Of a stretch of 64,000 nucleotides of DNA, positions 1-64,000 are shown piece after piece. Where the stretch lies: positions 1-64,000 of the forward strand of contig NZ_JAENIO010000023.1 of NCBI RefSeq assembly GCF_016595415.1. Direction: 5' to 3'. Within the stretch, counting starts at the first letter, position 1. Every line of letters begins with the position of its first letter. The stretch comes from Roseibacillus ishigakijimensis (lineage in GTDB: Bacteria > Verrucomicrobiota > Verrucomicrobiia > Verrucomicrobiales > Akkermansiaceae). The translations under genes were made by a program, and so were the position numbers. A model generated the notes under the pieces. That model was not told where the DNA came from, did no database searches, and saw only the letters and a list, made by a program, of their open reading frames with translations.

Positions 1-21
1 ATCAACCTGACCACCGCCACG

Positions 22-1077
22 TCACCACCGAAACCCGCAAAGAACGCCGCCCCCTTGAAGACACTTGGATCGAACTCCTAAGTTGACGCGAATGGTCATC
101 TCATCTTCAGTGACCGCAAACTCAATTACATTTGCCCGATCCAAAACTTTGGGACTAAACATATACGTCGTCTCATCAATATTCACAGTGCCGATCACAA
201 AAAGATTTTGGGGATAGGGCACACTACGGGGAACATCACCCGGCTGTCCTAAAAATCGCTGCAGATTAGTCCCCTTCACTCCTTCCTGGTGCAACACTAG
301 TTCTCCCTCTGACCGCTCCATCGCCGAAAGGAAATCCGCCAGATAGCGCTCGACGTGAGAAAGGTTCATCTCGTCCAGAATCAGGAAAAAGGGGGTCTTT
401 TGATTTTTAGGCAGGTTGGCCTCTAGCAGGAGGTCTAGGACTTGGGTCGATTGATAGATGGGCAGACCATCCTCTCCCTCCCGCAGATGGTTCACATAAC
501 CCAGCACATTACGGCTATCAGTCCAATCCGAGCCTACGGCCACAACCGCGTAATTTTCCCTATTCTCATTTGTTAGCTGCTTCGCCAATGACTCCGCCAC
601 CTTGGTTTTCCCCGTTCCGGAAGCGCCGGTGAGAATCACAAAAGGTTTCGTAATAACACTGCACACAAGTGAAGCCATCTCTCTTTTCGAGTTCAGATTG
701 CGCAATAACTCCTTACCGGACTCCAAATCATAATGCCTACTCGTGAAAAGCAGACCACTATCATTAACCAAACCTAACCCCTCTAGCCACCCCTTCTCTT
801 CCAAACGCTTTATTGCTCTTCTTGACAAACGATTGCCACCTTCAACCCAATGACGAACATCCAGCTTGGATATACCAGCAAGCCCCCCTTTTCCTCTTTC
901 TTCTGCAACCGGATCGAGGAAGCGATAATTAGCTAACTTATAAGCAAGAGTAGCACTCGTTATACCTATACTTTCAGCCACCTCCCGAACTCGACTATCA
1001 TTAGCATCAGGCAAAACTTGATCGAACTCTTTATACAGGCTCAAAGCAGCCTCTTGATACTCGGGCGTCCATTTCAC
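22..1077 (-). CDS. McrB-like AAA+ ATPase with shared N-terminal domain, 3' end possibly disrupted
   Basis: This is a AAA+ NTPase of the McrB/dynein-like branch, usually the motor subunit of a modification-dependent restriction or related defence complex. Walker A GASGTGKT lies at residues 151-158, Walker B FLILDEMN at about 231-238, and a sensor-1-like GTVN at 296-299. Residues 1-80 form a separate domain that reappears in the HNH nuclease at 1540-2280. The start is GTG at 1077; no ATG fits this frame better. After about residue 325 the reading becomes atypical (Cys/Gly/Arg-rich) and stops at 22. Another frame over 1-75 reads more naturally (EFDPSVFKGAAFFAGFGGD), which suggests a frameshift, a junction or an unrelated coding end. 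A McrC-like or nuclease partner would lie left of the window. The ATPase call is firm; the defence role is inferred. Confidence 0.8.
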   Translation of the reverse strand: MKWTPEYQEAALSLYKEFDQVLPDANDSRVREVAESIGITSATLAYKLANYRFLDPVAEERGKGGLAGISKLDVRHWVEGGNRLSRRAIKRLEEKGWLEGLGLVNDSGLLFTSRHYDLESGKELLRNLNSKREMASLVCSVITKPFVILTGASGTGKTKVAESLAKQLTNENRENYAVVAVGSDWTDSRNVLGYVNHLREGEDGLPIYQSTQVLDLLLEANLPKNQKTPFFLILDEMNLSHVERYLADFLSAMERSEGELVLHQEGVKGTNLQRFLGQPGDVPRSVPYPQNLFVIGTVNIDETTYMFSPKVLDRANVIEFAVTEDEMTIRVNLGVRSKCLQGGGVLCGFRW

Positions 1078-1228
1078 GGTGTAATTTTGGCTTAAATCTA
1101 ACTAGTCGGCCAGCTCAGTTTACCCGAACCTCGAAAATTTTTGACTTCCGCTCCGGAAAAAGGAATCGCCTCTAAAATGCTACTCATAGTCGGTAGACCT
1201 TACCACCAGAAGGGGCTAGCTTTCCCTT

Positions 1229-1495
1229 ATGCAATCCGCTCCTGATGAGGAAACTCCGACTCGGAAAGAATTACCGACGGTTCGCCTGACTCTCCTCGAC
1301 TGGGGACAGGTGCAGGAAGGGCTCTCCTGTCGCCAAGAGGAATGGCAGGCGACAGCGGACTGGCATTCTGGACGGCTGGCTGATCTCCCCGATGGCTTCA
1401 AAGAAGTTCGTGATGCGGAGGAAGCTCAATGGATCGCCGACAATTACCAGCGCATCCTCGCCCTCATCGAGAGTCAACTTGAGAAGGGGAAGTGA
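1229..1495 (+). CDS. Small hypothetical protein upstream of HNH nuclease
   Basis: This 88-residue acidic protein has no recognised domain. Its ATG at 1229 begins about 150 bp from the divergent AAA+ ATPase gene, and its stop is 44 bp before the ATG of the HNH nuclease, so the two are probably co-transcribed. The sequence is rich in Trp, Gln and Glu (LDWGQVQEGLSC near residue 23, EEAQWIADNYQRILALIESQ at the C-terminus) and looks like a compact alpha-helical protein, not a random frame. It could be an accessory or immunity-type subunit of the neighbouring nuclease/ATPase locus, but that rests only on position. Confidence 0.55.
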   Translation: MQSAPDEETPTRKELPTVRLTLLDWGQVQEGLSCRQEEWQATADWHSGRLADLPDGFKEVRDAEEAQWIADNYQRILALIESQLEKGK

Positions 1496-1539
1496 CCTGT
1501 TCGAGTCGACTTTCCGATTGCGAAAATCTACCCTTCCCC

Positions 1540-2280
1540 ATGGCTCGCTGGACTCGGGAAGAATTGTTGCAGGCGCTGAACTTGTATCACCGCACGCCCT
1601 TCGGGCGACAGCACAGTCGGTATCGCCCCATCATTCAACTCGCGGACAAACTCGGACGCACGCCGGGGTCGGTCGCCATGAAGCTCAACAACTTCACTTC
1701 CCTCGATCCGCTGGAAAAGGCCCGTGGCATCAAGGGACTATCCGGGGCCAGTCAACTCGACCGTGCTATCTGGGAGGAGTTCGAGAACGATCTGCCAGCC
1801 CTGGCTGAAGAGTCTGAGCCTCTTCTCGACTCCGCACCCGAAGCAGGCATCAAGCCCATGGAACCCAATGGTCCCACTGAGAAGGTCACCCTAAGCAAGA
1901 GTCGCCGCCATCAGTCCTTTTTTCGCCGCACGGTGCTAGCTACCTACGACTATCGCTGTTGTCTCTCGGGCAACCCGCTCCCCGAACTTCTCCGCGCCTC
2001 CCACATCATCCCTTGGTCCGAGTCAAAGGCTTTGCGACTGAAACCCACCAATGGGCTCTGTCTGGCAGCCACCTACGACGCGGCCTTTGACCGAGGGTTG
2101 ATCAGCTTTGACGAGAATTACCGTCTATTAATTGGCGCACGCCTGCACCAGTTTGCCGAGTGCGAGGACGTGCATCGTGCCTTCCTCGACCGCGCGGGTT
2201 CGCCGCTCTCTCTCCCTGAAAAAAACCTGCCTTCTCAGGAAGCTCTCGACTGGCATCGCAGACATCTTTTCCGTTCCTGA
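1540..2280 (+). CDS. HNH endonuclease (HNH_2 type) with shared N-terminal domain
   Basis: This predicted 246-residue DNA endonuclease carries an HNH_2-type domain over residues 138-195: a Cys pair at 140-141, the metal-binding segment RASHIIPW, then NGLCLAATYDAAFDRGLISF, which supplies the Asn and His-equivalent positions. Residues 1-80 carry the same domain as the AAA+ ATPase at 22-1077; about 19 of 48 aligned positions are identical (residues 31-78 here, 30-77 there). An upstream in-frame GTG at 1492 would add 16 residues and overlap the previous stop; ATG at 1540 was chosen because the shared domain begins at MARWTREELL. The gene follows a small hypothetical and diverges from the ATPase, consistent with a restriction-type defence locus. 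Nuclease family is confident; target is unknown. Confidence 0.85.
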   Translation: MARWTREELLQALNLYHRTPFGRQHSRYRPIIQLADKLGRTPGSVAMKLNNFTSLDPLEKARGIKGLSGASQLDRAIWEEFENDLPALAEESEPLLDSAPEAGIKPMEPNGPTEKVTLSKSRRHQSFFRRTVLATYDYRCCLSGNPLPELLRASHIIPWSESKALRLKPTNGLCLAATYDAAFDRGLISFDENYRLLIGARLHQFAECEDVHRAFLDRAGSPLSLPEKNLPSQEALDWHRRHLFRS

Positions 2281-2394
2281 ACCAGCGCCCCCTTCCCTCT
2301 TCAGCCAAGCCCCCTACCCAGCCAAGCCCCCTACCCGGGACTGGTGGAAAAATCGCCCGATAGAGCGACCAAAAGGAGCGATCGCACAGCCGAA

Positions 2395-2562
2395 ATCAGT
2401 GATTTCACCGCTCGGATCATCGATCTCACCGCTCGGATCATCGATCTCACCGCTCAGATCATCGATCTCACCGCTCAGATCATCGATCTCACCGCTCAGA
2501 TCATCGATCTCAGGGCTCAAATCGCCGATCTCAGGGCTCAGATCGTCGATTTTGGAGTCGCA
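2395..2562 (+). repeat. Eight 21-bp tandem repeats in the gap 2281-2742
   Basis: Eight units of 21 bp follow each other without spacers; the consensus is close to ATCATCGATCTCACCGCTCAG, with units 1 and 6-8 diverged. Because 21 is a multiple of three the array stays open in several frames: one forward frame reads heptads like IIDLTAQ, another SSISPLR, and the reverse strand EIDDLSG. It occupies most of the 460-bp gap between the HNH gene and the HigB-like gene. An open frame runs from 2344 through the array into the HigB-like gene, but the array-encoded part resembles no domain I recognise. The flanks 2281-2394 and 2563-2742 show nothing else definite. Confidence 0.9.
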
Positions 2563-2742
2563 ATCACCACTTTCGGCCCCTTTTTTTGCGCCTGGAGAAG
2601 GTTTTCGGCACGCTTTCTGGACGGCAAAAAAGTGAAGAAATTTCTCTTTTTGGGAACTCACTACTCTCTTTTCGTAGGTTATGACAAATTCGATTCCTCT
2701 TCCATCTTGCCTTTTGTTCCATTTTCGGGAAATGTATCGGCC

Positions 2743-3057
2743 ATGAACTTGAGCGGCCGTATCCCCCTGCTTCATGAAGCCCATCAGGTCCCCCACGCTC
2801 TGGATGCCTGCCATCATTGGTTGCGCGAGCTGCACCGGGCGCGCTGGCCGACGAGGCGGGCTCTGCAAGCTGATTTCCCCGGAGCGCTGCTGCTGCCGGC
2901 CAAGCTGGTCATTTTTCCCATTCTGGGAGAGGACTTCGCGGCGCTGGTCGTGCTCTGTCACCAGCGCCAGACGGCCTCGGTGCTGGCCGCCGGGCCCCTG
3001 TCCGCCCTCCTGCAACACTCTGCCCTGTCCGCCCATCGGGACCTCCTGGCCTCTTAG
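2743..3057 (+). CDS. HigB-like toxin, probably diverged
   Basis: This 104-residue protein resembles the HigB family of type II mRNA-interferase toxins. Recognisable features are the Trp-containing helix (CHHWLRELHRARWPTRRALQ, residues about 24-43), the segment DFPGALL, and the central strand LVIFPILGEDF, equivalent to the VFNIxGNxYRLV strand of HigB proteins. The usual Arg of the YRLVV motif reads Ala here, and the C-terminal GTHxEYD motif is absent, so the toxin may be inactive or belong to a divergent subfamily. The ATG at 2743 was chosen because the similarity begins just after it; no convincing ribosome-binding site is visible. It ends 36 bp before a HigA-type antitoxin fused to an ImmA protease, the expected partner and order. 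Confidence 0.55.
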   Translation: MNLSGRIPLLHEAHQVPHALDACHHWLRELHRARWPTRRALQADFPGALLLPAKLVIFPILGEDFAALVVLCHQRQTASVLAAGPLSALLQHSALSAHRDLLAS

Positions 3058-3093
3058 CCACCCGGAATCCCCAAGCATTAATGAACAAGACAC

Positions 3094-4464
3094 ATGAACA
3101 AATTATTGAAAACCAAAGACGATTACGAGCGGGCGCTCGCGAGGCAGCAAAAGCTGCTGCTGCGCGAGGAGGCCCTGACCGAGGGAGAGGAGAATGAGCT
3201 GGAGCTGCTCACCCACCTGCTGGAGGTCTACGAGGAGAAGGAAGCCCCCCTGCCGCCGGCCGATCCGCTGGGCGCGCTGCGCTTTCGCATGGCGCAGCTG
3301 AAGCTGAAGAACCGCGACCTCATTCCCTATCTGGGCAGCGCCAGCCGGGTCTCGGAGGTGCTCTCCGGCAAGCGCGAGCTCTCGCCCGCGATGATGAGCC
3401 GACTGCACTTTCAGCTCGGCATCCCGGCGGAGGCCCTGCTGCGTCCCCCCCCGGGCCAGGCGGCCAATGCGCGTCCGGCCACGGAGGCGGACGCTCCCCA
3501 GTCCCCGCAACCAGCCCCCGCCGCCACCGGACAGGCGCCGGGCGGGCAGACGAGTCGCCCCGAGCTGAACCCCAAGGCCCTTCCCATGGCGCAGATGCAC
3601 CGCCACGGCTATTTTTCGCGATTTTCCACCCGGAAGCCCCTGCCCCGCAAGAACCGCGAGGCCATTCTCGCCGACTTCTGGCAAGAGGGGCAAGAGGGGC
3701 AAGAGGGGCAAGAGGGGCAAGAGGGGCAAGAGGGGCAGGAAGAGAGCGGAAGGGAGGCGGCGACCCCGCCGCTGGTGCTCAACCGGCAGAGCGAATCCCG
3801 CCGCGCGGGGGTCAATGCCCTCGCCCTGGCGGCGTGGCGGCACCGGGTGCGCCAGCGGGCGGCGGAGGCGAGCCAGGATTGGCCCGCGCATGATCCCGCC
3901 TCCCTGCGGGAGGACTTTCCCCACTGGCTGGCCGGGCTGAGCGCGCTCAAGCAAAAGGGCCCCAGCCTGGCGGTGGAGGCGCTGCAGGAGCGCGGGGTGG
4001 TGGTGATCATCCAGCCCCATCTGGACAAGACCTATCTCGATGGCGCGGCCTTTCTCCTCCCCGGCGGCCGTCCGGTGATCGCCCTGACCCTGCGCTACAA
4101 CCGCTTCGACAACTTTTGGCACACCCTCTTCCACGAGCTCGGACACGTCGTCAGGCACCTCCGCCAGCCGGAGGACGAGTTTCTCGACATCGACATCCAG
4201 AATGTCCCGCTCGATCGGTATGAGAAGGAGGCCGACGCCTTCGCCCTCGACACCCTCATTCCCCCCGAGGACTGGGAACTGGTCCGCACCCTGAACCACG
4301 CGCGGGAGATTCGCCAAGCCGCCGCGGCCCTGAGTCGCGACGAGTCCATCCTCGCCGGTCGCCTCCGCCGCGAGGCCGGTGACTACCGGAAGCATCCCAC
4401 CCTGGTGAGGAATAAGGAGCTGCGGCAGGCGCTGGGTTATCCGGATGAGGAGTGGCCGGGGTGA
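3094..4464 (+). CDS. HigA-type antitoxin fused to ImmA/IrrE metallopeptidase
   Basis: This 456-residue protein has two parts. Residues about 50-112 form a HigA-like helix-turn-helix region (NRDLIPYLGSASRVSEVLSG followed by KRELSP), typical of antitoxins that bind HigB and the operon promoter. The C-terminal part is an ImmA/IrrE zinc peptidase with HELGH at residues 347-351 and a downstream EKEADAFALDTLIP segment supplying further ligand and fold positions. Between them is a long Pro/Ala-rich linker with a perfect Gly-Gln-Glu repeat (about residues 197-218). ImmA-type proteases cleave partner repressors, so the protein could regulate itself or release the toxin; this is inference. It starts 36 bp after the HigB-like gene and probably forms an operon with it. 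Confidence 0.8.
   Translation: MNKLLKTKDDYERALARQQKLLLREEALTEGEENELELLTHLLEVYEEKEAPLPPADPLGALRFRMAQLKLKNRDLIPYLGSASRVSEVLSGKRELSPAMMSRLHFQLGIPAEALLRPPPGQAANARPATEADAPQSPQPAPAATGQAPGGQTSRPELNPKALPMAQMHRHGYFSRFSTRKPLPRKNREAILADFWQEGQEGQEGQEGQEGQEGQEESGREAATPPLVLNRQSESRRAGVNALALAAWRHRVRQRAAEASQDWPAHDPASLREDFPHWLAGLSALKQKGPSLAVEALQERGVVVIIQPHLDKTYLDGAAFLLPGGRPVIALTLRYNRFDNFWHTLFHELGHVVRHLRQPEDEFLDIDIQNVPLDRYEKEADAFALDTLIPPEDWELVRTLNHAREIRQAAAALSRDESILAGRLRREAGDYRKHPTLVRNKELRQALGYPDEEWPG
3682..3735 (+). repeat. 9-bp in-frame tandem repeat (six units)
   Basis: Six perfect copies of CAAGAGGGG inside the antitoxin-ImmA gene encode repeated Gln-Glu-Gly in the inter-domain linker. Copy-number change would lengthen or shorten the linker by three residues without breaking the frame. 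Confidence 0.95.
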
Positions 4465-4610
4465 CAGTTTTTTCCAAAGACGAAAGGTCTGGGGTTTAAA
4501 AACGAAAAACTCAAAAACCAAAGGTCTGGAACTGAAGGACGAAGAACGAAAGCTCGCTTTTGAAAAACGAAAAACTAAAGACTTAAAAACTAAAGAACCA
4601 AGAGCAACCG

Positions 4611-4671
<61 letters not shown>

Positions 4672-4761
4672 CCCCCCTTTCCCCCTACCCGGCTGGCTGG
4701 CGACGTGAAGGCGTGGCGGCCCGATTCTCCGGGAAGGGGAAAACCCCAAATTGTAATCGTC

Positions 4762-5196
4762 ATGCACGAAAACAACCCCCCCAAAAGAAAAAGCCGTTCC
4801 CTCGCGGAGCGGATTGAAGATGTCCACTCAGCGTGGACAGAATTGGCTGCGGAAGAGAGCTTCCACGGCATCTCGTTGGCAGACTTGGAAGCGGCCATGG
4901 CCCTTCTTGGAGAAGCCGACGCGGCGATCAAGGCCCTCGACACGCGGCGACGCGCGGCGGTCAATGATCGCAAGGCCACCGAAGCGACCCTGCGCGATCT
5001 CCTGGTCGAGGTCGTGGATGGCGTGAAGGGAGCTCCCAACCACGGGCAGAACGGTCGCCTCTATCGTGCCATGGGCTACGTGCCCCGACGCGAGCGGGCG
5101 AGCGGGCTCATCCGCCCGGGTTCCGCCAGCCAAGCCTCCGAATCGGAAGCGCCGGGGGCTGCCGGTGCCTCCGGAAATGCGGAAGCCGCCGCGTAG
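4762..5196 (+). CDS. Conserved hypothetical protein, Verrucomicrobia/Planctomycetes type
   Basis: This 144-residue soluble protein has no catalytic motif that I recognise. The N-terminal two thirds is helical (LAERIEDVHSAWTELAAEES, then AAMALLGEADAAIKAL), followed by VVDGVKGAPNHGQNGRLYRA and MGYVPRRERASGL, a tail pattern I associate with small uncharacterised proteins of this phylum. The last 30 residues are Ala/Gly/Ser-rich and probably disordered. ATG at 4762 is preferred to a GTG at 4705, which would add a basic, poorly coding leader. A strong terminator follows at 5243-5275. Confidence 0.6.
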   Translation: MHENNPPKRKSRSLAERIEDVHSAWTELAAEESFHGISLADLEAAMALLGEADAAIKALDTRRRAAVNDRKATEATLRDLLVEVVDGVKGAPNHGQNGRLYRAMGYVPRRERASGLIRPGSASQASESEAPGAAGASGNAEAAA

Positions 5197-5242
5197 TCCT
5201 CCTGGCAGAGATTCGCTACGCGACGGCTTCTGAGGTGAGCCA

Positions 5243-5275
5243 AGCCATCGGTCCGGAAGGGCCGGTGGCTTTTTT
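5243..5275 (+). terminator. Rho-independent terminator
   Basis: A 12-bp stem with two G-T pairs (AGCCATCGGTCC / GGGCCGGTGGCT) closes a GGAA loop and is followed by T6 at 5270-5275. It lies 47 bp after the hypothetical gene and before the lipoprotein gene. Confidence 0.85.
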
Positions 5276-5440
5276 CGTGATGGGAAGGTAAGCCGGTTTT
5301 TCCCCTTTTGCCAGCGTAAACAGCGAGGAGTGACAGAGGGGAAAGAAGCGCTTGCTCCGGTGGCCCGGCAGGGGCGCACTGCCGCATTTCTTGATCCTCC
5401 CGCCTTGCCAGAGGGAGGCCTTCTCGCTCAGTCTGGAGGC

Positions 5441-5959
5441 ATGAAGAACCATCTCCTCGCTCTCGCCGCGCTTGCCGCCCTCTTTCTCGCCAGCTGCGGG
5501 GAGATGAGTACGGGGGGCTACACGGGCGGAGGAGCTGCCAATATGGGCGGGCCCACCGTCTCGGAGCGCGCGGCCCAGATTGCGGGCGAGCCCCGGGGGA
5601 ACTTCTTCTACGGCCGCCGCTACTATGTGCACAAGACTCGCTTCTGGGGCTATGTGCGCAAGCCCGGCGAACCCTGGAATCGCGCCCAGCTGGTGGTGAT
5701 CAATGAGCGATACGGCAAGCAGCCCGATCGTCTGCCCGAGGTGGGACCACCCGACCGCCGCTACGGCTACGACAATAATTACGAATACAAGCTCAAAGGC
5801 CGCTTCACGGGAGAGAAAGTTTACGAAATCAACTCCAACCAGTTCTTGCCCGAGTTCATGCTGACCGGCTACGAACTGCTCGACACCGACCCGGGCTGGC
5901 TCTTCTCGCCCAGCGACCATTACGACCCGAAACGCATCACGCTCTTGCCCCGCATCTAA
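5441..5959 (+). CDS. Predicted lipoprotein, function unknown
   Basis: This 172-residue exported lipoprotein has a positive N-terminus, an Ala/Leu hydrophobic core and a lipobox LASC, so the mature protein begins with a lipidated Cys near residue 19. The mature part is Gly-rich at first (TGGYTGGGAANMGGP), then aromatic and basic (NFFYGRRYYVHKTRFWGYVR). No known domain is evident. The ATG at 5441 is preceded by GGAGG, one of the clearer ribosome-binding sites in the window. It ends 16 bp before the DAHP synthase gene; shared transcription is possible, but a functional link is not apparent. Confidence 0.7.
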   Translation: MKNHLLALAALAALFLASCGEMSTGGYTGGGAANMGGPTVSERAAQIAGEPRGNFFYGRRYYVHKTRFWGYVRKPGEPWNRAQLVVINERYGKQPDRLPEVGPPDRRYGYDNNYEYKLKGRFTGEKVYEINSNQFLPEFMLTGYELLDTDPGWLFSPSDHYDPKRITLLPRI

Positions 5960-5975
5960 CCTTTCCACTGCCGCC

Positions 5976-7016
5976 ATGACGCCACTGACCGACCTGAATG
6001 TAGTCGCCAACAATCCCCTGCCTTCGCCGGCCTTTCTCCACTCCGAGATACCCGCCAATGCCGCGCAAGCCGACCTGGTGGAACGCTCCCGCCGCGAGAT
6101 TGGCGACATTCTCTTCCACCGCGACGAGCGCTTCCTCCTCGTGGTGGGCCCTTGCTCCATCCACGATACTACGGCCTGCCGCGAGTATGCGGAAAAGCTG
6201 GCCGCGCTCTCCGAGGAGGTGAAAGACAAGATTCTGGTGGTGATGCGGGTCTATTTCGAAAAACCGCGCACCACGGTGGGTTGGAAGGGCCTCATCATGG
6301 ATCCGGACCTCGATGGCTCGGACGACATCATCAAGGGGCTCACCGAGGCCCGGCGCTTCCTGCGCGAGGTCCTCTCCCTCGGTCTGCCCACCGCCACCGA
6401 GCTGCTCGACCCCATCACCCCGCAATTCATCGCCGACCTCATCAGCTGGTCGGCCATCGGGGCACGCACCTCGGAGTCGCAGACCCACCGCCAGATGGCC
6501 TCCGGGCTCTCCATGCCGGTGGGCTTCAAGAATGCGACCTCGGGCTCGTTGAAAGCCGCTACCAATGCCATCAAGGCCGCCTCCCAGGGGCAGACCTTCC
6601 TCGGGGTCTCCGGCCAGGGGCTGGCCTCGGCGGTGACCACCAAGGGCAACCCCTACTGCCACCTCATCCTGCGCGGAGGTGAGAACGGCCCCAACTTCGA
6701 TGAAGAGAGCGTGGCCCAGTCTTGCCAAATCCTGCGTGAATCCGATCTGGTGGAAACGGTGATGATCGACGCCTCGCACGCCAATTGCGGCAAAAAGCAA
6801 GAGCAGATGCCAGCGGTCTTTGAAAACATCATCGCCCAGCGGGTGGCCGGCAACAAGGCCATCACCGGGGCCATGCTGGAGAGCCACCTCGTGGCCGGGA
6901 ACCAGTCCTTCCCCCAGCCCCTCGATCAGCTCACCCGCGGCCAATCCATCACCGACCAGTGCATCGACTGGGCCACCACCGAGCGCCTCATCAAGGAAGC
7001 GGCGGCCGCGCTCTGA
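5976..7016 (+). CDS. aroG: 3-deoxy-7-phosphoheptulonate synthase, class I
   Basis: This 346-residue enzyme condenses phosphoenolpyruvate with erythrose 4-phosphate, the first step of the shikimate pathway for aromatic amino acids. The class I (AroF/G/H) signature is intact: VVGPCSIHD near residues 52-60, RVYFEKPRTTVGWKGLI near 91-107, GARTSESQTHRQMASG with substrate-binding residues near 165-180, and DASHANCGK near 266-274. Length matches the E. coli isozymes (about 350). Which feedback specificity applies cannot be read with confidence. The next gene starts six bases after the stop. Confidence 0.95.
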   Translation: MTPLTDLNVVANNPLPSPAFLHSEIPANAAQADLVERSRREIGDILFHRDERFLLVVGPCSIHDTTACREYAEKLAALSEEVKDKILVVMRVYFEKPRTTVGWKGLIMDPDLDGSDDIIKGLTEARRFLREVLSLGLPTATELLDPITPQFIADLISWSAIGARTSESQTHRQMASGLSMPVGFKNATSGSLKAATNAIKAASQGQTFLGVSGQGLASAVTTKGNPYCHLILRGGENGPNFDEESVAQSCQILRESDLVETVMIDASHANCGKKQEQMPAVFENIIAQRVAGNKAITGAMLESHLVAGNQSFPQPLDQLTRGQSITDQCIDWATTERLIKEAAAAL

Positions 7017-7021
7017 CCGCA

Positions 7022-7675
7022 ATGGCGATCCCTCCCCTGCAGCGCCTCTACGAGGACGAATGGCTCATCGCGGTCAACAAAGAGGCCGGGCAACTGGTCC
7101 ATCCCGCCGATGAGCCGCAGCCCGATGACGTGGTGACCATGAAGCTGGTGCGCGATGCCATCGGCGAGCATGTCTACACCGTGCACCGGCTCGACCGACC
7201 CACCTGCGGAGTGCTCGTCTTTGCCAAAGGAAAGACCGCCGCCCGGGCCCTGGGGCGGGCCTTCGAGCGCCAGCAGGTTAGGAAGATCTACCACGCCATC
7301 GTCACCGGGCACCCCCCCTCCGGGGAGTGGATCTGCCGGGAGCCCTTGCAAAAAACACCCGGGGCCCCCTCCCGGGAGGCCGAGACCGGCTTCCGATTAC
7401 TGGCCCGGCTCCCCCACGACCTCGCGCGCCTGGAGGCCCGGCCCCGCACCGGCCGCTATCACCAGATTCGCAAGCATCTCCTCCACTGCGGTCACCCCAT
7501 CGTGGGCGACTACCGCTACGGCGGCCTCGAACTCTGCGAAAGCCAGCGCACCACCCTCGGCACTGGGGGCCGCATGATGCTGCAGTGCCGCCGTCTGGAG
7601 CTCCCCCACCCCGTGAGCAAGGAAGTCCTCACCTTGGAAGCCCCGGAGGAGCCCTGCTTCGCGGCCCTGGCCTGA
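7022..7675 (+). CDS. RluA-family RNA pseudouridine synthase (TruC-like)
   Basis: This 217-residue enzyme isomerises a uridine in RNA. The catalytic motif HRLDRPTCG (Asp nucleophile) is at about residues 59-67, and the RxGRYHQIRKHL segment typical of RluA proteins is near 142-152. There is no S4 domain, and the length fits the short TruC/RluA branch, which modifies tRNA (position 65 in TruC) or rRNA; the exact target is inferred. ATG at 7022 was chosen over a farther upstream start because it gives the standard family N-terminus (LQRLYEDEWLIAVNKEAG). It is six bases after the DAHP synthase gene. Confidence 0.88.
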   Translation: MAIPPLQRLYEDEWLIAVNKEAGQLVHPADEPQPDDVVTMKLVRDAIGEHVYTVHRLDRPTCGVLVFAKGKTAARALGRAFERQQVRKIYHAIVTGHPPSGEWICREPLQKTPGAPSREAETGFRLLARLPHDLARLEARPRTGRYHQIRKHLLHCGHPIVGDYRYGGLELCESQRTTLGTGGRMMLQCRRLELPHPVSKEVLTLEAPEEPCFAALA

Positions 7676-7707
7676 GCTTGGCAAAGGGCCTGCGAAAGAG
7701 ATCGGTG

Positions 7708-7962
7708 ATGACAAGCGATCACGGACCCAGCATCAAGGACGACGAGCAATACGAGGCCCTCCGCGAGGAAGGGATGAGCAAAGGCAAGGCCGCCGCCATC
7801 GCCAATACGCCCCGCGAAGAAGCGGGCAGGAAAGGCGGGCAGGCCCCACCCTACGAGGAGTGGACCGTGGCCGAGCTGCAGGAACGTGCCCGCGAGCTTG
7901 GCATCGGGGGACGATCCCAGCTGAACAAAGAGGAACTGATTGACGCTCTGAGAAACTCATGA
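7708..7962 (+). CDS. Small Rho_N/SAP-like domain protein (DUF7218-like)
   Basis: This 84-residue protein has two parts: a charged N-terminal segment (YEALREEGMSKGKAAAIANT, then PREEAGRKGG) seen in small uncharacterised bacterial proteins, and a C-terminal Rho-termination-factor N-domain-like helix pair (WTVAELQERARELGIGGRS followed by LNKEELIDALRN). The latter fold binds nucleic acid in some proteins. Its stop overlaps the ATG of the following SDR gene (ATGA), so the two are translationally coupled. A GTG directly upstream at 7705 is an alternative start. Confidence 0.7.
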   Translation: MTSDHGPSIKDDEQYEALREEGMSKGKAAAIANTPREEAGRKGGQAPPYEEWTVAELQERARELGIGGRSQLNKEELIDALRNS

Positions 7963-8744
7963 AGATCGACCTCAGCAACAAAATCGCCTTCGTGACCGGC
8001 TCCAGCTCCGGGATCGGCCAAGCCATCGCCCTCGAACTGGGTCGGGCGGGAGCCCGGGTGGCGGTCCATTACCGCGGAAATCACGCGGGCGCGAAAAAAA
8101 CTTTTGCCGAATTGCAGGCTCTGGGAGCACCCGATCCGCTCATCGTGCAAGGTGATGTGTCCTCTCCCGAGGACCTTGCAAAGTGCTTTACCGCCATCGA
8201 TCAAGAGCTCGGTCCTCTGGATATTTTCATCAACAATGCGGGCTTGGACGGAAAAAAAGAAAATATGGCCGAGGGAAATCTTGCGACCTTCGAGAAAGTC
8301 ATCGCCGTCAACCTCAAGGGTGGCTACTGCGGCATGCAGGAAGCCCTCCAGCGCATGGTCCCCCGAAAAAAAGGGGTGATTTTATCAATCACCTCAGTGC
8401 ACGAGAAAATCCCTTGGGCGGGACAGGCGGCCTATTGTGCCAGCAAGGCCGGAGTGGCCCTGCTGACCCAATCACTCGCCCTGGAATTGGGCGATTGCGG
8501 GGTGCGCGTCCTCAACCTTGCTCCCGGAGCAATCAAAACTGCTATCAATAAAGACGTTTGGCAAGATCCGGAACAGAGGGCCGACCTTTTGCAAAAAATT
8601 CCCCAAGGCCGCCTCGGAACAGTGAAAGAAATCGCCGAAATCGCCACTTTTCTCGTTTCCGAGCAAGCGGGCTACATCCACGGCACGACCATTTTTGCTG
8701 ACGGAGCGATGACAGCTTTCCCAAGTTTTTCGAAAGGAGGTTAG
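7959..8744 (+). CDS. Short-chain dehydrogenase/reductase
   Basis: This 261-residue NAD(P)-dependent oxidoreductase belongs to the classical SDR family, glucose-1-dehydrogenase-like subgroup. The cofactor motif TGSSSGIG is at residues 14-21, NNAG near 90-93, and the Ser-Tyr-Lys set lies in SITSVHEK and AYCASK (YxxxK). The C-terminal IHGTTIFADGAMT is characteristic. The substrate (sugar, polyol or ketone) cannot be read from the sequence. It is coupled to the upstream Rho_N-like gene by an ATGA overlap. Confidence 0.9.
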   Translation: MKIDLSNKIAFVTGSSSGIGQAIALELGRAGARVAVHYRGNHAGAKKTFAELQALGAPDPLIVQGDVSSPEDLAKCFTAIDQELGPLDIFINNAGLDGKKENMAEGNLATFEKVIAVNLKGGYCGMQEALQRMVPRKKGVILSITSVHEKIPWAGQAAYCASKAGVALLTQSLALELGDCGVRVLNLAPGAIKTAINKDVWQDPEQRADLLQKIPQGRLGTVKEIAEIATFLVSEQAGYIHGTTIFADGAMTAFPSFSKGG

Positions 8745-8847
8745 TAATTTTCCCAAAATGATACTAATAAAATAATAATAGCAACTCGCTTACGACAAGC
8801 AACTTTTGAGCTTTTGTTAGATTTTTTCCTTGCTAGGGAAGAGGGCG

Positions 8848-10113
8848 ATGAAAACATTGGCCCGCTGGATAATCGCTACGACCTTATTCGTAGGTTCCCC
8901 CCTTCTCCCGGCTCTTGAGTTCGAGTTTCGCTACGACTTGGACCACTCTGGATTCTTCGACAACCCCGAGGCTCGGGAGTGTCTGGAAGCGGCGGGAGCG
9001 TTCTTTGCCGAGCTCATTAGCGACCACTTGGAGCCGATTGATCCGCTGGGATTCCACCCCGGCACATCCTATCGCTGGTATCCCACCTATCTGGAACCGG
9101 ACAGTGGGAGCCAGCAACGGGCGACCGCGAGTTCCCAGCTGCAAGTGGCGGCCGACACGCTCGTCATCTTTGTGGGAGGCCGGGACTTGAGCAAATACGG
9201 GGTCTACACTTCAGCGGTGGGAGGCCCCGGAGGCATCGAGTTTGCCACTCCCGCCAACATGGAGTGGTTCGACCACCTGCTCAATCGGGGAGAAGCCGGG
9301 GCGGTGCACTTCGAGGGGCAGTCGTATTCGAGCAACCCGACGGATTTCGCGCCTTGGGGCGGGGCCATCTTTTTCAACTCTGCCCGTGAATGGAACTTTT
9401 CGACCACGGATGCCGAGGCCTCGGAGGGGGTGGATTTTCTTTCCATTGCCTTGCACGAGCTGATCCATGTGTTGGGAATCGGCAACACCAGCCCTCTTTC
9501 CAGCTGGTCTCCGCTGGTCAAGAACGGTCATTTCCAAGGACCTCTGGCGACCATTTCCAATACCGGGACCCCGCCAATTTGCACGGGCGACAAGCTCCAC
9601 TGGTCGGCCCAAATTGAGGAGAACCACACTGCGGAGGCCTTCGGGCTGCCGCAAGCCCAGCCACAGGAACCTCTGATGACCCCGGCAACTGGCACCACCC
9701 GCTCGGCCAACTTTGAGATTCCCACCGATCTCGATTTGGCGGCCTTGCAGGACATTGGCTGGGAAATGGATTTCTCGAACAAAACAGTGGCCCCGGAGGT
9801 CGTCTTCGAGGGTGGATTGCCTTGCTTGGCCATCCCCACCATCACCGGGCTGCGCTATGAAGTCGAGCGCGCCCCTTCACCTGACGAGCTAGCTCCCCTC
9901 GGGGCCGCGCTGGAGGGCGACGGCTCGGTGCAGGTTTGGGAGGACGAGCAACCCCTCCCCGGCAAAGCCTTTTACCGCATCGCCATCACGGCGAGTGAGA
10001 AGCGGGCCCTGCCAACCGCCAAGAAGGCCCCCTCTTCCGCCCCACCAGAAGAATACCCGGGAGGGCTTCCCGCCGCCCTCCCGGCCAGCGACTGTGCCTG
10101 CAGCCACCCCTGA
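8848..10113 (+). CDS. Secreted zinc metalloprotease-like protein with C-terminal beta module
   Basis: This 421-residue exported protein has a signal peptide (MKTLARWIIATTLFVGSPLL). The zinc site HELIHVLGIGN lies at residues 203-213: an HExxH followed by GxxN, close to the metzincin/matrixin pattern HExxHxxGxxH but with Asn in the third-ligand position, as in the HExxHVLGFGT-type proteins I associate with PEP-CTERM-bearing bacteria. Residues about 310-385 form a beta module ending PGKAFYRI that resembles the C-terminal modules of other exported proteins in this window. The last 38 residues are Pro/Ala-rich and contain a perfect DNA hairpin. ATG at 8848 with upstream GAAGAGGG is preferred to TTG at 8830. 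The 8745-8847 promoter region is AT-rich. Confidence 0.75.
   Translation: MKTLARWIIATTLFVGSPLLPALEFEFRYDLDHSGFFDNPEARECLEAAGAFFAELISDHLEPIDPLGFHPGTSYRWYPTYLEPDSGSQQRATASSQLQVAADTLVIFVGGRDLSKYGVYTSAVGGPGGIEFATPANMEWFDHLLNRGEAGAVHFEGQSYSSNPTDFAPWGGAIFFNSAREWNFSTTDAEASEGVDFLSIALHELIHVLGIGNTSPLSSWSPLVKNGHFQGPLATISNTGTPPICTGDKLHWSAQIEENHTAEAFGLPQAQPQEPLMTPATGTTRSANFEIPTDLDLAALQDIGWEMDFSNKTVAPEVVFEGGLPCLAIPTITGLRYEVERAPSPDELAPLGAALEGDGSVQVWEDEQPLPGKAFYRIAITASEKRALPTAKKAPSSAPPEEYPGGLPAALPASDCACSHP
10057..10084 (+). other. Perfect GC hairpin inside the 3' end of the metalloprotease gene
   Basis: A 10-bp perfect stem (CCGGGAGGGC / GCCCTCCCGG) with an 8-nt loop lies within the last 60 bases of the reading frame. 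There is no T-run, so it is not a standard terminator. It may pause transcription or ribosomes, or show that the extreme C-terminus is a late addition. Confidence 0.6.
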
Positions 10114-10230
10114 AGGCCGCGTCTCTCTAAAAAATTCCCGCCCGGGGGAGACTTTTTTCAAAAAGAAGGCACTTCCCGCTTGGAGATCGGGCCCCGCTCC
10201 CATTTGCTGTCGGAAGCTCTTCGCTGCTCC

Positions 10231-11214
10231 ATGAGTCTCCGCCAACAACTGACCGATTCCCTGCCGCACATTCTCCCCGCCGATCCCGCCCAAGCCATCA
10301 AAGGCACCGAGCTCATCCGGCTGGTCCGGATGCGGCTGGATGGCGATTACTCGGATGCGTCCCTGCGTTACCACTTCTCCATCATGTCCTGCGATCCGGC
10401 CTCGCCCATTGCGAAGGTGGAAAAAGGCCAGGGCTACTACCGCCGCGCTCCCGCCGTGCCGGACCTGGTGAAGGCCCGCGAGATGATGTCGCAGGGCCAG
10501 CTCGACGACGTGGGCACCGACCCCCAGGCCCTCGACTACGCGGTGGCCCGCATTCAAAAATTCCGCGCCATCGTCACCCGCTACTGCGAGACCAACAACC
10601 GCTTCCCCTACCAATTCCGCTCCTCCCTGAGCAAGGGAGCCTCCATTGGCAATCTGTGGAAAATCCCCGATATGGTCATCGTGGACTGGGAATCCGGCGA
10701 ACCCGGAGACCATGGCTTCGAGCTCGACCGCACCAACATCATGCTCCGGCGCTCGGTGGGACTGGCCCCCTACCGCCTCGATGCGGTCTCGCTGAAGCTA
10801 ACGCCCAATCTCGAGCTCTGCCGGGAGGACTTTTTCCAGGCCCTCGCCGTCTCCTCCTGGTGCAATGCCGGGGAACTCTACTACGCCAATCCCATTCCCG
10901 ACGAAGCCCTCGCCGAGGCCCTGCGCCACCTCGCCAGCCGCTACGGCGTGGGCATCACCACCTTCGGCCTCTCCCTGCAAGGACTGGACGAGCTCCCGGC
11001 AGCGGAGCACATTCTCAATGCCCAGCCCCGCGAGACGGAAGCCCTCATGGAGCGCCTCGACGTGCGCCGCATCGCCCCCTCGCAACGGCGCGACCATCTG
11101 GACTGGTCTTCCCTCCAGAATCTCCGCATGGAAAACCCCGAAGTGCACCAGCTCTTCGTCTGGATTGCGAAATCGCTGGATGCCAACCGGGTGGACCCCC
11201 AGAGCTACGAGTAG
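10231..11214 (+). CDS. COG2958/HrgA-like protein: winged-helix plus predicted nuclease-like domain
   Basis: This 327-residue protein matches, by my reading, the COG2958/HrgA pattern. An N-terminal helix-turn-helix part is near residues 20-75 (LIRLVRMRLDGDYSDASLRY, then SPIAKVEKGQGYY). The C-terminal part begins NNRFPYQFRSSLSKGASIGN, then LWKIPDMVIVDWE and DAVSLKL, which may correspond to the PD and ExK positions of the PD-(D/E)xK fold; the acidic residue of ExK reads Ser, so catalysis is uncertain. FFQALAVSSWCNAGELYYAN also fits. HrgA-type genes are associated with restriction loci, but here the neighbour is araB, 97 bp downstream. ATG at 10231 gives the family-like start. Confidence 0.55.
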   Translation: MSLRQQLTDSLPHILPADPAQAIKGTELIRLVRMRLDGDYSDASLRYHFSIMSCDPASPIAKVEKGQGYYRRAPAVPDLVKAREMMSQGQLDDVGTDPQALDYAVARIQKFRAIVTRYCETNNRFPYQFRSSLSKGASIGNLWKIPDMVIVDWESGEPGDHGFELDRTNIMLRRSVGLAPYRLDAVSLKLTPNLELCREDFFQALAVSSWCNAGELYYANPIPDEALAEALRHLASRYGVGITTFGLSLQGLDELPAAEHILNAQPRETEALMERLDVRRIAPSQRRDHLDWSSLQNLRMENPEVHQLFVWIAKSLDANRVDPQSYE

Positions 11215-11311
11215 GGCCGCCGAAGACGGACGGGGTCCCTGCGGGAAAAGGACAAAAAGTTGATTTAGCCAAAGCGGTGACATTTCTTATGCTGGAGCAC
11301 AAAGACCCAGT

Positions 11312-12970
11312 ATGAGCTACACAATCGGAATCGACTACGGCAGCAACTCGGTGCGCGCCATCGTGGTGCGGACAGCGGACGGAGCGGAACTCGGCACCGC
11401 CGTCTATGACTACCCGAGCGGGCATCAAGGCATCTTGCTCGACCCCCAGGACCACAACCTCGCCCGCCAGCACCCGGGCGACTATCTGGCCGGCGTGGAG
11501 GCCACTGTTTCCCAAGCGCTCGCGGAAGCAGAGAGCAGCGATGGCGACTTTTCCCGCGACCAGGTCATCGGCCTCGGAGTCGACTCCACCGGATCCAGCC
11601 CCATCCCGGTCGATGCCCGGAATGTGCCCCTGGCCCTCAAGCCGGAATTCGAGGGCCACCTGGCGGCCCAATGCTGGCTCTGGAAAGATCACACCGCCAT
11701 CGCGGAAGCAGAGGAAATCACCCGGCTGGCCGGAGAGCATCGCCCGCATTATTTGGCGAAAATCGGCGGCATCTATTCCTCGGAATGGTTCTGGGCCAAG
11801 ATTTGGAAATGCCTGAAAGTAGCCCCCGAAGTCTTCGAGGCCGCGGACAGCTGGGTGGAACTCTGCGACTTCATCCCCGCCCACCTGGCCGGGGTCACCG
11901 ACCCCACGCAAGTGGTGCGCGGGGTGTGCGCGGCGGGTCACAAGGCCCTCTACGCGCCGGATTGGGGCGGGCTGCCAGACAAGGAATTTCTCTCCCTCCT
12001 CGACCCCAAGCTCGCCGATCTGCGCGACCGTCTCTACGCAGAAGCCCACGATGCCAGTGCCACCGCGGGCCAACTCTCGCCAGCGTGGGCGGAGAAGTGG
12101 GGCCTCCCCGCGGGCATTCCCCTCGCGGTGGGAGAATTCGACGTCCACTACGGGGCCATTGGCTGCGGGGTGGACGAAGGCACTCTGGTCAAGGTCATCG
12201 GCACCTCCACCTGTGATTGCGGGGTGGTTTCCGCCGACCAGGAGGTGGCCGATATCCCCGGCATTTGCGGCATTGTGAAGGGAGCCATTCTCCCCGGATT
12301 CTACGGTATCGAAGCCGGACAATCGGCGGTGGGCGATATCTTCAAATGGTGGGTGGAAGTGGTCTGCGAAGGCTCCGACGAGCTGCACCGCACCCTGACC
12401 GAGGAAGCGGCCAAGCTCCGTCCCGGCCAATCCGGCCTCCTCGCGCTGGACTGGAACAATGGCAACCGCACCATTCTCGTGGATCAACGCCTCACCGGTG
12501 CCCTCATCGGGCAAACCCTCTACACCACCCGGGCCGAGATTTACCGCGCGCTTATTGAGGCCACCGCCTTCGGCGCCCGCGCCATCATCGAGCGCCTCCG
12601 CGAGCACGGCGTGCCCGTCAACCGCATCGTCTGCTCCGGTGGCATTGCGGAGAAGAATGCTCTCCTGATGCAAATCTACGCCGACGTCACCGGCTGCGAG
12701 ATGCGGGTCTCCCGCTCGGCGCAGAGTTGTGCCCTGGGCGGGGCCGTGGCCGCCGCCGTCATCGCAGGAGCTCATCCTGACTTCGCCACCGCGCAAGGAG
12801 CGATGACAGGGCTGAAGGAGGTCACCTACACCCCCGCCGCAGAAGGCCAGGCACGCTACGAAAAGCTCTACCGCCTCTACCGCCAACTCCACGACGCCTT
12901 CGGCGGAGTGGACGAACAGGCCAATCTCGGCCAGGTGATGAAGGACCTCCTCGCCCTCAAACAGGCCTAA
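11312..12970 (+). CDS. araB: Ribulokinase
   Basis: This 552-residue FGGY-family kinase phosphorylates L-ribulose to L-ribulose 5-phosphate in arabinose catabolism. The N-terminal phosphate-binding segment TIGIDYGSNSVRAIVV, the GVDSTGSSP substrate-side motif near residues 90-98, and the ATP-side GTSTCDCG near 298-305 are typical of AraB, as is the length. ATG at 11312 is the natural start. The araD gene starts 22 bp after its stop, so the two form an operon. No araA or AraC-type regulator lies within the window. Confidence 0.93.
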   Translation: MSYTIGIDYGSNSVRAIVVRTADGAELGTAVYDYPSGHQGILLDPQDHNLARQHPGDYLAGVEATVSQALAEAESSDGDFSRDQVIGLGVDSTGSSPIPVDARNVPLALKPEFEGHLAAQCWLWKDHTAIAEAEEITRLAGEHRPHYLAKIGGIYSSEWFWAKIWKCLKVAPEVFEAADSWVELCDFIPAHLAGVTDPTQVVRGVCAAGHKALYAPDWGGLPDKEFLSLLDPKLADLRDRLYAEAHDASATAGQLSPAWAEKWGLPAGIPLAVGEFDVHYGAIGCGVDEGTLVKVIGTSTCDCGVVSADQEVADIPGICGIVKGAILPGFYGIEAGQSAVGDIFKWWVEVVCEGSDELHRTLTEEAAKLRPGQSGLLALDWNNGNRTILVDQRLTGALIGQTLYTTRAEIYRALIEATAFGARAIIERLREHGVPVNRIVCSGGIAEKNALLMQIYADVTGCEMRVSRSAQSCALGGAVAAAVIAGAHPDFATAQGAMTGLKEVTYTPAAEGQARYEKLYRLYRQLHDAFGGVDEQANLGQVMKDLLALKQA

Positions 12971-12992
12971 ACCTTTTCCCCGAAATCAAACG

Positions 12993-13694
12993 ATGAGTGA
13001 GTATCAAGCGATCAAAGAAGAATGCTGCGAAGCCAATATCCAGCTGCCCAAGACGGGACTGGTCGACATCACCTTTGGCAACGTCAGCGTGGCCGACCCG
13101 GAACGCCGCGTCTTTGCCATCAAGCCCAGCGGGGTGAACTACGAGGCCCTCACCCCCGACCACATGGTGGTGCTGGACTACGACGGCAAGCAGCTGGAAG
13201 GCGAGCTGCGTCCTTCCAGCGACACCCCCACCCACCGCTGCCTGTTTCTCAACTTCCCCGGCATCCGCTCGGTGGTGCACACCCACTCCCGCACGGCGGT
13301 GTCCTTCGCTCAGGCGGCCAAGGACATCCCCTGCTTGGGAACGACCCACGCGGATTACTTCTACGGTGACGTGCCCGCCAGCCGGGACATGACGGCAGAA
13401 GAAATCGCCGCTGGATACGAGTGGGAAACGGGTGAGGTGATCGTGAAAACCTTCGCCGAGCGCGCACTCAATCCCCTCGAGATCCCCGCCGTGCTCGTGC
13501 GCAATCACGGCCCCTTCGCCTGGGGTCCCAGTGGAGCCAAAGCCGTGGAGACCGCTCTCGCGCTGGAGGTGGTCGCCGAGATGGCTTGGAAAGCGCTCCA
13601 ACTCAATCCCCAGGCCCCCCGCATTCCCCAACACTTGCTCGACAAGCACTACCTGCGCAAACACGGTGCCAACGCCTACTACGGACAAAAGTAA
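12993..13694 (+). CDS. araD: L-ribulose-5-phosphate 4-epimerase
   Basis: This 233-residue class II aldolase-fold enzyme converts L-ribulose 5-phosphate to D-xylulose 5-phosphate, feeding the pentose phosphate pathway. Zinc ligands are visible in HTHSRTAVSFAQ (two His) and in the later VRNHGPFAWG (third His); GTTHADYF is also typical. Length matches E. coli AraD (231). It is the second gene of the araBD operon and is followed by a strong terminator at 13718-13752. Confidence 0.95.
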   Translation: MSEYQAIKEECCEANIQLPKTGLVDITFGNVSVADPERRVFAIKPSGVNYEALTPDHMVVLDYDGKQLEGELRPSSDTPTHRCLFLNFPGIRSVVHTHSRTAVSFAQAAKDIPCLGTTHADYFYGDVPASRDMTAEEIAAGYEWETGEVIVKTFAERALNPLEIPAVLVRNHGPFAWGPSGAKAVETALALEVVAEMAWKALQLNPQAPRIPQHLLDKHYLRKHGANAYYGQK

Positions 13695-13717
13695 GAGCAC
13701 CACTCTCCGCCCCCACC

Positions 13718-13752
13718 AGCCCGCCGAGCACGATGCTCTGCGGGCTTTTTTT
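13718..13752 (+). terminator. Rho-independent terminator after araD
   Basis: The stem AGCCCGC-GAGCA / TGCTC-GCGGGCT, with one mismatch, closes a CGA loop and is followed by T7. It lies 24 bp after the araD stop and ends the araBD transcript. Confidence 0.93.
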
Positions 13753-13966
13753 GCTCCCCACCCCGGCTTGAGCGCGTCCCGAAAATTCCTCCCGCCACCA
13801 CGAGCAAGAAGCCTAACAATTCAATCTTGTCGCATTTTTACACATAATTAGTCGAGAACTTCTGGTTTTCGATCGATAACAGTAGTTTCAACTCTTGCAT
13901 TATCCATACCATAACAGACAGTTCCCCATCTCCCGCCTCCAACAAGAAGAGAGCACGGCACCCCCC

Positions 13967-13989
13967 AAAAAACGAACTTGTCGTTTTTT
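13967..13989 (+). terminator. Second hairpin with T-run in the gap 13695-14037
   Basis: A 9-bp stem (AAAAAACGA / TCGTTTTTT) closes a 5-nt loop and continues into a T-run, 48 bp before the giant surface-protein gene. It could be an attenuator in that gene's leader or the end of a small RNA. Upstream, TTTCAA at 13886 and CATAAC at 13910 sit 18 bp apart and could be a weak promoter. The remainder of this 343-bp gap (13753-13885) is AT-rich with nothing else I can support. Confidence 0.55.
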
Positions 13990-14037
13990 TCTTAGTCCTG
14001 CCTGTTCTCGGTGTCGGGAAGTCAAACTTAGCAACTG

Positions 14038-17000
14038 ATGAAAAAAGAAACCTCCAATCCAACGAATCTCCCTAAGATTTGGTCCGCTCCTCTGACCAGT
14101 CTTTTGGCGATGACCGCATTTTGCGGATCAGTCAGCACAGTCTGTGCCGACTTTACCCCCATTGAAAATTTCCAGAGCCTGACCGAAGGCGCTCTGGAAG
14201 GACAGGGCAACTGGGTCACCAACGGCACCGGCTTCAACATCGTCTCTGAGCCGGGCCGCCCTTACAACAAGGTCCTGCAGCACACCGGGGCGAGCGACGC
14301 CGGCCTGCCTTGGCCCCAGTCGTTCGCAGAAGGCGGCACGGCCACCTATTTCTTCCGCGTGCTGGTGAACAATGGCTCGCAAGACATCTCGCTCGGCATC
14401 ACCCACGTGGCGCCCACCACCGAATCCGTGGCCAACTTTGGCAACTTCCTGGCCCAGCCCGTCATCGTGGGCGGCAATCTGGGCGCACGGGATGGCATCC
14501 CCGGCACCGGCAATCCCAACTTCCAACCCCAGGTCAATGGCCTTCTCCCGGGAGACTGGTACAAGATCTGGGTCGTCTTCGACAGCGCGGCGGACAGCTA
14601 CCAATTCTATGTGCAGAGTGACGACGACTCCCTCGTGGGCACCCAGCAGGAGTTTCCTCCCCTCGATGGCACCTGGGACTTCCGCTCGATTGTGACGGAT
14701 GCCATCGTGGCCACCCAGCTGACCTCGAACTCAGGCAACACCAACTATTACATCGACGACATCTACCTCGATGACGCGGGCGCCAATCTCGCCGACCCCT
14801 CTGCGGCGGATCGGGCGGATGGCGACAACGATGGCATGACCGATGCCTGGGAGATGTTCTACTTCGGCAATCTCAACCAGAGCGCGGGCACGGACTTCGA
14901 CAACGACGGTCTGCGCGATGTGGAGGAAGAACTGGAAGGCACCGACCCCACGGAAGCAGACACCGATGAGGATGGAGTGAGCGATGGCGATGAAGTCTCC
15001 GGCGATGCCAACAACGCCTTCTTCAACCTCGGCACCGATCCCCTCGACAGCGACAGCGATGACGACGGGCTGACCGATGGCGAAGAGATCAGCGGCAGCA
15101 AAAACCCGGTCGGCAATCGCCCCACCGACCCCAACTATGCGGACACCGACGCTGACAATGTGAGCGATCCCGAGGAATTCCTCTACGGGTCCAATGCCAT
15201 CGACCCCGACAGCGTGCCACAAATCCACACCCTGATCGCTCCCGGCAAGCGCAATGGCGGCTTCGAATCCCGCAGCGGGGCCGTGGTGGGCACCAATTAC
15301 AAACTGGGCTGGGACGGTCCCGATCCAGACAACATTGATGCCTGGACCACTTGGAGCGAGCAAACCACGACCTCCACCGACAGTGGCGTCGAGGCCGGCG
15401 GCCAGTCCGAAGGGGCGGTGCACGGCTTCACCCAGAATGGCAATGGTGCCAAGAACATGACTCCTTACCTCGTGCAGGAAGGCGACGTCATCCGCCTCAC
15501 CTATGATCGGGTCAATGGCTACACCACGGGGGACACCTTCCTCCTCTCCGACCTCACGGAGGATTCCCTTGGCTTCGTGCAACTGCCCGGCAGTCCCGCG
15601 CAGGAAGACACCGCGGACGGCTCCTACACCATCACCTACGTGGTTCCGGCAGGCAGCCTGGCCATCGGCCACCCGCTGGGCATTGGCATTCGCAACAACA
15701 CCGCCGCCTCTTGGCCCGGTTGGGACAACATGGTCCTCACCATCAATGATCGCGATAGCGACAACGATGGGCTGAGCGATTTTGCGGAAGACTTCTACTG
15801 GGGCAATGGCGATGACCTGGTGACAGCGGAAGAGCTCGAGGTCACCACCGGTTCCGCCGACTCCGACAACGACAGCTACAGCAACGCCGAGGAGGTGGCC
15901 AACGGCTCCGACCCCCTCGATGCCAACTCCGGCCTCAATGACTCCGATGGCGACGGCCTCAACGACGACTGGGAAAGAGATATCTTCGGCGACCTGTCCC
16001 AATCGGCGGAAGGAGACTTCGACAACGACCAGGCCACCAACCTGGAAGAAGAATCGGCAGGCACCGACGGTGCGGATGCCAGCAGCTGGCCCGACCTCGA
16101 CAACGACGGCATGAGCAATGCCTGGGAAATTGCCAACGACCTCAACCGCTTCACCAATGACGCCAATGGCGATGCCGACAATGACGGCTTCACCAACTTG
16201 GAAGAACACGACGCTGGCTCCGATCCGCAGGACCCGAACTGGACCCCCGAGAATGCCCTCCTTGCCCATCGTTGGAGCTTCAACGGCAATCTCACTGATT
16301 CGGCTGGCGACTCCGATGCCACGATCGTGGAAGTGGGTGCCAACGACGTCTCGCTGAACTCCACCGGCATCACCCTGACAGGCGGCGCGCAAGGCGAGTC
16401 CGACTATGTCGTCCTGGGTGAAAACCTGATTGGCGGGAAAACCACCCCCGTGACCATCGAGCTGTGGGCCACAGCGCACACCGTGCAGAACTGGTCCCGC
16501 ATCTTCGACTTCGGCTCCGACACCACCGACTACCTCTTCATGAGCTGGTCCACCGGCACCAACGGAAATACCGATCGCGTTGGCTGGGTTTCTCCCAACG
16601 ACACCGGCTTCAACTCCGACAGCACCAATGCCCCCTACGTGCTGGATGTGCCCTACCACATCGTCCTGACCATCACCCCGGCCTACTACTCCGGCGCCCT
16701 GCAGGGCTCCACAGTGACCTGGTATAGTGCCCCGGTGCACGATTCCCAGCCGGGTGGACACGGACTTCTCGCCGCCCAAGGCTCGGTCGAGACCAACCTC
16801 CACCTCACGGACCTGACCGACGCCATGAACTTGCTTGGCCGCTCCTTCTTTCCGGACAACACCGCCCATGCCACCTACGACGAGGTTCGTATTTGGGATG
16901 GAGCGCTCAGCGAGACCGAGCGGGAGCTCTTCCATTTGCTCGGACCCGACTCCATCGACCGCAGCAATACCGATGGCGACCCCTTCCCCGATGCTTGGGA

Positions 17001-18843
17001 GCAAGCCTACTTTGGCAGCACCAATGTGGCCCGGGGCGGCTCCGATAGTGATGGCGATGGCGACAACGACGATGAAGAGTTGGCCGCCGAATCCAATCCC
17101 AACGATGCCACCTCCACCGTGGCCGATACCGATGGTGATGGTCTGGACGACGAGAACTTCGAGCTCGTCTACTGGAACAACCTTCTCCAGAACGGAACCC
17201 AGGACCCCGATGGCGATCTCGTCAACAACGAGGAAGAAGAAACCGGCGACAGCAACCCGCTCGACGCCAACTCCTCCCCGGACAACGACGAAGACGACCT
17301 CTCCGACAGCTGGGAGCTGGTGAACTTCGGCGACCTGGATGAAACGGGAAGCACTGATCCCGATAACGACGGCGACAACAACGCTCTCGAGTTCGCCAAC
17401 GGCACCGACCCGAACGATCCCTTCTCCTCACAAGACTCCGAGCCCGATGGCTTGGCCGATGGCTGGGAAACGTTCTACTTCTCCGATTTGGATGAAGGGG
17501 CGGCCGGCGATCCGGACAGCGATGGTGCGACCAACTTGGCTGAATTCAATGCCGGCACCAATCCCACGGATGGCACTTCCGTGCCCGATGTGAACAACGA
17601 CGGCATCCCGGACGGACGCACCCTCATCGCCTCCGATGGCCTTGGCACTTCTTCCTTCGACCAAGACGGAGTCAACAACTGGGACGATACCCTCGACCCC
17701 ACTGCAGGCTTGAACTACCTGGTCTACGGCTACGATCTACGCACCCCGGCGACTGGTGACGTCACCTTCGCCGGAGCCCGCCTGATCATTGCCAGTGATG
17801 AAAACACCACCTCCAATCTGGTAGCGAAGAACGCGGGCGTGGCCACCATCCCCTACTTCGGGCTGGACGGCCTCACCATCAACCAGGCTGGCGGAGCCAA
17901 CCTCACCCTGGCTGGCAGCGAGTTCCGCGTCTCCTCTCCCTCGGAGTTGTGGGCCAACAATGGCAACCTGATCATCAACGCGCCCTTCACCGGTTCAGCC
18001 CAGCTGAATCTGACCACCACGGGACCAACGAATCAGGTCATCCTGAACGGGCAGAGCACCTTCACAGGTGACCTCAACCTGACGACCCACGGAACCAACC
18101 CCGACAACGGGAAACTGGTCTTGGGCAATGCAGGTCGTCTCACCTTCGCCCCTACCACCAATGGCGTGACCAATGCCATTACCGGGGCCGGAACGGCCGC
18201 CTTGAACGGGTCCATCGCCTTCGACCTCAGCAATGCGGATGAAACCAATGGCAACCAATGGCTCATCTTCGCCACCACCGGCGAGGTCACCATCGGCGCC
18301 ACCTTCAACGTCACTGGATTCACCTCCGATGGCGGAGCTCCCGGCAGCCGGATCTGGACCCAGGGAGAGTATACCTTTGACGAAGCGACAGGGGTGCTCA
18401 CCTTTGGCGCGGTCTCAGCAGGCTATGCCGATTGGGCCAGCTTGAACGGTCTGGACGCGGGCAACAGCGGTGCCACCACCGATGCGGAGGGCGATGGCTT
18501 CGACAACCTGCTGGAATATCAGCTGGGCGGCGATCCCCTGGCAGCCGATGGCGGCGAACTCGTCTCGACCAGCGTGAGTGACACCCACCTCGTCTTCACC
18601 TTCGAGCGCTCCGATGCCTCGGAAAGCGACACCACCCTGACCTTCCAGTGGAGCGGCAATCTGCAGACTTGGCAGAACGCCGCCGTGGGGGCCGCCAGCG
18701 CAACCAGCGCGGAGGGGGTGATTGTCACCGTGACTGAAGACGGCGGCTCCAGCCCCGACTTCGACCTCATCGAGGTGCAGGTGCCCAAGACCCTCGCCAC
18801 TGACGGCAAGCTCTTCGGTCGCCTCAGCGGCAGCCAGCAGTAA
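14038..18843 (+). CDS. Giant secreted surface protein with TSP3 calcium repeats, LamG and beta-helix segments
   Basis: This 1601-residue exported protein has a signal peptide within residues 1-37. Residues about 40-255 form a beta-sandwich. Thrombospondin-type-3 repeats (DxDxDG loops such as DSDSDDDGLTDGEE, SDNDGLSD, DNDGMSNAWE) occupy about 262-395, 575-740 and 975-1210, often as a longer cassette WExxxFGxLxxxxxxDxDNDG. A LamG-like domain starts at HRWSFNGNL (about 744) and runs to 970. Residues about 1235-1440 are Gly/Asn/Thr-rich beta-helix-like sequence resembling autotransporter-associated repeats. The C-terminus (1465-1601) is a beta module with WSGNLQTWQ. No PEP-CTERM anchor is visible. 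The repeats bind calcium in known proteins; adhesion or polysaccharide binding is inferred. A terminator follows. Confidence 0.88.
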   Translation: MKKETSNPTNLPKIWSAPLTSLLAMTAFCGSVSTVCADFTPIENFQSLTEGALEGQGNWVTNGTGFNIVSEPGRPYNKVLQHTGASDAGLPWPQSFAEGGTATYFFRVLVNNGSQDISLGITHVAPTTESVANFGNFLAQPVIVGGNLGARDGIPGTGNPNFQPQVNGLLPGDWYKIWVVFDSAADSYQFYVQSDDDSLVGTQQEFPPLDGTWDFRSIVTDAIVATQLTSNSGNTNYYIDDIYLDDAGANLADPSAADRADGDNDGMTDAWEMFYFGNLNQSAGTDFDNDGLRDVEEELEGTDPTEADTDEDGVSDGDEVSGDANNAFFNLGTDPLDSDSDDDGLTDGEEISGSKNPVGNRPTDPNYADTDADNVSDPEEFLYGSNAIDPDSVPQIHTLIAPGKRNGGFESRSGAVVGTNYKLGWDGPDPDNIDAWTTWSEQTTTSTDSGVEAGGQSEGAVHGFTQNGNGAKNMTPYLVQEGDVIRLTYDRVNGYTTGDTFLLSDLTEDSLGFVQLPGSPAQEDTADGSYTITYVVPAGSLAIGHPLGIGIRNNTAASWPGWDNMVLTINDRDSDNDGLSDFAEDFYWGNGDDLVTAEELEVTTGSADSDNDSYSNAEEVANGSDPLDANSGLNDSDGDGLNDDWERDIFGDLSQSAEGDFDNDQATNLEEESAGTDGADASSWPDLDNDGMSNAWEIANDLNRFTNDANGDADNDGFTNLEEHDAGSDPQDPNWTPENALLAHRWSFNGNLTDSAGDSDATIVEVGANDVSLNSTGITLTGGAQGESDYVVLGENLIGGKTTPVTIELWATAHTVQNWSRIFDFGSDTTDYLFMSWSTGTNGNTDRVGWVSPNDTGFNSDSTNAPYVLDVPYHIVLTITPAYYSGALQGSTVTWYSAPVHDSQPGGHGLLAAQGSVETNLHLTDLTDAMNLLGRSFFPDNTAHATYDEVRIWDGALSETERELFHLLGPDSIDRSNTDGDPFPDAWEQAYFGSTNVARGGSDSDGDGDNDDEELAAESNPNDATSTVADTDGDGLDDENFELVYWNNLLQNGTQDPDGDLVNNEEEETGDSNPLDANSSPDNDEDDLSDSWELVNFGDLDETGSTDPDNDGDNNALEFANGTDPNDPFSSQDSEPDGLADGWETFYFSDLDEGAAGDPDSDGATNLAEFNAGTNPTDGTSVPDVNNDGIPDGRTLIASDGLGTSSFDQDGVNNWDDTLDPTAGLNYLVYGYDLRTPATGDVTFAGARLIIASDENTTSNLVAKNAGVATIPYFGLDGLTINQAGGANLTLAGSEFRVSSPSELWANNGNLIINAPFTGSAQLNLTTTGPTNQVILNGQSTFTGDLNLTTHGTNPDNGKLVLGNAGRLTFAPTTNGVTNAITGAGTAALNGSIAFDLSNADETNGNQWLIFATTGEVTIGATFNVTGFTSDGGAPGSRIWTQGEYTFDEATGVLTFGAVSAGYADWASLNGLDAGNSGATTDAEGDGFDNLLEYQLGGDPLAADGGELVSTSVSDTHLVFTFERSDASESDTTLTFQWSGNLQTWQNAAVGAASATSAEGVIVTVTEDGGSSPDFDLIEVQVPKTLATDGKLFGRLSGSQQ

Positions 18844-18874
18844 GGAGGCGTCGCCAACAATCGAAATCACAACC

Positions 18875-18907
18875 AAAAAGCCCGGGAGTGCGCTCCCGGG
18901 CTTTTTT
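18875..18907 (+). terminator. Strong bidirectional terminator
   Basis: The perfect stem AAAAAGCCCGGGAG / CTCCCGGGCTTTTT closes a TGCG loop and extends into T6 downstream, 31 bp after the surface-protein stop. The A-run on the left makes it usable from the other strand too. Confidence 0.95.
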
Positions 18908-18912
18908 GGGGT

Positions 18913-18950
18913 AAAAAAAGAAGGGGAAGCCATCTCGCTCCCCCTTCTTT
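18913..18950 (-). terminator. Terminator for galM
   Basis: On the minus strand AAAGAAGGGG pairs with CCCCTTCTTT across a 14-nt loop and runs into further T residues. It lies 30 bp beyond the galM stop. Confidence 0.75.
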
Positions 18951-18980
18951 CTCTCTCTTATGCCTCTCGGAAAGCGGTCT

Positions 18981-20105
18981 TTACCAACTGAAACGATGGA
19001 TCATGGTGTGGGAATAGGTTTCCCCGGGGCGCAGGATACAGTCCGGGAAATCCGGTTGATTCGGACTGTCCGGGAATCGCTCGGTCTCCAAGCAGAAGGC
19101 CGAGCGCTTGCCATACTCGACCCCCTTCTTTCCCGTGACCGTGCCATCGAGAAAGTTTCCTCCATAAAATTGGATGGCCGGCTGATCGGTGAGAATCTCC
19201 ATCGTGCGCCCACTGGTCGGCTCACTCACCCGGGCAGCCAGACGGAGGCCGTCTCCATTGAGGACCCAGGCATGGTCGTAGCCTCCTCCAAAGTGGAGGG
19301 CCTCGAAATCGGCCTCCACCCGCTGGCCAATGGCAGTGGCTTCCCGGAAGTCCATGGGGGTATCCTCCACCGGAGCCAGTTCACCGGTCGGAATGAGCCC
19401 CTTGTCGGTGGGCAGGTAGCGATCGGCATTGAGCTGGAGGAGATGATTATTGATGGAGGTGGTCGCCTCGCCGCTGAGGTTCCAGTAGCTGTGATGGAGT
19501 AGATTCACGGGAGTCGCCTTGGTGGTGGTCGCTTCCGCCTGCCAAATGAGCTCGTTGTCATCATTGAGCCGATAGGTCACCGTCACGCTCAAGGCTCCGG
19601 GATAACCTTCTTCGCCGTCGGCGGAGAGATAGGAAAAGCTCACCCCCCCGGCGATGGCTTGCCCCGACCAGAGAACTTTGTCGAAGCCCCGGGTGCCGCC
19701 ATGCAAGTGGCAGGGAAGGCCTCCGGGCTCATTATTGGTGGCGAGCGTGTAGTCCTCCCCATCCAAAGTGAATTTGCCCGCCGCGATGCGATTGCCGAAA
19801 CGACCCACGCTGGCTCCGAAATAAGAGGTATTGCCCAACCAACCCGCCAGATCATCGTAGCCATGGGTCAAGTCCTCCACCTGGCCGTTCTGATCGGGGG
19901 TAGAGAGGGAGACCAGGGTGGCCCCATACTCCATCACCCTGGCCTCCACGCCGTCCTCGTTGCGCAGGGTCCAGATCCGCACCTCCCGCCCGTCCGGCAA
20001 GGTGCCATACACTTCCGCCTGGGGGAGTTCGTCCGCTGCCGGAGCCGCGCCCGCGACCATTGCCAGCAGGCCCAGCATCGCCCCCATCGCATCATATTGC
20101 TTCAT
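18981..20105 (-). CDS. galM: Aldose 1-epimerase (mutarotase), exported
   Basis: This 374-residue enzyme interconverts alpha and beta anomers of aldoses such as galactose, glucose or arabinose. Family motifs are clear: NRIAAGKFTLDG, HLHGGTRGFDK, the catalytic His in LLHHSYWNLSG, and the catalytic Glu in FCLETERFPDSPN near the C-terminus. The ATG at 20105 has GAGAGG eight bases upstream and gives a signal peptide (LGLLAMVAGAAPAADE), so it acts in the periplasm or outside the cell; the longer start at 20189 was rejected. An exported mutarotase suits polysaccharide degraders. It is monocistronic, with its own terminator at 18913-18950. Confidence 0.92.
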   Translation of the reverse strand: MKQYDAMGAMLGLLAMVAGAAPAADELPQAEVYGTLPDGREVRIWTLRNEDGVEARVMEYGATLVSLSTPDQNGQVEDLTHGYDDLAGWLGNTSYFGASVGRFGNRIAAGKFTLDGEDYTLATNNEPGGLPCHLHGGTRGFDKVLWSGQAIAGGVSFSYLSADGEEGYPGALSVTVTYRLNDDNELIWQAEATTTKATPVNLLHHSYWNLSGEATTSINNHLLQLNADRYLPTDKGLIPTGELAPVEDTPMDFREATAIGQRVEADFEALHFGGGYDHAWVLNGDGLRLAARVSEPTSGRTMEILTDQPAIQFYGGNFLDGTVTGKKGVEYGKRSAFCLETERFPDSPNQPDFPDCILRPGETYSHTMIHRFSW

Positions 20106-20254
20106 ACACCTCTCACTCTGAGGAGAGGAAGAAGAGTGGTCAACGCAATGAGAATGGTCAAAATGCACGGACTCCTGCGAAAAATCCACCGCGCTCGCTG
20201 GCAGACCAAGCGAAAAGGGCCGGCGGGAGAGCCGGCGGCTGGACTCTCCCGACG

Positions 20255-20285
20255 AAAAAAGCCCGCAGAAAACTGCGGGCTTTTT
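20255..20285 (-). terminator. Terminator downstream of tRNA-Asp
   Basis: AAAAAGCCCGCAG / CTGCGGGCTTTTT closes an AAAA loop; on the minus strand it ends with a T-run. It lies 33 bp beyond the tRNA 3' end, so it probably ends that transcript. Confidence 0.9.
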
Positions 20286-20317
20286 GCCTTCTCTTCCGGG
20301 AAGCTCCCAGGGGAGAA

Positions 20318-20394
<77 letters not shown>

Positions 20395-20488
20395 GGGTAG
20401 AACCGGAAGGCTTGCTTTTCAGCGTCCCTTCCGGCGTGGGCGCGAACTCTAATGACGACCGAGCCCCCTTGCAACTAAAAAAGGGACT

Positions 20489-21415
20489 TTATTTCAATTT
20501 TTCTATCAGAGCCTCCAAGCTGGCCCAATCCCCGGCCGTTTCGATGGTCGCTCCCTTGTCGATGCGAGGCATCAATCCGGCCAAAACCTTGCCCGGACCC
20601 AGCTCGATGAAAAGCTCGTTACCCTCGCTACGAAGGAGTTGCATCGACTCGACCCACCGCACGGAGCCAGTGACCTGCTTTTGCAGAGTCTCGCGGATGG
20701 CCGCCGGGTCGGTCACCGCTTCCGCGCGGTAATTGCTGACGACGGGAAATTTCGGGCTCTGAATTTGCGCCTCGGCGAGCACGGGACCGAGTTTGGCCTC
20801 CGCATTTGCCATCAGCCGGGAGTGATAAGCGCCCGCGACCTTGAGCTTTTTGGCCAGTTTGATCTTCCGGGCTTTGGCACCCGCCACCGCCTGATCGATA
20901 CCCGCCACCGTGCCGGAGAGAACAATCTGCCCCGGGGCATTGAGGTTGGCCACATCGACATCCGCTTCGGCGGCGAGCTCACGCACGGCCGCCTCATCTC
21001 CCCCCACCATGGCCGCCATGGCCCCTTCGGTCTCGGCACAGGCCTCGTCCATCAGCTTGCCGCGTTGAGCGACCACGCGCAGACCTTCCTCGAAGGAGAA
21101 ACTGCCCGCTGCGGTGTGCGCGGTCATCTCTCCCAAGGAAAGACCCGCGGCCGCCACGGGATTGAGGTCGGGACATGCGTCTTTCAAAATAGCCCACATT
21201 GCCAGACCATGGACGAAGAGGGCAGGCTGGCAATTGGCGGTCTTGGTCAGCTCTTCCTCGGGGCCTGCAAAAAGGATCTCGCTGAGCTTGCGCCCGAGCA
21301 CCTCATCGGCTTGGGCAAAGAGATCCGAGGCAATGGGGCTGGCCTCCATGAGGTCCTGGCCCATCCCCACCTTTTGAGCACCTTGTCCGGCAAATAGTAA
21401 TACGCAATTGGTCAT
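20489..21415 (-). CDS. fabD: Malonyl-CoA:ACP transacylase
   Basis: This 308-residue enzyme loads malonyl groups from CoA onto acyl carrier protein for fatty-acid synthesis in the cytoplasm. The N-terminal FAGQGAQKVGMG, the nucleophile motif GLSLGE (Ser near residue 91) and the catalytic His in GAYHSRLM are all present. ATG at 21415 gives the standard N-terminus TNCVLLFAGQG; an upstream start at 21430 was rejected. It diverges from dapF with 116 bp between starts and is followed on the same strand by tRNA-Asp. No other fab genes flank it. Confidence 0.95.
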   Translation of the reverse strand: MTNCVLLFAGQGAQKVGMGQDLMEASPIASDLFAQADEVLGRKLSEILFAGPEEELTKTANCQPALFVHGLAMWAILKDACPDLNPVAAAGLSLGEMTAHTAAGSFSFEEGLRVVAQRGKLMDEACAETEGAMAAMVGGDEAAVRELAAEADVDVANLNAPGQIVLSGTVAGIDQAVAGAKARKIKLAKKLKVAGAYHSRLMANAEAKLGPVLAEAQIQSPKFPVVSNYRAEAVTDPAAIRETLQKQVTGSVRWVESMQLLRSEGNELFIELGPGKVLAGLMPRIDKGATIETAGDWASLEALIEKLK

Positions 21416-21531
21416 GTGGACGACAGCCAAACCGCTTGAACTGGGTCAGGCAAGCCCGGAAAGCGACCAGAAGCCGGGGAGGTTCCTGTTTTTGCGACTT
21501 GAAAAAGGAGGCCACTCGCAGAGATTCGGGT

Positions 21532-22338
21532 ATGATCGTTTCTTTCACCAAGATGAACGGAGCCGGTAACGACTTCGTCGTCCTCGACAACCGCGACCTC
21601 ACCTACAACTTGAGCAAGGAGCAGATTGCCCGGCTCTGTGACCGGCATCGCGGCATCGGTGCCGATGGCCTGCTGGCGGCAGAACCAGCGGAGAGCGACG
21701 CCGATTTCCGCTTCCGCTATTACAATGCCGATGGGGGCGAAGCGGAGATGTGTGGCAACGGAGCACGCTGCTTTGGCCGCTTCACCGCCAGCCTCCTGGC
21801 GGAAGAGACCGACGAGGTGAGCTTCGAGACCATTGCGGGCCGGCTTTCCGCCAAGTTGATCGACGATCAGGTCGAGGTCGCAATGTCCGATCCTTTCGAC
21901 CTCACGCTCGATCTCCCTATTGCAATCGAGGGCTTGGCGCACGTTCATTCCGTCAATACCGGGGTGCCACACACGGTGAGCTTCGTGGACAATCTCGCCG
22001 AGCTCGATGTGCGTCGCCTGGGAGCAACCCTGCGCTATCACGAGCATTTTGCCCCGGCGGGCACGAATGCCAACTTTGCCCAAGTGCTCTCGCCCGGCCA
22101 CATCGCCATCCGCACCTATGAACGCGGGGTGGAGGACGAAACCCTGGCCTGCGGCACCGGGATGGTGGCCAGCGCCATTTATCACCACCTCCTCACCGGA
22201 GCGCCCTCCCCCATCAAAGTCGACGTCAAAGGAGGAGAGACTCTGGAAATCGGCTTCGAGAAGGACGGCGATCACTTCCGCAAGGTGACGCTGACCGGTC
22301 CGGCGGAGATCACCTTCACGGGAGAAGTGGAAATTTAA
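21532..22338 (+). CDS. dapF: Diaminopimelate epimerase
   Basis: This 268-residue enzyme converts LL- to meso-diaminopimelate for lysine and peptidoglycan synthesis. The N-terminal FTKMNGAGNDFVV is diagnostic. The two active-site cysteines lie in MCGNGARC (Cys74) and ETLACGTGMVAS. ATG at 21532 was chosen over a start at 21436 because the family begins here and GAGATTCGGG precedes it weakly. It diverges from fabD. Confidence 0.96.
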   Translation: MIVSFTKMNGAGNDFVVLDNRDLTYNLSKEQIARLCDRHRGIGADGLLAAEPAESDADFRFRYYNADGGEAEMCGNGARCFGRFTASLLAEETDEVSFETIAGRLSAKLIDDQVEVAMSDPFDLTLDLPIAIEGLAHVHSVNTGVPHTVSFVDNLAELDVRRLGATLRYHEHFAPAGTNANFAQVLSPGHIAIRTYERGVEDETLACGTGMVASAIYHHLLTGAPSPIKVDVKGGETLEIGFEKDGDHFRKVTLTGPAEITFTGEVEI

Positions 22339-22429
22339 GCTCCTCCCTCGCGCTTGAAGGAATCGGAGCTACAATGCGGAGGTCAACCGGACGAAAAAAG
22401 AAGCGCTCCGGTGTCGTTTCCTTTCCCGG

Positions 22430-24907
22430 ATGAAAACTCTCCTGCGCCCCCTACTCGCCTCCCTCGCACTCATCGCCACCGCTGCCCCCCCGGCCCTGGC
22501 GGAGGCAAACTACAATCACGTCGGGCGCGCTTTGATCAGCGCCCTGAGCGATGCCCATTACGAGGTTCTCCGCTTCAATGAGAATATCAACCAGCGGATT
22601 CTGGCCCGCTACCTCGACAACCTCGACCCGGAGAAACTCTATTTCACCCAAGCCGATGTGGCGGATTTTGCCGGCAAATACACCGGTCCCACGGATACCC
22701 CTTTCGATATTCTACTTTTCCGCTCGCGGGGAATGGAACCCGCCCAGGAAATCTACCGCCGCTTCGCCCAGCGGGTTGGCGAACGCACCGAGTTCATCGA
22801 GCAAGCCGCTGACAACGCGGCCTTCGACTTCACCGCCGACACCCTGGTGCCTCTCTCGCGCGAAAACGCCTTTTGGCCCGAGGACAGCTTCGCCGCCCAG
22901 CGAGCCTGGGGACTGAAGATCGCAAACGAAATCCTCACCGAGCAGCTTCTCCAGGAGCAGGTGGCCAAGCGGCTGCAGGAGAAAAAGCCCACCGCCCCGG
23001 CAGACGAGGGCGAAGCGCAGCCCCTCCAACCCGAGCCGGAAAAAAGCGAGAACGGGGAAGAAAGCGAAGCGGAAAAGACGCTGAAGGAATTACTCCCCGT
23101 CAACCTCACCCCCGCGGTCCCGCCCCGGGAGAATGCCCCCTTGGCCCCGACCGCCCCCGACCTGGTCCCTCCGGCCTGGCAGCGGGACTCGCCCCGCAAG
23201 ATCGTCAAAGCCCGCTACCAGCGCTTTCATGAGACCGTGCAAGCGGCCTCTGAAGAGAAAATCGCGGACTACTTTTTCAGCGCGGTCGCCCAGGCCTACG
23301 ATCCCCACTCGGACTACCTGAGTGTGGCTGAGAATGAGCGCTTCGACCGCGAGCTGCAGAACCAGCTCACCGGCATTGGGGCCGAACTCAGTGCCAATCC
23401 CGATGGCTCCACCCGCATTGGAGGCCTTATTGTCAATGGCCCGGCCCACCGCCAGGGCGAACTGCAGCCCAATGATCGCATCGTCGCTGTCGATCCCCTC
23501 AATGACGGCCGAATCATCGACATCACCCACCTGCCGACCAACGAGGTGGTCGAGCTCATCCTGGGCCGCAGAGACACCCAGGTCGGCCTCCTGGTGGAGA
23601 ACCGCACCCCGGAAGATCCCGCAAAGCGAAAAGTGGTGATCACCCGGGATACCGTCGAGCTCAAGAATGCGGCCGCCTCCGCGATGCTGGTAAAAGTGAA
23701 GCGGGAAGACAACGACCCCCTCACGCTAGGATGGATCACCATTCCAAGCTTCTATCTGGACTTTGAGGATGGCGACCCGAGCGTCTACAAGGACGTCCGC
23801 CGTCTGCTCACGCGCATGAAAGCCGAGAAGGTGGACGGCATCGCCCTCGATCTGCGCGGCAATGGAGGCGGCTCCCTCACCGAAGTGCCCCGGTTGGCAG
23901 GTCTCTTTCTCCCCCGGGGACCCATCGTGCAAGCGCGCAACCGGGCCCGCAGCGTGGAGACCTACGCTTCCACTCCCCTCACCCCCCTCTACGACGGCCC
24001 CCTGGTGGCCCTGACTGATCGCGAGAGCGCCTCTTCCAGCGAAATCCTGGTGGGCGCGCTGCAGGACTACAACCGCGCCATCCTCGTCGGCGAATCCTCC
24101 ACTTTCGGAAAGGGGACAGTGCAGGAGAAGATGGGCATCGCGGAATATCTGCGCTTCATGCAAGACCCCACCCGGGCAGGCGAACTGAAGACGACCGTGC
24201 AAAAATTCTATCGCGTCACGGGCAGCTCCACCCAATTGCGCGGAGTGGTGCCGGACATCATCTTCCCCTCTCTCAACGATCTCCACGAGATCGGCGAGCG
24301 CTATCTCCCCTATGCCCTTCCCCACGACATCATCCCTCCCGTGCGCAACTTCCAGCCTCTGGACCGCGCCAAACTCCACCTCCCCCAAGTGGCCGAAAAC
24401 AGCCGCCTGCGCGTGCAGGAAAATCCTGAATTCGCTTACCTGCGGGAAGACCTCATCCGGGAAGAGGTCAAACGCCAGCGCAATGTGACCACCCTCAATC
24501 GCGAAAAACGCCTGCAGGAACAAGAGGAAGAACTCGCCCGCCTCGCCCAACGCAATCGCGAACGCCACGAGCGCTTCGTCCGACTGGAGAAAGAAGACCG
24601 CGAGACCTTTCAATTTCTCCGCCTGACCCTGGACGATGTCGATCGGCCCGTCCTCCCCCACGTCAACGAAGAGCGGGATTCGCAGAACTACATCATCCGC
24701 TCCGAGGCGCTGGCCTCCGGCCCCCGCGAGCAACCCCGGTGGCCCAGTGCATTGGACCCGGTGCAACGCGAAACACTGCGCATTTTGCAAGACACGGTCG
24801 AGGAAGGCTACCGGGCTGCTCAGATCGCCGAGCTGAAGCGTGTCATCGAAGACGAAACCAAGGCCCAGGAACGCCGACGGGCCAGCGAGGAGCAAGCCGT
24901 TTACTAG
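22430..24907 (+). CDS. prc: Tail-specific (C-terminal processing) protease, S41 family
   Basis: This 825-residue periplasmic protease degrades or trims proteins from their C-termini. It has a signal peptide (residues 1-24), the Prc N-terminal helical domain (YLDNLDPEKLYFTQADVADF), a PDZ domain near 312-400 (GIGAELSANPDG, then NDRIVAVDP), and the S41 core near 440-620. The Ser/Lys dyad lies in SASSSEI (533-539) and FGKGTVQ (Lys561). The C-terminal region is long, charged and coiled-coil-like, as in DUF3340-containing Prc proteins. A Glu/Pro-rich insertion at about 185-225 is unusual. In E. coli, Prc also processes cell-wall and lipoprotein substrates. It stands alone between dapF and rpoN. Confidence 0.92.
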   Translation: MKTLLRPLLASLALIATAAPPALAEANYNHVGRALISALSDAHYEVLRFNENINQRILARYLDNLDPEKLYFTQADVADFAGKYTGPTDTPFDILLFRSRGMEPAQEIYRRFAQRVGERTEFIEQAADNAAFDFTADTLVPLSRENAFWPEDSFAAQRAWGLKIANEILTEQLLQEQVAKRLQEKKPTAPADEGEAQPLQPEPEKSENGEESEAEKTLKELLPVNLTPAVPPRENAPLAPTAPDLVPPAWQRDSPRKIVKARYQRFHETVQAASEEKIADYFFSAVAQAYDPHSDYLSVAENERFDRELQNQLTGIGAELSANPDGSTRIGGLIVNGPAHRQGELQPNDRIVAVDPLNDGRIIDITHLPTNEVVELILGRRDTQVGLLVENRTPEDPAKRKVVITRDTVELKNAAASAMLVKVKREDNDPLTLGWITIPSFYLDFEDGDPSVYKDVRRLLTRMKAEKVDGIALDLRGNGGGSLTEVPRLAGLFLPRGPIVQARNRARSVETYASTPLTPLYDGPLVALTDRESASSSEILVGALQDYNRAILVGESSTFGKGTVQEKMGIAEYLRFMQDPTRAGELKTTVQKFYRVTGSSTQLRGVVPDIIFPSLNDLHEIGERYLPYALPHDIIPPVRNFQPLDRAKLHLPQVAENSRLRVQENPEFAYLREDLIREEVKRQRNVTTLNREKRLQEQEEELARLAQRNRERHERFVRLEKEDRETFQFLRLTLDDVDRPVLPHVNEERDSQNYIIRSEALASGPREQPRWPSALDPVQRETLRILQDTVEEGYRAAQIAELKRVIEDETKAQERRRASEEQAVY

Positions 24908-24988
24908 CGGTCACTCACAAATCCTTCCGCAAAAAAGAAACAGACTTTTGTGATTGTCTTTAATAAAAATCCCGCCCTCCTAATATTT

Positions 24989-25007
24989 TTGGCACGAAAA
25001 CTGCTTT
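24989..25007 (+). promoter_or_regulatory. Sigma-54 (-24/-12) promoter upstream of rpoN
   Basis: TTGGCACGAAAACTGCTTT matches the RpoN consensus TGGCACG-N4-TTGC closely: GG at 24991-24992 and GC at 25003-25004 have exactly 10 bases between them, TGGCACG is perfect, and only the first T of TTGC reads C. The start of transcription would be near 25016, about 37 bp before the rpoN ATG. It implies that rpoN activates its own gene; the activator is not in the window. Confidence 0.7.
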
Positions 25008-25052
25008 AGTTCTGGTCATCGGCGAAATCCGCGCTAAAAAGCAGTCGACATC

Positions 25053-26456
25053 ATGGCTGGTCACGCACTTTCGCAAAATCTCTCGCAATCGCAGACCCTC
25101 GCGCCGCAAATGCGGCAAAGTCTGGAGATTCTGCAGGCAAACACCCTCGAGCTCTCGCAGTTGCTCCGACAACAAATCGAGATCAACCCGACCCTGGAGG
25201 ACATCACGGAGCGCGACTCCCTGGAAGATTTGGACTTCGACGAGCCCAACGAAGACAGCTTCGACGACCACCACGACAGCTATGACGATGACCTGCGGGA
25301 GCTGGCCATCATGGAAGGGCGGGCCTTGGGCAGCAATCCGGACTCGGAGGAAAGGCGCGAGTTTCTCTACAACTCCCTGGTCGCGCCCCAGACCCTCGCC
25401 AGTCATTTGAGCGAGCAGATTGAAGAATCGGCCTTGGAGGGCGATTTGCGGGTGGCTTGCCTCGCCCTGGTGGGCAACCTCGACGAACGGGGGTTCTTTG
25501 CCGAGCCCCCGGAAGAGCTGGCCGCCCGCCTGGAAATCTCCGGGGATCTGCTGGAAAATGCCTTGGCTCTCCTCCACACCCTCGATCCGCCCGGCATCGC
25601 AGCCCGCAATTTGCAGGACTCCCTCCTCTTGCAACTGGAGCGCCTGGGCCTCGCGGACTCCCTCGAGCACCGCATCGTTTCCAAGCACCTCGATGCTCTG
25701 GCCCGCAAGCAGTATCCCCAGATTGCCCGTTCGCTAAAAACCTCCATCGAGCAGGTGGCCCGCGCCGCCGACCACATTGCGGCCCTCGATCCCTCGCCGG
25801 GAGCCTCCTTTGACGCCACCCGCAATCCCATCATCTCGGCCGATGTGCGCATCATGCGCTCCGAAGACGGGGAATGGGTCGCCCAATCGACAAACGAGAA
25901 TCTCCCCCGCCTGCGCATCGCGGATAGCTACAAGGACATGCTCTCCAGCACGCCGGATAAAAAGGTGCGATCCTACCTGCGTGACCAGATTCGCGATGGC
26001 CGAGTGCTTATCCGCGCCCTCGATCAGCGGCAGGACACCATTCTCGCCATCACGACCGAGATCATTCGCAACCAGCCGGAATTTCTCGCCAAAGGTCGGC
26101 GCCACTTGCGCCCCCTCACCATGAACGATGTCGCGGAGACCATCGGGGTGCACCCCACCACCGTTTCCCGGGCCGTCGCGGGGAAATACGTGGAGACCCC
26201 GCACGGCATCATCGAGATGCGCAAGTTCTTTGCCACCGGTTATCAAACCTCGGGGGGAGGCAATGTCTCCAACACCGGGGTGCGCGAAGCCATCCAGGCC
26301 ATCGTCAACGAGGAAAATCCGCAGAAGCCCCTTTCGGACTCCGCTATCGAAAAGGCTCTGAAAGCCCAAGGAATCAAAGTCGCCCGCCGCACGGTGGCCA
26401 AATACCGCGAACAGCTCAACATCCTGCCCTCCCACCTGCGCAAGAGCTACAAGTAA
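25053..26456 (+). CDS. rpoN: RNA polymerase sigma-54 factor
   Basis: This 467-residue sigma factor directs RNA polymerase to -24/-12 promoters that need an AAA+ activator. Region I is Gln/Leu-rich (LSQSQTLAPQMRQSLEILQ), the acidic region II follows (residues 48-90), then the core-binding domain. The HTH (MNDVAETIGVHPTTVSRAVA) and the RpoN box ARRTVAKYRE near 444-453 are intact. A sigma-54-type promoter lies 46 bp upstream, suggesting autoregulation. None of the genes commonly found beside rpoN (lptB, hpf, ptsN) is adjacent; a peroxiredoxin gene converges on it. Confidence 0.97.
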   Translation: MAGHALSQNLSQSQTLAPQMRQSLEILQANTLELSQLLRQQIEINPTLEDITERDSLEDLDFDEPNEDSFDDHHDSYDDDLRELAIMEGRALGSNPDSEERREFLYNSLVAPQTLASHLSEQIEESALEGDLRVACLALVGNLDERGFFAEPPEELAARLEISGDLLENALALLHTLDPPGIAARNLQDSLLLQLERLGLADSLEHRIVSKHLDALARKQYPQIARSLKTSIEQVARAADHIAALDPSPGASFDATRNPIISADVRIMRSEDGEWVAQSTNENLPRLRIADSYKDMLSSTPDKKVRSYLRDQIRDGRVLIRALDQRQDTILAITTEIIRNQPEFLAKGRRHLRPLTMNDVAETIGVHPTTVSRAVAGKYVETPHGIIEMRKFFATGYQTSGGGNVSNTGVREAIQAIVNEENPQKPLSDSAIEKALKAQGIKVARRTVAKYREQLNILPSHLRKSYK

Positions 26457-26463
26457 CCGGCCC

Positions 26464-26495
26464 CAAAAAAAAAGCCGCCCGGACGAGGGGCGGCT
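26464..26495 (-). terminator. Terminator between rpoN and peroxiredoxin gene
   Basis: AGCCGCCC pairs with GGGCGGCT; on the minus strand the stem is followed by T9, so it mainly ends the peroxiredoxin transcript. On the plus strand there is no T-run after rpoN. Confidence 0.8.
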
Positions 26496-26524
26496 GGAGA
26501 AAAGCGGAAAAAGCGGCAAATCGC

Positions 26525-27151
26525 TTACTGGCTGAGGTAGCTGGAGACACCGGCGTGATCGGCCGTCATCGCCTTCTCGCCCTTTTGCCAGTCCATGGGG
26601 CAAACTTCGCCATTTTGCTCGAAGTGCTGCAAGGCATCGACCACGCGCAGGCACTCGCGGATGGAGCGGCCCAAGGGCATGTCGTTGACCACTTGGTGAC
26701 GGACCACCCCTTCCAGGTCGATGAGGAAAAGGCCCCGGTAGGCGACGAGTTCCCCCTCCACCACGCGGTTGCCCTCGGCATCGAAGTCCTCTTGCCCAGC
26801 CAAGACATCGTAAGCCTCGGAGATGGTCTTGTTGATATCGGCCACCAGCGGGTATTGCACGCCCTGGATGCCACCCTTGGCACGAGGCGTGTTCAACCAG
26901 GCCCAGTGGGAGAATTCGGAATCGGTGGAACAACCGACCACTGCGACGTCGCGCTTCTCAAATTCCTCCAACTCCTCCTGGAAGCGGTGCAGCTCCGTGG
27001 GGCAGACGAACGTGAAGTCTTTCGGATAGAAGAAGAAGACGACATACTTCTTGCCGATGAATTGCTCGAGGGAGAATTCGTCGATGATGGTTTCACCCTG
27101 CACCGCTTTGGCAGTGAAGGTGGGTGCTTTTTTTCCTACGAGTACTGACAT
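26525..27151 (-). CDS. 2-Cys peroxiredoxin (AhpC/Prx1 type)
   Basis: This 208-residue thiol peroxidase reduces hydrogen peroxide and organic hydroperoxides. The peroxidatic Cys is in FTFVCPTE (Cys50) and the resolving Cys in GEVCPMDW near residue 173, so it is a typical 2-Cys dimer. The C-terminal tail ends SSYLSQ without a clear YF motif, suggesting a robust form not easily over-oxidised (inference). ATG at 27151 gives MSVLVGKKAPTF. It converges on rpoN. No AhpF or thioredoxin reductase gene is adjacent. Confidence 0.94.
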   Translation of the reverse strand: MSVLVGKKAPTFTAKAVQGETIIDEFSLEQFIGKKYVVFFFYPKDFTFVCPTELHRFQEELEEFEKRDVAVVGCSTDSEFSHWAWLNTPRAKGGIQGVQYPLVADINKTISEAYDVLAGQEDFDAEGNRVVEGELVAYRGLFLIDLEGVVRHQVVNDMPLGRSIRECLRVVDALQHFEQNGEVCPMDWQKGEKAMTADHAGVSSYLSQ

Positions 27152-27232
27152 GATTTTCGTGTTTCGGGGTTAGGTTGCGGGCGACCCGATAAGGGGGCCC
27201 GCTGGCGGCGTCAAGATTCGGCCGCCAGTTTC

Positions 27233-30200
27233 TCACCCTTCTTTCAAGCTCGCGAGGTAATCGATGAGAGAATTGAAGTCCGCCACACTCAAGGAAGAAC
27301 CCAGGCCAGGAGGCATCATGGAGCTAGCCTGCTCCTCCCGCTTGGTGATCGCCTCCGCCTGCAGGGTGGTGACCACTCCGCCGATGTTGCGAATGTCCAC
27401 TTCGCCATCTTCCTCGCGAGTGATGAAGCCCAGATGCACCCCGCCATCCTTGGTCGTGATCATCTGGGTGCGGAATCCTTGCGCCACGGTCGCCTCGGGA
27501 GCGAGAATCGACTCAATGAGGTAATCCCGGGTGAACTTGCTGCCCGCCGAACCAAGGTAGGGCCCCTTCTGCACCTCATCGAGGCTGACGGCATGACAGC
27601 TGGCGCAGGCCTGCTGAGTGAAGAGCTTTTCGCCCAAAGCGAGATCACCCTGCCCGGCCGCAGCCATCACCAGGGCGGTGACCTCGTCCGCAGGCAAGGT
27701 CGCCACCAGCTCACTGCCACCCTGACTCTTCTTCGCTGCCACTGCTTCCTCAATGGCTTTCCGAGCAGCGGTGGCGGCCTCGATGAGCGCGCGGTTGTCC
27801 CCGTCCATGGCATCGGCAATGGGCCCTTCAAAGCCCTCCAGCTTCATCTCTTCCAGCGCGTGGAAGTATCCAAGAGCCTTCGGGTTCGCGAGCGCGATCT
27901 TGAGAGCGTTCTCCCGAAAGCGGTCCTTGATCAGTGGACTGCGGGAAAAGCTGAGAATGGCCTGCCAGGCAATTTTGCTCACCTCGGGGCGCTCACGCTG
28001 CCCGATTTGCTTCAAGCGGCCCAACTCGAGAATGAGCGCGGGAGAATTGATGAACTCGTTGATCTCCCGACGGGCAATCTCCTCCAGGCCTTCTTCGTTG
28101 GCCCAGCCAGCGAGCACTTCGATCCGCTGCAGCAGGGCCTCTTTTTGCGAAGAGCGATTGATGGCCCGGTAGCTGGCCAGCCGCTGCTCCCACTTCCGGT
28201 CCGCATCAAGGGCGGCTTTTTGCAAGAGCTCCAGCTGAGCCTTGGAAGAATCCTGCGCGCCAATGGCAAAGAGAACCGGATCTTGAGCACCCAAATCCAG
28301 CTTGGTGACATCGAGACGGTTGACGGCGAGCAAGCTCAGGCCCTCTTCCTGGTCATCTTTGCGAAGCGCTTGGAAAGTCTTTTCCACCGCCCGCAGTGCC
28401 CGATCGCTCCCCTCCCACCGGGTGGGGGCAAAGTAAGGGCCCCGGTCATCGGGACGAGTGCCCCACCAAGCCTGTTGGTCCCATTCCCCTTCGCGATGCA
28501 CGAGACGAGCGAGAACCTCCAGCACCGCCAGTCGAAGCTCGTGGTCGCTGCCTGCCTGGGCGGCGATTTCCTCCAATCCGGCGACCGCTTCCAGCCGGGG
28601 CAGCCGCTTGAGAGCAGCGAGAGCCACCCCCCGGGTCTCGGGATTTTCCACCGCCGCGAGACAAGCCGAAACCGCTTCCAAGTCAGCGAGAACTTCCACC
28701 GCCGTGTGCGGGAAGCGGTAATCATCCTGTCCCTCCAAGCCGGAAAGAGCGGTGAAGCTCTCCGCCGCTGCCCGAATCAAGGTCGAGGCCAAATCCGTCC
28801 GCCCGGCCCGCTCGATGGCAATGGCAGCCTGCAGGCGCACCCGGGGATTCTCGTCATTGAGCAGCTCCCCATACTGGCGGCGGGTCAGCTCCGCCACCTG
28901 CCCCCGTCGATCGGCTGCCGCCCGGAGGGCAAACTCGCGCACCCCGGCATCCTCCAGGAGAGAAACAAGAGCCTCGTTCGCAGCCGCTTGGTAGAGCTGC
29001 TTGAAAGTAAAGATGGCGGCAATGCGGCCATTGAGAGGGGCCTCCTGATCCTGCATAAGAGCGCGCAAGGCCTTGCTCACGGCTGACTCCCCTCCCCGGC
29101 GCAAGAGAATCTGCTGGGCCTCCAGACGGCGGACTGCACTCTCGGTCGCCAGTTGAGCCACGAGCTCCTCGGACGAAAGATCGCGCAACTGGGGCCAGGG
29201 CTCGGCCTGATATCCCTTGGGAACAATACGCTGGATCTGCCCCACGGGCACGTTCTGGCCTGCGAAATCGAAGCGGCCACCCCGCCAATCGGCGGTATAG
29301 AGGCGCGACTCGCCATCGACGTCGATGTCCACCGCGCGATTCAAGTTCATCCACTCTTTCTCGCTCGCCTGAAAGGTTGCCTCCAGCGGAGTCAGCTCAT
29401 GACGATAGACTTTTCCGGTCGTCCAATCGCAGGTGAAAAAGCTGCCGCGATAACCGGCGGGGAATCCCGGCTCGTCCAGGAAAAGGCCACCGGTGCCACT
29501 CCCGCCCCCGAGATCCAGGAGGGGCTTGACCGCCTCGTCGGCAAAGTTTTTGTAAAGGCGGGGGTAGCCGTGATTGGCCAGATTGGTGTGGTGATGGACG
29601 CGGATATTCCACCCCTTGCCATCATTGGTATTGTCGCGAGCGAAGAGGTCCAGGCGGGGACTAATGGCGACATCGTATTGATTGCGCGTGTATTCCGAAA
29701 ACATCTCGAGCTCACTGCCATCGGGCCGCACCCGGGCCACGCCTCCCCCGTGCAGGGTCACCACGCGGCCATCAGTCCCGGTCGAGGAACTCATCCCGAA
29801 GTCACCGACCGCGATATACAACCAGCCATCGATGCCCATGCGCACCCCATTGGTGGTGTGATCCCCCCCCCGCGATTCCTGCGCACTCGCGCCCAGGCCA
29901 TCGACCAGCTTTTGCGACTTCTCCGCCACCCCATCACCGTCCTCATCCCAAAAGACACTGAGATACGGAGGATGAATGAGATAGAATTTCCCGTCCACCC
30001 AGTGACCACCGCGGGGAGACTCCACCTCCGGAATGTAGTCCCAAAATTTGTCGGCCCTGCCATCGCCATCCTCATCACGACAAGCCACCACTCGTCCTGA
30101 AAACTTTTTTCCCAAGGAACCATCGGGATCGACCGAGACATAGACCGTGCCCTCCGGGGCCACCGAAATCGCCGCCGGATACTCGGCCTCAAAAGGCTCC

Positions 30201-30334
30201 GCAAAGACGGTCAACTCGAACCCTTCGACCAGCATTTCGGCCGGAGGAACGGGAGGGGTCTTTTTTTCATCGGGAGCAGCCGGCAACCACGGCGCAGTCA
30301 TGACCAAGAGGGGCAATACGGGAAAGGTTTTCAT
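27233..30334 (-). CDS. PVC-type haem-binding CxxCH protein with beta-propeller and HEAT repeats
   Basis: This 1033-residue exported protein belongs to a large family found mostly in Planctomycetes and Verrucomicrobia. In order it shows a signal peptide (ending LPAAPDEK), a glucose/sorbosone-dehydrogenase-like six-bladed propeller (FELTVFAEP to VGQIQRIVPKG, about residues 35-375), HEAT-like helical repeats (about 385-880), and a C-terminal cytochrome c domain with CASCH at about 930, AQGF and a late Met as likely axial ligand. It probably oxidises a carbohydrate or related substrate in the periplasm and passes electrons to its haem; the substrate is unknown. ATG at 30334 is preferred to an upstream start at 30379 because it begins the signal peptide. 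It lies alone between a peroxiredoxin and a divergent nucleotidyltransferase. Confidence 0.92.
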   Translation of the reverse strand: MKTFPVLPLLVMTAPWLPAAPDEKKTPPVPPAEMLVEGFELTVFAEPFEAEYPAAISVAPEGTVYVSVDPDGSLGKKFSGRVVACRDEDGDGRADKFWDYIPEVESPRGGHWVDGKFYLIHPPYLSVFWDEDGDGVAEKSQKLVDGLGASAQESRGGDHTTNGVRMGIDGWLYIAVGDFGMSSSTGTDGRVVTLHGGGVARVRPDGSELEMFSEYTRNQYDVAISPRLDLFARDNTNDGKGWNIRVHHHTNLANHGYPRLYKNFADEAVKPLLDLGGGSGTGGLFLDEPGFPAGYRGSFFTCDWTTGKVYRHELTPLEATFQASEKEWMNLNRAVDIDVDGESRLYTADWRGGRFDFAGQNVPVGQIQRIVPKGYQAEPWPQLRDLSSEELVAQLATESAVRRLEAQQILLRRGGESAVSKALRALMQDQEAPLNGRIAAIFTFKQLYQAAANEALVSLLEDAGVREFALRAAADRRGQVAELTRRQYGELLNDENPRVRLQAAIAIERAGRTDLASTLIRAAAESFTALSGLEGQDDYRFPHTAVEVLADLEAVSACLAAVENPETRGVALAALKRLPRLEAVAGLEEIAAQAGSDHELRLAVLEVLARLVHREGEWDQQAWWGTRPDDRGPYFAPTRWEGSDRALRAVEKTFQALRKDDQEEGLSLLAVNRLDVTKLDLGAQDPVLFAIGAQDSSKAQLELLQKAALDADRKWEQRLASYRAINRSSQKEALLQRIEVLAGWANEEGLEEIARREINEFINSPALILELGRLKQIGQRERPEVSKIAWQAILSFSRSPLIKDRFRENALKIALANPKALGYFHALEEMKLEGFEGPIADAMDGDNRALIEAATAARKAIEEAVAAKKSQGGSELVATLPADEVTALVMAAAGQGDLALGEKLFTQQACASCHAVSLDEVQKGPYLGSAGSKFTRDYLIESILAPEATVAQGFRTQMITTKDGGVHLGFITREEDGEVDIRNIGGVVTTLQAEAITKREEQASSMMPPGLGSSLSVADFNSLIDYLASLKEG

Positions 30335-30425
30335 CAAATTCGAGTCCCGCTTACGTCGGAAGCTCGGTTTCTCTGTCAATCCGCTTTCTTCTTTCCCTCC
30401 TTCCGGTTAAGGGCGTCGCGTTGCC

Positions 30426-31340
30426 ATGAAGAAAGCCTTCCTCCTTGGTGCCGGTCTCGGCACTCGCCTGCGCCCGCTCACCAACACCGTCCCCAAGCCC
30501 CTGGTGCCGGTCTTCCACCGTCCCCTCGCCTGCCATGCTCTCGACCATCTTGCCGAAGCAGGCATTGAGGAAGTGGCCATCAATACCCACCACCTCCATC
30601 AGGAATGGGAGCGAACCTTCCCCGACGCCACTTACCGGGATCTCCAGTTGCACTTTTTCCACGAGCGCGAACTTCTTGAAACCGGGGGAGGCATCAAGAA
30701 CATCGCCACCTTCATCGGGGACGACTCCGTGCTCGTTTACAATGGCGACATCCTCACCAACATCGATCTGCAAGGCTTGATCGCCCGGCACCGCAGCGGA
30801 GGCGGGTCCATCACTCTCGCAAGCCGCTCCACCGGCCCCGGCCTCCACCTCGAGGTGCAAGGGGAACAGGTCATCGACATCCGCAACAAGTTGGGACGCG
30901 GAGCAGGCACTCACCAGTTCACCGGCATCTACTGTCTTGAGCCCGAGGTGCTGGACCTCATACCCCCGCGGGAAAAAATCTCCATCATTCCCGCCTTCCT
31001 AACTCTGGCCCAGGGAGAAAAACTGGGGGCTTTCGATGCCGACAAAGGCCACTGGCTGGACCTCGGCACCCGCGAGGCTTATCTGGAAACCCACGGCATT
31101 GGCGGAGAAATGCCCCCCGGGCTCGACCATCCCCGCGTCCACCAGAGCGCCCGGGTGGTTGCCGACGCTCACATCGAAAACTCATGGATCGGCCCCGACT
31201 GCGTGGTGGGAGCCGGGGCCCTCGTGCGCGACTCCATTCTCTGGCCAGGAACTGTCGTCACGGCCGGTGCCCGGCTCGAACGCTGCATCGTGCACTCGAG
31301 CACCCCCGTCTCGGGAACGCACGAAGACCGCGACCTGTAA
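30426..31340 (+). CDS. Sugar-1-phosphate nucleotidyltransferase (mannose-1-P guanylyltransferase-like)
   Basis: This 304-residue enzyme joins a nucleoside monophosphate from NTP to a sugar 1-phosphate. The signature LGAGLGTRLRPLTNTVPKPLVP is at residues 7-28, VYNGDILTNIDL carries the metal-binding Asp, and LETGGGIKN the substrate loop. The C-terminal 65 residues (VHQSARVVADAHIENSWIGP) form a left-handed beta-helix. The best matches by pattern are mannose-1-phosphate guanylyltransferase and MurU-type muramate recycling uridylyltransferases; the base and sugar remain uncertain. It diverges from the PVC haem protein and converges on the flavoprotein gene. Confidence 0.88.
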   Translation: MKKAFLLGAGLGTRLRPLTNTVPKPLVPVFHRPLACHALDHLAEAGIEEVAINTHHLHQEWERTFPDATYRDLQLHFFHERELLETGGGIKNIATFIGDDSVLVYNGDILTNIDLQGLIARHRSGGGSITLASRSTGPGLHLEVQGEQVIDIRNKLGRGAGTHQFTGIYCLEPEVLDLIPPREKISIIPAFLTLAQGEKLGAFDADKGHWLDLGTREAYLETHGIGGEMPPGLDHPRVHQSARVVADAHIENSWIGPDCVVGAGALVRDSILWPGTVVTAGARLERCIVHSSTPVSGTHEDRDL

Positions 31341-31352
31341 ACGGGAAAAGCA

Positions 31353-31376
31353 GCCCTGCCCCCCGGGAGGCAAGGC
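31353..31376 (+). terminator. Weak hairpin between convergent genes
   Basis: GCCCTGCC pairs with GGCAAGGC (one mismatch) around an 8-nt loop, 13 bp after the nucleotidyltransferase stop. There is no proper T-run, so termination here is uncertain. Confidence 0.35.
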
Positions 31377-31401
31377 CGCTCTTTGAACACCATCCAAAAA
31401 A

Positions 31402-32769
31402 TCAGGAGGCTTGAGCCTCGCGCACTTCCTTGACCGCTTGCACTGCGGCATCCAGAAGCAGCTCGGGCAAGGCCGGGTGAACGTGCATCATTTCCGCCAT
31501 TTCGCGGACATCATTTTTCAAGCGCAAGAAGGGAAGCACCTCATGCAGCACGGTGGACGAATCCGGTCCCACCAGGTGGCAGCCCAGGATGGAGTAATCC
31601 GCGGGACTGACGAGCAGCTTCACGCGGGGATAATCGAGGCGGGAAGCCATCGCCCGGGCGCTGGACTTCCAATCCCGGAAAACGCTGACGTAAGGGGTGC
31701 CCGCCTCCTTGAGCTGGGCTTCGGTCTGCCCCACCGCCGCCACCTCCGGGTCTGTGAAGACGCCGTGTGGCACCATGCCATAATCGATTTCCTCATCCAG
31801 CCCCTTCAGCAAGCGCTGGCGAAGGTAGTGCACGTCGTAGCTGGCCACGTGCTGAAGCTGGTAACGCCCCGCCACATCGCCCGCCGCATAGACTCCCGGG
31901 ACATTGGTCTGCAGCTTGTCATTAACCACAAAGTAGCCCCGGCGGTCCATTTCCAAATCGGTCTTGTCCAAGCCCAGGTCGTCGGTATTGGGGGTGCGAC
32001 CAATGGCAAAGAGCACGCGCTCGCTGCGATGGGTCGACGTGCTCCCGTCGGCCGCTGCAATGGTGACTTCATAGCCCTCTTCCACTTCTGCCATCCCTGT
32101 CACCGACACCCCGAAATCAGTGGGAACATTCTTGACAAACTCCTCCTTGAAGACCGCGCCAATCTCGTGATCCTCGATGGGTAACAAGTCATCTCCTCGC
32201 ACCAGGAGCCGAGTCTCCACCCCCACGGCGGAAAAGAAATTGGCGAGCTCGCAGGCAATGAAGCCACCCCCCACCACCGTGAGGGAGTCGGGGACTTTGC
32301 CTTCCAGAGGAAAAATGTTCTCGTTCGTCCAAGCCCCCGGATAAGGCGCGGTGCGAGGACGGGTCCCGGTGGCCACCACGATGGTCTCCCCTTCCAGCTC
32401 CTCCCCATTGACCTCGATGACCTTGTTGGCCACGAAGCGGCCGTGACCCCGGTAAAGGTCCACCCCGTCGAGACGGCCTTCGTAGCGAGGATCCACCCCC
32501 CGCACCCATTCATTGACTTCCTGAAAGATGCGCTCCCGGTCAATCTTCTCAATTTTAGCCGTGATGAAGTGGCGATCCGCCTCCTTCACCCGCCGGGCCG
32601 CCTCGGCATAACCAATCAACAACTTGGAAGGGACACACCCGGTATTGGGGCAGGTTCCCCCGAGCCGATCCTTCTCAATCAAGGCGACGGACTTTCCTTC
32701 CTGTGCTGCCGCAATGGCCAACCCCGAGGCCCGTCCGCCTCCCAACACTATCAGATCATATTTTTTCAT
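31402..32769 (-). CDS. FAD-dependent disulfide oxidoreductase, mycothione-reductase/Lpd-like
   Basis: This 455-residue class I pyridine nucleotide-disulfide oxidoreductase has an FAD-binding motif GGGRASGLAIAAAQ (residues 10-23), a redox disulfide in GTCPNTGCVPSK (Cys40, Cys45), NAD(P)-binding VVGGGFIACELA near 180, the second FAD motif VYAAGDVAG, and a C-terminal active-site His in HVHPALPE. CPNTGC and HPALPE resemble mycothione reductase more than dihydrolipoyl dehydrogenase (usually CLNVGC and HPTLSE), but Verrucomicrobia are not known to make mycothiol, so the substrate is open. It lies last in a run MsrBA, TlpA-like, this gene, with gaps of 55 and 34 bp, which points to thiol-based repair. 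Confidence 0.87.
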   Translation of the reverse strand: MKKYDLIVLGGGRASGLAIAAAQEGKSVALIEKDRLGGTCPNTGCVPSKLLIGYAEAARRVKEADRHFITAKIEKIDRERIFQEVNEWVRGVDPRYEGRLDGVDLYRGHGRFVANKVIEVNGEELEGETIVVATGTRPRTAPYPGAWTNENIFPLEGKVPDSLTVVGGGFIACELANFFSAVGVETRLLVRGDDLLPIEDHEIGAVFKEEFVKNVPTDFGVSVTGMAEVEEGYEVTIAAADGSTSTHRSERVLFAIGRTPNTDDLGLDKTDLEMDRRGYFVVNDKLQTNVPGVYAAGDVAGRYQLQHVASYDVHYLRQRLLKGLDEEIDYGMVPHGVFTDPEVAAVGQTEAQLKEAGTPYVSVFRDWKSSARAMASRLDYPRVKLLVSPADYSILGCHLVGPDSSTVLHEVLPFLRLKNDVREMAEMMHVHPALPELLLDAAVQAVKEVREAQAS

Positions 32770-32803
32770 GATAAATTCCTATTTCCGCCACAGCTTGCCG
32801 CGC

Positions 32804-33304
32804 TCAATCCCCCTCGGAGTCCAAAAGAGAAAGCACGCCTTCCACCTTAATCCGGAAGTCGTTGAAGACCACGCTCCCCCTCGGATCAATGAGCACAAAC
32901 CAAGGCGTTCCCCCACTGCGGTAACGCTGCATGGTTTCCGAGCCCGCGCGACGGCGACCTTTGCCTTCATCGTGACCAAAGGGAGCATGCAAACCATACC
33001 TCTTCTGGGTCTCGAGGAGGGCTTCAAAGGTGTTGCTCTCAAACCCCTCGAAAACAGTTTGCACCGCACACATCCGCAAGCGACCCAGATCGTCCGCCAG
33101 CAATTCCTCCAGCTTTTGAAGAGTAGGGAAACCCGCACTATGACAACCCGGACACCAACTTTGAAAAAAATAAAGCAGTCGCCAGTTCCCTTGGAACTCG
33201 GAGAGCCGAAAGGGCTCCCGCTCGTTTCCCGAGGCATCGACCCAATGACTCGCCACCGGCTCCGGCGCGGTCACTCCCACAATTCCATAGCGTTCTCCCA
33301 GCAT
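32804..33304 (-). CDS. TlpA/AhpC-TSA-like thioredoxin-fold protein
   Basis: This 166-residue redoxin has FFQSWCPGCHSAGFPTL (CxxC at about residues 50-53), the cis-Pro loop GGTPWFVLIDPRG and a final VVFNDFRI strand. No signal peptide is visible, so it probably acts in the cytoplasm, unlike most TlpA proteins. It sits between the fused methionine sulfoxide reductase and the flavoprotein disulfide reductase on the same strand; an electron path flavoprotein to redoxin to MsrBA is a natural hypothesis, but it is inference. Confidence 0.85.
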   Translation of the reverse strand: MLGERYGIVGVTAPEPVASHWVDASGNEREPFRLSEFQGNWRLLYFFQSWCPGCHSAGFPTLQKLEELLADDLGRLRMCAVQTVFEGFESNTFEALLETQKRYGLHAPFGHDEGKGRRRAGSETMQRYRSGGTPWFVLIDPRGSVVFNDFRIKVEGVLSLLDSEGD

Positions 33305-33359
33305 CTCATTCTCCAGTTTGGCGTTTCACTTCCGTCCCATCACCTGTCCCGCCCCTTCT

Positions 33360-34361
33360 TCATTCCTCTTGGAACAAATGGCGGTAACTCTCGCGAAATT
33401 TGCTCAACTTGGGAGAAATCACCGCCTCGCAATAGCCCGCCCGGGTATTGTTGCGGTAGTAGTCCTGATGATAATCCTCCGCCGGATAAAACTTCTCGAA
33501 GGGAACAATCTCAGTCGTCGCTGAATTCCCGGTCGTCTCCTCATAGGTCGCCACCACCCGTCGGGCGATCTCCTCCTCTTCCTCGGTGCGATAGAAGATG
33601 ACACTGCGATACTGGGTGCCCACATCCGCGCCTTGCTGGTTCAGAGTCGTCGGATCATGGGAGCCCATGTGCACCCGGATCAACTCCTCATAGTCAATCA
33701 CCTTCGGGTCATAAGAAATCTCGATCACCTCCGCATGCCCGGTGTCACCACTGCACACGTCTTCGTAACTTGGCTCCCCAGACTGGCCTCCACTGTAGCC
33801 GCTGACCACTGCATCCACCCCTCGCAACTGCTGAAACATGGCTTCGGTGCACCAGAAACACCCCCCTCCGAAAGTGACCTTGGCCAAATCGGCCGAACCC
33901 TCGGACTCCCCTCCATCGACCCGGGTCAGTGCCACCCCGTTCATGCAATAACGCAATCCGGTCGGCTCGGGGCCGTCGGGAAAGACATGGCCCAAGTGCG
34001 CTTCGCAAACATTGCACACCACCTCCACCCGCGTCATCCCGTAGCTGTAGTCGACATTGTAAGCGACGACATTGTCCTTCACCGGCTGGGTGAAAGAAGG
34101 CCATCCCGTTCCGCTCTCAAACTTTTCCGACGAGTCAAAGAGAACGGTCTCGCAACACACGCAGGCATAAATGCCCGCCTCATGCAATCCGCAGTGCTCC
34201 GAACTAAAAGGACGCTCAGTGCCATGCTGCCGAGTAACAGAATACTGCTCGGGGGTGAGCTGAGCCTGCCACTCGGCATCCGATTTCTTCACCACCCGAT
34301 CAGGCTCGGGACTCCCCTTTTCCGCAAATTCCAGCACCTGAGGCCAATTGATTTCACTCAT
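33360..34361 (-). CDS. msrBA: Fused methionine sulfoxide reductase MsrB-MsrA
   Basis: This 333-residue bifunctional repair enzyme reduces both methionine sulfoxide epimers. The N-terminal MsrB domain (residues about 27-147) has two zinc CxxC pairs (Cys67/Cys70 and Cys116/Cys119), GTGWPSF, and the catalytic Cys139 in RYCMNG. The C-terminal MsrA domain (about 160-330) has GGGCFWC with catalytic Cys168 and later [10 protein letters not shown]. The B-then-A order is the reverse of the PilB-type A-then-B arrangement. There is no signal peptide, so it is cytoplasmic. It is the first gene of a redox-repair run that continues with a redoxin and a flavoprotein. Confidence 0.94.
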
Positions 34362-34432
34362 CGTTTACGACGATATAGTGAGCACAAAGTGGCAAATTTT
34401 CCTAACGCAAACTTAATAAAAATTCCGACTCA

Positions 34433-35014
34433 TCACCGCCCGCTGCGGAGAATCAGTTGGAGAACCTCCTCCCGGGAAGCCGGATTGTTTCGAAAAATTC
34501 CTCGCATCGAGGAAGTTACCGTCTCACTCCCGGGCTTCTTGATCCCGCGCATGGACATGCACATGTGTTGGGCCTCGAGAACCACCGCCACTCCCCGGGG
34601 CTGCAACTTGCGCTCAATGGCATCGGCCACCTGCCCGGTGAGGCGCTCCTGCACCTGTGGACGCTTGGCATAGCCATCCACCAGGCGGGCCAGCTTGGAC
34701 AAGCCCGTGATGCGACCGTCCGGCTGCGGCAGATAAGCCACATGGGCGCGACCAAAAAACGGCACCAGGTGATGCTCACAAATGGAATAGAAAGTGATGT
34801 CGCGCACGATGATGATCTCATCGTGATCCACCTCGAAGGTCTTATTGAGGTGCTCCGCCGGATCCTCATGCAAGCCCCCGCAAACCTCTTCAAAATACCG
34901 GGCCACCCGCAAGGGAGTGTCCTGCAAGCCGTCGCGCTCCGGATCTTCTCCAATCGCTGCCAGGATCTCTTTCACCGCCTTGGCTATTCTCTTGTGGTCG
35001 ACTTCCTTTTTCAT
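34433..35014 (-). CDS. folE: GTP cyclohydrolase I
   Basis: This 193-residue enzyme converts GTP to 7,8-dihydroneopterin triphosphate, the first step of folate (and in some bacteria queuosine) synthesis. Zinc-binding and catalytic motifs are intact: [39 protein letters not shown], and [12 protein letters not shown] at 35014 and GTG at 35017 are adjacent starts; the ATG is preferred. It lies 72 bp upstream of the msrBA start on the same strand and may share its transcript. Confidence 0.96.
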
Positions 35015-35161
35015 CACTCGTCTCGGCTTCTTGCTGGATAACCGAACGCCCTCTTAGCCTCTCCTTCCCAAAAAAACCAACCCTGCCACTAGAAAAATTC
35101 TTCCCTCTTGCCGAAGATCCTTCCCTTTGTCACTCTCACTTCAGATCCTTCCTGCCTTCCC

Positions 35162-35731
35162 ATGTCTACCCGCCTCTTTCCGATCATCGTGTTTTCGCTG
35201 CTCACTCTTCTTTCCTGCAGCCCCTCCCGGGAATCATCGTCATGGAAGCAGACCAACGAAGCCCTCATGCAGAACCTGCGGGAGACCGACTCCTTGGCCG
35301 CCATTCGCATCCCCATCCTACGCTCGCCGACTTTGGAGAAAAACTGGGGCCCACCCACTATCGAGACCTCGCCACAGGGCACCTACCGCCTGTCCTATCA
35401 GCATCCCGAGGAATCCTTCGAGCGCCTCGTTATCTACGGCAGCCCCCTCCCCTTCCCCGTCTTGTCGTCGGCTCCCGACGAAGAGCGGGACCATCTCGTA
35501 GATGGCGAACTCGGCATCGTCACCATCCCCCAATCCTGGCGCTCCACGAATATCATGGACCGTGAAATCCGCTGGTTTACCGAGACAACTGGCGGCGGAG
35601 CCGATGGCGACTACTTCTCTACCGAAGGCTTCCCCCTCACCGCTCCCGACGGACGCACCGGCCATTACCGCCTCGTGGTGGAATCCATCACCGATCAAGC
35701 CGCTCCCCGCTTCGCGCAGGTCGGCTGGTGA
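35162..35731 (+). CDS. Predicted lipoprotein, function unknown
   Basis: This 189-residue protein has an N-terminal hydrophobic stretch (LFPIIVFSLLTLLSC) ending in a lipobox with Cys17. The mature part has no domain I recognise; it is mixed alpha/beta with Trp- and Gly-rich patches (IRWFTETTGGGADGDYFSTE) and looks like a compact beta-rich envelope protein. ATG at 35162 gives the signal peptide directly. It is followed 111 bp later by another exported protein on the same strand, though a shared transcript is uncertain. Confidence 0.65.
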   Translation: MSTRLFPIIVFSLLTLLSCSPSRESSSWKQTNEALMQNLRETDSLAAIRIPILRSPTLEKNWGPPTIETSPQGTYRLSYQHPEESFERLVIYGSPLPFPVLSSAPDEERDHLVDGELGIVTIPQSWRSTNIMDREIRWFTETTGGGADGDYFSTEGFPLTAPDGRTGHYRLVVESITDQAAPRFAQVGW

Positions 35732-35842
35732 ATTCTCTTCCGCCAGAAAAAGTTCCCGAAAGATGGAAATCGCATCATCCTCTACCGGTTGAGAGAGATG
35801 AGAGCCGCGCGGCGAGCTCTCCCACACTTCTCAATTGGTGCC

Positions 35843-37069
35843 ATGAACTCACGCTCTCCCTCCCTGCTCTGGGCCCTCGTCCTCATCTTGGTCAGCGGCA
35901 CTTCCCTCTACGGCCAGCTCAATCGCGGAGTCTGGTTCTGGGGCAGCACCACCACCCCGGATGGCCCCAGCCCCTACGGCAGCTCAGTGGTGGTGGGCGA
36001 TGCCGCCAAGGAGGACGAGACCATCACTTTCTTCACCACTCACGGCGTGAAACGGGTCTACGGCAGCTACCAAAACCGGCCGGTGAGCGAAGCCGGAGTG
36101 ATTGCGGCCTGGAACGAAAAGCTCGAGTTCGCCGGCATTCAGTCGCAACTGCTTTTCGACCTCATCAACATCCACGATCCCGCAGAAGTTGCCAGCTTGC
36201 TGAACAAAATCCAAACCCGCTTCATCAACTTCAATTCCAGTTTCTACGACCTGCCCCAATACCGCTTTGATGCCATCCATCTCGATATCGAACCCCAGGG
36301 CTCCGCCCCCTGGGATGCGGCGGATGGAATGGGCAAAAGAGCCATCCTCGACGATCTCTCCGCACTCTACGCCGACATCCGGGCCCTCCTCGTAACGGAA
36401 GGCATGGCCACCGTGCCCATCTACGCCGACATCCCCTACACCTGGGACAAGCTGCCTGCCGACGGAGGTTCCATCGCCTGGGCCGACGCCAGCGACCGCG
36501 ATGCCTGGTTCGCCGGTCTCGGAGCCTCGCTCAACGGCCTCTCCATCATGACATTTTCCAAAGACACCGTGCCCGAACTCACCGATGCCACCGACTACGA
36601 ACGAACGGGAGCTTTTCCCGGTTTCGCGCGCATCGCCATTCAGCCCAAGGGCTGGCCCGGAGAGCAATGGGAATCGATCTGGGAGGTGAATGGCATTCTC
36701 AACGACTTGGAGGCCCTCCACGCCCCCAACCACGCCACCGACCTGGAAAACTACGCTTTCTGGCGATACTCTATCGAAAATTCGCTCTTGGTCGCCGAGA
36801 TTGTCGATGTCGATATCGTGATTTGGGAGGATGACCCCGGTATCCCCTTCGGAGAAATCTGGACCGGACCCTCTCTTTACCTCAAAGGGCGCCCCAACAC
36901 GATCTACACCATCAAGCGAGCTTCATCCCTCGACGGCAAGTGGGAAGAACTCGCCCAGCTCAAGACCCGCTCCGGACAAGAGAGCGAAACGCTCCGTTAT
37001 GCCATCACTCTCTCAGAGCCGAGAGCCTTCTATCAAGTGACCGCCACGCCAGCAAACTCCGCCCAATAG
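35843..37069 (+). CDS. Exported TIM-barrel-like protein, possible glycosidase
   Basis: This 408-residue protein has a signal peptide (LWALVLILVSGTSLYGQ). The body alternates strands and helices with RVYGSYQNRP, the strand-end motif FDAIHLDIEPQ (acidic residues at a barrel strand end, reminiscent of glycosidase active sites), and VPIYADIPYTWDKLP, which together suggest a TIM-barrel. Residues about 325-400 form a C-terminal beta module (TIYTIKRASSLDGKWEEL, then EPRAFYQVTA) like those at the ends of other exported proteins in this window. No CAZy family can be assigned with confidence. ATG at 35843 is preferred to TTG at 35789. Confidence 0.6.
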   Translation: MNSRSPSLLWALVLILVSGTSLYGQLNRGVWFWGSTTTPDGPSPYGSSVVVGDAAKEDETITFFTTHGVKRVYGSYQNRPVSEAGVIAAWNEKLEFAGIQSQLLFDLINIHDPAEVASLLNKIQTRFINFNSSFYDLPQYRFDAIHLDIEPQGSAPWDAADGMGKRAILDDLSALYADIRALLVTEGMATVPIYADIPYTWDKLPADGGSIAWADASDRDAWFAGLGASLNGLSIMTFSKDTVPELTDATDYERTGAFPGFARIAIQPKGWPGEQWESIWEVNGILNDLEALHAPNHATDLENYAFWRYSIENSLLVAEIVDVDIVIWEDDPGIPFGEIWTGPSLYLKGRPNTIYTIKRASSLDGKWEELAQLKTRSGQESETLRYAITLSEPRAFYQVTATPANSAQ

Positions 37070-37112
37070 CACGCCCCCAGCCCACCCCAACCGAGTTCAG
37101 CGCTCAACTCGA

Positions 37113-37436
37113 TCAGCTCAAGGATAAAGCTGAAGGAATTCTTCCAGTTCTGGTGTTGGAGCGGTCTTGCAGGCTGAATTCCACAAAGTGCTCGGTTCCT
37201 ACCTTGACTCCGATTCTTTCTTCCAGCTCTCGATAACTTTTCTCTGCGTAGGTGAGTATTTCCGCTTCATGAGCGAGAGCAAGTGCGCACTCGGCTTGGT
37301 GGGCAATTTCGTCGTCTCGACTTCTTGCTCCTTGTTGAGGGCACGAGAAGTCGTCAAATACCAAGTCTTGTAGTCTGTGGTAGAACGCCTCAAGCAGATC
37401 GTCGTCTTCTGGCCGTGTGTCTTCACTTATGGGAAG
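37113..37436 (-). pseudogene. Possible coding remnant in the gap 37070-37563
   Basis: On the minus strand an open frame of about 108 codons reads like a real helical protein (EDDDLLEAFYHRLQDLVFDD, later EAEILTYAEKSYRELEERIG), but it has no ATG or GTG start. A stop codon lies immediately before it, and an ATG at 37440 in another frame runs into a stop after five codons, so a small frameshift may have separated start and body. The product is unrecognised. The remaining sequence of this 494-bp gap shows nothing else. Confidence 0.3.
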
Positions 37437-37563
37437 TCATAATAGGCACCCTGACATTCTTTGGCAACTTCAAGATGCTCGCGCGCGCAAGAGGAACGAG
37501 TGGGGTCGCTCCGGCCTCCCCCACCGAAACACCAAAAGAACTCGCTTTGAATAAGTTGAACCC

Positions 37564-40500
37564 TCACCCCCGCAGGGCCTTGTCGATGATCTTTTCGCTC
37601 ACCTTGCCCTCGCGGGGCACACCGGGGGCGAAGAGCTGGATGCGCCACTCGGCCAAGAGCCAACCGACCTCCCAGAGGCGCACGGCCTCGGGTCGCGCCC
37701 GCCATTGCTTGAGCCAGTCCAACCACAGGACGTCGAGCTGGCGCCGCTTTTCCTCGTCCTTGGCCAGCGGCAGACTGTCCAGACGCTTGAGCCGCTCCTC
37801 CAAGGCCTCGTAGTGGCGGGCATAACGCAGGGCCCTCCGCGCCCCCGCTTTCCAGACGAATTGATCCCGCTTGAGCCACTCCAGCTCTTCGCTGAGGTCG
37901 GCCACCGTCTCGACATAGAGTTTGTCCTCCCCTTTCCCCGCCAGCCAGCGATTGGCAAAATCGTAGACCTCCGCCGCGCGCTCCAGCTCCGCCGCCAAAT
38001 CACGGGCCTGGTCGAGCACCCAACCGCGCGCCACCTCCGAGGCCGCCGCAAAGTCCCCGGCGGAACGCGGGAGCTCGGCCCCTTTCTTGTAAAAAGCCGC
38101 CTCCACCGCCACCCGCATGACCTGCTCTTCCAAGGCCTCGCTCTGGCCGGGGCCGAAGACCAGCTTGGTGAGCGGGCGCAGGAAGCTCCGCTTCATGAAG
38201 CCCCGCAGCATGGCTTCATGATCCATCCAGAAGAGACGCACTACCCCGGCGCGATGACTTTCCGCCGCTTCTTCCTTTTCCAAAAAAGCACGCATCCCCA
38301 CCGATTCACCCTCATCCACGAGCGCGGGATAGACGCCCTCCGCCCGCTCGGGCACCTCGCCAAAGCTCCAGTAGGTGCCGCCCGTCATCTCCCACTTCTC
38401 GTTGGCCGCCGCCTCCCGCCGCGAGCGCAGCAGGCCCGCCAGCTTTTCTTTGAGCTCGCGCACGTCCTCCGAGAACCCCAGCACCTTCCCCTTCTCATCC
38501 CGCACCGTGACCGTCGGCCGCAGCGAGACCGGCAGGCGACTTTCGTCAAAAAGCTTGGGCTCAATCACCACCCCCGCGATTCCGGTGAGAAACTCGCCCA
38601 AGGCCTCGAGCAACCCGGTCTGGGGCTCCCACCCGGTCCATTCCTTGAGAAAATCCTCCGCCGTTTGGCTGATGGGCTGGAAGCGGGTGCGCCAGTCCTT
38701 GGGCAGACTGCGGATGAGCAATTCCACCCGCTCGGCCAGCATTCCCGGCACCACCCAGCTGGGCAGGTAATCGGGAAAATGGGGCAGCTCGGCCAGCTCC
38801 AGTTCAAAGACCAGCCCATCGTCGGGAGCCTCCGGATCGCAGACGTATTCTACCAGCCACTCCCGCCCGCCATGCTCGATGGTGTCGGGAAAAAGGAGCA
38901 ATTCGCTCTCGATGCCCTCTTCCCAGACGACATCGCGCAGACTGATCATGAGCTTGTCCTCATGGCCGTCCTGCTTCCGCCATTGGTGAAAAGCCTTCGC
39001 CGTGGTGGCCTCGACGGGAATGCGGGCGAAATAGAAGTCGAAAGCATACTCCTCCAGCCATAGCCCGCCCACCCGGCGCAGCTTGCGCTCGGCCGCCGCA
39101 CACTGCCGCCGCACCTGGGCGAGCCGCTCCAGACAAGGAGGGGGACTGCCCCCGCCCTTGACCAGCCGCCCTTCCAGAATGGCCTCCCGCACAAAGACCT
39201 CGTGCGCCGCCTTGGGCGAGACCCGGCCGAAAAAGACCGGCCGCCCGGGCACAATGGTGAGCCCGCCGAGGAGAATGGTCTCCTTGCCATAGACCGCCCC
39301 CTGACCCTCATTCCACTCCGGCGAATGATAGCGCTTGCGGCAGAGATGCGGAGCGACTTCCTCCACCCAGTCCGGCTGCATCCAGGCCACCTTGCGCGCC
39401 CAGAGCCGGGAGGTTTCCACCAGCTCGAAGGCCAATACCCAATCGGGCCGCTTCTTTTCCTTGAACAAGCCGGAGCCGGGGAAAATGGCGAATTTCATCC
39501 CGCCCACCCCTTTGTAGCTCTTGCTCTCTTTGTCCCAAATGCCGATGGAGCGCGGCATGCCAGCTAGCAAGGCACAGTGGATTTCCTTGTAATATTTCGC
39601 CGCTCGATTGCGCGCGCCCTTCCCCTCGCCCACCTCCACCTCGAAGCTCGCCAGCCGAGTCTCGGGCCGCTCCTTTTTGACGCAAAAGGAACGCGCGATT
39701 TCGCCCACAATCTGGTCCCACTCGACGAGACGCCGGAAATTGCAGAAGCTCTTCTGGCAAAACTTACGCAACTGGTTGCGCTGGAATCGTCCTTTGCCAT
39801 CGCGAAACTTGCTCACCGCGTTCCAGATTTTCAGCAAAGACAGGAAATCCGAGCGCGAGTCGCGGAACTTCGCCTGGGCCTGCCTGGCCGCGTCCTCTTT
39901 GCCTTCCGGACGCTCGCGCACATCCATCACGCTCAGCCCGCCCACGATGACGAGAATTTCGGCCAACACGCCCCGCTTTTCCGCCTCCACCAGCATGCGG
40001 CCCAGGCGCGGATCAAGCGGCAGCTTCGCCAATCGCCAGCCCACCTCGGACAAGCCATTGCGGCCCTCATCATGCAGCGCGTCCACCTCCTCCAATGTGG
40101 CGTAGCCTTCCTTGATGGCCTTGCCATTGGGTGGATCAACAAAAGGAAAATCTTCGATCTCGCCCAAGCCGAGGGCTTTCATCTTGAGAATGACTCCCGC
40201 CAGCGAACTGCGCCGAATCTCGGGATCGGTGAACTCCGCCGCCTCTTCCAGGTCGAGTTCGTCGTAGAGCTTCACACACACCCCCTCGCGCACGCGACCG
40301 CAGCGACCGCGCCGCTGCCGGGCACTGGCCTGCGAAATCTGCTCGATCTGCAAGCGCTGGATTCCCCGCTGGGGTGACCAACGGCTCACCCGCGCGAGAC
40401 CGCTATCAATGACGTAGACGATGCCCGGGATGGTCAGGGAAGTCTCCGCCACATTGGTAGCCAGCACGATGCGGCGCTTTCGGCTGGGGGCAAAGACCCG

Positions 40501-41286
40501 CTGCTGATCGCCCATCGACAAGCGGGCAAAGACGGGCAAGACCTCGGTATTGCGAAAGCCCCGGTCCTCCACCGCTTGCGCCGCCTCGCGGATTTCCCGC
40601 TCCCCGGGCAGGAAGACCAGCACGTCACCATTGCGGTCGTAGGCATCGACCCACTCCACCCCCCGCACCACCTGATCGGCGAGGTATTCGCGCTCCAAGG
40701 GCGGCAAAAAGTAATCCTCCACCGGAAAGGTGCGCCCCTCCACCATGACCATGGGCGCTTGAGAAAAAAACTCTGAAAAACTCCCCGCATCGAGAGTCGC
40801 GGAGGAAATCAATACCCGCAAATCCCGCCTCTTGGCCAAGAGCTGCTTGAGAATTCCCAGCAGGAAATCGATATTCAACGAGCGCTCGTGGGCCTCATCG
40901 ATGATGATGGTGTGATATTTCTTGAGAAAGCGATCACCCTGCAGCTCGGCGAGGAGAATGCCATCGGTCATGAACTTGACCTGGGTCTCTTCGCTCGTGC
41001 GTTTGTCGAAGCGCACCTCATAGCCCACCTCCGCGCCCGGCTGCACGCGCAGTTCCTCGGCCACCCGCTTGGCCACGCTGGTCGCGGCCAAGCGCCGCGG
41101 CTGGGTGCAGCCCACCATCCCCTGCCGCCCCTCCGCGAGAGCCAGCTCCAGCGCCATCTTGGGCAGCTGGGTGGTCTTGCCCGAGCCCGTCTCGCCCACC
41201 ACCACCACCACCTGGGCCTGCCGCATGGCGGCCAGGATCTCCTCCTTGCGCGAGGAAACGGGAAGAGTGGGATAAGTGATTTTCAC
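37564..41286 (-). CDS. hrpA: ATP-dependent RNA helicase, HrpA type
   Basis: This DEAH-box helicase of about 1240 residues is related to E. coli HrpA (1300), which acts on mRNA and stalled ribosomes. Helicase motifs: GETGSGKTTQ (I), TQPRRLAATSVAKRVAEE (Ia), IIIDEAHERSLN (II), ISSATLD (III), then TNVAETSLTIPG (V) and QRRGRCGRVREG (VI). HA2 and OB-fold regions follow, and the long C-terminal DUF3418-like region ends WRIQLFAPGVPREGK. GTG at 41286 (VKITYPTLPVSSRKEEI) was chosen as start; an upstream start at 41403 adds 39 residues of unlikely leader overlapping the divergent sulfatase promoter region. It is monocistronic. Confidence 0.95.
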   Translation of the reverse strand: MKITYPTLPVSSRKEEILAAMRQAQVVVVVGETGSGKTTQLPKMALELALAEGRQGMVGCTQPRRLAATSVAKRVAEELRVQPGAEVGYEVRFDKRTSEETQVKFMTDGILLAELQGDRFLKKYHTIIIDEAHERSLNIDFLLGILKQLLAKRRDLRVLISSATLDAGSFSEFFSQAPMVMVEGRTFPVEDYFLPPLEREYLADQVVRGVEWVDAYDRNGDVLVFLPGEREIREAAQAVEDRGFRNTEVLPVFARLSMGDQQRVFAPSRKRRIVLATNVAETSLTIPGIVYVIDSGLARVSRWSPQRGIQRLQIEQISQASARQRRGRCGRVREGVCVKLYDELDLEEAAEFTDPEIRRSSLAGVILKMKALGLGEIEDFPFVDPPNGKAIKEGYATLEEVDALHDEGRNGLSEVGWRLAKLPLDPRLGRMLVEAEKRGVLAEILVIVGGLSVMDVRERPEGKEDAARQAQAKFRDSRSDFLSLLKIWNAVSKFRDGKGRFQRNQLRKFCQKSFCNFRRLVEWDQIVGEIARSFCVKKERPETRLASFEVEVGEGKGARNRAAKYYKEIHCALLAGMPRSIGIWDKESKSYKGVGGMKFAIFPGSGLFKEKKRPDWVLAFELVETSRLWARKVAWMQPDWVEEVAPHLCRKRYHSPEWNEGQGAVYGKETILLGGLTIVPGRPVFFGRVSPKAAHEVFVREAILEGRLVKGGGSPPPCLERLAQVRRQCAAAERKLRRVGGLWLEEYAFDFYFARIPVEATTAKAFHQWRKQDGHEDKLMISLRDVVWEEGIESELLLFPDTIEHGGREWLVEYVCDPEAPDDGLVFELELAELPHFPDYLPSWVVPGMLAERVELLIRSLPKDWRTRFQPISQTAEDFLKEWTGWEPQTGLLEALGEFLTGIAGVVIEPKLFDESRLPVSLRPTVTVRDEKGKVLGFSEDVRELKEKLAGLLRSRREAAANEKWEMTGGTYWSFGEVPERAEGVYPALVDEGESVGMRAFLEKEEAAESHRAGVVRLFWMDHEAMLRGFMKRSFLRPLTKLVFGPGQSEALEEQVMRVAVEAAFYKKGAELPRSAGDFAAASEVARGWVLDQARDLAAELERAAEVYDFANRWLAGKGEDKLYVETVADLSEELEWLKRDQFVWKAGARRALRYARHYEALEERLKRLDSLPLAKDEEKRRQLDVLWLDWLKQWRARPEAVRLWEVGWLLAEWRIQLFAPGVPREGKVSEKIIDKALRG

Positions 41287-41491
41287 AGCAATGGGCGGGG
41301 CGGAGAGAGGAAACAGCAGTCGCGCCTTTTCGCAAGCCAGAAGGACGGAAAGCCCACAGAGAGTGGGAAAGCCACCACCCATGCGGCCTCGGATCGAAAT
41401 CAATTTGGAAACCTACTTCTCCCTCTCCCAAAGGACACAATTCGCGCCCACTCACGTAATCCTCGGGTCCGTAAGCCGAGAGCTTCCATCC

Positions 41492-42910
41492 ATGAAAACT
41501 CTTCTCACCCTCCTTTTCCTCGCCGGGTTCCCCCTCCTCTGGGCCAAGCCTCCCAACATTGTGCTCATCTTTGCCGACGATCTCGGCTACGGCGATCTCA
41601 GTTGCTACGGCAAATCCAAAGCAGAGACCCCCCACCTCGATCGAATGGCGCAAGAAGGCCTCCTTTTCCGCGACTTCTCTGTGCCTGCCAATGTGTGCGG
41701 CCCCTCCCGCGCCGCCCTCCTCACGGGGCGCTATCCCATGCGCTGCGGCTTCCCCATCTCCCGCTTGGATTTGCCAAAATACGCCAAATATGGCCTCGCC
41801 GCTGAGGAAATCACCATCCCCGAGCTCTTGGGACAAGCCGGCTATGAGAATTTCCTGGTCGGGAAATGGCATTTGGGCTTTCGCGTCGACGGCTCCCACC
41901 CTCTCGATGCCGGCTTCCAGAACTACTATGGCATTGCCAACAACCACTCCTCCTCCCGCCCCCATTCGGACACCCTCTACCGCAATCGCGATATCGCAGA
42001 AGAAAAGGTCCCCTATGAAAAATTGACCACCCTCTACACCGATGCCGTGGTCTCTTTTCTCGCCCAAGAAAGAACTCACCCTTTCTTCATCCTCCTCGCC
42101 CACAACGCGGTCCACACCCCCATCAAGCCCAGCGCGGAGTTTCGTGGTCAATCGGGCCAAGGTGCCTATGCCGACTTCGTTCAGGAGCTCGACCATTCCA
42201 CAGGGCGTATATTGGCCGCTCTGAAGGACCATGACCTGGAAGAAGACACTCTGGTCATCTTCACCTCCGACAATGGCCCCGCCAACCTCGGCTCGGCAGG
42301 CCCTCTGGCGGGGGGCAAATACGTCACCATGGAAGGCGGCCATCGCGTCCCCGCTCTGGCCCGTTGGCCGGGGGTCATTCCTCCAGGATCCACAACGGAG
42401 GCCATCACCACGAGCATGGATTTTCTCCCCCTCTTCTGTGCATTAGCCGGCGTCGCGCTCCCTGGCGACCGGACCATCGACGGGCGCAACATCCTACCTA
42501 TTCTCCAGGGAGAGACCGAAGAATTCCCCCAGCGCCTCTTGGCTTATTACAACGGAACCCACTTGCAAGCAGTGCGCAAGGGCCCCTGGAAGCTCCACCT
42601 TCCCCGAACCCTTTCTGACCAACCCTTCTGGGCCAAGAAACAAGGAGGCAATCGCAAGAAAATCCATCTCACCCTCGACGAACCCCTTTTGTTCAATCTG
42701 AAGGAGGACTTGGGAGAAACCACCAATCTCGCCGACAAACATCCCGAAATGGTTGCCGCTTTGCAAAAAGAGGCCGCGAACATCCAAGCCGAATTGGGCA
42801 ATCTCGATTCTCCCGGCTCAGCCCAACGACCCCACGGTCTCATCGAACCGCAGGAACGAAAGCTTGAGGAAATGCCGGACCACTCACTGCCAACCCCTCT
42901 CCAACCATGA
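41492..42910 (+). CDS. Secreted sulfatase (formylglycine type), first of operon
   Basis: This 472-residue arylsulfatase-family enzyme removes sulfate esters, most likely from a polysaccharide. The signal peptide is residues 1-18 (ending LLWA). The metal site IFADDLGYGD is at residues 26-35, and the Cys-type active-site motif NVCGPSRAALLTGR places the residue converted to formylglycine at Cys69. FLVGKWHLGF and FTSDNGP are also family motifs. It overlaps the next sulfatase by four bases (ATGA), beginning a three-gene coupled operon. ATG at 41492 is the natural start. The maturase (FGE or anSME) is not in the window. Confidence 0.93.
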   Translation: MKTLLTLLFLAGFPLLWAKPPNIVLIFADDLGYGDLSCYGKSKAETPHLDRMAQEGLLFRDFSVPANVCGPSRAALLTGRYPMRCGFPISRLDLPKYAKYGLAAEEITIPELLGQAGYENFLVGKWHLGFRVDGSHPLDAGFQNYYGIANNHSSSRPHSDTLYRNRDIAEEKVPYEKLTTLYTDAVVSFLAQERTHPFFILLAHNAVHTPIKPSAEFRGQSGQGAYADFVQELDHSTGRILAALKDHDLEEDTLVIFTSDNGPANLGSAGPLAGGKYVTMEGGHRVPALARWPGVIPPGSTTEAITTSMDFLPLFCALAGVALPGDRTIDGRNILPILQGETEEFPQRLLAYYNGTHLQAVRKGPWKLHLPRTLSDQPFWAKKQGGNRKKIHLTLDEPLLFNLKEDLGETTNLADKHPEMVAALQKEAANIQAELGNLDSPGSAQRPHGLIEPQERKLEEMPDHSLPTPLQP

Positions 42911-44475
42911 TTCGACCACTCTTTCTCACCACCCTCCTCCTCGCCGGGCTCCCCCTCCTTTTTGCCAAGTCCCCCAATGTCATTCTCATCTTTGCCGACG
43001 ACTTGGGTTACGGCGACCTCGGCTGTTATGGTGCAACCCACGTGCGAACTCCCAACATTGACCAACTGGCCAAGGAGGGGCGACGCTTCACCGATGCCCA
43101 TTCCGCTTCCGCCGTTTGCACCCCTTCCCGCTACGCCTTGCTGACGGGCTCCTACCCCTCCCGGGCAAAAGGCGGCGAAGGCCTCTGGGGACCGGCGCCC
43201 ATCAACTCCCCCCTTCTCATCGCGCCCGACACCTTCACCTTGGCCGACCTCTTTCAAAAGGAAGGCTATGCCACCGCTGCCCTTGGCAAATGGCACCTGG
43301 GTTTCGGCGAAGAAGCAAACGATTGGCAACCACCACTACGGCCGGGACCACAGGATCTCGGCTTCGACTTCTACTTCGGCCTCCCTGTCGTCAATAGCGC
43401 ACCGCCCTATCTCTATGTGGAAAATGATCGCTTCGTGGGAGAGGATCCCGACGATCCCCTCATCTTCATTGGGCGGAAACGCCACAGTGAAGCCACCCCC
43501 ATCACCCCCATTCCCAAGGAGGCCTCCCAACGCACGGCCAACCAGTTCAAGGGAGCGCGGCGGGCCCACGAGCACTACAACGACTACGAAGTGGGCACAG
43601 TGTTGACAGAGAAAGCCACCGCGTGGATCACCACCCACCGCCAGCAGCCCTTCTTTCTCTATCTCGCTACCACCCACATCCATCACCCCTTCACCCCCGC
43701 CCCCCGCTTTCAAGGCACCAGCGAAGCCGGCCTCTATGGAGACTACATCCACGAGCTCGACTGGATGGTGGGCGAAATCCTGACTTGTCTGGAGGAAAAC
43801 CAACTGACCGAGGACACTCTCGTCATCTTCACCAGCGACAATGGAGGCATGCTCAACTCGGGCGGTCGGGTTGCCGTGCAAAAGGGGCACCTGCCCAACG
43901 GAGACCTCCTTGGCTTCAAATTTGGCGCTTGGGAGGGCGGCCACCGCGTGCCCTTCATCGCCCGTTGGCCTGGTAAGATTCCGCCCACAACCGTCTCCCC
44001 CCAACTCCTGAGCCATTTGGACCTCATGGCCACTCTCCACGCCGCCCTCGGCAAAGAGAAGCCTCCCCAAGCCGGACCGGACTCCCTCAATCTCCTGCCA
44101 GCCTTGACCGAAGAGCCCTCTCTCCCCCTCCGGGAAGAACTGCTCCTCGCCGCCCACCGGCCCAGCCACCTCTCCCTCCGCCAAGGCCCCTGGATGTATA
44201 TTCCCGCCCGCGGCAGCGGAGGCTTCACAGGCTCGAAGCCCTCCCACCACGCCTGGGGCGGCCCCCCCGCAGTCGCCTTCGTGCAGGGGAAAAACAGCGA
44301 TCTGAAGGACGGCAAACTCCGCCAGGACGCGCCTCCCGCCCAGCTCTACAATCTCGCCGAAGACCCCAATCAAAGGGAAAACCTATACCACAGCTATCCC
44401 GACAAGGTCCGCGAAATGGCGACCCGACTCGATCAACTCACTCCCGAAAATCCCGCCTCTTCTTCCAAAAAATGA
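42907..44475 (+). CDS. Secreted sulfatase (formylglycine type), second of operon
   Basis: This 522-residue sulfatase has a signal peptide (MIRPLFLTTLLLAGLPLLFA), IFADDLGYGD at 28-37, and AVCTPSRYALLTG with Cys71 as the predicted formylglycine. It differs from its neighbour in insertions around residues 140-190, so the two probably act on different sulfate positions or sugars. Translation is coupled to both neighbours by ATGA overlaps at 42907 and 44472. Sulfatase subfamily (S1_xx) cannot be fixed by eye. Confidence 0.93.
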   Translation: MIRPLFLTTLLLAGLPLLFAKSPNVILIFADDLGYGDLGCYGATHVRTPNIDQLAKEGRRFTDAHSASAVCTPSRYALLTGSYPSRAKGGEGLWGPAPINSPLLIAPDTFTLADLFQKEGYATAALGKWHLGFGEEANDWQPPLRPGPQDLGFDFYFGLPVVNSAPPYLYVENDRFVGEDPDDPLIFIGRKRHSEATPITPIPKEASQRTANQFKGARRAHEHYNDYEVGTVLTEKATAWITTHRQQPFFLYLATTHIHHPFTPAPRFQGTSEAGLYGDYIHELDWMVGEILTCLEENQLTEDTLVIFTSDNGGMLNSGGRVAVQKGHLPNGDLLGFKFGAWEGGHRVPFIARWPGKIPPTTVSPQLLSHLDLMATLHAALGKEKPPQAGPDSLNLLPALTEEPSLPLREELLLAAHRPSHLSLRQGPWMYIPARGSGGFTGSKPSHHAWGGPPAVAFVQGKNSDLKDGKLRQDAPPAQLYNLAEDPNQRENLYHSYPDKVREMATRLDQLTPENPASSSKK

Positions 44476-45434
44476 AATCACTCGTTCTCCTCCTCGCCCT
44501 CCTTCTCCCCCTCCACGCGCAAGATTCCCCGCAACTGCCAGAAGTCCCCTGCACCCGCACCGTCCTCACCGGCATCGGACAGGAAGACGGGGTCATGCGA
44601 CGCGATCCCAGCGACATCATCAAAGTCGGCGACCTCTACTACCTCTGGTATTCCAAAGGCAAAATCAGCACCGGCTACGATGCCACCCTTTGGTATGCTA
44701 CTTCACAGGACGGCGTCTCTTGGCAGGAACAAGGTCAAGCCCTCGACAAAGGAGCGCCCGGCAGTTGGGAGGCGGGCAGCGTTTTCACCCCCAATATCCT
44801 GGTCGCGGAAGGACGCTATTGGCTCTTCTACACCGGCACCTCCAAAGCCTACGAAGCCCCCTTCAACCCCGATTCCAAAATTGGCCTTGCCGTGGCTGAT
44901 TCCCCCCGCGGACCCTGGGAGCGCATGCCCGACAATCTCATTCTGCGCAACAGCGAGGATGCGGACGATTTCGACAGTCACCTCGTCGACGATGCCTGTC
45001 TCCTCGTGCGCGACGGCCGTTACTGGCTCTACTACAAAGGCCGTCAACAAGGAAAATCACCTGCCGAAACCCAAATGGGCCTGGCCCTCGCCGACCACCC
45101 GGCCGGCCCTTATCGCAAACACCCGGGCAACCCCGTCATCCCCGGCAATCACGAAGTCGTGGTCTGGCCACAAGGTCCCGGGGTAGCCGCTCTCATCGGC
45201 ACCACCGGCCCCAAGGAAATGCGCGAGTCCGTCTTCTATGCTGAGGACGGCATTCATTTCCAGCAAACCCACCGGGTGATTCGCCACCCTTGGGCCGCAG
45301 GCACCTACCGCCCGGCCGCCTTCTTGGACAATGGAAAAGGGCAGCCCGTCACTTGGGGAGTGGAAATCGGCCGCCCCCAGAAAAAAGGCGACCTCCCCTT
45401 CCTCCAGCGCTTCGACCTCCAGTGGCCAGACTAA
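44472..45434 (+). CDS. Secreted five-bladed-propeller glycosidase, GH117/GH43-like
   Basis: This 320-residue exported enzyme has a signal peptide (MKSLVLLLALLLPLHAQ) and repeats of the form YYLWYSKGK, YWLFYTGTS, YWLYYKGRQ typical of five-bladed beta-propeller glycosidases. MRRDPSDIIKVGDLYYLWY, DSHLVDDACLL and NHEVVVWPQGPGV recall GH117 (neoagaro-oligosaccharide hydrolases) more than classic GH43. As third gene of a coupled sulfatase operon it probably trims a desulfated algal glycan such as a galactan or fucan. The substrate is inferred from context. Confidence 0.75.
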   Translation: MKSLVLLLALLLPLHAQDSPQLPEVPCTRTVLTGIGQEDGVMRRDPSDIIKVGDLYYLWYSKGKISTGYDATLWYATSQDGVSWQEQGQALDKGAPGSWEAGSVFTPNILVAEGRYWLFYTGTSKAYEAPFNPDSKIGLAVADSPRGPWERMPDNLILRNSEDADDFDSHLVDDACLLVRDGRYWLYYKGRQQGKSPAETQMGLALADHPAGPYRKHPGNPVIPGNHEVVVWPQGPGVAALIGTTGPKEMRESVFYAEDGIHFQQTHRVIRHPWAAGTYRPAAFLDNGKGQPVTWGVEIGRPQKKGDLPFLQRFDLQWPD

Positions 45435-45754
45435 CCCCCGCCCCCCTTCCCCCTCCTTTCACAAGTCCTCTTCGTCCCGTTTCATTCCAGATATGAGACT
45501 CGACGATGTCAAATTCTTCACAAAACTCAAAAAAGCGCCTTTCAAGTCCCCATCACCAGAAAGGCCTATTTTGTGAACTTTGCGGATAGAGAGGTAGCTT
45601 CCCCAGTTGAAAAAGAGGGCTCGTAAAACAAAAGGATATTGGCTACCTCTAGGTTGGCCTAACTGCCATCACCACCGCGTCGAGGGATTCGCCTTTGTCG
45701 TTCCAAGAGAATTCGCTCAGCGGCTCCAGCTTGGGTCTTCCCACTCAGATACCG
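45435..45754 (+). other. Gap between sulfatase operon and helicase-nuclease gene
   Basis: These 320 bases hold no gene or clear terminator that I can support. The first 45 bases are very C-rich; the rest is more AT-rich than the surroundings and presumably carries the promoter of the following gene. Short open frames here do not look coding. Confidence 0.5.
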
Positions 45755-48700
45755 ATGTCATTATCCCCACCAACAAAAGAGCCCGAGGACGTCAAATGCG
45801 AAGGACCGACGATTAGTCTGACCATCGCTCCGAAGATTGGCTTTGCCTCCCAACAAAATGCAGTTCCGCTCATTCGAGAACTCGCCCTTGTCAACGAGAC
45901 CGATTCTCCTTTGGAAGAGCTGACTCTGACGCTCACTTCTCACCCGGCCATTCTTGAAAAGAAGGCTTGGAAGGTGTCTCAGCTGAAGCCGGGAGCGGTG
46001 GTCCATATCAACGATCGCCACGTTTCGCTGGATGCAAGCCTGTTAGGAGAATTGACGGAATCATTAACCAGCCAGGTGGTCCTCACGCTGAGCCAAGAGG
46101 AGAAAGTCTTGGCTCGGCGGGAAGAATGCGTTGAAGTCTTGGCCAAGAATCAGTGGGGTGGAATCGGATCCATGGCCGAGCTTTTGCCTGCCTTTTGCCA
46201 GCCCAATGAACCCGCCATCGACGGACTTTTAAAGGCGAGTTCGGAAGTTCTCCGGCGAAGCCAACAACCCGGAGCCATCGACGGATACAGTTCAAAATCC
46301 CGGAAGCGCGTTTGGCAACTCTGCGCAGCAATTTGGGTGGCGGTGCAAGAACTCAATCTGAGCTATGCGCTTCCCCCCGCCAGCTTCGAAAGTGAAGGAC
46401 AAAAAATACGCCCGCCCGTTCGCATTCTGGAAGGAGGGGTAGCGACTTGCTTGGAAACAGCCCTTCTCTTCGCTGCAGTCTTCGAACAAGCGGGTTTGAA
46501 TCCCTTCATTGTCTTGACCGAAGGCCATGCCTTTACGGGGGTATGGCTGCAACCACAAGAATTCTCCCACCCGGTAGTGGAGGACCTGGCGACCATCCGC
46601 ACCCGTCTCGAGCTCAAAGAGCTGATCGTCTTTGAGACAACCCTCGCCACCAAGGAAGGGAAACCCGGTTTTACCCAAGCTCTCGCAGCAGGTTCAGCTC
46701 AATTGAGCGAGGAAAGCTTTCATGCGGTCATTGATATTCGTCGCTCCCGCCTTCGCCAGATACACCCCTTGGCCAGCAGCGGTTCCTCCCTGATAGCCAA
46801 GAGCAGCCAAGTTGCCTCTACTCCCGACCCCGGGGTTTTGGAAACTCCGCCCGTGGATTTGCCAGCCTTTGATGTCGAAGTGGAGATTGAGGCAACCACT
46901 GCCTCGGACCGATTGGACCAATGGCAACGTCGCCTTCTGGATTTGACCACGCGCAATCGTCTCTTGCACGTTCCGGAGCGAGCGAAAATCATTCCGTTGC
47001 TTTGTGAGGACCCGGCTCAATTGGAGGATGAATTGGCGGCGGGAGATAAGATTCGACTTCGGGGCATGCCCGATCTGGAGGCTGGAGGACGCGACGTGGA
47101 CCTCTACCAAGAGCAGAACCGCGAATCTTTGCAAACCGCCCTCATCCGGGAGTGCGCCGAGCGAGGTGAAGTTCTCTCCTCACTGGACGAGAAAAAATTG
47201 GATTCCCGGCTGACCGAGATTTATCGCCAATCTCGCACAGATTTGAAGGAGGGCGGGGCAAACACGCTCTTTTTGGCTCTTGGCTTTCTCAAATGGAAAA
47301 AGACTCCAGACGACACCCGGAGTTATCGCGCTCCACTCATCTTGGTGCCGGTGACTCTGACAAGAAAAAGTGCCGCTTCGGGAATCACGATGACTCTCCA
47401 CGAAGACGAGCCGCGCTTCAATCTCACTCTCTGGGAGCTTCTACGACAAGACCTGGACCTCACCTTGCCTGGTCTGGATGGAGACCTTCCCACCGACGAG
47501 AGTGGCATCGATGTAAAGCTCATCTGGCAGAGGGTCAGGGAAGCCACCAAAGAAATGGCCGGCTTCGAAGTTCTGCCTGAAGTGATGCTGGGCAACTTCT
47601 CTTTTGCGAAATTTCTGATGTGGAAGGACCTGGTCGAGAGACGGGAACAGGTCCTCGATAATCCGGTGGTGAGTCGCTTGGTCAACTCCGGGAACGAAAA
47701 GGACCAAGCATTAAGAATGGAAGGTTTTCCCAGAGAGAGCGAACTGGACCGCGACACGCCCCCGGGCGAGATTTTTGCTCCTCTCCCCGCCGATTCCTCC
47801 CAGTTGGCGGCAGTAATCGCCTCGGCCCGCGATTTCCACTTTGTCTTGGACGGACCTCCCGGAACGGGGAAGTCGCAGACCATTGCCAATATGATTGCGC
47901 ACAATCTGGCTCTGGGTAGGCGTGTTCTCTTCGTCGCCGAAAAAATGGCCGCTTTGGAGGTTGTCTATCGCCGCCTGGATAAGATCGGATTGGCGGACTT
48001 TTGCTTGGAAGTTCACTCCAATAAAACCTCGAAAACCGAGATTCTCAAACAATTGGATAGAGCTTGGGAAAGCTCCGAGGAGTTGGCTGCGGAAGAATGG
48101 CAGCGAGAAGCCGACCAGTTGGCAAAGGTGAGAAACGATCTCAATCGCATCGTGCATTTGTTACATCGCCAGCACCGCAATGGTCTGACCATTTACCAAG
48201 CAGTGGGCCGTGTGGTTCGCGATTGGACTCCAGGCATGATTTCACTGCAATGGGAGCGTCCACAACCTCATTTGTTGGAGGAATACGAAAAGATGCGTTC
48301 CGTTTGTCGCACACTGGAACTCAATGCGGCCACCCTGAAAAAAGCTCCAGAAGAATTCGTTGCGATCTCTTTTGATGATTGGTCAAGTGAATGGCAAGAA
48401 ACGCTGATTGCCCAAGCCCGTGAGATGGGGCCGAGACTCCAAGCCCTTGTCTCTGCCTATCAACAATTCACAAAGGCAACAACTCTCCCTGCTGAGAACA
48501 GCGAGCCCGGGTCCATACTCCGCTTGCTTCCCTTGGGCCAACTTCTCCTCGCTGCTCACGGCCGTCATCTGGCGGTTGCCTTTGAACCGGGTTTTGGAGA
48601 AAAAGAAGCGAGCGCGCAAAAACTGGCAGCCTTGCTTTCGCGGTATCGCGCCTGCCAGACTCGCCTTTCCACAGACTACCCCCCTGAGGTTGAGCGCTCT

Positions 48701-51595
48701 CTCGATCTGGCGGGGATACAAGTGCGATTGGCTGAGGCTGACAAGAAGTTCCTCTTTCTCGGCAAAATGGCTCGCAAGAAAGTCGTCAAAGATTTCCAAG
48801 CCCGCACCAGTACTCCGGTAACAACCAAGATTGATCAGGACCTGATCACTCTCACAGAAATGCGCGCTCTTCTCGCGAAGATCGATCCTGAACTGCACAC
48901 CCTCTCTGGCCTTGAGGGAGTTCGCGGGCTGGAAACTGATGAAGTTGCGCTTACGGAACACCTCGAGTTTGCTCAACATCTTCGTTCCACAATCTCCTCC
49001 CTCGCACAAACACCCGATGAACTCATTGCCGTGCGGCAAGCAGTGAAAGCCCTGCTTCTTGATGCAAATGAACTGCTCTCCCCAGAGGGGCCGGTGGCTT
49101 TGGCACTGCATCACCTGCAGGATACCGCCAAAAAATATGAAGAGGTCGATTCTCAGTTTTGCAGGCTATCGGGCTTATCGTCACAAGACCTCTCTAGCGA
49201 AAGGAAACTGTCTTTGGCTCAAGCAATTTGTGAACACGAGTCTCGATTGCGGGCCTGGACACACTGGCAGGCGGCTGTCAACGAAGCCTGCCGTCTGGGC
49301 CTGAACCCCTTGGTGGAAGCGGTCCAGAAAGGCGCAGTGCAAACGGATGGAATCGTCGACCAGTTCGAGCTCTGCTACGCCAAATGGTTCGCGACCCGCG
49401 CCCTCGATGCGGATGAGGAGTTGCGGAAGTTCAACGCGGTCGAGCATCAGGATCTTATTGGGCAATTCCGAGCGCTGGATGATAAGTTCGCCGAACTGAC
49501 CACTCGCTACATTCGGGCTAAGCTCAGCGGGCAAATTCCGAGCAAGAATGAGGTCACGCGCCGCAGTGGCTATGACGTCCTCCAACATGAACTGCAAAAG
49601 CAACGCAGGCACAAGCCCCTCCGTCAGCTTGCCAGCGAGATGGGCGATGCGTTGACAGCGCTGGCTCCTTGTATGCTGATGAGTCCCCTCTCCATTGCCC
49701 AGTATCTTCCGGTTGAACAACAGCTTTTCGATCTTGTGATTTTTGATGAGGCTTCACAGATCGCACCGTGGGATGCCGTTGGCTCGGTAGCCCGCGGAAA
49801 ACATGTTGTGGTCGCAGGAGATCCGAGACAAATGCCACCAACCAATTTCTTCGGTCGCAGCAACACCTCTCAAGACGACGACTTGAGTGATGACATGGAG
49901 AGCATTTTAGATGAATGTTTGGCAGCGGGAGTGCCCCGACAAGGGCTCACCTGGCACTATCGCAGCCGTCACGAGAGCCTTATCGCCTTTTCGAACCTTC
50001 GCTACTACGATGGCAATTTGATCACTTTTCCATCGGCTGTCACCAGCGACCGGGCAGTAAGATGGCGTCGGGTCGAGGGGCTTTACGCCAAAGGAAAGGG
50101 TCGCACCAACCAAGAGGAGGCCAAGGCCATGGTGCAGGAGGTCTTAATTCGTCTCACGGATCCAGAATTTGGGCGGGCGGAGAAGTCTTTGGCCATCATC
50201 ACCCTCAATAGTGATCAGCAACGACTCATCGAAGATCTCTTGGATCAAGCCCGGCGGGAAAATCCTGCCATCGAACACTTTTTCGGCGATGACTGTTCCG
50301 AGCCAGTCGTGGTTAAGAATCTGGAGACCGTTCAGGGTGATGAGCGTGATTTGATTTTGCTGGGCATTGGCTTCGGCCCCTCCGAGCCGGGAGGTGCGAT
50401 GTCGATGAATTTTGGTCCCCTGAACCGCGAGGGGGGTTGGCGACGGCTGAACGTGGCTCTCAGCCGAGCCCGGGAAGAAATGATCGTTTTCACCTCCTTC
50501 GACTCATCCCACATCGATCTCAACCGGACCTCGGCTCGTGCCGTTCGCGATTTGAAGCACTTTCTGGAATTTGCCGAGCGAGGCCCCGAGGCCTTTGCCA
50601 TGGCGGTGGAGGGCTCCCTCGGAGGCTACGAGTCCCCGTTCGAGGAAGCTGTCGCCACCGAATTGAAAAACAAGGGATGGGAGGTGGTTCCCCAAGTAGG
50701 CGTTTCCCGTTTCCGTATTGATCTCGGCATTGTCCATCCCGACCAAAAAGGAAACTTTTTAGCGGGGGTTGAGTGTGATGGTGCCACCTACCACCGCGCG
50801 GCCACAGCTCGCGATCGTGACAAGGTGAGAGAAGAAGTTCTTTCCGGCCTGGGCTGGAATCTGGTGCGGATTTGGTCGACCGACTGGTGGTATGATAAGC
50901 AGAACTCTCTTGAAAAACTACACGCTCAACTGAATGAGCTCTTGGAGCGTTCACGCATAGAGGGATCCTCAGAGGAAGAGAAAGTTGTAGATACCGATGA
51001 AAAAAAGCGGATTTTGCCAGATGAAGCTCCCCAAGTAAGCTCGCCAGCCGAAACAGAATTTCAACATGAGCATGAGTCCGAAACGGTAGCGCGAGTGGTG
51101 GCCTATGAAGAGGCACAACTAGAGAAATTCGCAGAACAAATCTCTGCAGAACGGTTCAACGATCCCGCCTACGACACGGTTTTGCGATCCCTCATCCGGG
51201 AGCTCATTGAGGTGGAAGCTCCGATCTCAGAAAAACTGGTCGCGAGAAAAATCTCCAAATGCCACGACTTCGGACGAACCGGACGCTTGATTCGAGAGCG
51301 CATTCTAGAGCTTGCCGAACATGAATTTCCGAATTTGGAAGAGTCCGATGGAGTCTCCTTTTTTTGGCGAGACTCCGAGCATCCCGAATCTCTCACAGTC
51401 TGTCGGCAGCCTCAGGAAGGACAAACAGGGCGCCGTCTCGATGACATTCCCGCTGCGGAAATTCGGGTGGCTGCCCAAGTGACCGAAAATCCCTCTGAGT
51501 TGAGCCAACTCGCCAGATTATTGGGGATAAATCGCCTATCGGCCGAGAACCGGGAGAGACTCGCCGAGATTTTGAATCAAGCGAGACAAAATTAG
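45755..51595 (+). CDS. Hhe-like defence protein: transglutaminase-like, DUF4011, SF1 helicase, REase, DUF3320
   Basis: This 1946-residue multidomain protein reads as follows. Residues about 18-140 are beta-rich. A transglutaminase-like domain follows with a plausible triad Cys232 (ATCLETA), His258 (EGHAFTG) and Glu294 (VFETT). DUF4011 starts at DQWQRRLLDLTTRNRLLH (about 387). The SF1 helicase has Walker A GPPGTGKS at 700-707, IFDEASQIAPW at about 1329-1339, GDPRQMPPTNF, TWHYRSRHE, TVQGDERD and NVALSRAREE. A PD-(D/E)xK nuclease of the MTES_1575/Vsr-like type has Asp1656 (RID), Glu1673 (VECDG) and RIWSTDWW. DUF3320 ends the protein. This is the architecture reported for the single-gene phage-defence system Hhe (DUF4011-helicase-Vsr). 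The start is ATG at 45755; TTG at 45695 is possible. Base composition is less GC-rich than the neighbours, suggesting transfer. Confidence 0.88.
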   Translation: MSLSPPTKEPEDVKCEGPTISLTIAPKIGFASQQNAVPLIRELALVNETDSPLEELTLTLTSHPAILEKKAWKVSQLKPGAVVHINDRHVSLDASLLGELTESLTSQVVLTLSQEEKVLARREECVEVLAKNQWGGIGSMAELLPAFCQPNEPAIDGLLKASSEVLRRSQQPGAIDGYSSKSRKRVWQLCAAIWVAVQELNLSYALPPASFESEGQKIRPPVRILEGGVATCLETALLFAAVFEQAGLNPFIVLTEGHAFTGVWLQPQEFSHPVVEDLATIRTRLELKELIVFETTLATKEGKPGFTQALAAGSAQLSEESFHAVIDIRRSRLRQIHPLASSGSSLIAKSSQVASTPDPGVLETPPVDLPAFDVEVEIEATTASDRLDQWQRRLLDLTTRNRLLHVPERAKIIPLLCEDPAQLEDELAAGDKIRLRGMPDLEAGGRDVDLYQEQNRESLQTALIRECAERGEVLSSLDEKKLDSRLTEIYRQSRTDLKEGGANTLFLALGFLKWKKTPDDTRSYRAPLILVPVTLTRKSAASGITMTLHEDEPRFNLTLWELLRQDLDLTLPGLDGDLPTDESGIDVKLIWQRVREATKEMAGFEVLPEVMLGNFSFAKFLMWKDLVERREQVLDNPVVSRLVNSGNEKDQALRMEGFPRESELDRDTPPGEIFAPLPADSSQLAAVIASARDFHFVLDGPPGTGKSQTIANMIAHNLALGRRVLFVAEKMAALEVVYRRLDKIGLADFCLEVHSNKTSKTEILKQLDRAWESSEELAAEEWQREADQLAKVRNDLNRIVHLLHRQHRNGLTIYQAVGRVVRDWTPGMISLQWERPQPHLLEEYEKMRSVCRTLELNAATLKKAPEEFVAISFDDWSSEWQETLIAQAREMGPRLQALVSAYQQFTKATTLPAENSEPGSILRLLPLGQLLLAAHGRHLAVAFEPGFGEKEASAQKLAALLSRYRACQTRLSTDYPPEVERSLDLAGIQVRLAEADKKFLFLGKMARKKVVKDFQARTSTPVTTKIDQDLITLTEMRALLAKIDPELHTLSGLEGVRGLETDEVALTEHLEFAQHLRSTISSLAQTPDELIAVRQAVKALLLDANELLSPEGPVALALHHLQDTAKKYEEVDSQFCRLSGLSSQDLSSERKLSLAQAICEHESRLRAWTHWQAAVNEACRLGLNPLVEAVQKGAVQTDGIVDQFELCYAKWFATRALDADEELRKFNAVEHQDLIGQFRALDDKFAELTTRYIRAKLSGQIPSKNEVTRRSGYDVLQHELQKQRRHKPLRQLASEMGDALTALAPCMLMSPLSIAQYLPVEQQLFDLVIFDEASQIAPWDAVGSVARGKHVVVAGDPRQMPPTNFFGRSNTSQDDDLSDDMESILDECLAAGVPRQGLTWHYRSRHESLIAFSNLRYYDGNLITFPSAVTSDRAVRWRRVEGLYAKGKGRTNQEEAKAMVQEVLIRLTDPEFGRAEKSLAIITLNSDQQRLIEDLLDQARRENPAIEHFFGDDCSEPVVVKNLETVQGDERDLILLGIGFGPSEPGGAMSMNFGPLNREGGWRRLNVALSRAREEMIVFTSFDSSHIDLNRTSARAVRDLKHFLEFAERGPEAFAMAVEGSLGGYESPFEEAVATELKNKGWEVVPQVGVSRFRIDLGIVHPDQKGNFLAGVECDGATYHRAATARDRDKVREEVLSGLGWNLVRIWSTDWWYDKQNSLEKLHAQLNELLERSRIEGSSEEEKVVDTDEKKRILPDEAPQVSSPAETEFQHEHESETVARVVAYEEAQLEKFAEQISAERFNDPAYDTVLRSLIRELIEVEAPISEKLVARKISKCHDFGRTGRLIRERILELAEHEFPNLEESDGVSFFWRDSEHPESLTVCRQPQEGQTGRRLDDIPAAEIRVAAQVTENPSELSQLARLLGINRLSAENRERLAEILNQARQN

Positions 51596-51658
51596 CAGAA
51601 AGTCCGGATTCAAGTAAGCTCACACACCTTATTCCTCCAAGCATTGGACATTGATAGA

Positions 51659-51686
51659 GAGCAGGAAGATAGAATCCTGCTCTCTC
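51659..51686 (+). terminator. Hairpin after the helicase-nuclease gene
   Basis: A perfect 10-bp stem (GAGAGCAGGA / TCCTGCTCTC) with an 8-nt loop lies 64 bp after the stop. The following bases are C-rich, not T-rich, so it may be a terminator working with Rho or an mRNA 3'-end stabiliser. Confidence 0.5.
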
Positions 51687-51751
51687 CGCCACCGCCTTTT
51701 CCCTCTCCTCTGCCTTGACTTTTTCCGGGGAGGGCTTTTTCTTTTTCGCCG

Positions 51752-52159
51752 TTGAACGCCTGTCGGTCCATTTTGCTTCTCATCGGTTGCCTCCACGTGG
51801 CAGTGGGGCCGATGAATATGCTGCAGATTATCGCCTGGACCGGGATGCTTCTCGACAATTCGCGCGAGAACTCGATGGCCGACGCCATTGAGATGACTTT
51901 CGATGGCAGCAAGCCTTGTGGCCTTTGCTGCGCCATCGCAGAAGCCAAGGAGCAGAAAAAGGAAGATCCGCTCGCACCGGCTCCCAGCGAAGGCCGCGAT
52001 CAATTGCGCCTCGATCTCTTCCCCTCCTCCGACCCGAAAGCCCAATCGGGTCGCTCTTTCCGGCTGCAGGCCGGTCCACCCGCCGGTGAGCAGGTGGCCT
52101 TTTGGGCGGAGCATGTGGCCAGCGTGCCCTCTCCCCCACCCCAGCGGGCTGCGGTCTAA
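51752..52159 (+). CDS. Small exported Cys-motif protein (FDGxxPCxLC)
   Basis: This 135-residue protein of a type I associate with Verrucomicrobia and relatives begins with a hydrophobic stretch (SILLLIGCLHVAVGP), then WTGMLLDNSRENS, then the signature FDGSKPCGLCCAIAEAKEQK with three cysteines, and a Pro-rich tail. The signature suggests metal or disulfide chemistry at the membrane surface, but no activity is known to me. TTG at 51752 supplies the signal-like segment; ATG at 51812 is the alternative and would remove it. It lies upstream of a di-haem cytochrome, a PEP-CTERM protein and a His-rich barrel on the same strand. Confidence 0.55.
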   Translation: MNACRSILLLIGCLHVAVGPMNMLQIIAWTGMLLDNSRENSMADAIEMTFDGSKPCGLCCAIAEAKEQKKEDPLAPAPSEGRDQLRLDLFPSSDPKAQSGRSFRLQAGPPAGEQVAFWAEHVASVPSPPPQRAAV

Positions 52160-52327
52160 TCTGATCTACCGTCTCTTTCTTTCCGGCCAATTAACGCCCG
52201 GAAAAGAGTTCCAGACTCTTGGCTCTAGCAGTCTTGAATCTTTCGCAAGAAAGAACAGTCACACTCGACTCGCGATGAGACGGTTGAGTCCAAATGACAG
52301 GCTCTTTGCGCCTGACTTGCTTCTGTA

Positions 52328-52381
52328 ACCGGCGAGACGCCGGTGCTCCCTGACCAGGTGATCTCTGAAGAGGTGATCTCT
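52328..52381 (+). repeat. GC hairpin and 15-bp direct repeat before the cytochrome gene
   Basis: ACCGGCG-AGA-CGCCGGT (52328-52344) is a perfect 7-bp hairpin of the kind seen as dispersed intergenic elements in this phylum. Just after it, AGGTGATCTCT occurs twice at a 15-bp interval (52356 and 52371), ending 32 bp before the cytochrome gene; this could be a regulator site. Otherwise the 253-bp gap 52160-52412 holds nothing I recognise. Confidence 0.55.
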
Positions 52382-52412
52382 CCTCTTGGGATCCTTGCTT
52401 TTTCCTTTCTCT

Positions 52413-55013
52413 ATGAAACCGATTTTCTTTTTGCTCACTATCCTTGGCGGAATGGGAGTGGCTCACGGCGAGCCGCTCTTCGAATCCCGCCCCGTCCACC
52501 CCCTCGCCATCAATGCGGAAGGAACGCGACTCTATGCGGTCAATCCGGCGGAAGGCCGTCTCTCCATTTTCGCCCTGGGCGGAGAGGAGCATCCTGCCCC
52601 CAGCCTCTTTGCCGAAGTGCCGGTGGGGCTCCTGCCGGTGACCGTGCGCCTGCGCAATGAGGAAGAAGCCTGGATCGTCAATGAGCTCTCGGACAGCATC
52701 ACCATTCTCTCCCTTCCGGATCACCGCACGCTGGCGACCATCGCGACCGGGGATGAGCCCGCCGATGTCGTCTTCGCCGACGGAAAGGCCTTCGTCACCT
52801 GCTCGCGGGACCATTCCGTGCGGGTCTATGATGCCGACTCGCGGGAGGAACTCGCTATTCTGCGCTTGGAAGGCTTGCTGCCCCGCGCCTTGGCGGTGAG
52901 CCACGGGGGGGACAAGGTCCACGTCGCCTTTCTCCACACCAGCAATGGCACCACCATCCTCCCCCGCACGGAGGCTCCCGCCCAAGAGCCGCCCGCCTAC
53001 ACCGACCCCACCCTCCCCGAGCCTCCACAGGTGGCCCAGATTGTCAGCACCGAGCACCCCGATATCGACTACGAGGTTCTCGACCACGACATCGCCACCA
53101 TCGATAGCGACAATTTGTCGATTTCTTACACGGGAGGAATCGGCACCAATATCCTCGCCCTAGCGACTACGGAAGACAACACCCTGCTGGCGGCCAACTC
53201 CGAGGCCCGCAATCTCATCCCGTTCGAGAGCGAACTGCGCGGACGATTTGCGATCAGTCGCTTGGGAATTCTCCGCGCGGACGGCTTCGGCGACATCACC
53301 CTCAACCCCGACCCCGACGGCATTTTTCCCAACATCGATACCACTGCTGCCGACACCGCCCTGGCACAACCCATGGCCGTTCTACCGGTCACCAACGAGA
53401 AAGCCTATCTCGCCGCCTACGGCTCAGACCGTATCGCCCTCATCGACCTGCCTACCGGCACCCTTGATTGGCGGGTCGACCTCCGCATGAACGACGACCC
53501 CGAGGCTCCGCGCGGGCCCCTCACCGTGCGCGGTCCACGCGGCCTGGCCGTCCATCCCAGCCAACCGCGCCTCTATGTTTTCAACAAGCTTTCCCACACC
53601 CTATCCACGATTGACACCGTAGCAAAAGAAGTGATCGCGGAAGTCGGTCTCGCGACCTTCCCCGACCTCGCCAGCGACCTCAAGATTGGCCGTGCCCTGC
53701 TCCAGGACGCCCGTCTCTCGGGCAATGGTTCGGTCTCCTGCGCCAGTTGCCACATCGATCTCGAGCGCGATGGCATTGCCTGGAACTTGGGCGACCCCTT
53801 CGGCGAAATGCAGACCATCCCCGGAGCCCTGCGCTCGCTGCATGAGAACGACACCTATGTCAACCGCACCTTGCACCCCTTGAAAGGGCCCATGATCACG
53901 CAAACCCTCATCGGCCTCAGCGACCAAAGCAAGCTGCACTGGCGGGGGGATCGGGCCCGCATCCAGGACTTCAACCCCACCTTCGACAAGCTGATGGGGG
54001 GGAGTGAAATTCCCGCAGCGGAGATGGACAAAATCGCCGACTATCTCCTCGCCCTCCGTCATCACCCCAATCCCCGGCTCAATCCCGACCGAAGCTTTCC
54101 CGCTGAAATCGAAGGGGGCGATCCCCTGGCGGGTCTGCTCGTTTTTACCAAATTCGAGAACCATTGCGCGGCCTGCCACAGCCTGCCCTCGGGCACTTCC
54201 AACAATCTCGACATTCCCTCCACCTTCGGTTCCTTTCAGCCCCTCAAGGATGCCCCCTTGCTCACCCTTGAGCATCGTCGCCACTTCGACAATCGTCCGG
54301 GCGCCCGCAACGTCACCGGCTTTGGGCTTCTCTCCGACGGCACCGGAGCCGGACATGAGTTCCCCATCGTGCACCCCTATTCCCTGCATGAACTGGACGA
54401 TGTCGACCGCCCGGCCTCCGTGCGAGCCAAGGAAAAGCGCGACCTCACCGCCTTTCTCCTCGCCTTTGACAACGGCACGGCCCCGGCGGTGGGGCAGAGC
54501 GCAACCTTCACCCCCGGGGAAGGGGCCGATCCCAGCAAGCAAGCGCGCGTGGAGCTCCTGCAGACCCTGGCCGGAAATGAGATGACTTCCACCGGGCTCA
54601 TCGCGCGGGGCCACTGGCAGGGAGAGCGGGCGACCTTTTTTTACCAGCCCGAGAGCGGAGGCTATCAAGCTCCCGACCAAGAGGGAGAGTTCACTCTCGC
54701 CGATCTCTTGAGCGGACTCACCCCCGGAGATAGCCTGACCTTCCTCGGGGTGCCGGTAGACTCTGCCCGACGACTCTCCATCGATCGCGATGGCAATGGT
54801 CTCCCCGACCGCGGGGACGCCCCCGCGCTCATTCTAAACAACCAGCTCCTGCGCTGGCCAACCACCCGACCGGGCTGGACTCTGCATCACTCCCGCGATC
54901 TGAGGGACTGGCAGCCCTTTACCGCTCCGGTCCACTCAGACAGCGAGCACTATCTGGCCCCTGCCGACACGCCGGATGACCGCCAATTTTTCCTCCTCCA
55001 GCGCCGCTGGTAA
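52413..55013 (+). CDS. Exported beta-propeller fused to di-haem cytochrome c peroxidase-like domain
   Basis: This 866-residue periplasmic protein has a signal peptide ending VAHGEP. Residues about 25-420 form YVTN-type propeller blades (HPLAINAEGTRLYAVNPAEG, later RGLAVHPSQPRLYVFNKLS). The second part resembles MauG/cytochrome c peroxidase-type di-haem proteins, with haem sites CASCH at about 449 and CAACH at about 588, and GPMITQTLIGL and FGLLSDGTG between and after. The last 60 residues form a beta module ending DDRQFFLLQRRW. MauG-like proteins oxidise partner proteins or peroxides. Neighbours are a Cys-motif protein, a PEP-CTERM protein and a His-rich barrel; a metal-handling role as in MbnH/MbnP pairs is speculation. 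ATG at 52413 begins the signal peptide. Confidence 0.85.
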   Translation: MKPIFFLLTILGGMGVAHGEPLFESRPVHPLAINAEGTRLYAVNPAEGRLSIFALGGEEHPAPSLFAEVPVGLLPVTVRLRNEEEAWIVNELSDSITILSLPDHRTLATIATGDEPADVVFADGKAFVTCSRDHSVRVYDADSREELAILRLEGLLPRALAVSHGGDKVHVAFLHTSNGTTILPRTEAPAQEPPAYTDPTLPEPPQVAQIVSTEHPDIDYEVLDHDIATIDSDNLSISYTGGIGTNILALATTEDNTLLAANSEARNLIPFESELRGRFAISRLGILRADGFGDITLNPDPDGIFPNIDTTAADTALAQPMAVLPVTNEKAYLAAYGSDRIALIDLPTGTLDWRVDLRMNDDPEAPRGPLTVRGPRGLAVHPSQPRLYVFNKLSHTLSTIDTVAKEVIAEVGLATFPDLASDLKIGRALLQDARLSGNGSVSCASCHIDLERDGIAWNLGDPFGEMQTIPGALRSLHENDTYVNRTLHPLKGPMITQTLIGLSDQSKLHWRGDRARIQDFNPTFDKLMGGSEIPAAEMDKIADYLLALRHHPNPRLNPDRSFPAEIEGGDPLAGLLVFTKFENHCAACHSLPSGTSNNLDIPSTFGSFQPLKDAPLLTLEHRRHFDNRPGARNVTGFGLLSDGTGAGHEFPIVHPYSLHELDDVDRPASVRAKEKRDLTAFLLAFDNGTAPAVGQSATFTPGEGADPSKQARVELLQTLAGNEMTSTGLIARGHWQGERATFFYQPESGGYQAPDQEGEFTLADLLSGLTPGDSLTFLGVPVDSARRLSIDRDGNGLPDRGDAPALILNNQLLRWPTTRPGWTLHHSRDLRDWQPFTAPVHSDSEHYLAPADTPDDRQFFLLQRRW

Positions 55014-55054
55014 AGGGAGCAAAAAAACCAAACACAATCGAACAACCAACAACT

Positions 55055-55702
55055 ATGAAAAAACTGATCCTGACCGCCGCTCTCCTCTCGGGCATTCCGG
55101 CGGCCTCCGCCAATGCCGCCGTCGTCACCGCCCAGAGTGGCAATCCCACCGGAGGAGCCGGCTACAACTTCAACGTCGTGCTCGGAGGCGGCGACCAGAC
55201 CTCCTTCCAGGGCACGGTGGGCAGCTGGTCTTGGAATGACAGCACCATCGCGGAAGGCGAAGGCTGGCGCCACCAAGCCGATTGGATCGCCTTCACCCTC
55301 ACCGAGCCCTCCTACCTTCATCTCGAAATCAGCCGGGTCGATGAAACCGCGGATGCCAAGCTCTTCCCCTCCTACACGCTGCTGCGCTTCTTCAACGACA
55401 CCACCGACGGGCCCCATTTCTTTGATAACGACGCCAACATCCAGTGGACTGCGGGTTCGGTGGAAATGGAATATCTCGCCCATCTGGACAACAGCACCTC
55501 AGGGTCGGTGCATGAACACTACCATCTCCCGGCCGGCGACTACACCCTCGCCATCGGGGGCAATGCCCAATCGGAAGCTGTGGCCGAGAATGTCAACTAC
55601 ACCGCCTTCCTGGCTGCCGATGCCATCACCGTTCCCGAGCCCTCGGCGGCTCTCTTGGCCTTAATCGGAGCTGGCAGCTTGCTCCTCCGCCGTCGCCACT
55701 GA
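55055..55702 (+). CDS. PEP-CTERM sorted exported protein
   Basis: This 215-residue protein has a signal peptide (MKKLILTAALLSGIPAASA) and a classic PEP-CTERM tail: VPEPSAALLALIGAG, a hydrophobic helix and LLRRRH. Such proteins are recognised by exosortase and attached to the envelope or an exopolysaccharide matrix. The body is a beta-sandwich rich in Trp and His (WSWNDSTIAEGEGWRHQADW, VHEHYHLPAGDYTLAIGGN), similar to pre-peptidase C-terminal-type modules. It begins 41 bp after the di-haem cytochrome stop, so they are likely co-transcribed, and it could be that enzyme's protein substrate (inference). Confidence 0.85.
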   Translation: MKKLILTAALLSGIPAASANAAVVTAQSGNPTGGAGYNFNVVLGGGDQTSFQGTVGSWSWNDSTIAEGEGWRHQADWIAFTLTEPSYLHLEISRVDETADAKLFPSYTLLRFFNDTTDGPHFFDNDANIQWTAGSVEMEYLAHLDNSTSGSVHEHYHLPAGDYTLAIGGNAQSEAVAENVNYTAFLAADAITVPEPSAALLALIGAGSLLLRRRH

Positions 55703-55721
55703 TTTTCCCAACAAAAACACC

Positions 55722-55763
55722 GGGAGCCTCCTCAGTCTTCCCCCTCGGGAGGCTCCCTCTTTT
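55722..55763 (+). terminator. Rho-independent terminator after PEP-CTERM gene
   Basis: GGGAGCCTCC pairs with GGAGGCTCCC over a 16-nt loop, followed by TCTTTT. It ends just before the barrel gene at 55767, so that gene may be expressed by read-through or from a promoter inside the preceding gene. Confidence 0.8.
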
Positions 55764-55766
55764 CCC

Positions 55767-56621
55767 ATGCGCTCCACTTCTACACTGCTTCTCTGGCCGC
55801 TGCCCCTCGCCGCCCATCACGGGCAAGATTTTCTCGTGACCCTCGATACCGGCACTCCGGAGCCCTGGCACTGGACCACCACGACGGGCTTCGAGTTCAC
55901 GGCCCAATCCGATGGCGATGAAGTCTCCGCCCTGCAGGGAATCGCCCTCGGCTTGCCGGGGGGCTTCAACTTTTCCACCGCGCTTCGCTTTGCCGATGAG
56001 GGCTCCGGAGCCTGGGACGCCCTCGCGCTATCCCCCGCCCTGCAATGGAACACGCCCACCTTCGACCTGCCCAATAATAGCACCGTCACCTTCGGAATGG
56101 CCTTTGGCTGGGAATTCCCATTGGAAAAAGCCGACCACGACCATGGCAGCCACGGCCACCCGCAGTTGGAAGACTGCTCCCAATATCTCGGCAACCCCTT
56201 TGCCTACGCAGTCTGTCAATTGACCAATCAAAACAGCCTCAATCACAGCCACGATGAAGGCACCGGACACAGTCATGGCGGGATTCACCGCCACGGGGAG
56301 AGCCATGGCTTCCTGCGGCTCATCGCCGAACTGCGCCTCGGAGAGAGCGATCGCCTCGCCGCCAATCTGGTTGCCGTTTTTCCCGAAGACGGCGACGTCG
56401 CTATGGGTTACGCCCTCGCCTACCGCCATAGCTTCACCCACCACTTCGCCATGGGGCTGGAAGCGACGGGAGACTTCGACCTCAACAAAGAGCACCTCCT
56501 CTACCTCACCGCCACCAACTACCTCACCCATGATTTCTCAGTGACTTTTGGCGGCGCGGCCGGTCTCACCGCCGACTCGCCCTCCTATTCCCTGCAAGCG
56601 CTGGCCACTTGGAGATTTTGA
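55767..56621 (+). CDS. Outer-membrane beta-barrel protein with His-rich loops
   Basis: This 284-residue protein has an N-terminal signal-like segment (STSTLLLWPLPLAAHHG), alternating amphipathic strands and a C-terminal aromatic (ATWRF) as in outer-membrane barrels. Two external segments are very His-rich: DHDHGSHGHPQ near residue 123 and a longer stretch near 157-178 (NHSHDEGTGHSHGG), with a Cys pair between (LEDCSQYLGNPFAYAVCQL). His-rich loops of this kind bind zinc, copper or nickel, so metal uptake or sensing is likely. Its place after a di-haem cytochrome and PEP-CTERM protein suggests a joint role. The transport function is inferred. Confidence 0.7.
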   Translation: MRSTSTLLLWPLPLAAHHGQDFLVTLDTGTPEPWHWTTTTGFEFTAQSDGDEVSALQGIALGLPGGFNFSTALRFADEGSGAWDALALSPALQWNTPTFDLPNNSTVTFGMAFGWEFPLEKADHDHGSHGHPQLEDCSQYLGNPFAYAVCQLTNQNSLNHSHDEGTGHSHGGIHRHGESHGFLRLIAELRLGESDRLAANLVAVFPEDGDVAMGYALAYRHSFTHHFAMGLEATGDFDLNKEHLLYLTATNYLTHDFSVTFGGAAGLTADSPSYSLQALATWRF

Positions 56622-56812
56622 GCAAGAATCACTTCAGGCAAAAAAGCTTGCACCCAGGGCCCGAAGAAACGATCCTCGGCACGCGGTCAGTCCGCCCCTG
56701 CCTCATGACACAACCGGAAGCCGAAAAGGAAAAGGCGATTGCGTGGGTCCGCCCCCTTGCAGTCGCAAGCCGCACTGGCCTCTTATTTCACTAATCTTTA
56801 CCAATTCGTCTT

Positions 56813-57670
56813 GTGAGAGACAACGCCACCACCCTGCCCTATCTGCTGCGACTGCTGGACGACGAGCAGCCCGATGTGCGGCGCGAAGTATCGGCCCAGT
56901 TGGCCAACTTCGGTGGTGACCTGAGCGATCAAATCGCCGGCCTGGGAGTCGACCTTTCCAGAGAAGATCGCGAGATTCTATCCACGCTCCTTCTCCCTGC
57001 CCGCCGCGCGGCCCTCCGCGAAGCCTGGTTCACGCCCTCGCGGGCCTTGCTGCAACCCGACGGTGACTGGGAGCTTTTCGAAGCCTTCCTGCGCATGATC
57101 TCCGATTATCTCCACGATGGCGTCTCCCTCCGCCCTTCCCTCTCCGATATGCTGGATGAGCTTGCCGAGGAATCCACCGATCTGGAGCTCAACGATCCCA
57201 TCCCGCTCGCCAGCTGGCTCTTTGAAAGCGGCAAGCTGAAGCCCAACAAGGAGGATTACTACAACCCGCGCAACTCCGACCTCGCTGCCGTGCTGGAAAA
57301 TGGCGCCGGAAATCCCCTTTCCCTCTCCCTCATCCTCACCCTCGTGGCCCAGCGGCGCAAGATTCCCATCTACGGCTGCAACTACCCCGGCCACTTCCTT
57401 TGCTGGACCGACACCTCTTCCGGCCCTCTGGTCATCGACCCTTACAACAAGGCCCGCACCCTGGCCGTGAAGCAGATCATCGCCAACAATCCCGGCATCT
57501 CGGCCACCAGTCGCGAGGCCCTCGCCACCCCCGCCCGGCAGGTTGACATGCTGCGCCGCGTCCTCTCCAATCTCGCCCACGCCTTCACCAAAAACGGCTC
57601 CGAAGAAGACCTCGCCCTCGTTACCGAGCTGACCGATAGTCTAGATGAACTCGATATCTCGCTCGTCTGA
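56813..57670 (+). CDS. SirB1-family transglutaminase-like protein
   Basis: This 285-residue cytoplasmic protein begins with a HEAT-like stretch (LPYLLRLLDDEQPDVRREVS), then a SirB1/Transglut_core2 domain (WLFESGKLKPNKEDYYNPRN, AGNPLSLSLILTLVAQRRKI, YGCNYPGHFLCW). The usual catalytic Cys position reads Ser in GNPLSLSLI, as in many SirB1 proteins, so it may be a binding fold without protease activity. GTG at 56813 is the only sensible start. The next gene overlaps its end by 26 bp, so they are coupled. Confidence 0.85.
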   Translation: MRDNATTLPYLLRLLDDEQPDVRREVSAQLANFGGDLSDQIAGLGVDLSREDREILSTLLLPARRAALREAWFTPSRALLQPDGDWELFEAFLRMISDYLHDGVSLRPSLSDMLDELAEESTDLELNDPIPLASWLFESGKLKPNKEDYYNPRNSDLAAVLENGAGNPLSLSLILTLVAQRRKIPIYGCNYPGHFLCWTDTSSGPLVIDPYNKARTLAVKQIIANNPGISATSREALATPARQVDMLRRVLSNLAHAFTKNGSEEDLALVTELTDSLDELDISLV

Positions 57671-58505
57671 AGAACGCGTCATTGCCGGCGAGACCCTGAC
57701 TTGGCACCGCTGGCAACCTCCCGCCGACCAGCTGCGCGGCGCCCTCTTTTTCCTCCATGGGCAAGGTGACTACGGCGAACGTTACGAGGAGATCGCCAAC
57801 CACTTCGGCGCGCGCGGCCTCGCCTTTGCCACCTGCGATCTCCCCGGCCATGGCCTCTCCCCCGGTCGCCGCGGCCACGTGCCATCGCTCGAAATCGTGC
57901 GCACGGTAGCCCGCCTGGGTATGACGGAAGCCCGCGAACTGGCGGGAGAAAATCCCGTGGGCTTTGGCGGGCATTCCGTCGGAGGTCTGCTGGCCCTCGC
58001 GCTTTTACCAGAGCTGGAGGAAGCCCCGACCTTCAGCTGGATCAGCTCGCCCCTCCTCGACGCCAAGGCTGGTCAGCCTCCCTGGAAGCCCGCTTTGCTG
58101 CGCCCACTCTCGCGTCTGCTGCCCACCTTGACCGTTTCCACCGGAGTGCGCGCCGAGATGTGCCGCCAATACCTCCCCGGAGAATCCGCCACCGAGCCCC
58201 TGCAGTTCCACAATCGCATCTCCCTCTCCTGGGGAAATGCCCTCATCGCCCTCAGCGATCAAGTTCGCCAACACCCCGGGCGATTGCCCTCCGACACGGC
58301 CCTGCTGCTCACCCAGGGAGGCCGCGATCGCATCTGCCCCCCCGACATTTGCCAAGCCTACGCTGCCCGCCTCAAGCGCGACAACTTCCGCTTCCACTTC
58401 TATCCCGAAGCCCGCCACGAACCCTTTGCCGATGAACAGCGGGCCGAGGTCTTCGCCGACCTCGGCCACTGGCTCGACGAGGTGCTCGCCACCCCCGGGG
58501 ACTAG
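57645..58505 (+). CDS. Alpha/beta hydrolase, lysophospholipase/monoacylglycerol lipase-like
   Basis: This 286-residue serine hydrolase has the oxyanion motif FFLHGQGDYGERYEEIA, CDLPGHGLSPGRRGHV, nucleophile GGHSVGG (about residues 107-113), an acid in LTQGGRDRICPP and the catalytic His in ARHEPF. This pattern is typical of YtpA/PldB-type lysophospholipases, which cleave glycerolipids. It overlaps the end of the SirB1-family gene and meets the convergent pta gene tail-to-tail with a 4-bp overlap (58502-58505). Confidence 0.9.
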   Translation: MNSISRSSEERVIAGETLTWHRWQPPADQLRGALFFLHGQGDYGERYEEIANHFGARGLAFATCDLPGHGLSPGRRGHVPSLEIVRTVARLGMTEARELAGENPVGFGGHSVGGLLALALLPELEEAPTFSWISSPLLDAKAGQPPWKPALLRPLSRLLPTLTVSTGVRAEMCRQYLPGESATEPLQFHNRISLSWGNALIALSDQVRQHPGRLPSDTALLLTQGGRDRICPPDICQAYAARLKRDNFRFHFYPEARHEPFADEQRAEVFADLGHWLDEVLATPGD

Positions 58506-59569
58506 CCCTCGGGGAAAATCTCGTGATACTTGATCGCTTCCGCTCCCACCGCCGCCACGGTACCCAAAAGACCACGCTCGGTGACCGTGCGGGGAACCTG
58601 GGCCGCTGGACGAGTGAGCCCGAGCACGAGCTGACCGTATTTCGTCGCTCCCCCCACGTGCCGCAACAGCTTCATGGCAATGTGCGCCGCATCCAGATTG
58701 GGAAAGACCAACACATCCGCCCGCGGACGCCCTTCCATTTGAGGAAGCTTACACTCCGCCGCTTCAGGATCGAGCGCCACATCCGCCTGCAGCTCGCCAT
58801 CGACTTCAATATCATAGCGATTCTGCTGCACCACCGCGCGTGCCGCCTCCGTAGCCGCCCGCACCCGCGCTGCGGAGTCATTTGCCGCCGAATTCATCGT
58901 CGAGTGGCTCAACATCGCCACCCGCACCCGACGGCCCACGTAGTGATGAGCCAAGCGGCCGGTCTCCACCGCAATATTGGTGAGCTCGGTCACGTTGGGG
59001 CAATCCGAGATTCCACAATCCGCCAGATAAAGAACCCCATCCGGTCCAAAGTGCTCCAATTTCTCCGAAACCATAATGGCACAAGTGAAGGGATGCCCCA
59101 CCCCCGGCATGGGTTTGACCAACTGCACCAGCGCCCGGTGAATCGTGGCGGGAAGGAGCTCGTTCCCCCCAATCATGGCATCAGCCTGGCCATATTGAAT
59201 CATCATCGCGGCAAAGAAATGCCCCCGGCTCACCGTCTCGCGAGGATTTGCCAGCTTGATTCCCTTCAGGCGTTCAATGCGCACCAGCCGTTCCGTGAAT
59301 AATTCCAAGTCGTCTGCCTGTGTCGGATCGATCACGTTGATGAAATCCATCTTCACTCCCAGCTCTTCCGCCAGGGCCCGCACCTTTTGCCGATTACCCA
59401 AAAGAATGGGCACCCCGATACCGAGCTTCACCATCTCGCCTGCCACTCGCACCACCCGACGATCCTCCCCTTCGGAGAAAACAATCCGCTTGGGATGCCG
59501 CTTCAAAGTCTCGAACAAGGGTCCAGTAAAAACGTCCGGCTCTGCCCACCCACTTCCGATTTCATTCAT
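58502..59569 (-). CDS. pta: Phosphate acetyltransferase
   Basis: This 355-residue short-form enzyme interconverts acetyl-CoA and acetyl phosphate. PTA_PTB family motifs are present: RIVFSEGEDRRVVRVA near residue 30, MIGGNELLPATIHRAL, and VLVFPNLDAAHIAMKLLRHV followed by PAAQVPRTVTERG at the C-terminus. It lacks the regulatory N-terminal DRTGG domain of the long E. coli form. ATG at 59569 is a natural start. ackA is not in the window. It converges on the hydrolase gene with overlapping stops. Confidence 0.9.
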   Translation of the reverse strand: MNEIGSGWAEPDVFTGPLFETLKRHPKRIVFSEGEDRRVVRVAGEMVKLGIGVPILLGNRQKVRALAEELGVKMDFINVIDPTQADDLELFTERLVRIERLKGIKLANPRETVSRGHFFAAMMIQYGQADAMIGGNELLPATIHRALVQLVKPMPGVGHPFTCAIMVSEKLEHFGPDGVLYLADCGISDCPNVTELTNIAVETGRLAHHYVGRRVRVAMLSHSTMNSAANDSAARVRAATEAARAVVQQNRYDIEVDGELQADVALDPEAAECKLPQMEGRPRADVLVFPNLDAAHIAMKLLRHVGGATKYGQLVLGLTRPAAQVPRTVTERGLLGTVAAVGAEAIKYHEIFPEG

Positions 59570-59708
59570 AGTCAGCCAATTTCCCGAGGATTCCGTTCGG
59601 GCTTTCCAAAGACTCTAGACAGGACTGCAGTTCACCTCAATGGCAAAGCGCCGTTTTCTATCACCGCCAGCGGAAGCCTCCCAACTCTCGCCCCCTCTTC
59701 CCCCCTAC

Positions 59709-59739
59709 AAAAAAACAGTCACCCCCGAAGGGATGACTG
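59709..59739 (-). terminator. Terminator of PEP-CTERM gene
   Basis: On the minus strand CAGTCATCCC pairs with GGGGGTGACTG (one mismatch) around TTCG, followed by T7. It lies 24 bp beyond the stop of the PEP-CTERM gene. Confidence 0.88.
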
Positions 59740-59762
59740 ACCAGAGAATCCGGGCGGCTCCT

Positions 59763-60539
59763 TCAAGAGCGGCGCCGATGACCAAGAAGCATGGCCAATC
59801 CCAAAAGCGAGAGCCCCACTGAAGAGGGCTCCGGGACCGTGGTGATGGTGAGCCTGTCCAGATTCAAGGTGCCCCCTTGGGTGGAAACATTCGGAGTAAC
59901 CAGACCGGCCAAGTTCGCGTAATTTGTGCCAGCCACGGTATTGAAGTTGAGGTCAGTGGCCAACCCCTCGGACGTGATGGTGAGGTCTGTATTCCCGGTG
60001 GCCGTGTCCTCGGCAAAACGAATGGAAATGGTGTACCCATCCACCGCATCATCGCTGAAGTCACCAATCGCGCTGTAAGTGGATGACAAATACCACTCCG
60101 TATTGGCCGCCGTTCCCCGACCCGAACCGACCTGGAGACCAAGACTGGATCCGGTATTGTTGTAGAGAGCCGTTCCGTTGACCGGATTGGAGTCGGGTGA
60201 AGGGTCGTTGAAGGAAAGACCAAAAAAGGTCCCGTTCAAACCCGAACCAGAAATGGCGCTGAAATTATTCTCAACCACAAAGGAGATCGTGAATTCGGGA
60301 TAAGAACTCAGGTCCAGAGTCGTGACGGTATTGAAGCCGACCGCACCACTGCCATTGCCCTGCAAGGAGCCATCCGCAATCGAGTCGGAGTGACTGTTCC
60401 CATTGTCGAAGACCTGCAACGCGGGGGTGGAATCGTTGGCCGTATCATCGAAGGTGTGGCTGTAAAGAACGACGGAGGCATGGGTGCTCATGGCAGCCCC
60501 AGTCATCACTGAGGCTAAGGTAATGGAGAGTTTTTTCAT
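59763..60539 (-). CDS. PEP-CTERM sorted exported protein (second)
   Basis: This 258-residue protein has a signal peptide (MKKLSITLASVMTGAAMSTHA), a Ser/Asn/Thr-rich concanavalin-like beta-sandwich (VLYSHTFDDTANDSTPALQ, later LNLDRLTITT) and the tail VPEPSSVGLSLLGLAMLLGH-RRRS typical of PEP-CTERM. ATG at 60539 is preferred to an upstream frame at 60608 that would precede the signal peptide. It is monocistronic with a good terminator. The 220-bp upstream gap (60540-60759) presumably holds its promoter; no strong match was found there. Confidence 0.88.
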   Translation of the reverse strand: MKKLSITLASVMTGAAMSTHASVVLYSHTFDDTANDSTPALQVFDNGNSHSDSIADGSLQGNGSGAVGFNTVTTLDLSSYPEFTISFVVENNFSAISGSGLNGTFFGLSFNDPSPDSNPVNGTALYNNTGSSLGLQVGSGRGTAANTEWYLSSTYSAIGDFSDDAVDGYTISIRFAEDTATGNTDLTITSEGLATDLNFNTVAGTNYANLAGLVTPNVSTQGGTLNLDRLTITTVPEPSSVGLSLLGLAMLLGHRRRS

Positions 60540-60759
60540 TCGTTTTGAGTTTGATTCAGTCGGGCTAATCAGCCGCTGGTTTCCCTTTCCTGAGATCGCA
60601 GCAACCAATTATCCTTCCCTTTCCTATTCTCCGCCCGAAACCCTGTTGGGACAGGATCCCTCTTTTTTTACACCCTTTTAGTCAGAAGAAGCCCTTTCGC
60701 GGCATTTCCCACGTTCCCGGTCTTGGCCTGCGCTTGCAAAGCCCCTAGCGTGCCCCCCT

Positions 60760-61548
60760 GTGATCAGCGACCACCACACGCACACCCCCCTCTGCCACCA
60801 CGCCGAGGGCACGCCCGCCCAATACATCGATGCCGCCCTCGCCGCCGGACTCCTGGAATACGGCATCTCCGACCACGCCCCCCATGTGCCCGAGCCCTTT
60901 GACGATTGGCGCATGGCCACGGCCGACCTGCCCGCCTACCTCGACTGGGTGGCCGCCGCCCGCCACCACGCCGGTGACCGCCTCACCGTTAAAGTTGGCC
61001 TCGAATGCGATTGGCTGCCCGGCTGCGAAGACCACCTCGAAACCCTGCGCAACTACCACGACTGGGACTACCTCATCGGCTCCGTCCACTACCTCCCCGG
61101 CCCCGGTGGCCGCAAGTGGGACTTCGACAATCCCGCCCACCTTTCCCACTGGAAAAACCTCACCGCGACCGAGCTGGAGGACCTCTGGGAGCACTACTGG
61201 ACCACCTACACCGCCATGGTGCGCGCTGATTTTTTCGACCTTTGCGGCCACCCCGACCTCATCAAGAAGTTCGCCTTCACTCCTCCCGGCGACCTGCGCC
61301 GCTACTACGAACCCACCATCACCGCCCTCGCCGAAACCGGCAAAATCTTCGAAATCAACACCGCTGGCTGGCACAAGCCCTGTGCCGAGCAATACCCCGC
61401 CCGCGACTTCCTCGCCCTCGCCGCCGAAGCCGGCATCCCCGTCACCATCAACTCCGACGCCCATTCCCCCGCCGAGGTGGCCCGCGACTTCGCCCAAGCC
61501 CACGCCCTCGCCCAAGAAGTGGGCCTGCAAGTGCGGGAGAGCTTGTGA
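60760..61548 (+). CDS. PHP-family histidinol-phosphatase (HisJ type)
   Basis: This 262-residue metal-dependent phosphatase probably converts histidinol phosphate to histidinol. The PHP signature DHHTHTPLCHHAEGTPAQYI is at residues 4-23, with further metal ligands in YGISDHAPH, GLECDWLPG, IGSVHYL, LCGHPDL and NSDAHSP. GTG at 60760 is the only start that keeps the first metal motif. Length matches Bacillus HisJ (about 268). No other his gene is nearby, so histidine biosynthesis is scattered, or another phosphoester is used. Confidence 0.88.
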   Translation: MISDHHTHTPLCHHAEGTPAQYIDAALAAGLLEYGISDHAPHVPEPFDDWRMATADLPAYLDWVAAARHHAGDRLTVKVGLECDWLPGCEDHLETLRNYHDWDYLIGSVHYLPGPGGRKWDFDNPAHLSHWKNLTATELEDLWEHYWTTYTAMVRADFFDLCGHPDLIKKFAFTPPGDLRRYYEPTITALAETGKIFEINTAGWHKPCAEQYPARDFLALAAEAGIPVTINSDAHSPAEVARDFAQAHALAQEVGLQVRESL

Positions 61549-61613
61549 CCCGATGAGCGAAGACGAAAATCGCCCCTTGCACCGCTCACGATACCGGATA
61601 CGGTTCAGAACGG

Positions 61614-62039
61614 ATGCGGGTTGTGATTGATACCAACGTCATCGTCTCAGGACTTCGATCCCAGAAAGGCGCAGCTTTCCTCCTTCTCAAAGAGGTCAGA
61701 CAAGGCCGCCTGACCCCGGTGATCTCTCCTGCTCTCTTCTTTGAATACGAAGCTGTCCTCACTCGCCCCGGAATCCTCCCAACCCAGTTCTCGCGCACAG
61801 ACATCACCAAATTCCTCGACGCCTTCCTTTCCCTTTCAGACCTTCAAGAAATCCATTTCAAATGGAGACCTTGGCTCCGCGATCCGAACGACGAGTTCGT
61901 GCTCGAATTGGCGGTTGCGGCAGGGTCCCTTCCTATCATCACCCAGAATCTCAAAGATTTTCGCTCCTCCTCCCTTCTAGGAGTCACCGTCATGACCCCT
62001 TGGGAACGACTCTGCAAAATCAACCTAAACAACTCATAA
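61614..62039 (+). CDS. PIN-domain toxin
   Basis: This 141-residue predicted RNase is of the PIN-family toxin type. Conserved acidic residues lie in VVIDTNVIVSGL, FEYEAVL, DPNDEFVLELAVA and the near-terminal TQNLKDF, which together bind metal for RNA cleavage. It begins 65 bp after the HisJ-type gene and ends 3 bp before the antitoxin gene, giving a toxin-first order. The target RNA is unknown. Confidence 0.88.
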   Translation: MRVVIDTNVIVSGLRSQKGAAFLLLKEVRQGRLTPVISPALFFEYEAVLTRPGILPTQFSRTDITKFLDAFLSLSDLQEIHFKWRPWLRDPNDEFVLELAVAAGSLPIITQNLKDFRSSSLLGVTVMTPWERLCKINLNNS

Positions 62040-62042
62040 ACT

Positions 62043-62291
62043 ATGGCAACCCTGAGTATCAGAATTCCGGATTCTCTCCACCAGTCGGTCAAAGAAATGG
62101 CCGAAAACGACCACGTCTCACTCAACCAGTTCATTGCTCTTACCCTCACGGAGAAAGTCTCGACCCTACGCACCATTGAACAACTGAAAGCCAAGGCAAC
62201 GAGGGCCAATCTCGCTGATTTCGATCAATTGCTATCCAGAGTTCCGGATGTCGAACCCGACGAAAAAGATCGTCTTCCGGAGCCCCAATAG
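62043..62291 (+). CDS. Ribbon-helix-helix antitoxin
   Basis: This 82-residue partner of the PIN toxin upstream begins with a HicB/Arc-like ribbon-helix-helix (ATLSIRIPDSLHQSVKEMAE, then VSLNQFIALTLTEKVS) that should bind DNA. The C-terminal tail (KATRANLADFDQLLSRVPDV) would wrap the toxin. It is three bases from the toxin stop, so they are translated together. Confidence 0.88.
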   Translation: MATLSIRIPDSLHQSVKEMAENDHVSLNQFIALTLTEKVSTLRTIEQLKAKATRANLADFDQLLSRVPDVEPDEKDRLPEPQ

Positions 62292-62334
62292 CTCCCCCCT
62301 TGCCCTTCCCGCTACCGCGCCCTAGCCTGACGGC

Positions 62335-63702
62335 GTGAAAGACGCTCTCATTGCCCTTCTCGGCCCGGACAAGGTTTCGGTTGCCGAAGCCGACCTCGCC
62401 ACCCATTCCATCGACAAATGGAACTTCGCGGCGTCCCCCGAAATCGTGGTCTTCGCCGAAAGCACGGAGGACGTCTCGCAAACCCTCGCCTACGCGCACC
62501 AGAACGGCATCCCCGTCACCACCCGCGGAGCAGGCATCGGCTATGTCGGCGGGGCCGTGCCCATCACTGGCGGTATCGTCCTTTCCGTGGCCCGCATGAA
62601 CCAAATCCTCGAACTCGCCCCTGAGGACGGCCTTGCGGTGATTCAGCCCGGAGTGATCACCAAGGCCCTGCAAGACCGCGCCGCCGAGAAGGGTTGGTAT
62701 TATCCCCCCGACCCCGCTTCCCTCAAGGAATGCTCCCTCGGTGGCAATATCGCCACCAATGCGGGCGGTCCCCGTTGCCTCAAATACGGCGTGACCAAAA
62801 ACTACGTGATGGGCCTGGAAGTCGTCCTCGCCGACGGCACCATCATCCGCACCGGCGGCCGTTGCCACAAAAACAAGACCGGCTTCTCCCTGACCGAACT
62901 CTTCGTCGGCTCCGAGGGCCTCCTCGGCGTGGTCACCGAGGCCACCCTGCGCCTCATCCCCCACCCCCAGCGCCGCGCCATGCTCACCACCACCTTCCCC
63001 CAATTCCGCGACGCCGCCGCCGCCGTGCAAGCCATTCTCAACAACGGCCACCTCCCCTCCGCCCTCGAGATCACCGATGCTTTCACCCTGCAGGCCGCCC
63101 GCAACTACCTCGGGGCCGACGCCCTCCCCGACGGAGAGGCCCACCTCATCGTCGAGATCGACGGCCGTCACTCCGCCGTGGAAGCCGAACTGCCCGAGCT
63201 GGAGAACCTTTTGCAAAAAACCGGGGCCCTCGCCATCGAGAGCCATCGAGACGACGCCGCCTGCGAAGCGGTCTGGCAGCTCCGCCGCGAATTCTCCTAC
63301 TCCCTGCGCGCCACCGGGCTCACCAAGCTCAACGAAGACATCGTCGTCCCCCGCTCCAAACTCGTCGAACTCGTCGAATATGCCCAGGAACTGGCCAAAA
63401 ACACCAACATTCCAGTGGCCTGCTTCGGTCACGCTGGCGACGGCAATATCCACGTCAACCTCATGGTCGAGGACTACGACGATCCCGAGAAAAAGAAGCC
63501 CGCCGACGAAGCCCTCGACCAGCTCTTCAACTGGATCCTCGCCAACCGCGGAGCGATCACCGGCGAGCACGGCGTCGGCCTCGCCAAGAAGCGCTGGTTC
63601 CAACCAGCAATCGGCGAAAACAGCTACCGCCTCCACCGCGCCCTCAAAGCCGCCCTGGACGAAAACAACACCCTCAACCCCGGCAAATTCCTCGACGAGT
63701 AA
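62335..63702 (+). CDS. glcD: Glycolate oxidase FAD-linked subunit
   Basis: This 455-residue FAD-binding oxidase oxidises glycolate or D-lactate to the 2-oxo acid, passing electrons to the chain. VTTRGAGIGYVGGAVPITGG is the FAD-binding loop, NIATNAGGPRCLKYGVTKNY the substrate-side motif, and the C-terminal CFGHAGDGNIHVNLM and TGEHGVGLAKKRW are typical of the GlcD/vanillyl-oxidase superfamily. GTG at 62335 is the start. The glcE and glcF partners are not in the window and the 3' neighbour is non-coding for at least 298 bp. Confidence 0.92.
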   Translation: MKDALIALLGPDKVSVAEADLATHSIDKWNFAASPEIVVFAESTEDVSQTLAYAHQNGIPVTTRGAGIGYVGGAVPITGGIVLSVARMNQILELAPEDGLAVIQPGVITKALQDRAAEKGWYYPPDPASLKECSLGGNIATNAGGPRCLKYGVTKNYVMGLEVVLADGTIIRTGGRCHKNKTGFSLTELFVGSEGLLGVVTEATLRLIPHPQRRAMLTTTFPQFRDAAAAVQAILNNGHLPSALEITDAFTLQAARNYLGADALPDGEAHLIVEIDGRHSAVEAELPELENLLQKTGALAIESHRDDAACEAVWQLRREFSYSLRATGLTKLNEDIVVPRSKLVELVEYAQELAKNTNIPVACFGHAGDGNIHVNLMVEDYDDPEKKKPADEALDQLFNWILANRGAITGEHGVGLAKKRWFQPAIGENSYRLHRALKAALDENNTLNPGKFLDE

Positions 63703-63744
63703 ATTCGCTCCCTCCTCAGGTGAGAACCCTCTTCGAGAGCTTCC

Positions 63745-63995
63745 GGAAGCCTCGGCGAGGCTTCCCTACCAGCGTCCGAGTGGGTTCCGGAAAGACGCCC
63801 GGGGTGCCACGTCTGCCCCAACGGAGCATCCCATACCAGCCCAGGGCAAGGCCCTGGGTTCCACGCCCCACCAGTGTTTCCAGCAAGCCTGTGATGGCGC
63901 CTCGCCAAAACGCCTTCCCGCCGCTGGTTCCTGATGCCTCGAACACTGACAACGCCTGCGCGCTTGGACGAGGGGAATCCGGAAAGACGCCCGGG
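63745..63995 (+). repeat. Dispersed palindromic repeat region after glcD
   Basis: The 298-bp tail of the window (63703-64000) holds no gene I can support. GGAAGCCTC / GAGGCTTCC (63745-63765) and CCCAGGGC / GCCCTGGG (63840-63858) are perfect short hairpins, and TCCGGAAAGACGCCCGGG occurs twice (63786-63803 and 63978-63995). This looks like a multi-part intergenic repeat common in this phylum; the first hairpin is 42 bp after glcD and may help end its transcript. The repeat may continue past the window end. Confidence 0.7.
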
Positions 63996-64000
63996 ATCCC

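Follow-up and report, generated by a model that had tools for sequence, protein, structure and literature searches.

A stand-alone ProA-family gene with signs of horizontal acquisition encodes an SF1 helicase, a Vsr-like nuclease and a conserved, probably catalytic transglutaminase-like domain

Giant proteins that combine a HEPN domain, a transglutaminase-like peptidase, an SF1 helicase, a Vsr-family nuclease and a wHTH in one chain, and that are not accompanied by a methylase, were described by Anantharaman et al. in 2013 (PMC3710099). The wHTH of these proteins overlaps DUF3320, and it was suggested that the transglutaminase domain contributes an additional layer of defence by cleaving proteins (PMC3710099). 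The architecture discussed here has been known since that work, which also proposed the same defence logic (PMC3710099); what the transglutaminase-like domain does was merely guessed at. Two curated NCBIfam models are relevant here, NF058533 (‘anti-phage protein ProA’; cut-off 1500 bits) and NF042953 (Hhe; cut-off 2000 bits), and PADLOC holds a further phage defence candidate, PDC-S37. A limited literature search did not find the publication behind the name ProA.

We analysed a 64-kb window of the Roseibacillus ishigakijimensis draft genome (the whole stretch, 64,000 nucleotides), for which a first-pass annotation had proposed a solitary Hhe-like defence gene bearing an N-terminal transglutaminase-like triad. 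The gene is one open frame (Table 1). It could also start at an in-frame TTG, and no clear ribosome-binding site was found before either the ATG or the TTG. The 4.1 Mb draft genome contains no second copy. A small ORF of 135 aa (51752-52159) with no Pfam match lies immediately downstream and is a possible neighbour gene. The domains listed in the first-pass annotation, DUF4011, SF1 helicase, Vsr-like nuclease and DUF3320, were all recovered as Pfam matches that pass their cut-offs, AAA_19 barely so (AAA_30/AAA_19 match at approximately residues 682-738). The nuclease match lies far above its cut-off of 38.2 bits, with all three putative catalytic residues present, and the Walker A and DEAS motifs together with the AAA_11/12 match identify the helicase as SF1.

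Table 1 Features of the ProA-family gene and its product (nucleotide positions in the 64-kb window)
Feature	Position	Strand	Basis or remark
ProA-family gene (NF058533)	45755..51595	+	1946 aa, ATG start; alternative start TTG 45695
N-terminal beta-sandwich domain, residues 19-128	45809..46138	+	AlphaFold2 model and structure search
Transglutaminase-like cysteine peptidase-fold domain, residues 133-335	46151..46759	+	AlphaFold2 and structure search
C232, predicted nucleophile, N-terminus of helix 232-245	46448..46450	+	68/72 homologues; model position
H258, predicted catalytic base, start of strand 258-264	46526..46528	+	69/72 homologues; model
E294, predicted third triad member (Asp in L109)	46634..46636	+	68/72 homologues
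DUF4011, residues 393-563	46931..47443	+	Pfam PF13195, 158 bits
Walker A GPPGTGKS, residues 700-707 (K706), SF1 helicase	47852..47875	+	Alignment; Pfam AAA_30/AAA_19
SF1 helicase C-terminal part, residues 1274-1580, DEAS 1331-1334	49574..50494	+	Pfam AAA_11/AAA_12; Sen1/SMUBP-2 in PDB
Vsr-like nuclease MTES_1575, residues 1629-1726; putative catalytic D1656, E1673, D1675	50639..50932	+	Pfam PF18741, 120.7 bits
DUF3320 (winged-helix region), residues 1800-1848	51152..51298	+	Pfam PF11784, 44.5 bits; wHTH per PMC3710099

The ProA model matched the window protein almost from end to end, at 2148.8 bits (residues 30-1926 against profile positions 2-1902 of 1903), well above its cut-off. The Hhe model, to which a curated Hhe from a Klebsiella plasmid scores 2735 bits, gave 834.6 bits and thus stayed below its cut-off. 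The window protein has 392 residues ahead of DUF4011; the curated Klebsiella Hhe has 21 residues ahead of the position equal to window residue 385, and a transglutaminase profile found no match in it, so that the comparison with Hhe for the same N-terminal domain, which the first-pass annotation had recommended, came out negative. We therefore rejected filing the protein under Hhe: the score is below the curated cut-off, and Hhe lacks the N-terminal transglutaminase-like part. ‘Hhe-like’ holds for the residues after approximately 385 and fails for the protein as a whole, which belongs to ProA. Likewise, the extra N-terminal domain is real, but it is a standing part of the ProA family rather than an oddity of this protein. 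We conclude from the profile matches that the window protein is an ordinary, intact, full-length member of an already named family.

Residues 1-392 matched neither a Pfam family nor a phage family in PHROGs. An AlphaFold2 model of these residues, built with the family alignment (pLDDT 91.6, pTM 0.88), consists of a beta-sandwich followed by an alpha/beta domain, with a linker after residue 340 predicted at low confidence. In fold, the beta-sandwich resembles Ig-like domains, including the C-terminal beta-sandwiches of animal transglutaminases. Because beta-sandwich matches filled the first fold search, the alpha/beta domain was also modelled alone (pLDDT 94.9, pTM 0.92). Its top solved neighbours, aligned over 118-173 residues at rmsd 3.1-4.8 and Z 6.5-9.1, were nearly all of the transglutaminase-like superfamily: axonemal transglutaminase-like proteins (Z 9.1), PNGase (1x3w, 3esw; Z 9.0), TGase (4xz7; Z 8.3), TG2 (3s3j; Z 8.1), the endoisopeptidase PeiP (8z4f; Z 8.0) and LapG (4fgq; Z 7.9). 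The Z values are only moderate and lie close together, and Foldseek E-values against the PDB were only ~0.006. Given that nearly all listed neighbours belong to one superfamily, and that the sequence motif and its position agree with this, we predict with high confidence that residues 133-335 fold as a transglutaminase-like domain, as the first-pass annotation had supposed.

Cys232, His258 and Glu294 are found where that annotation had placed them, and supply the Cys-His-Asp/Glu triad of the transglutaminase-like superfamily. In the model they occupy a helix start, a strand start and a position just past a strand, respectively. In an alignment of 72 sequences at <85% identity, the window's included, each is kept in nearly all homologues (Table 1), and the departures visible in the alignment come mainly from three divergent copies in the window's own family. 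The residue following C232-L233 is Asp in 70 of the 72 and Glu in the window protein. A distant homologue, L109, has ‘FDPT’ where the others have ‘FETT’, which places Asp-Pro-Thr, the classical transglutaminase Asp motif, at E294. In a second alignment, restricted to the transglutaminase-like domain, the Cys and His are invariant in 55 sequences and the Glu is kept in at least 90%. Neither of the outcomes set beforehand as telling against the domain, an unconserved triad or a segment folding otherwise, was found. Rad4 and XPC, which are non-catalytic, DNA-binding relatives, are among the solved neighbours (Z 7.5-8.2), and the domain could by analogy be a sensor or nucleic-acid-binding platform that leaves the nuclease as the sole effector. 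However, such a platform does not account for an invariant Cys and His, and the conservation pattern leads us to favour a catalytic domain over a sensor.

Which reaction such a domain would catalyse is a separate question. The transglutaminase fold also serves transamidases, N-acetyltransferases and glycanases, as well as the non-catalytic DNA-binding domain of Rad4/XPC, and this range weakens a reading as peptidase. The peptidase reading is supported to some degree by more distant relatives of the domain: they retain the Cys-His-Glu motif, and the gene of one such relative shares an operon with caspase-, clostripain- and subtilisin-family genes. The domain might instead be a transamidase, deamidase or acyltransferase that cross-links or modifies its target. 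Transglutaminases and arylamine N-acetyltransferases among the Foldseek/VIA matches, including an entry (4dmo) titled with a Cys-His-Glu triad, would suit such a modifier, but several of the best matches, namely PNGase, PeiP and LapG, are hydrolases, and the peptidase-rich operon includes the gene of a wider relative. The argument from hydrolase matches is itself weak, since Z differences amount to ~1 unit; we nevertheless regard a modifying enzyme as rather improbable. Overall, sequence conservation and the predicted fold indicate that the protease-like part is real and conserved, and probably catalytic.

Two sets of wider relatives deserve description in their own right. A genome of the same order carries an operon-like run (L112, 210-10907 of G066:C14:80000-95000) that encodes caspase-family, DUF5675/lysozyme-like and clostripain-family proteins, a 764-aa protein, a YdjC-like protein and a subtilase. 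The 764-aa protein has a ProA-type transglutaminase-like domain that keeps the Cys-His-Glu motif, with a weak CHAT match ahead of it, and the run looks like a multi-protease conflict system. Further relatives (L113-L119) are free-standing ORFs of 394-620 aa with the motif [GAN][TN]C...GH...ETT, and those scanned against Pfam gave no match or a weak match only.

We next consider the origin of the gene. Its GC content of 54.5% compares with 60.8% in the remainder of the window and is near the lowest among window stretches of equal size (minimum 0.543, mean 0.603, sd 0.019); GC3 is 58%, compared with 71-78% in six other genes. The ProA model scored above cut-off in 28 of 288 genomes of the window's phylum, and a genome collection yielded 80 further loci, mostly from Alphaproteobacteria. 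A sister sequence on Klebsiella/Raoultella IncF plasmids is 49% identical over 99% of the length (60% in the transglutaminase part). In a tree of the helicase columns, its pairing with the window sequence is supported (SH-aLRT 98), and most ProA copies of the same phylum, as well as those of the same family, branch away. The congeners G237 and G240 have weak partial matches to the ProA model and nothing stronger. The low GC and GC3 and a sister on plasmids outside the phylum make horizontal gain of the gene well supported, in agreement with what the first-pass annotation had read from composition. As for marks of insertion, the repeats around the gene are only short or imperfect pairs, none of them a convincing direct repeat flanking it; one tRNA lies far away; and no clean empty site was found in the congeners, whose flanks are only partly collinear. 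In one congener, an MvaI/BcnI-type restriction enzyme, a C5 methylase and a Vsr endonuclease (L147, G237:C15, 4863-8084) lie ~5 kb upstream of the homologue of window gene 52386-55013, that is, in the flank that holds the ProA-type gene in the window. This shared flank is possibly a defence-prone site.

The gene might alternatively be a housekeeping or decaying helicase gene with no defence role, as could be suggested by its surroundings: no other defence gene adjoins it in the 64-kb window, and the genes around it encode sulfatases, a GH43 enzyme and a cytochrome c peroxidase-like protein. However, none of the catalytic motifs is damaged, both composition and phylogeny mark the gene as foreign, and its homologues occur sporadically, in many cases on plasmids and close to mobile or defence genes. 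Those on plasmids adjoin integrases, insertion sequences, SIR2/ATPase, AbiJ-like, restriction, VapBC, multiubiquitin/ThiF and toxin-antitoxin genes. We therefore judge a housekeeping role very improbable indeed. No partner gene is constant among the homologues, which suits a single-gene system, and the solitary nature claimed for the gene at first pass holds up.

Taken together, the ProA family match, the intact Walker A, DEAS and nuclease D/E/D motifs, the predicted fold, the conservation of the triad, the plasmid context and the 2013 proposal point to a horizontally acquired, stand-alone defence protein in which a helicase licenses two effectors. The SF1 helicase core, with DUF4011 and the winged-helix DUF3320, would recognise invading nucleic acid and move on it, and this ATP-driven engagement would license both effectors of the same chain: the C-terminal Vsr-like nuclease, which would cut invading DNA, and the N-terminal Cys-His-Glu domain, which would cleave a protein of phage or host, with an anti-phage effect as the presumed outcome. 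We give this interpretation somewhat better than even chances.

Natural variants bear on how the two effectors relate. In a survey of 93 sequences at <90% identity, the triad, helicase motifs, nuclease D/E/D and DUF3320 are all intact in 67. Six loci (L013, L019, L020, L021, L024 and L162) have Val, Ile or Asp in place of the putative catalytic Glu of the nuclease and an intact triad. On the tree of helicase columns, the Glu changed at least four times with the triad kept: in L024, in L019, in L013, and in a clade of the Acinetobacter locus L162 with L020/L021. Conversely, six other loci (L022, L023, L027, L028, L029 and L157) begin just ahead of DUF4011 and retain the nuclease Glu; no frame of these loci gave a transglutaminase match. 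L125, L128, L129 and L032 were not counted as losses, because their sequences are either truncated at contig or locus ends or interrupted by a frameshift. It appears from these alignments that the putative nuclease and transglutaminase sites have been lost independently of each other, a point that is new here, and that either module can be missing while the other stays. We read this as a sign that one helicase carries two separable effectors; the pattern suits that arrangement better than a nuclease with a structural add-on, although the cases are few and loss of activity is itself deduced from residue changes.

The same variants bear on the alternatives. If the nuclease were the only effector, the triad would not be expected to have persisted, at least four times, in forms with a degraded nuclease, and although transglutaminase-less forms with an intact nuclease would suit a sensor platform, we consider the sensor unlikely. 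The domain might also cut its own chain after helicase engagement, freeing the nuclease or another part, as would fit its presence on the same chain, its cysteine peptidase fold and the low-confidence linker. However, sequences with a degraded putative nuclease site still have the triad, so the domain must do more than free the nuclease, and we find autoprocessing decidedly improbable. A more radical possibility, which we hold only tentatively, is that ProA is a nucleic-acid-activated protease first and a nuclease second: the helicase would sense invading DNA and turn on the transglutaminase-fold protease, which alone would suffice for defence. This would explain the repeated loss of the nuclease Glu, often along with DUF3320, with an intact triad on Acinetobacter plasmids and in several genomes of the window's phylum. 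Our preferred reading remains that of two effectors licensed by one helicase.

Two groups of variants deserve mention. ProA-type genes on several Acinetobacter plasmids (L154, L161 and L162), with an intact triad, a Glu-less nuclease site and no DUF3320, adjoin a large integrase and a WYL/ThiF gene set. In L025, L026 and L030, from the window's own family, both the triad and the nuclease site are degraded and Walker A and DEAS are intact, so either effector may be dispensable or the genes may be decaying, which counts against the reading of two effectors; decay or another use of the helicase may apply.

A large, often plasmid-borne defence family thus appears to carry a conserved, probably catalytic protease-like domain, and the existence of natural variants lacking either the putative nuclease site or the protease-like domain allows direct comparison. 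If the proposal is true, a helicase triggering a protease would be an uncommon response to foreign DNA.

Compared with described systems, the window protein is closest to ProA (NF058533), which it matches over its full length and in all domains; nothing sets it apart. With the MTES_1575 type of 2013 it shares the transglutaminase-like peptidase, SF1 helicase, Vsr-family nuclease and wHTH, and the absence of a methylase. That type, however, has an N-terminal HEPN RNase domain, for which Pfam gave no match in the window protein; the AlphaFold2 model has a beta-sandwich there (residues 19-128). PDC-S37 of PADLOC matches at 1217 bits over residues 383-1943, alongside a weaker PADLOC Hhe match, but its model begins at DUF4011 and omits the transglutaminase part. 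Hhe (NF042953; PADLOC Hhe) has homologous DUF4011, SF1 helicase and Vsr-like nuclease regions, with 39% identity over residues 1165-1729, but unlike the window protein it starts ~21 residues before DUF4011, with neither the beta-sandwich nor the transglutaminase-like domain.
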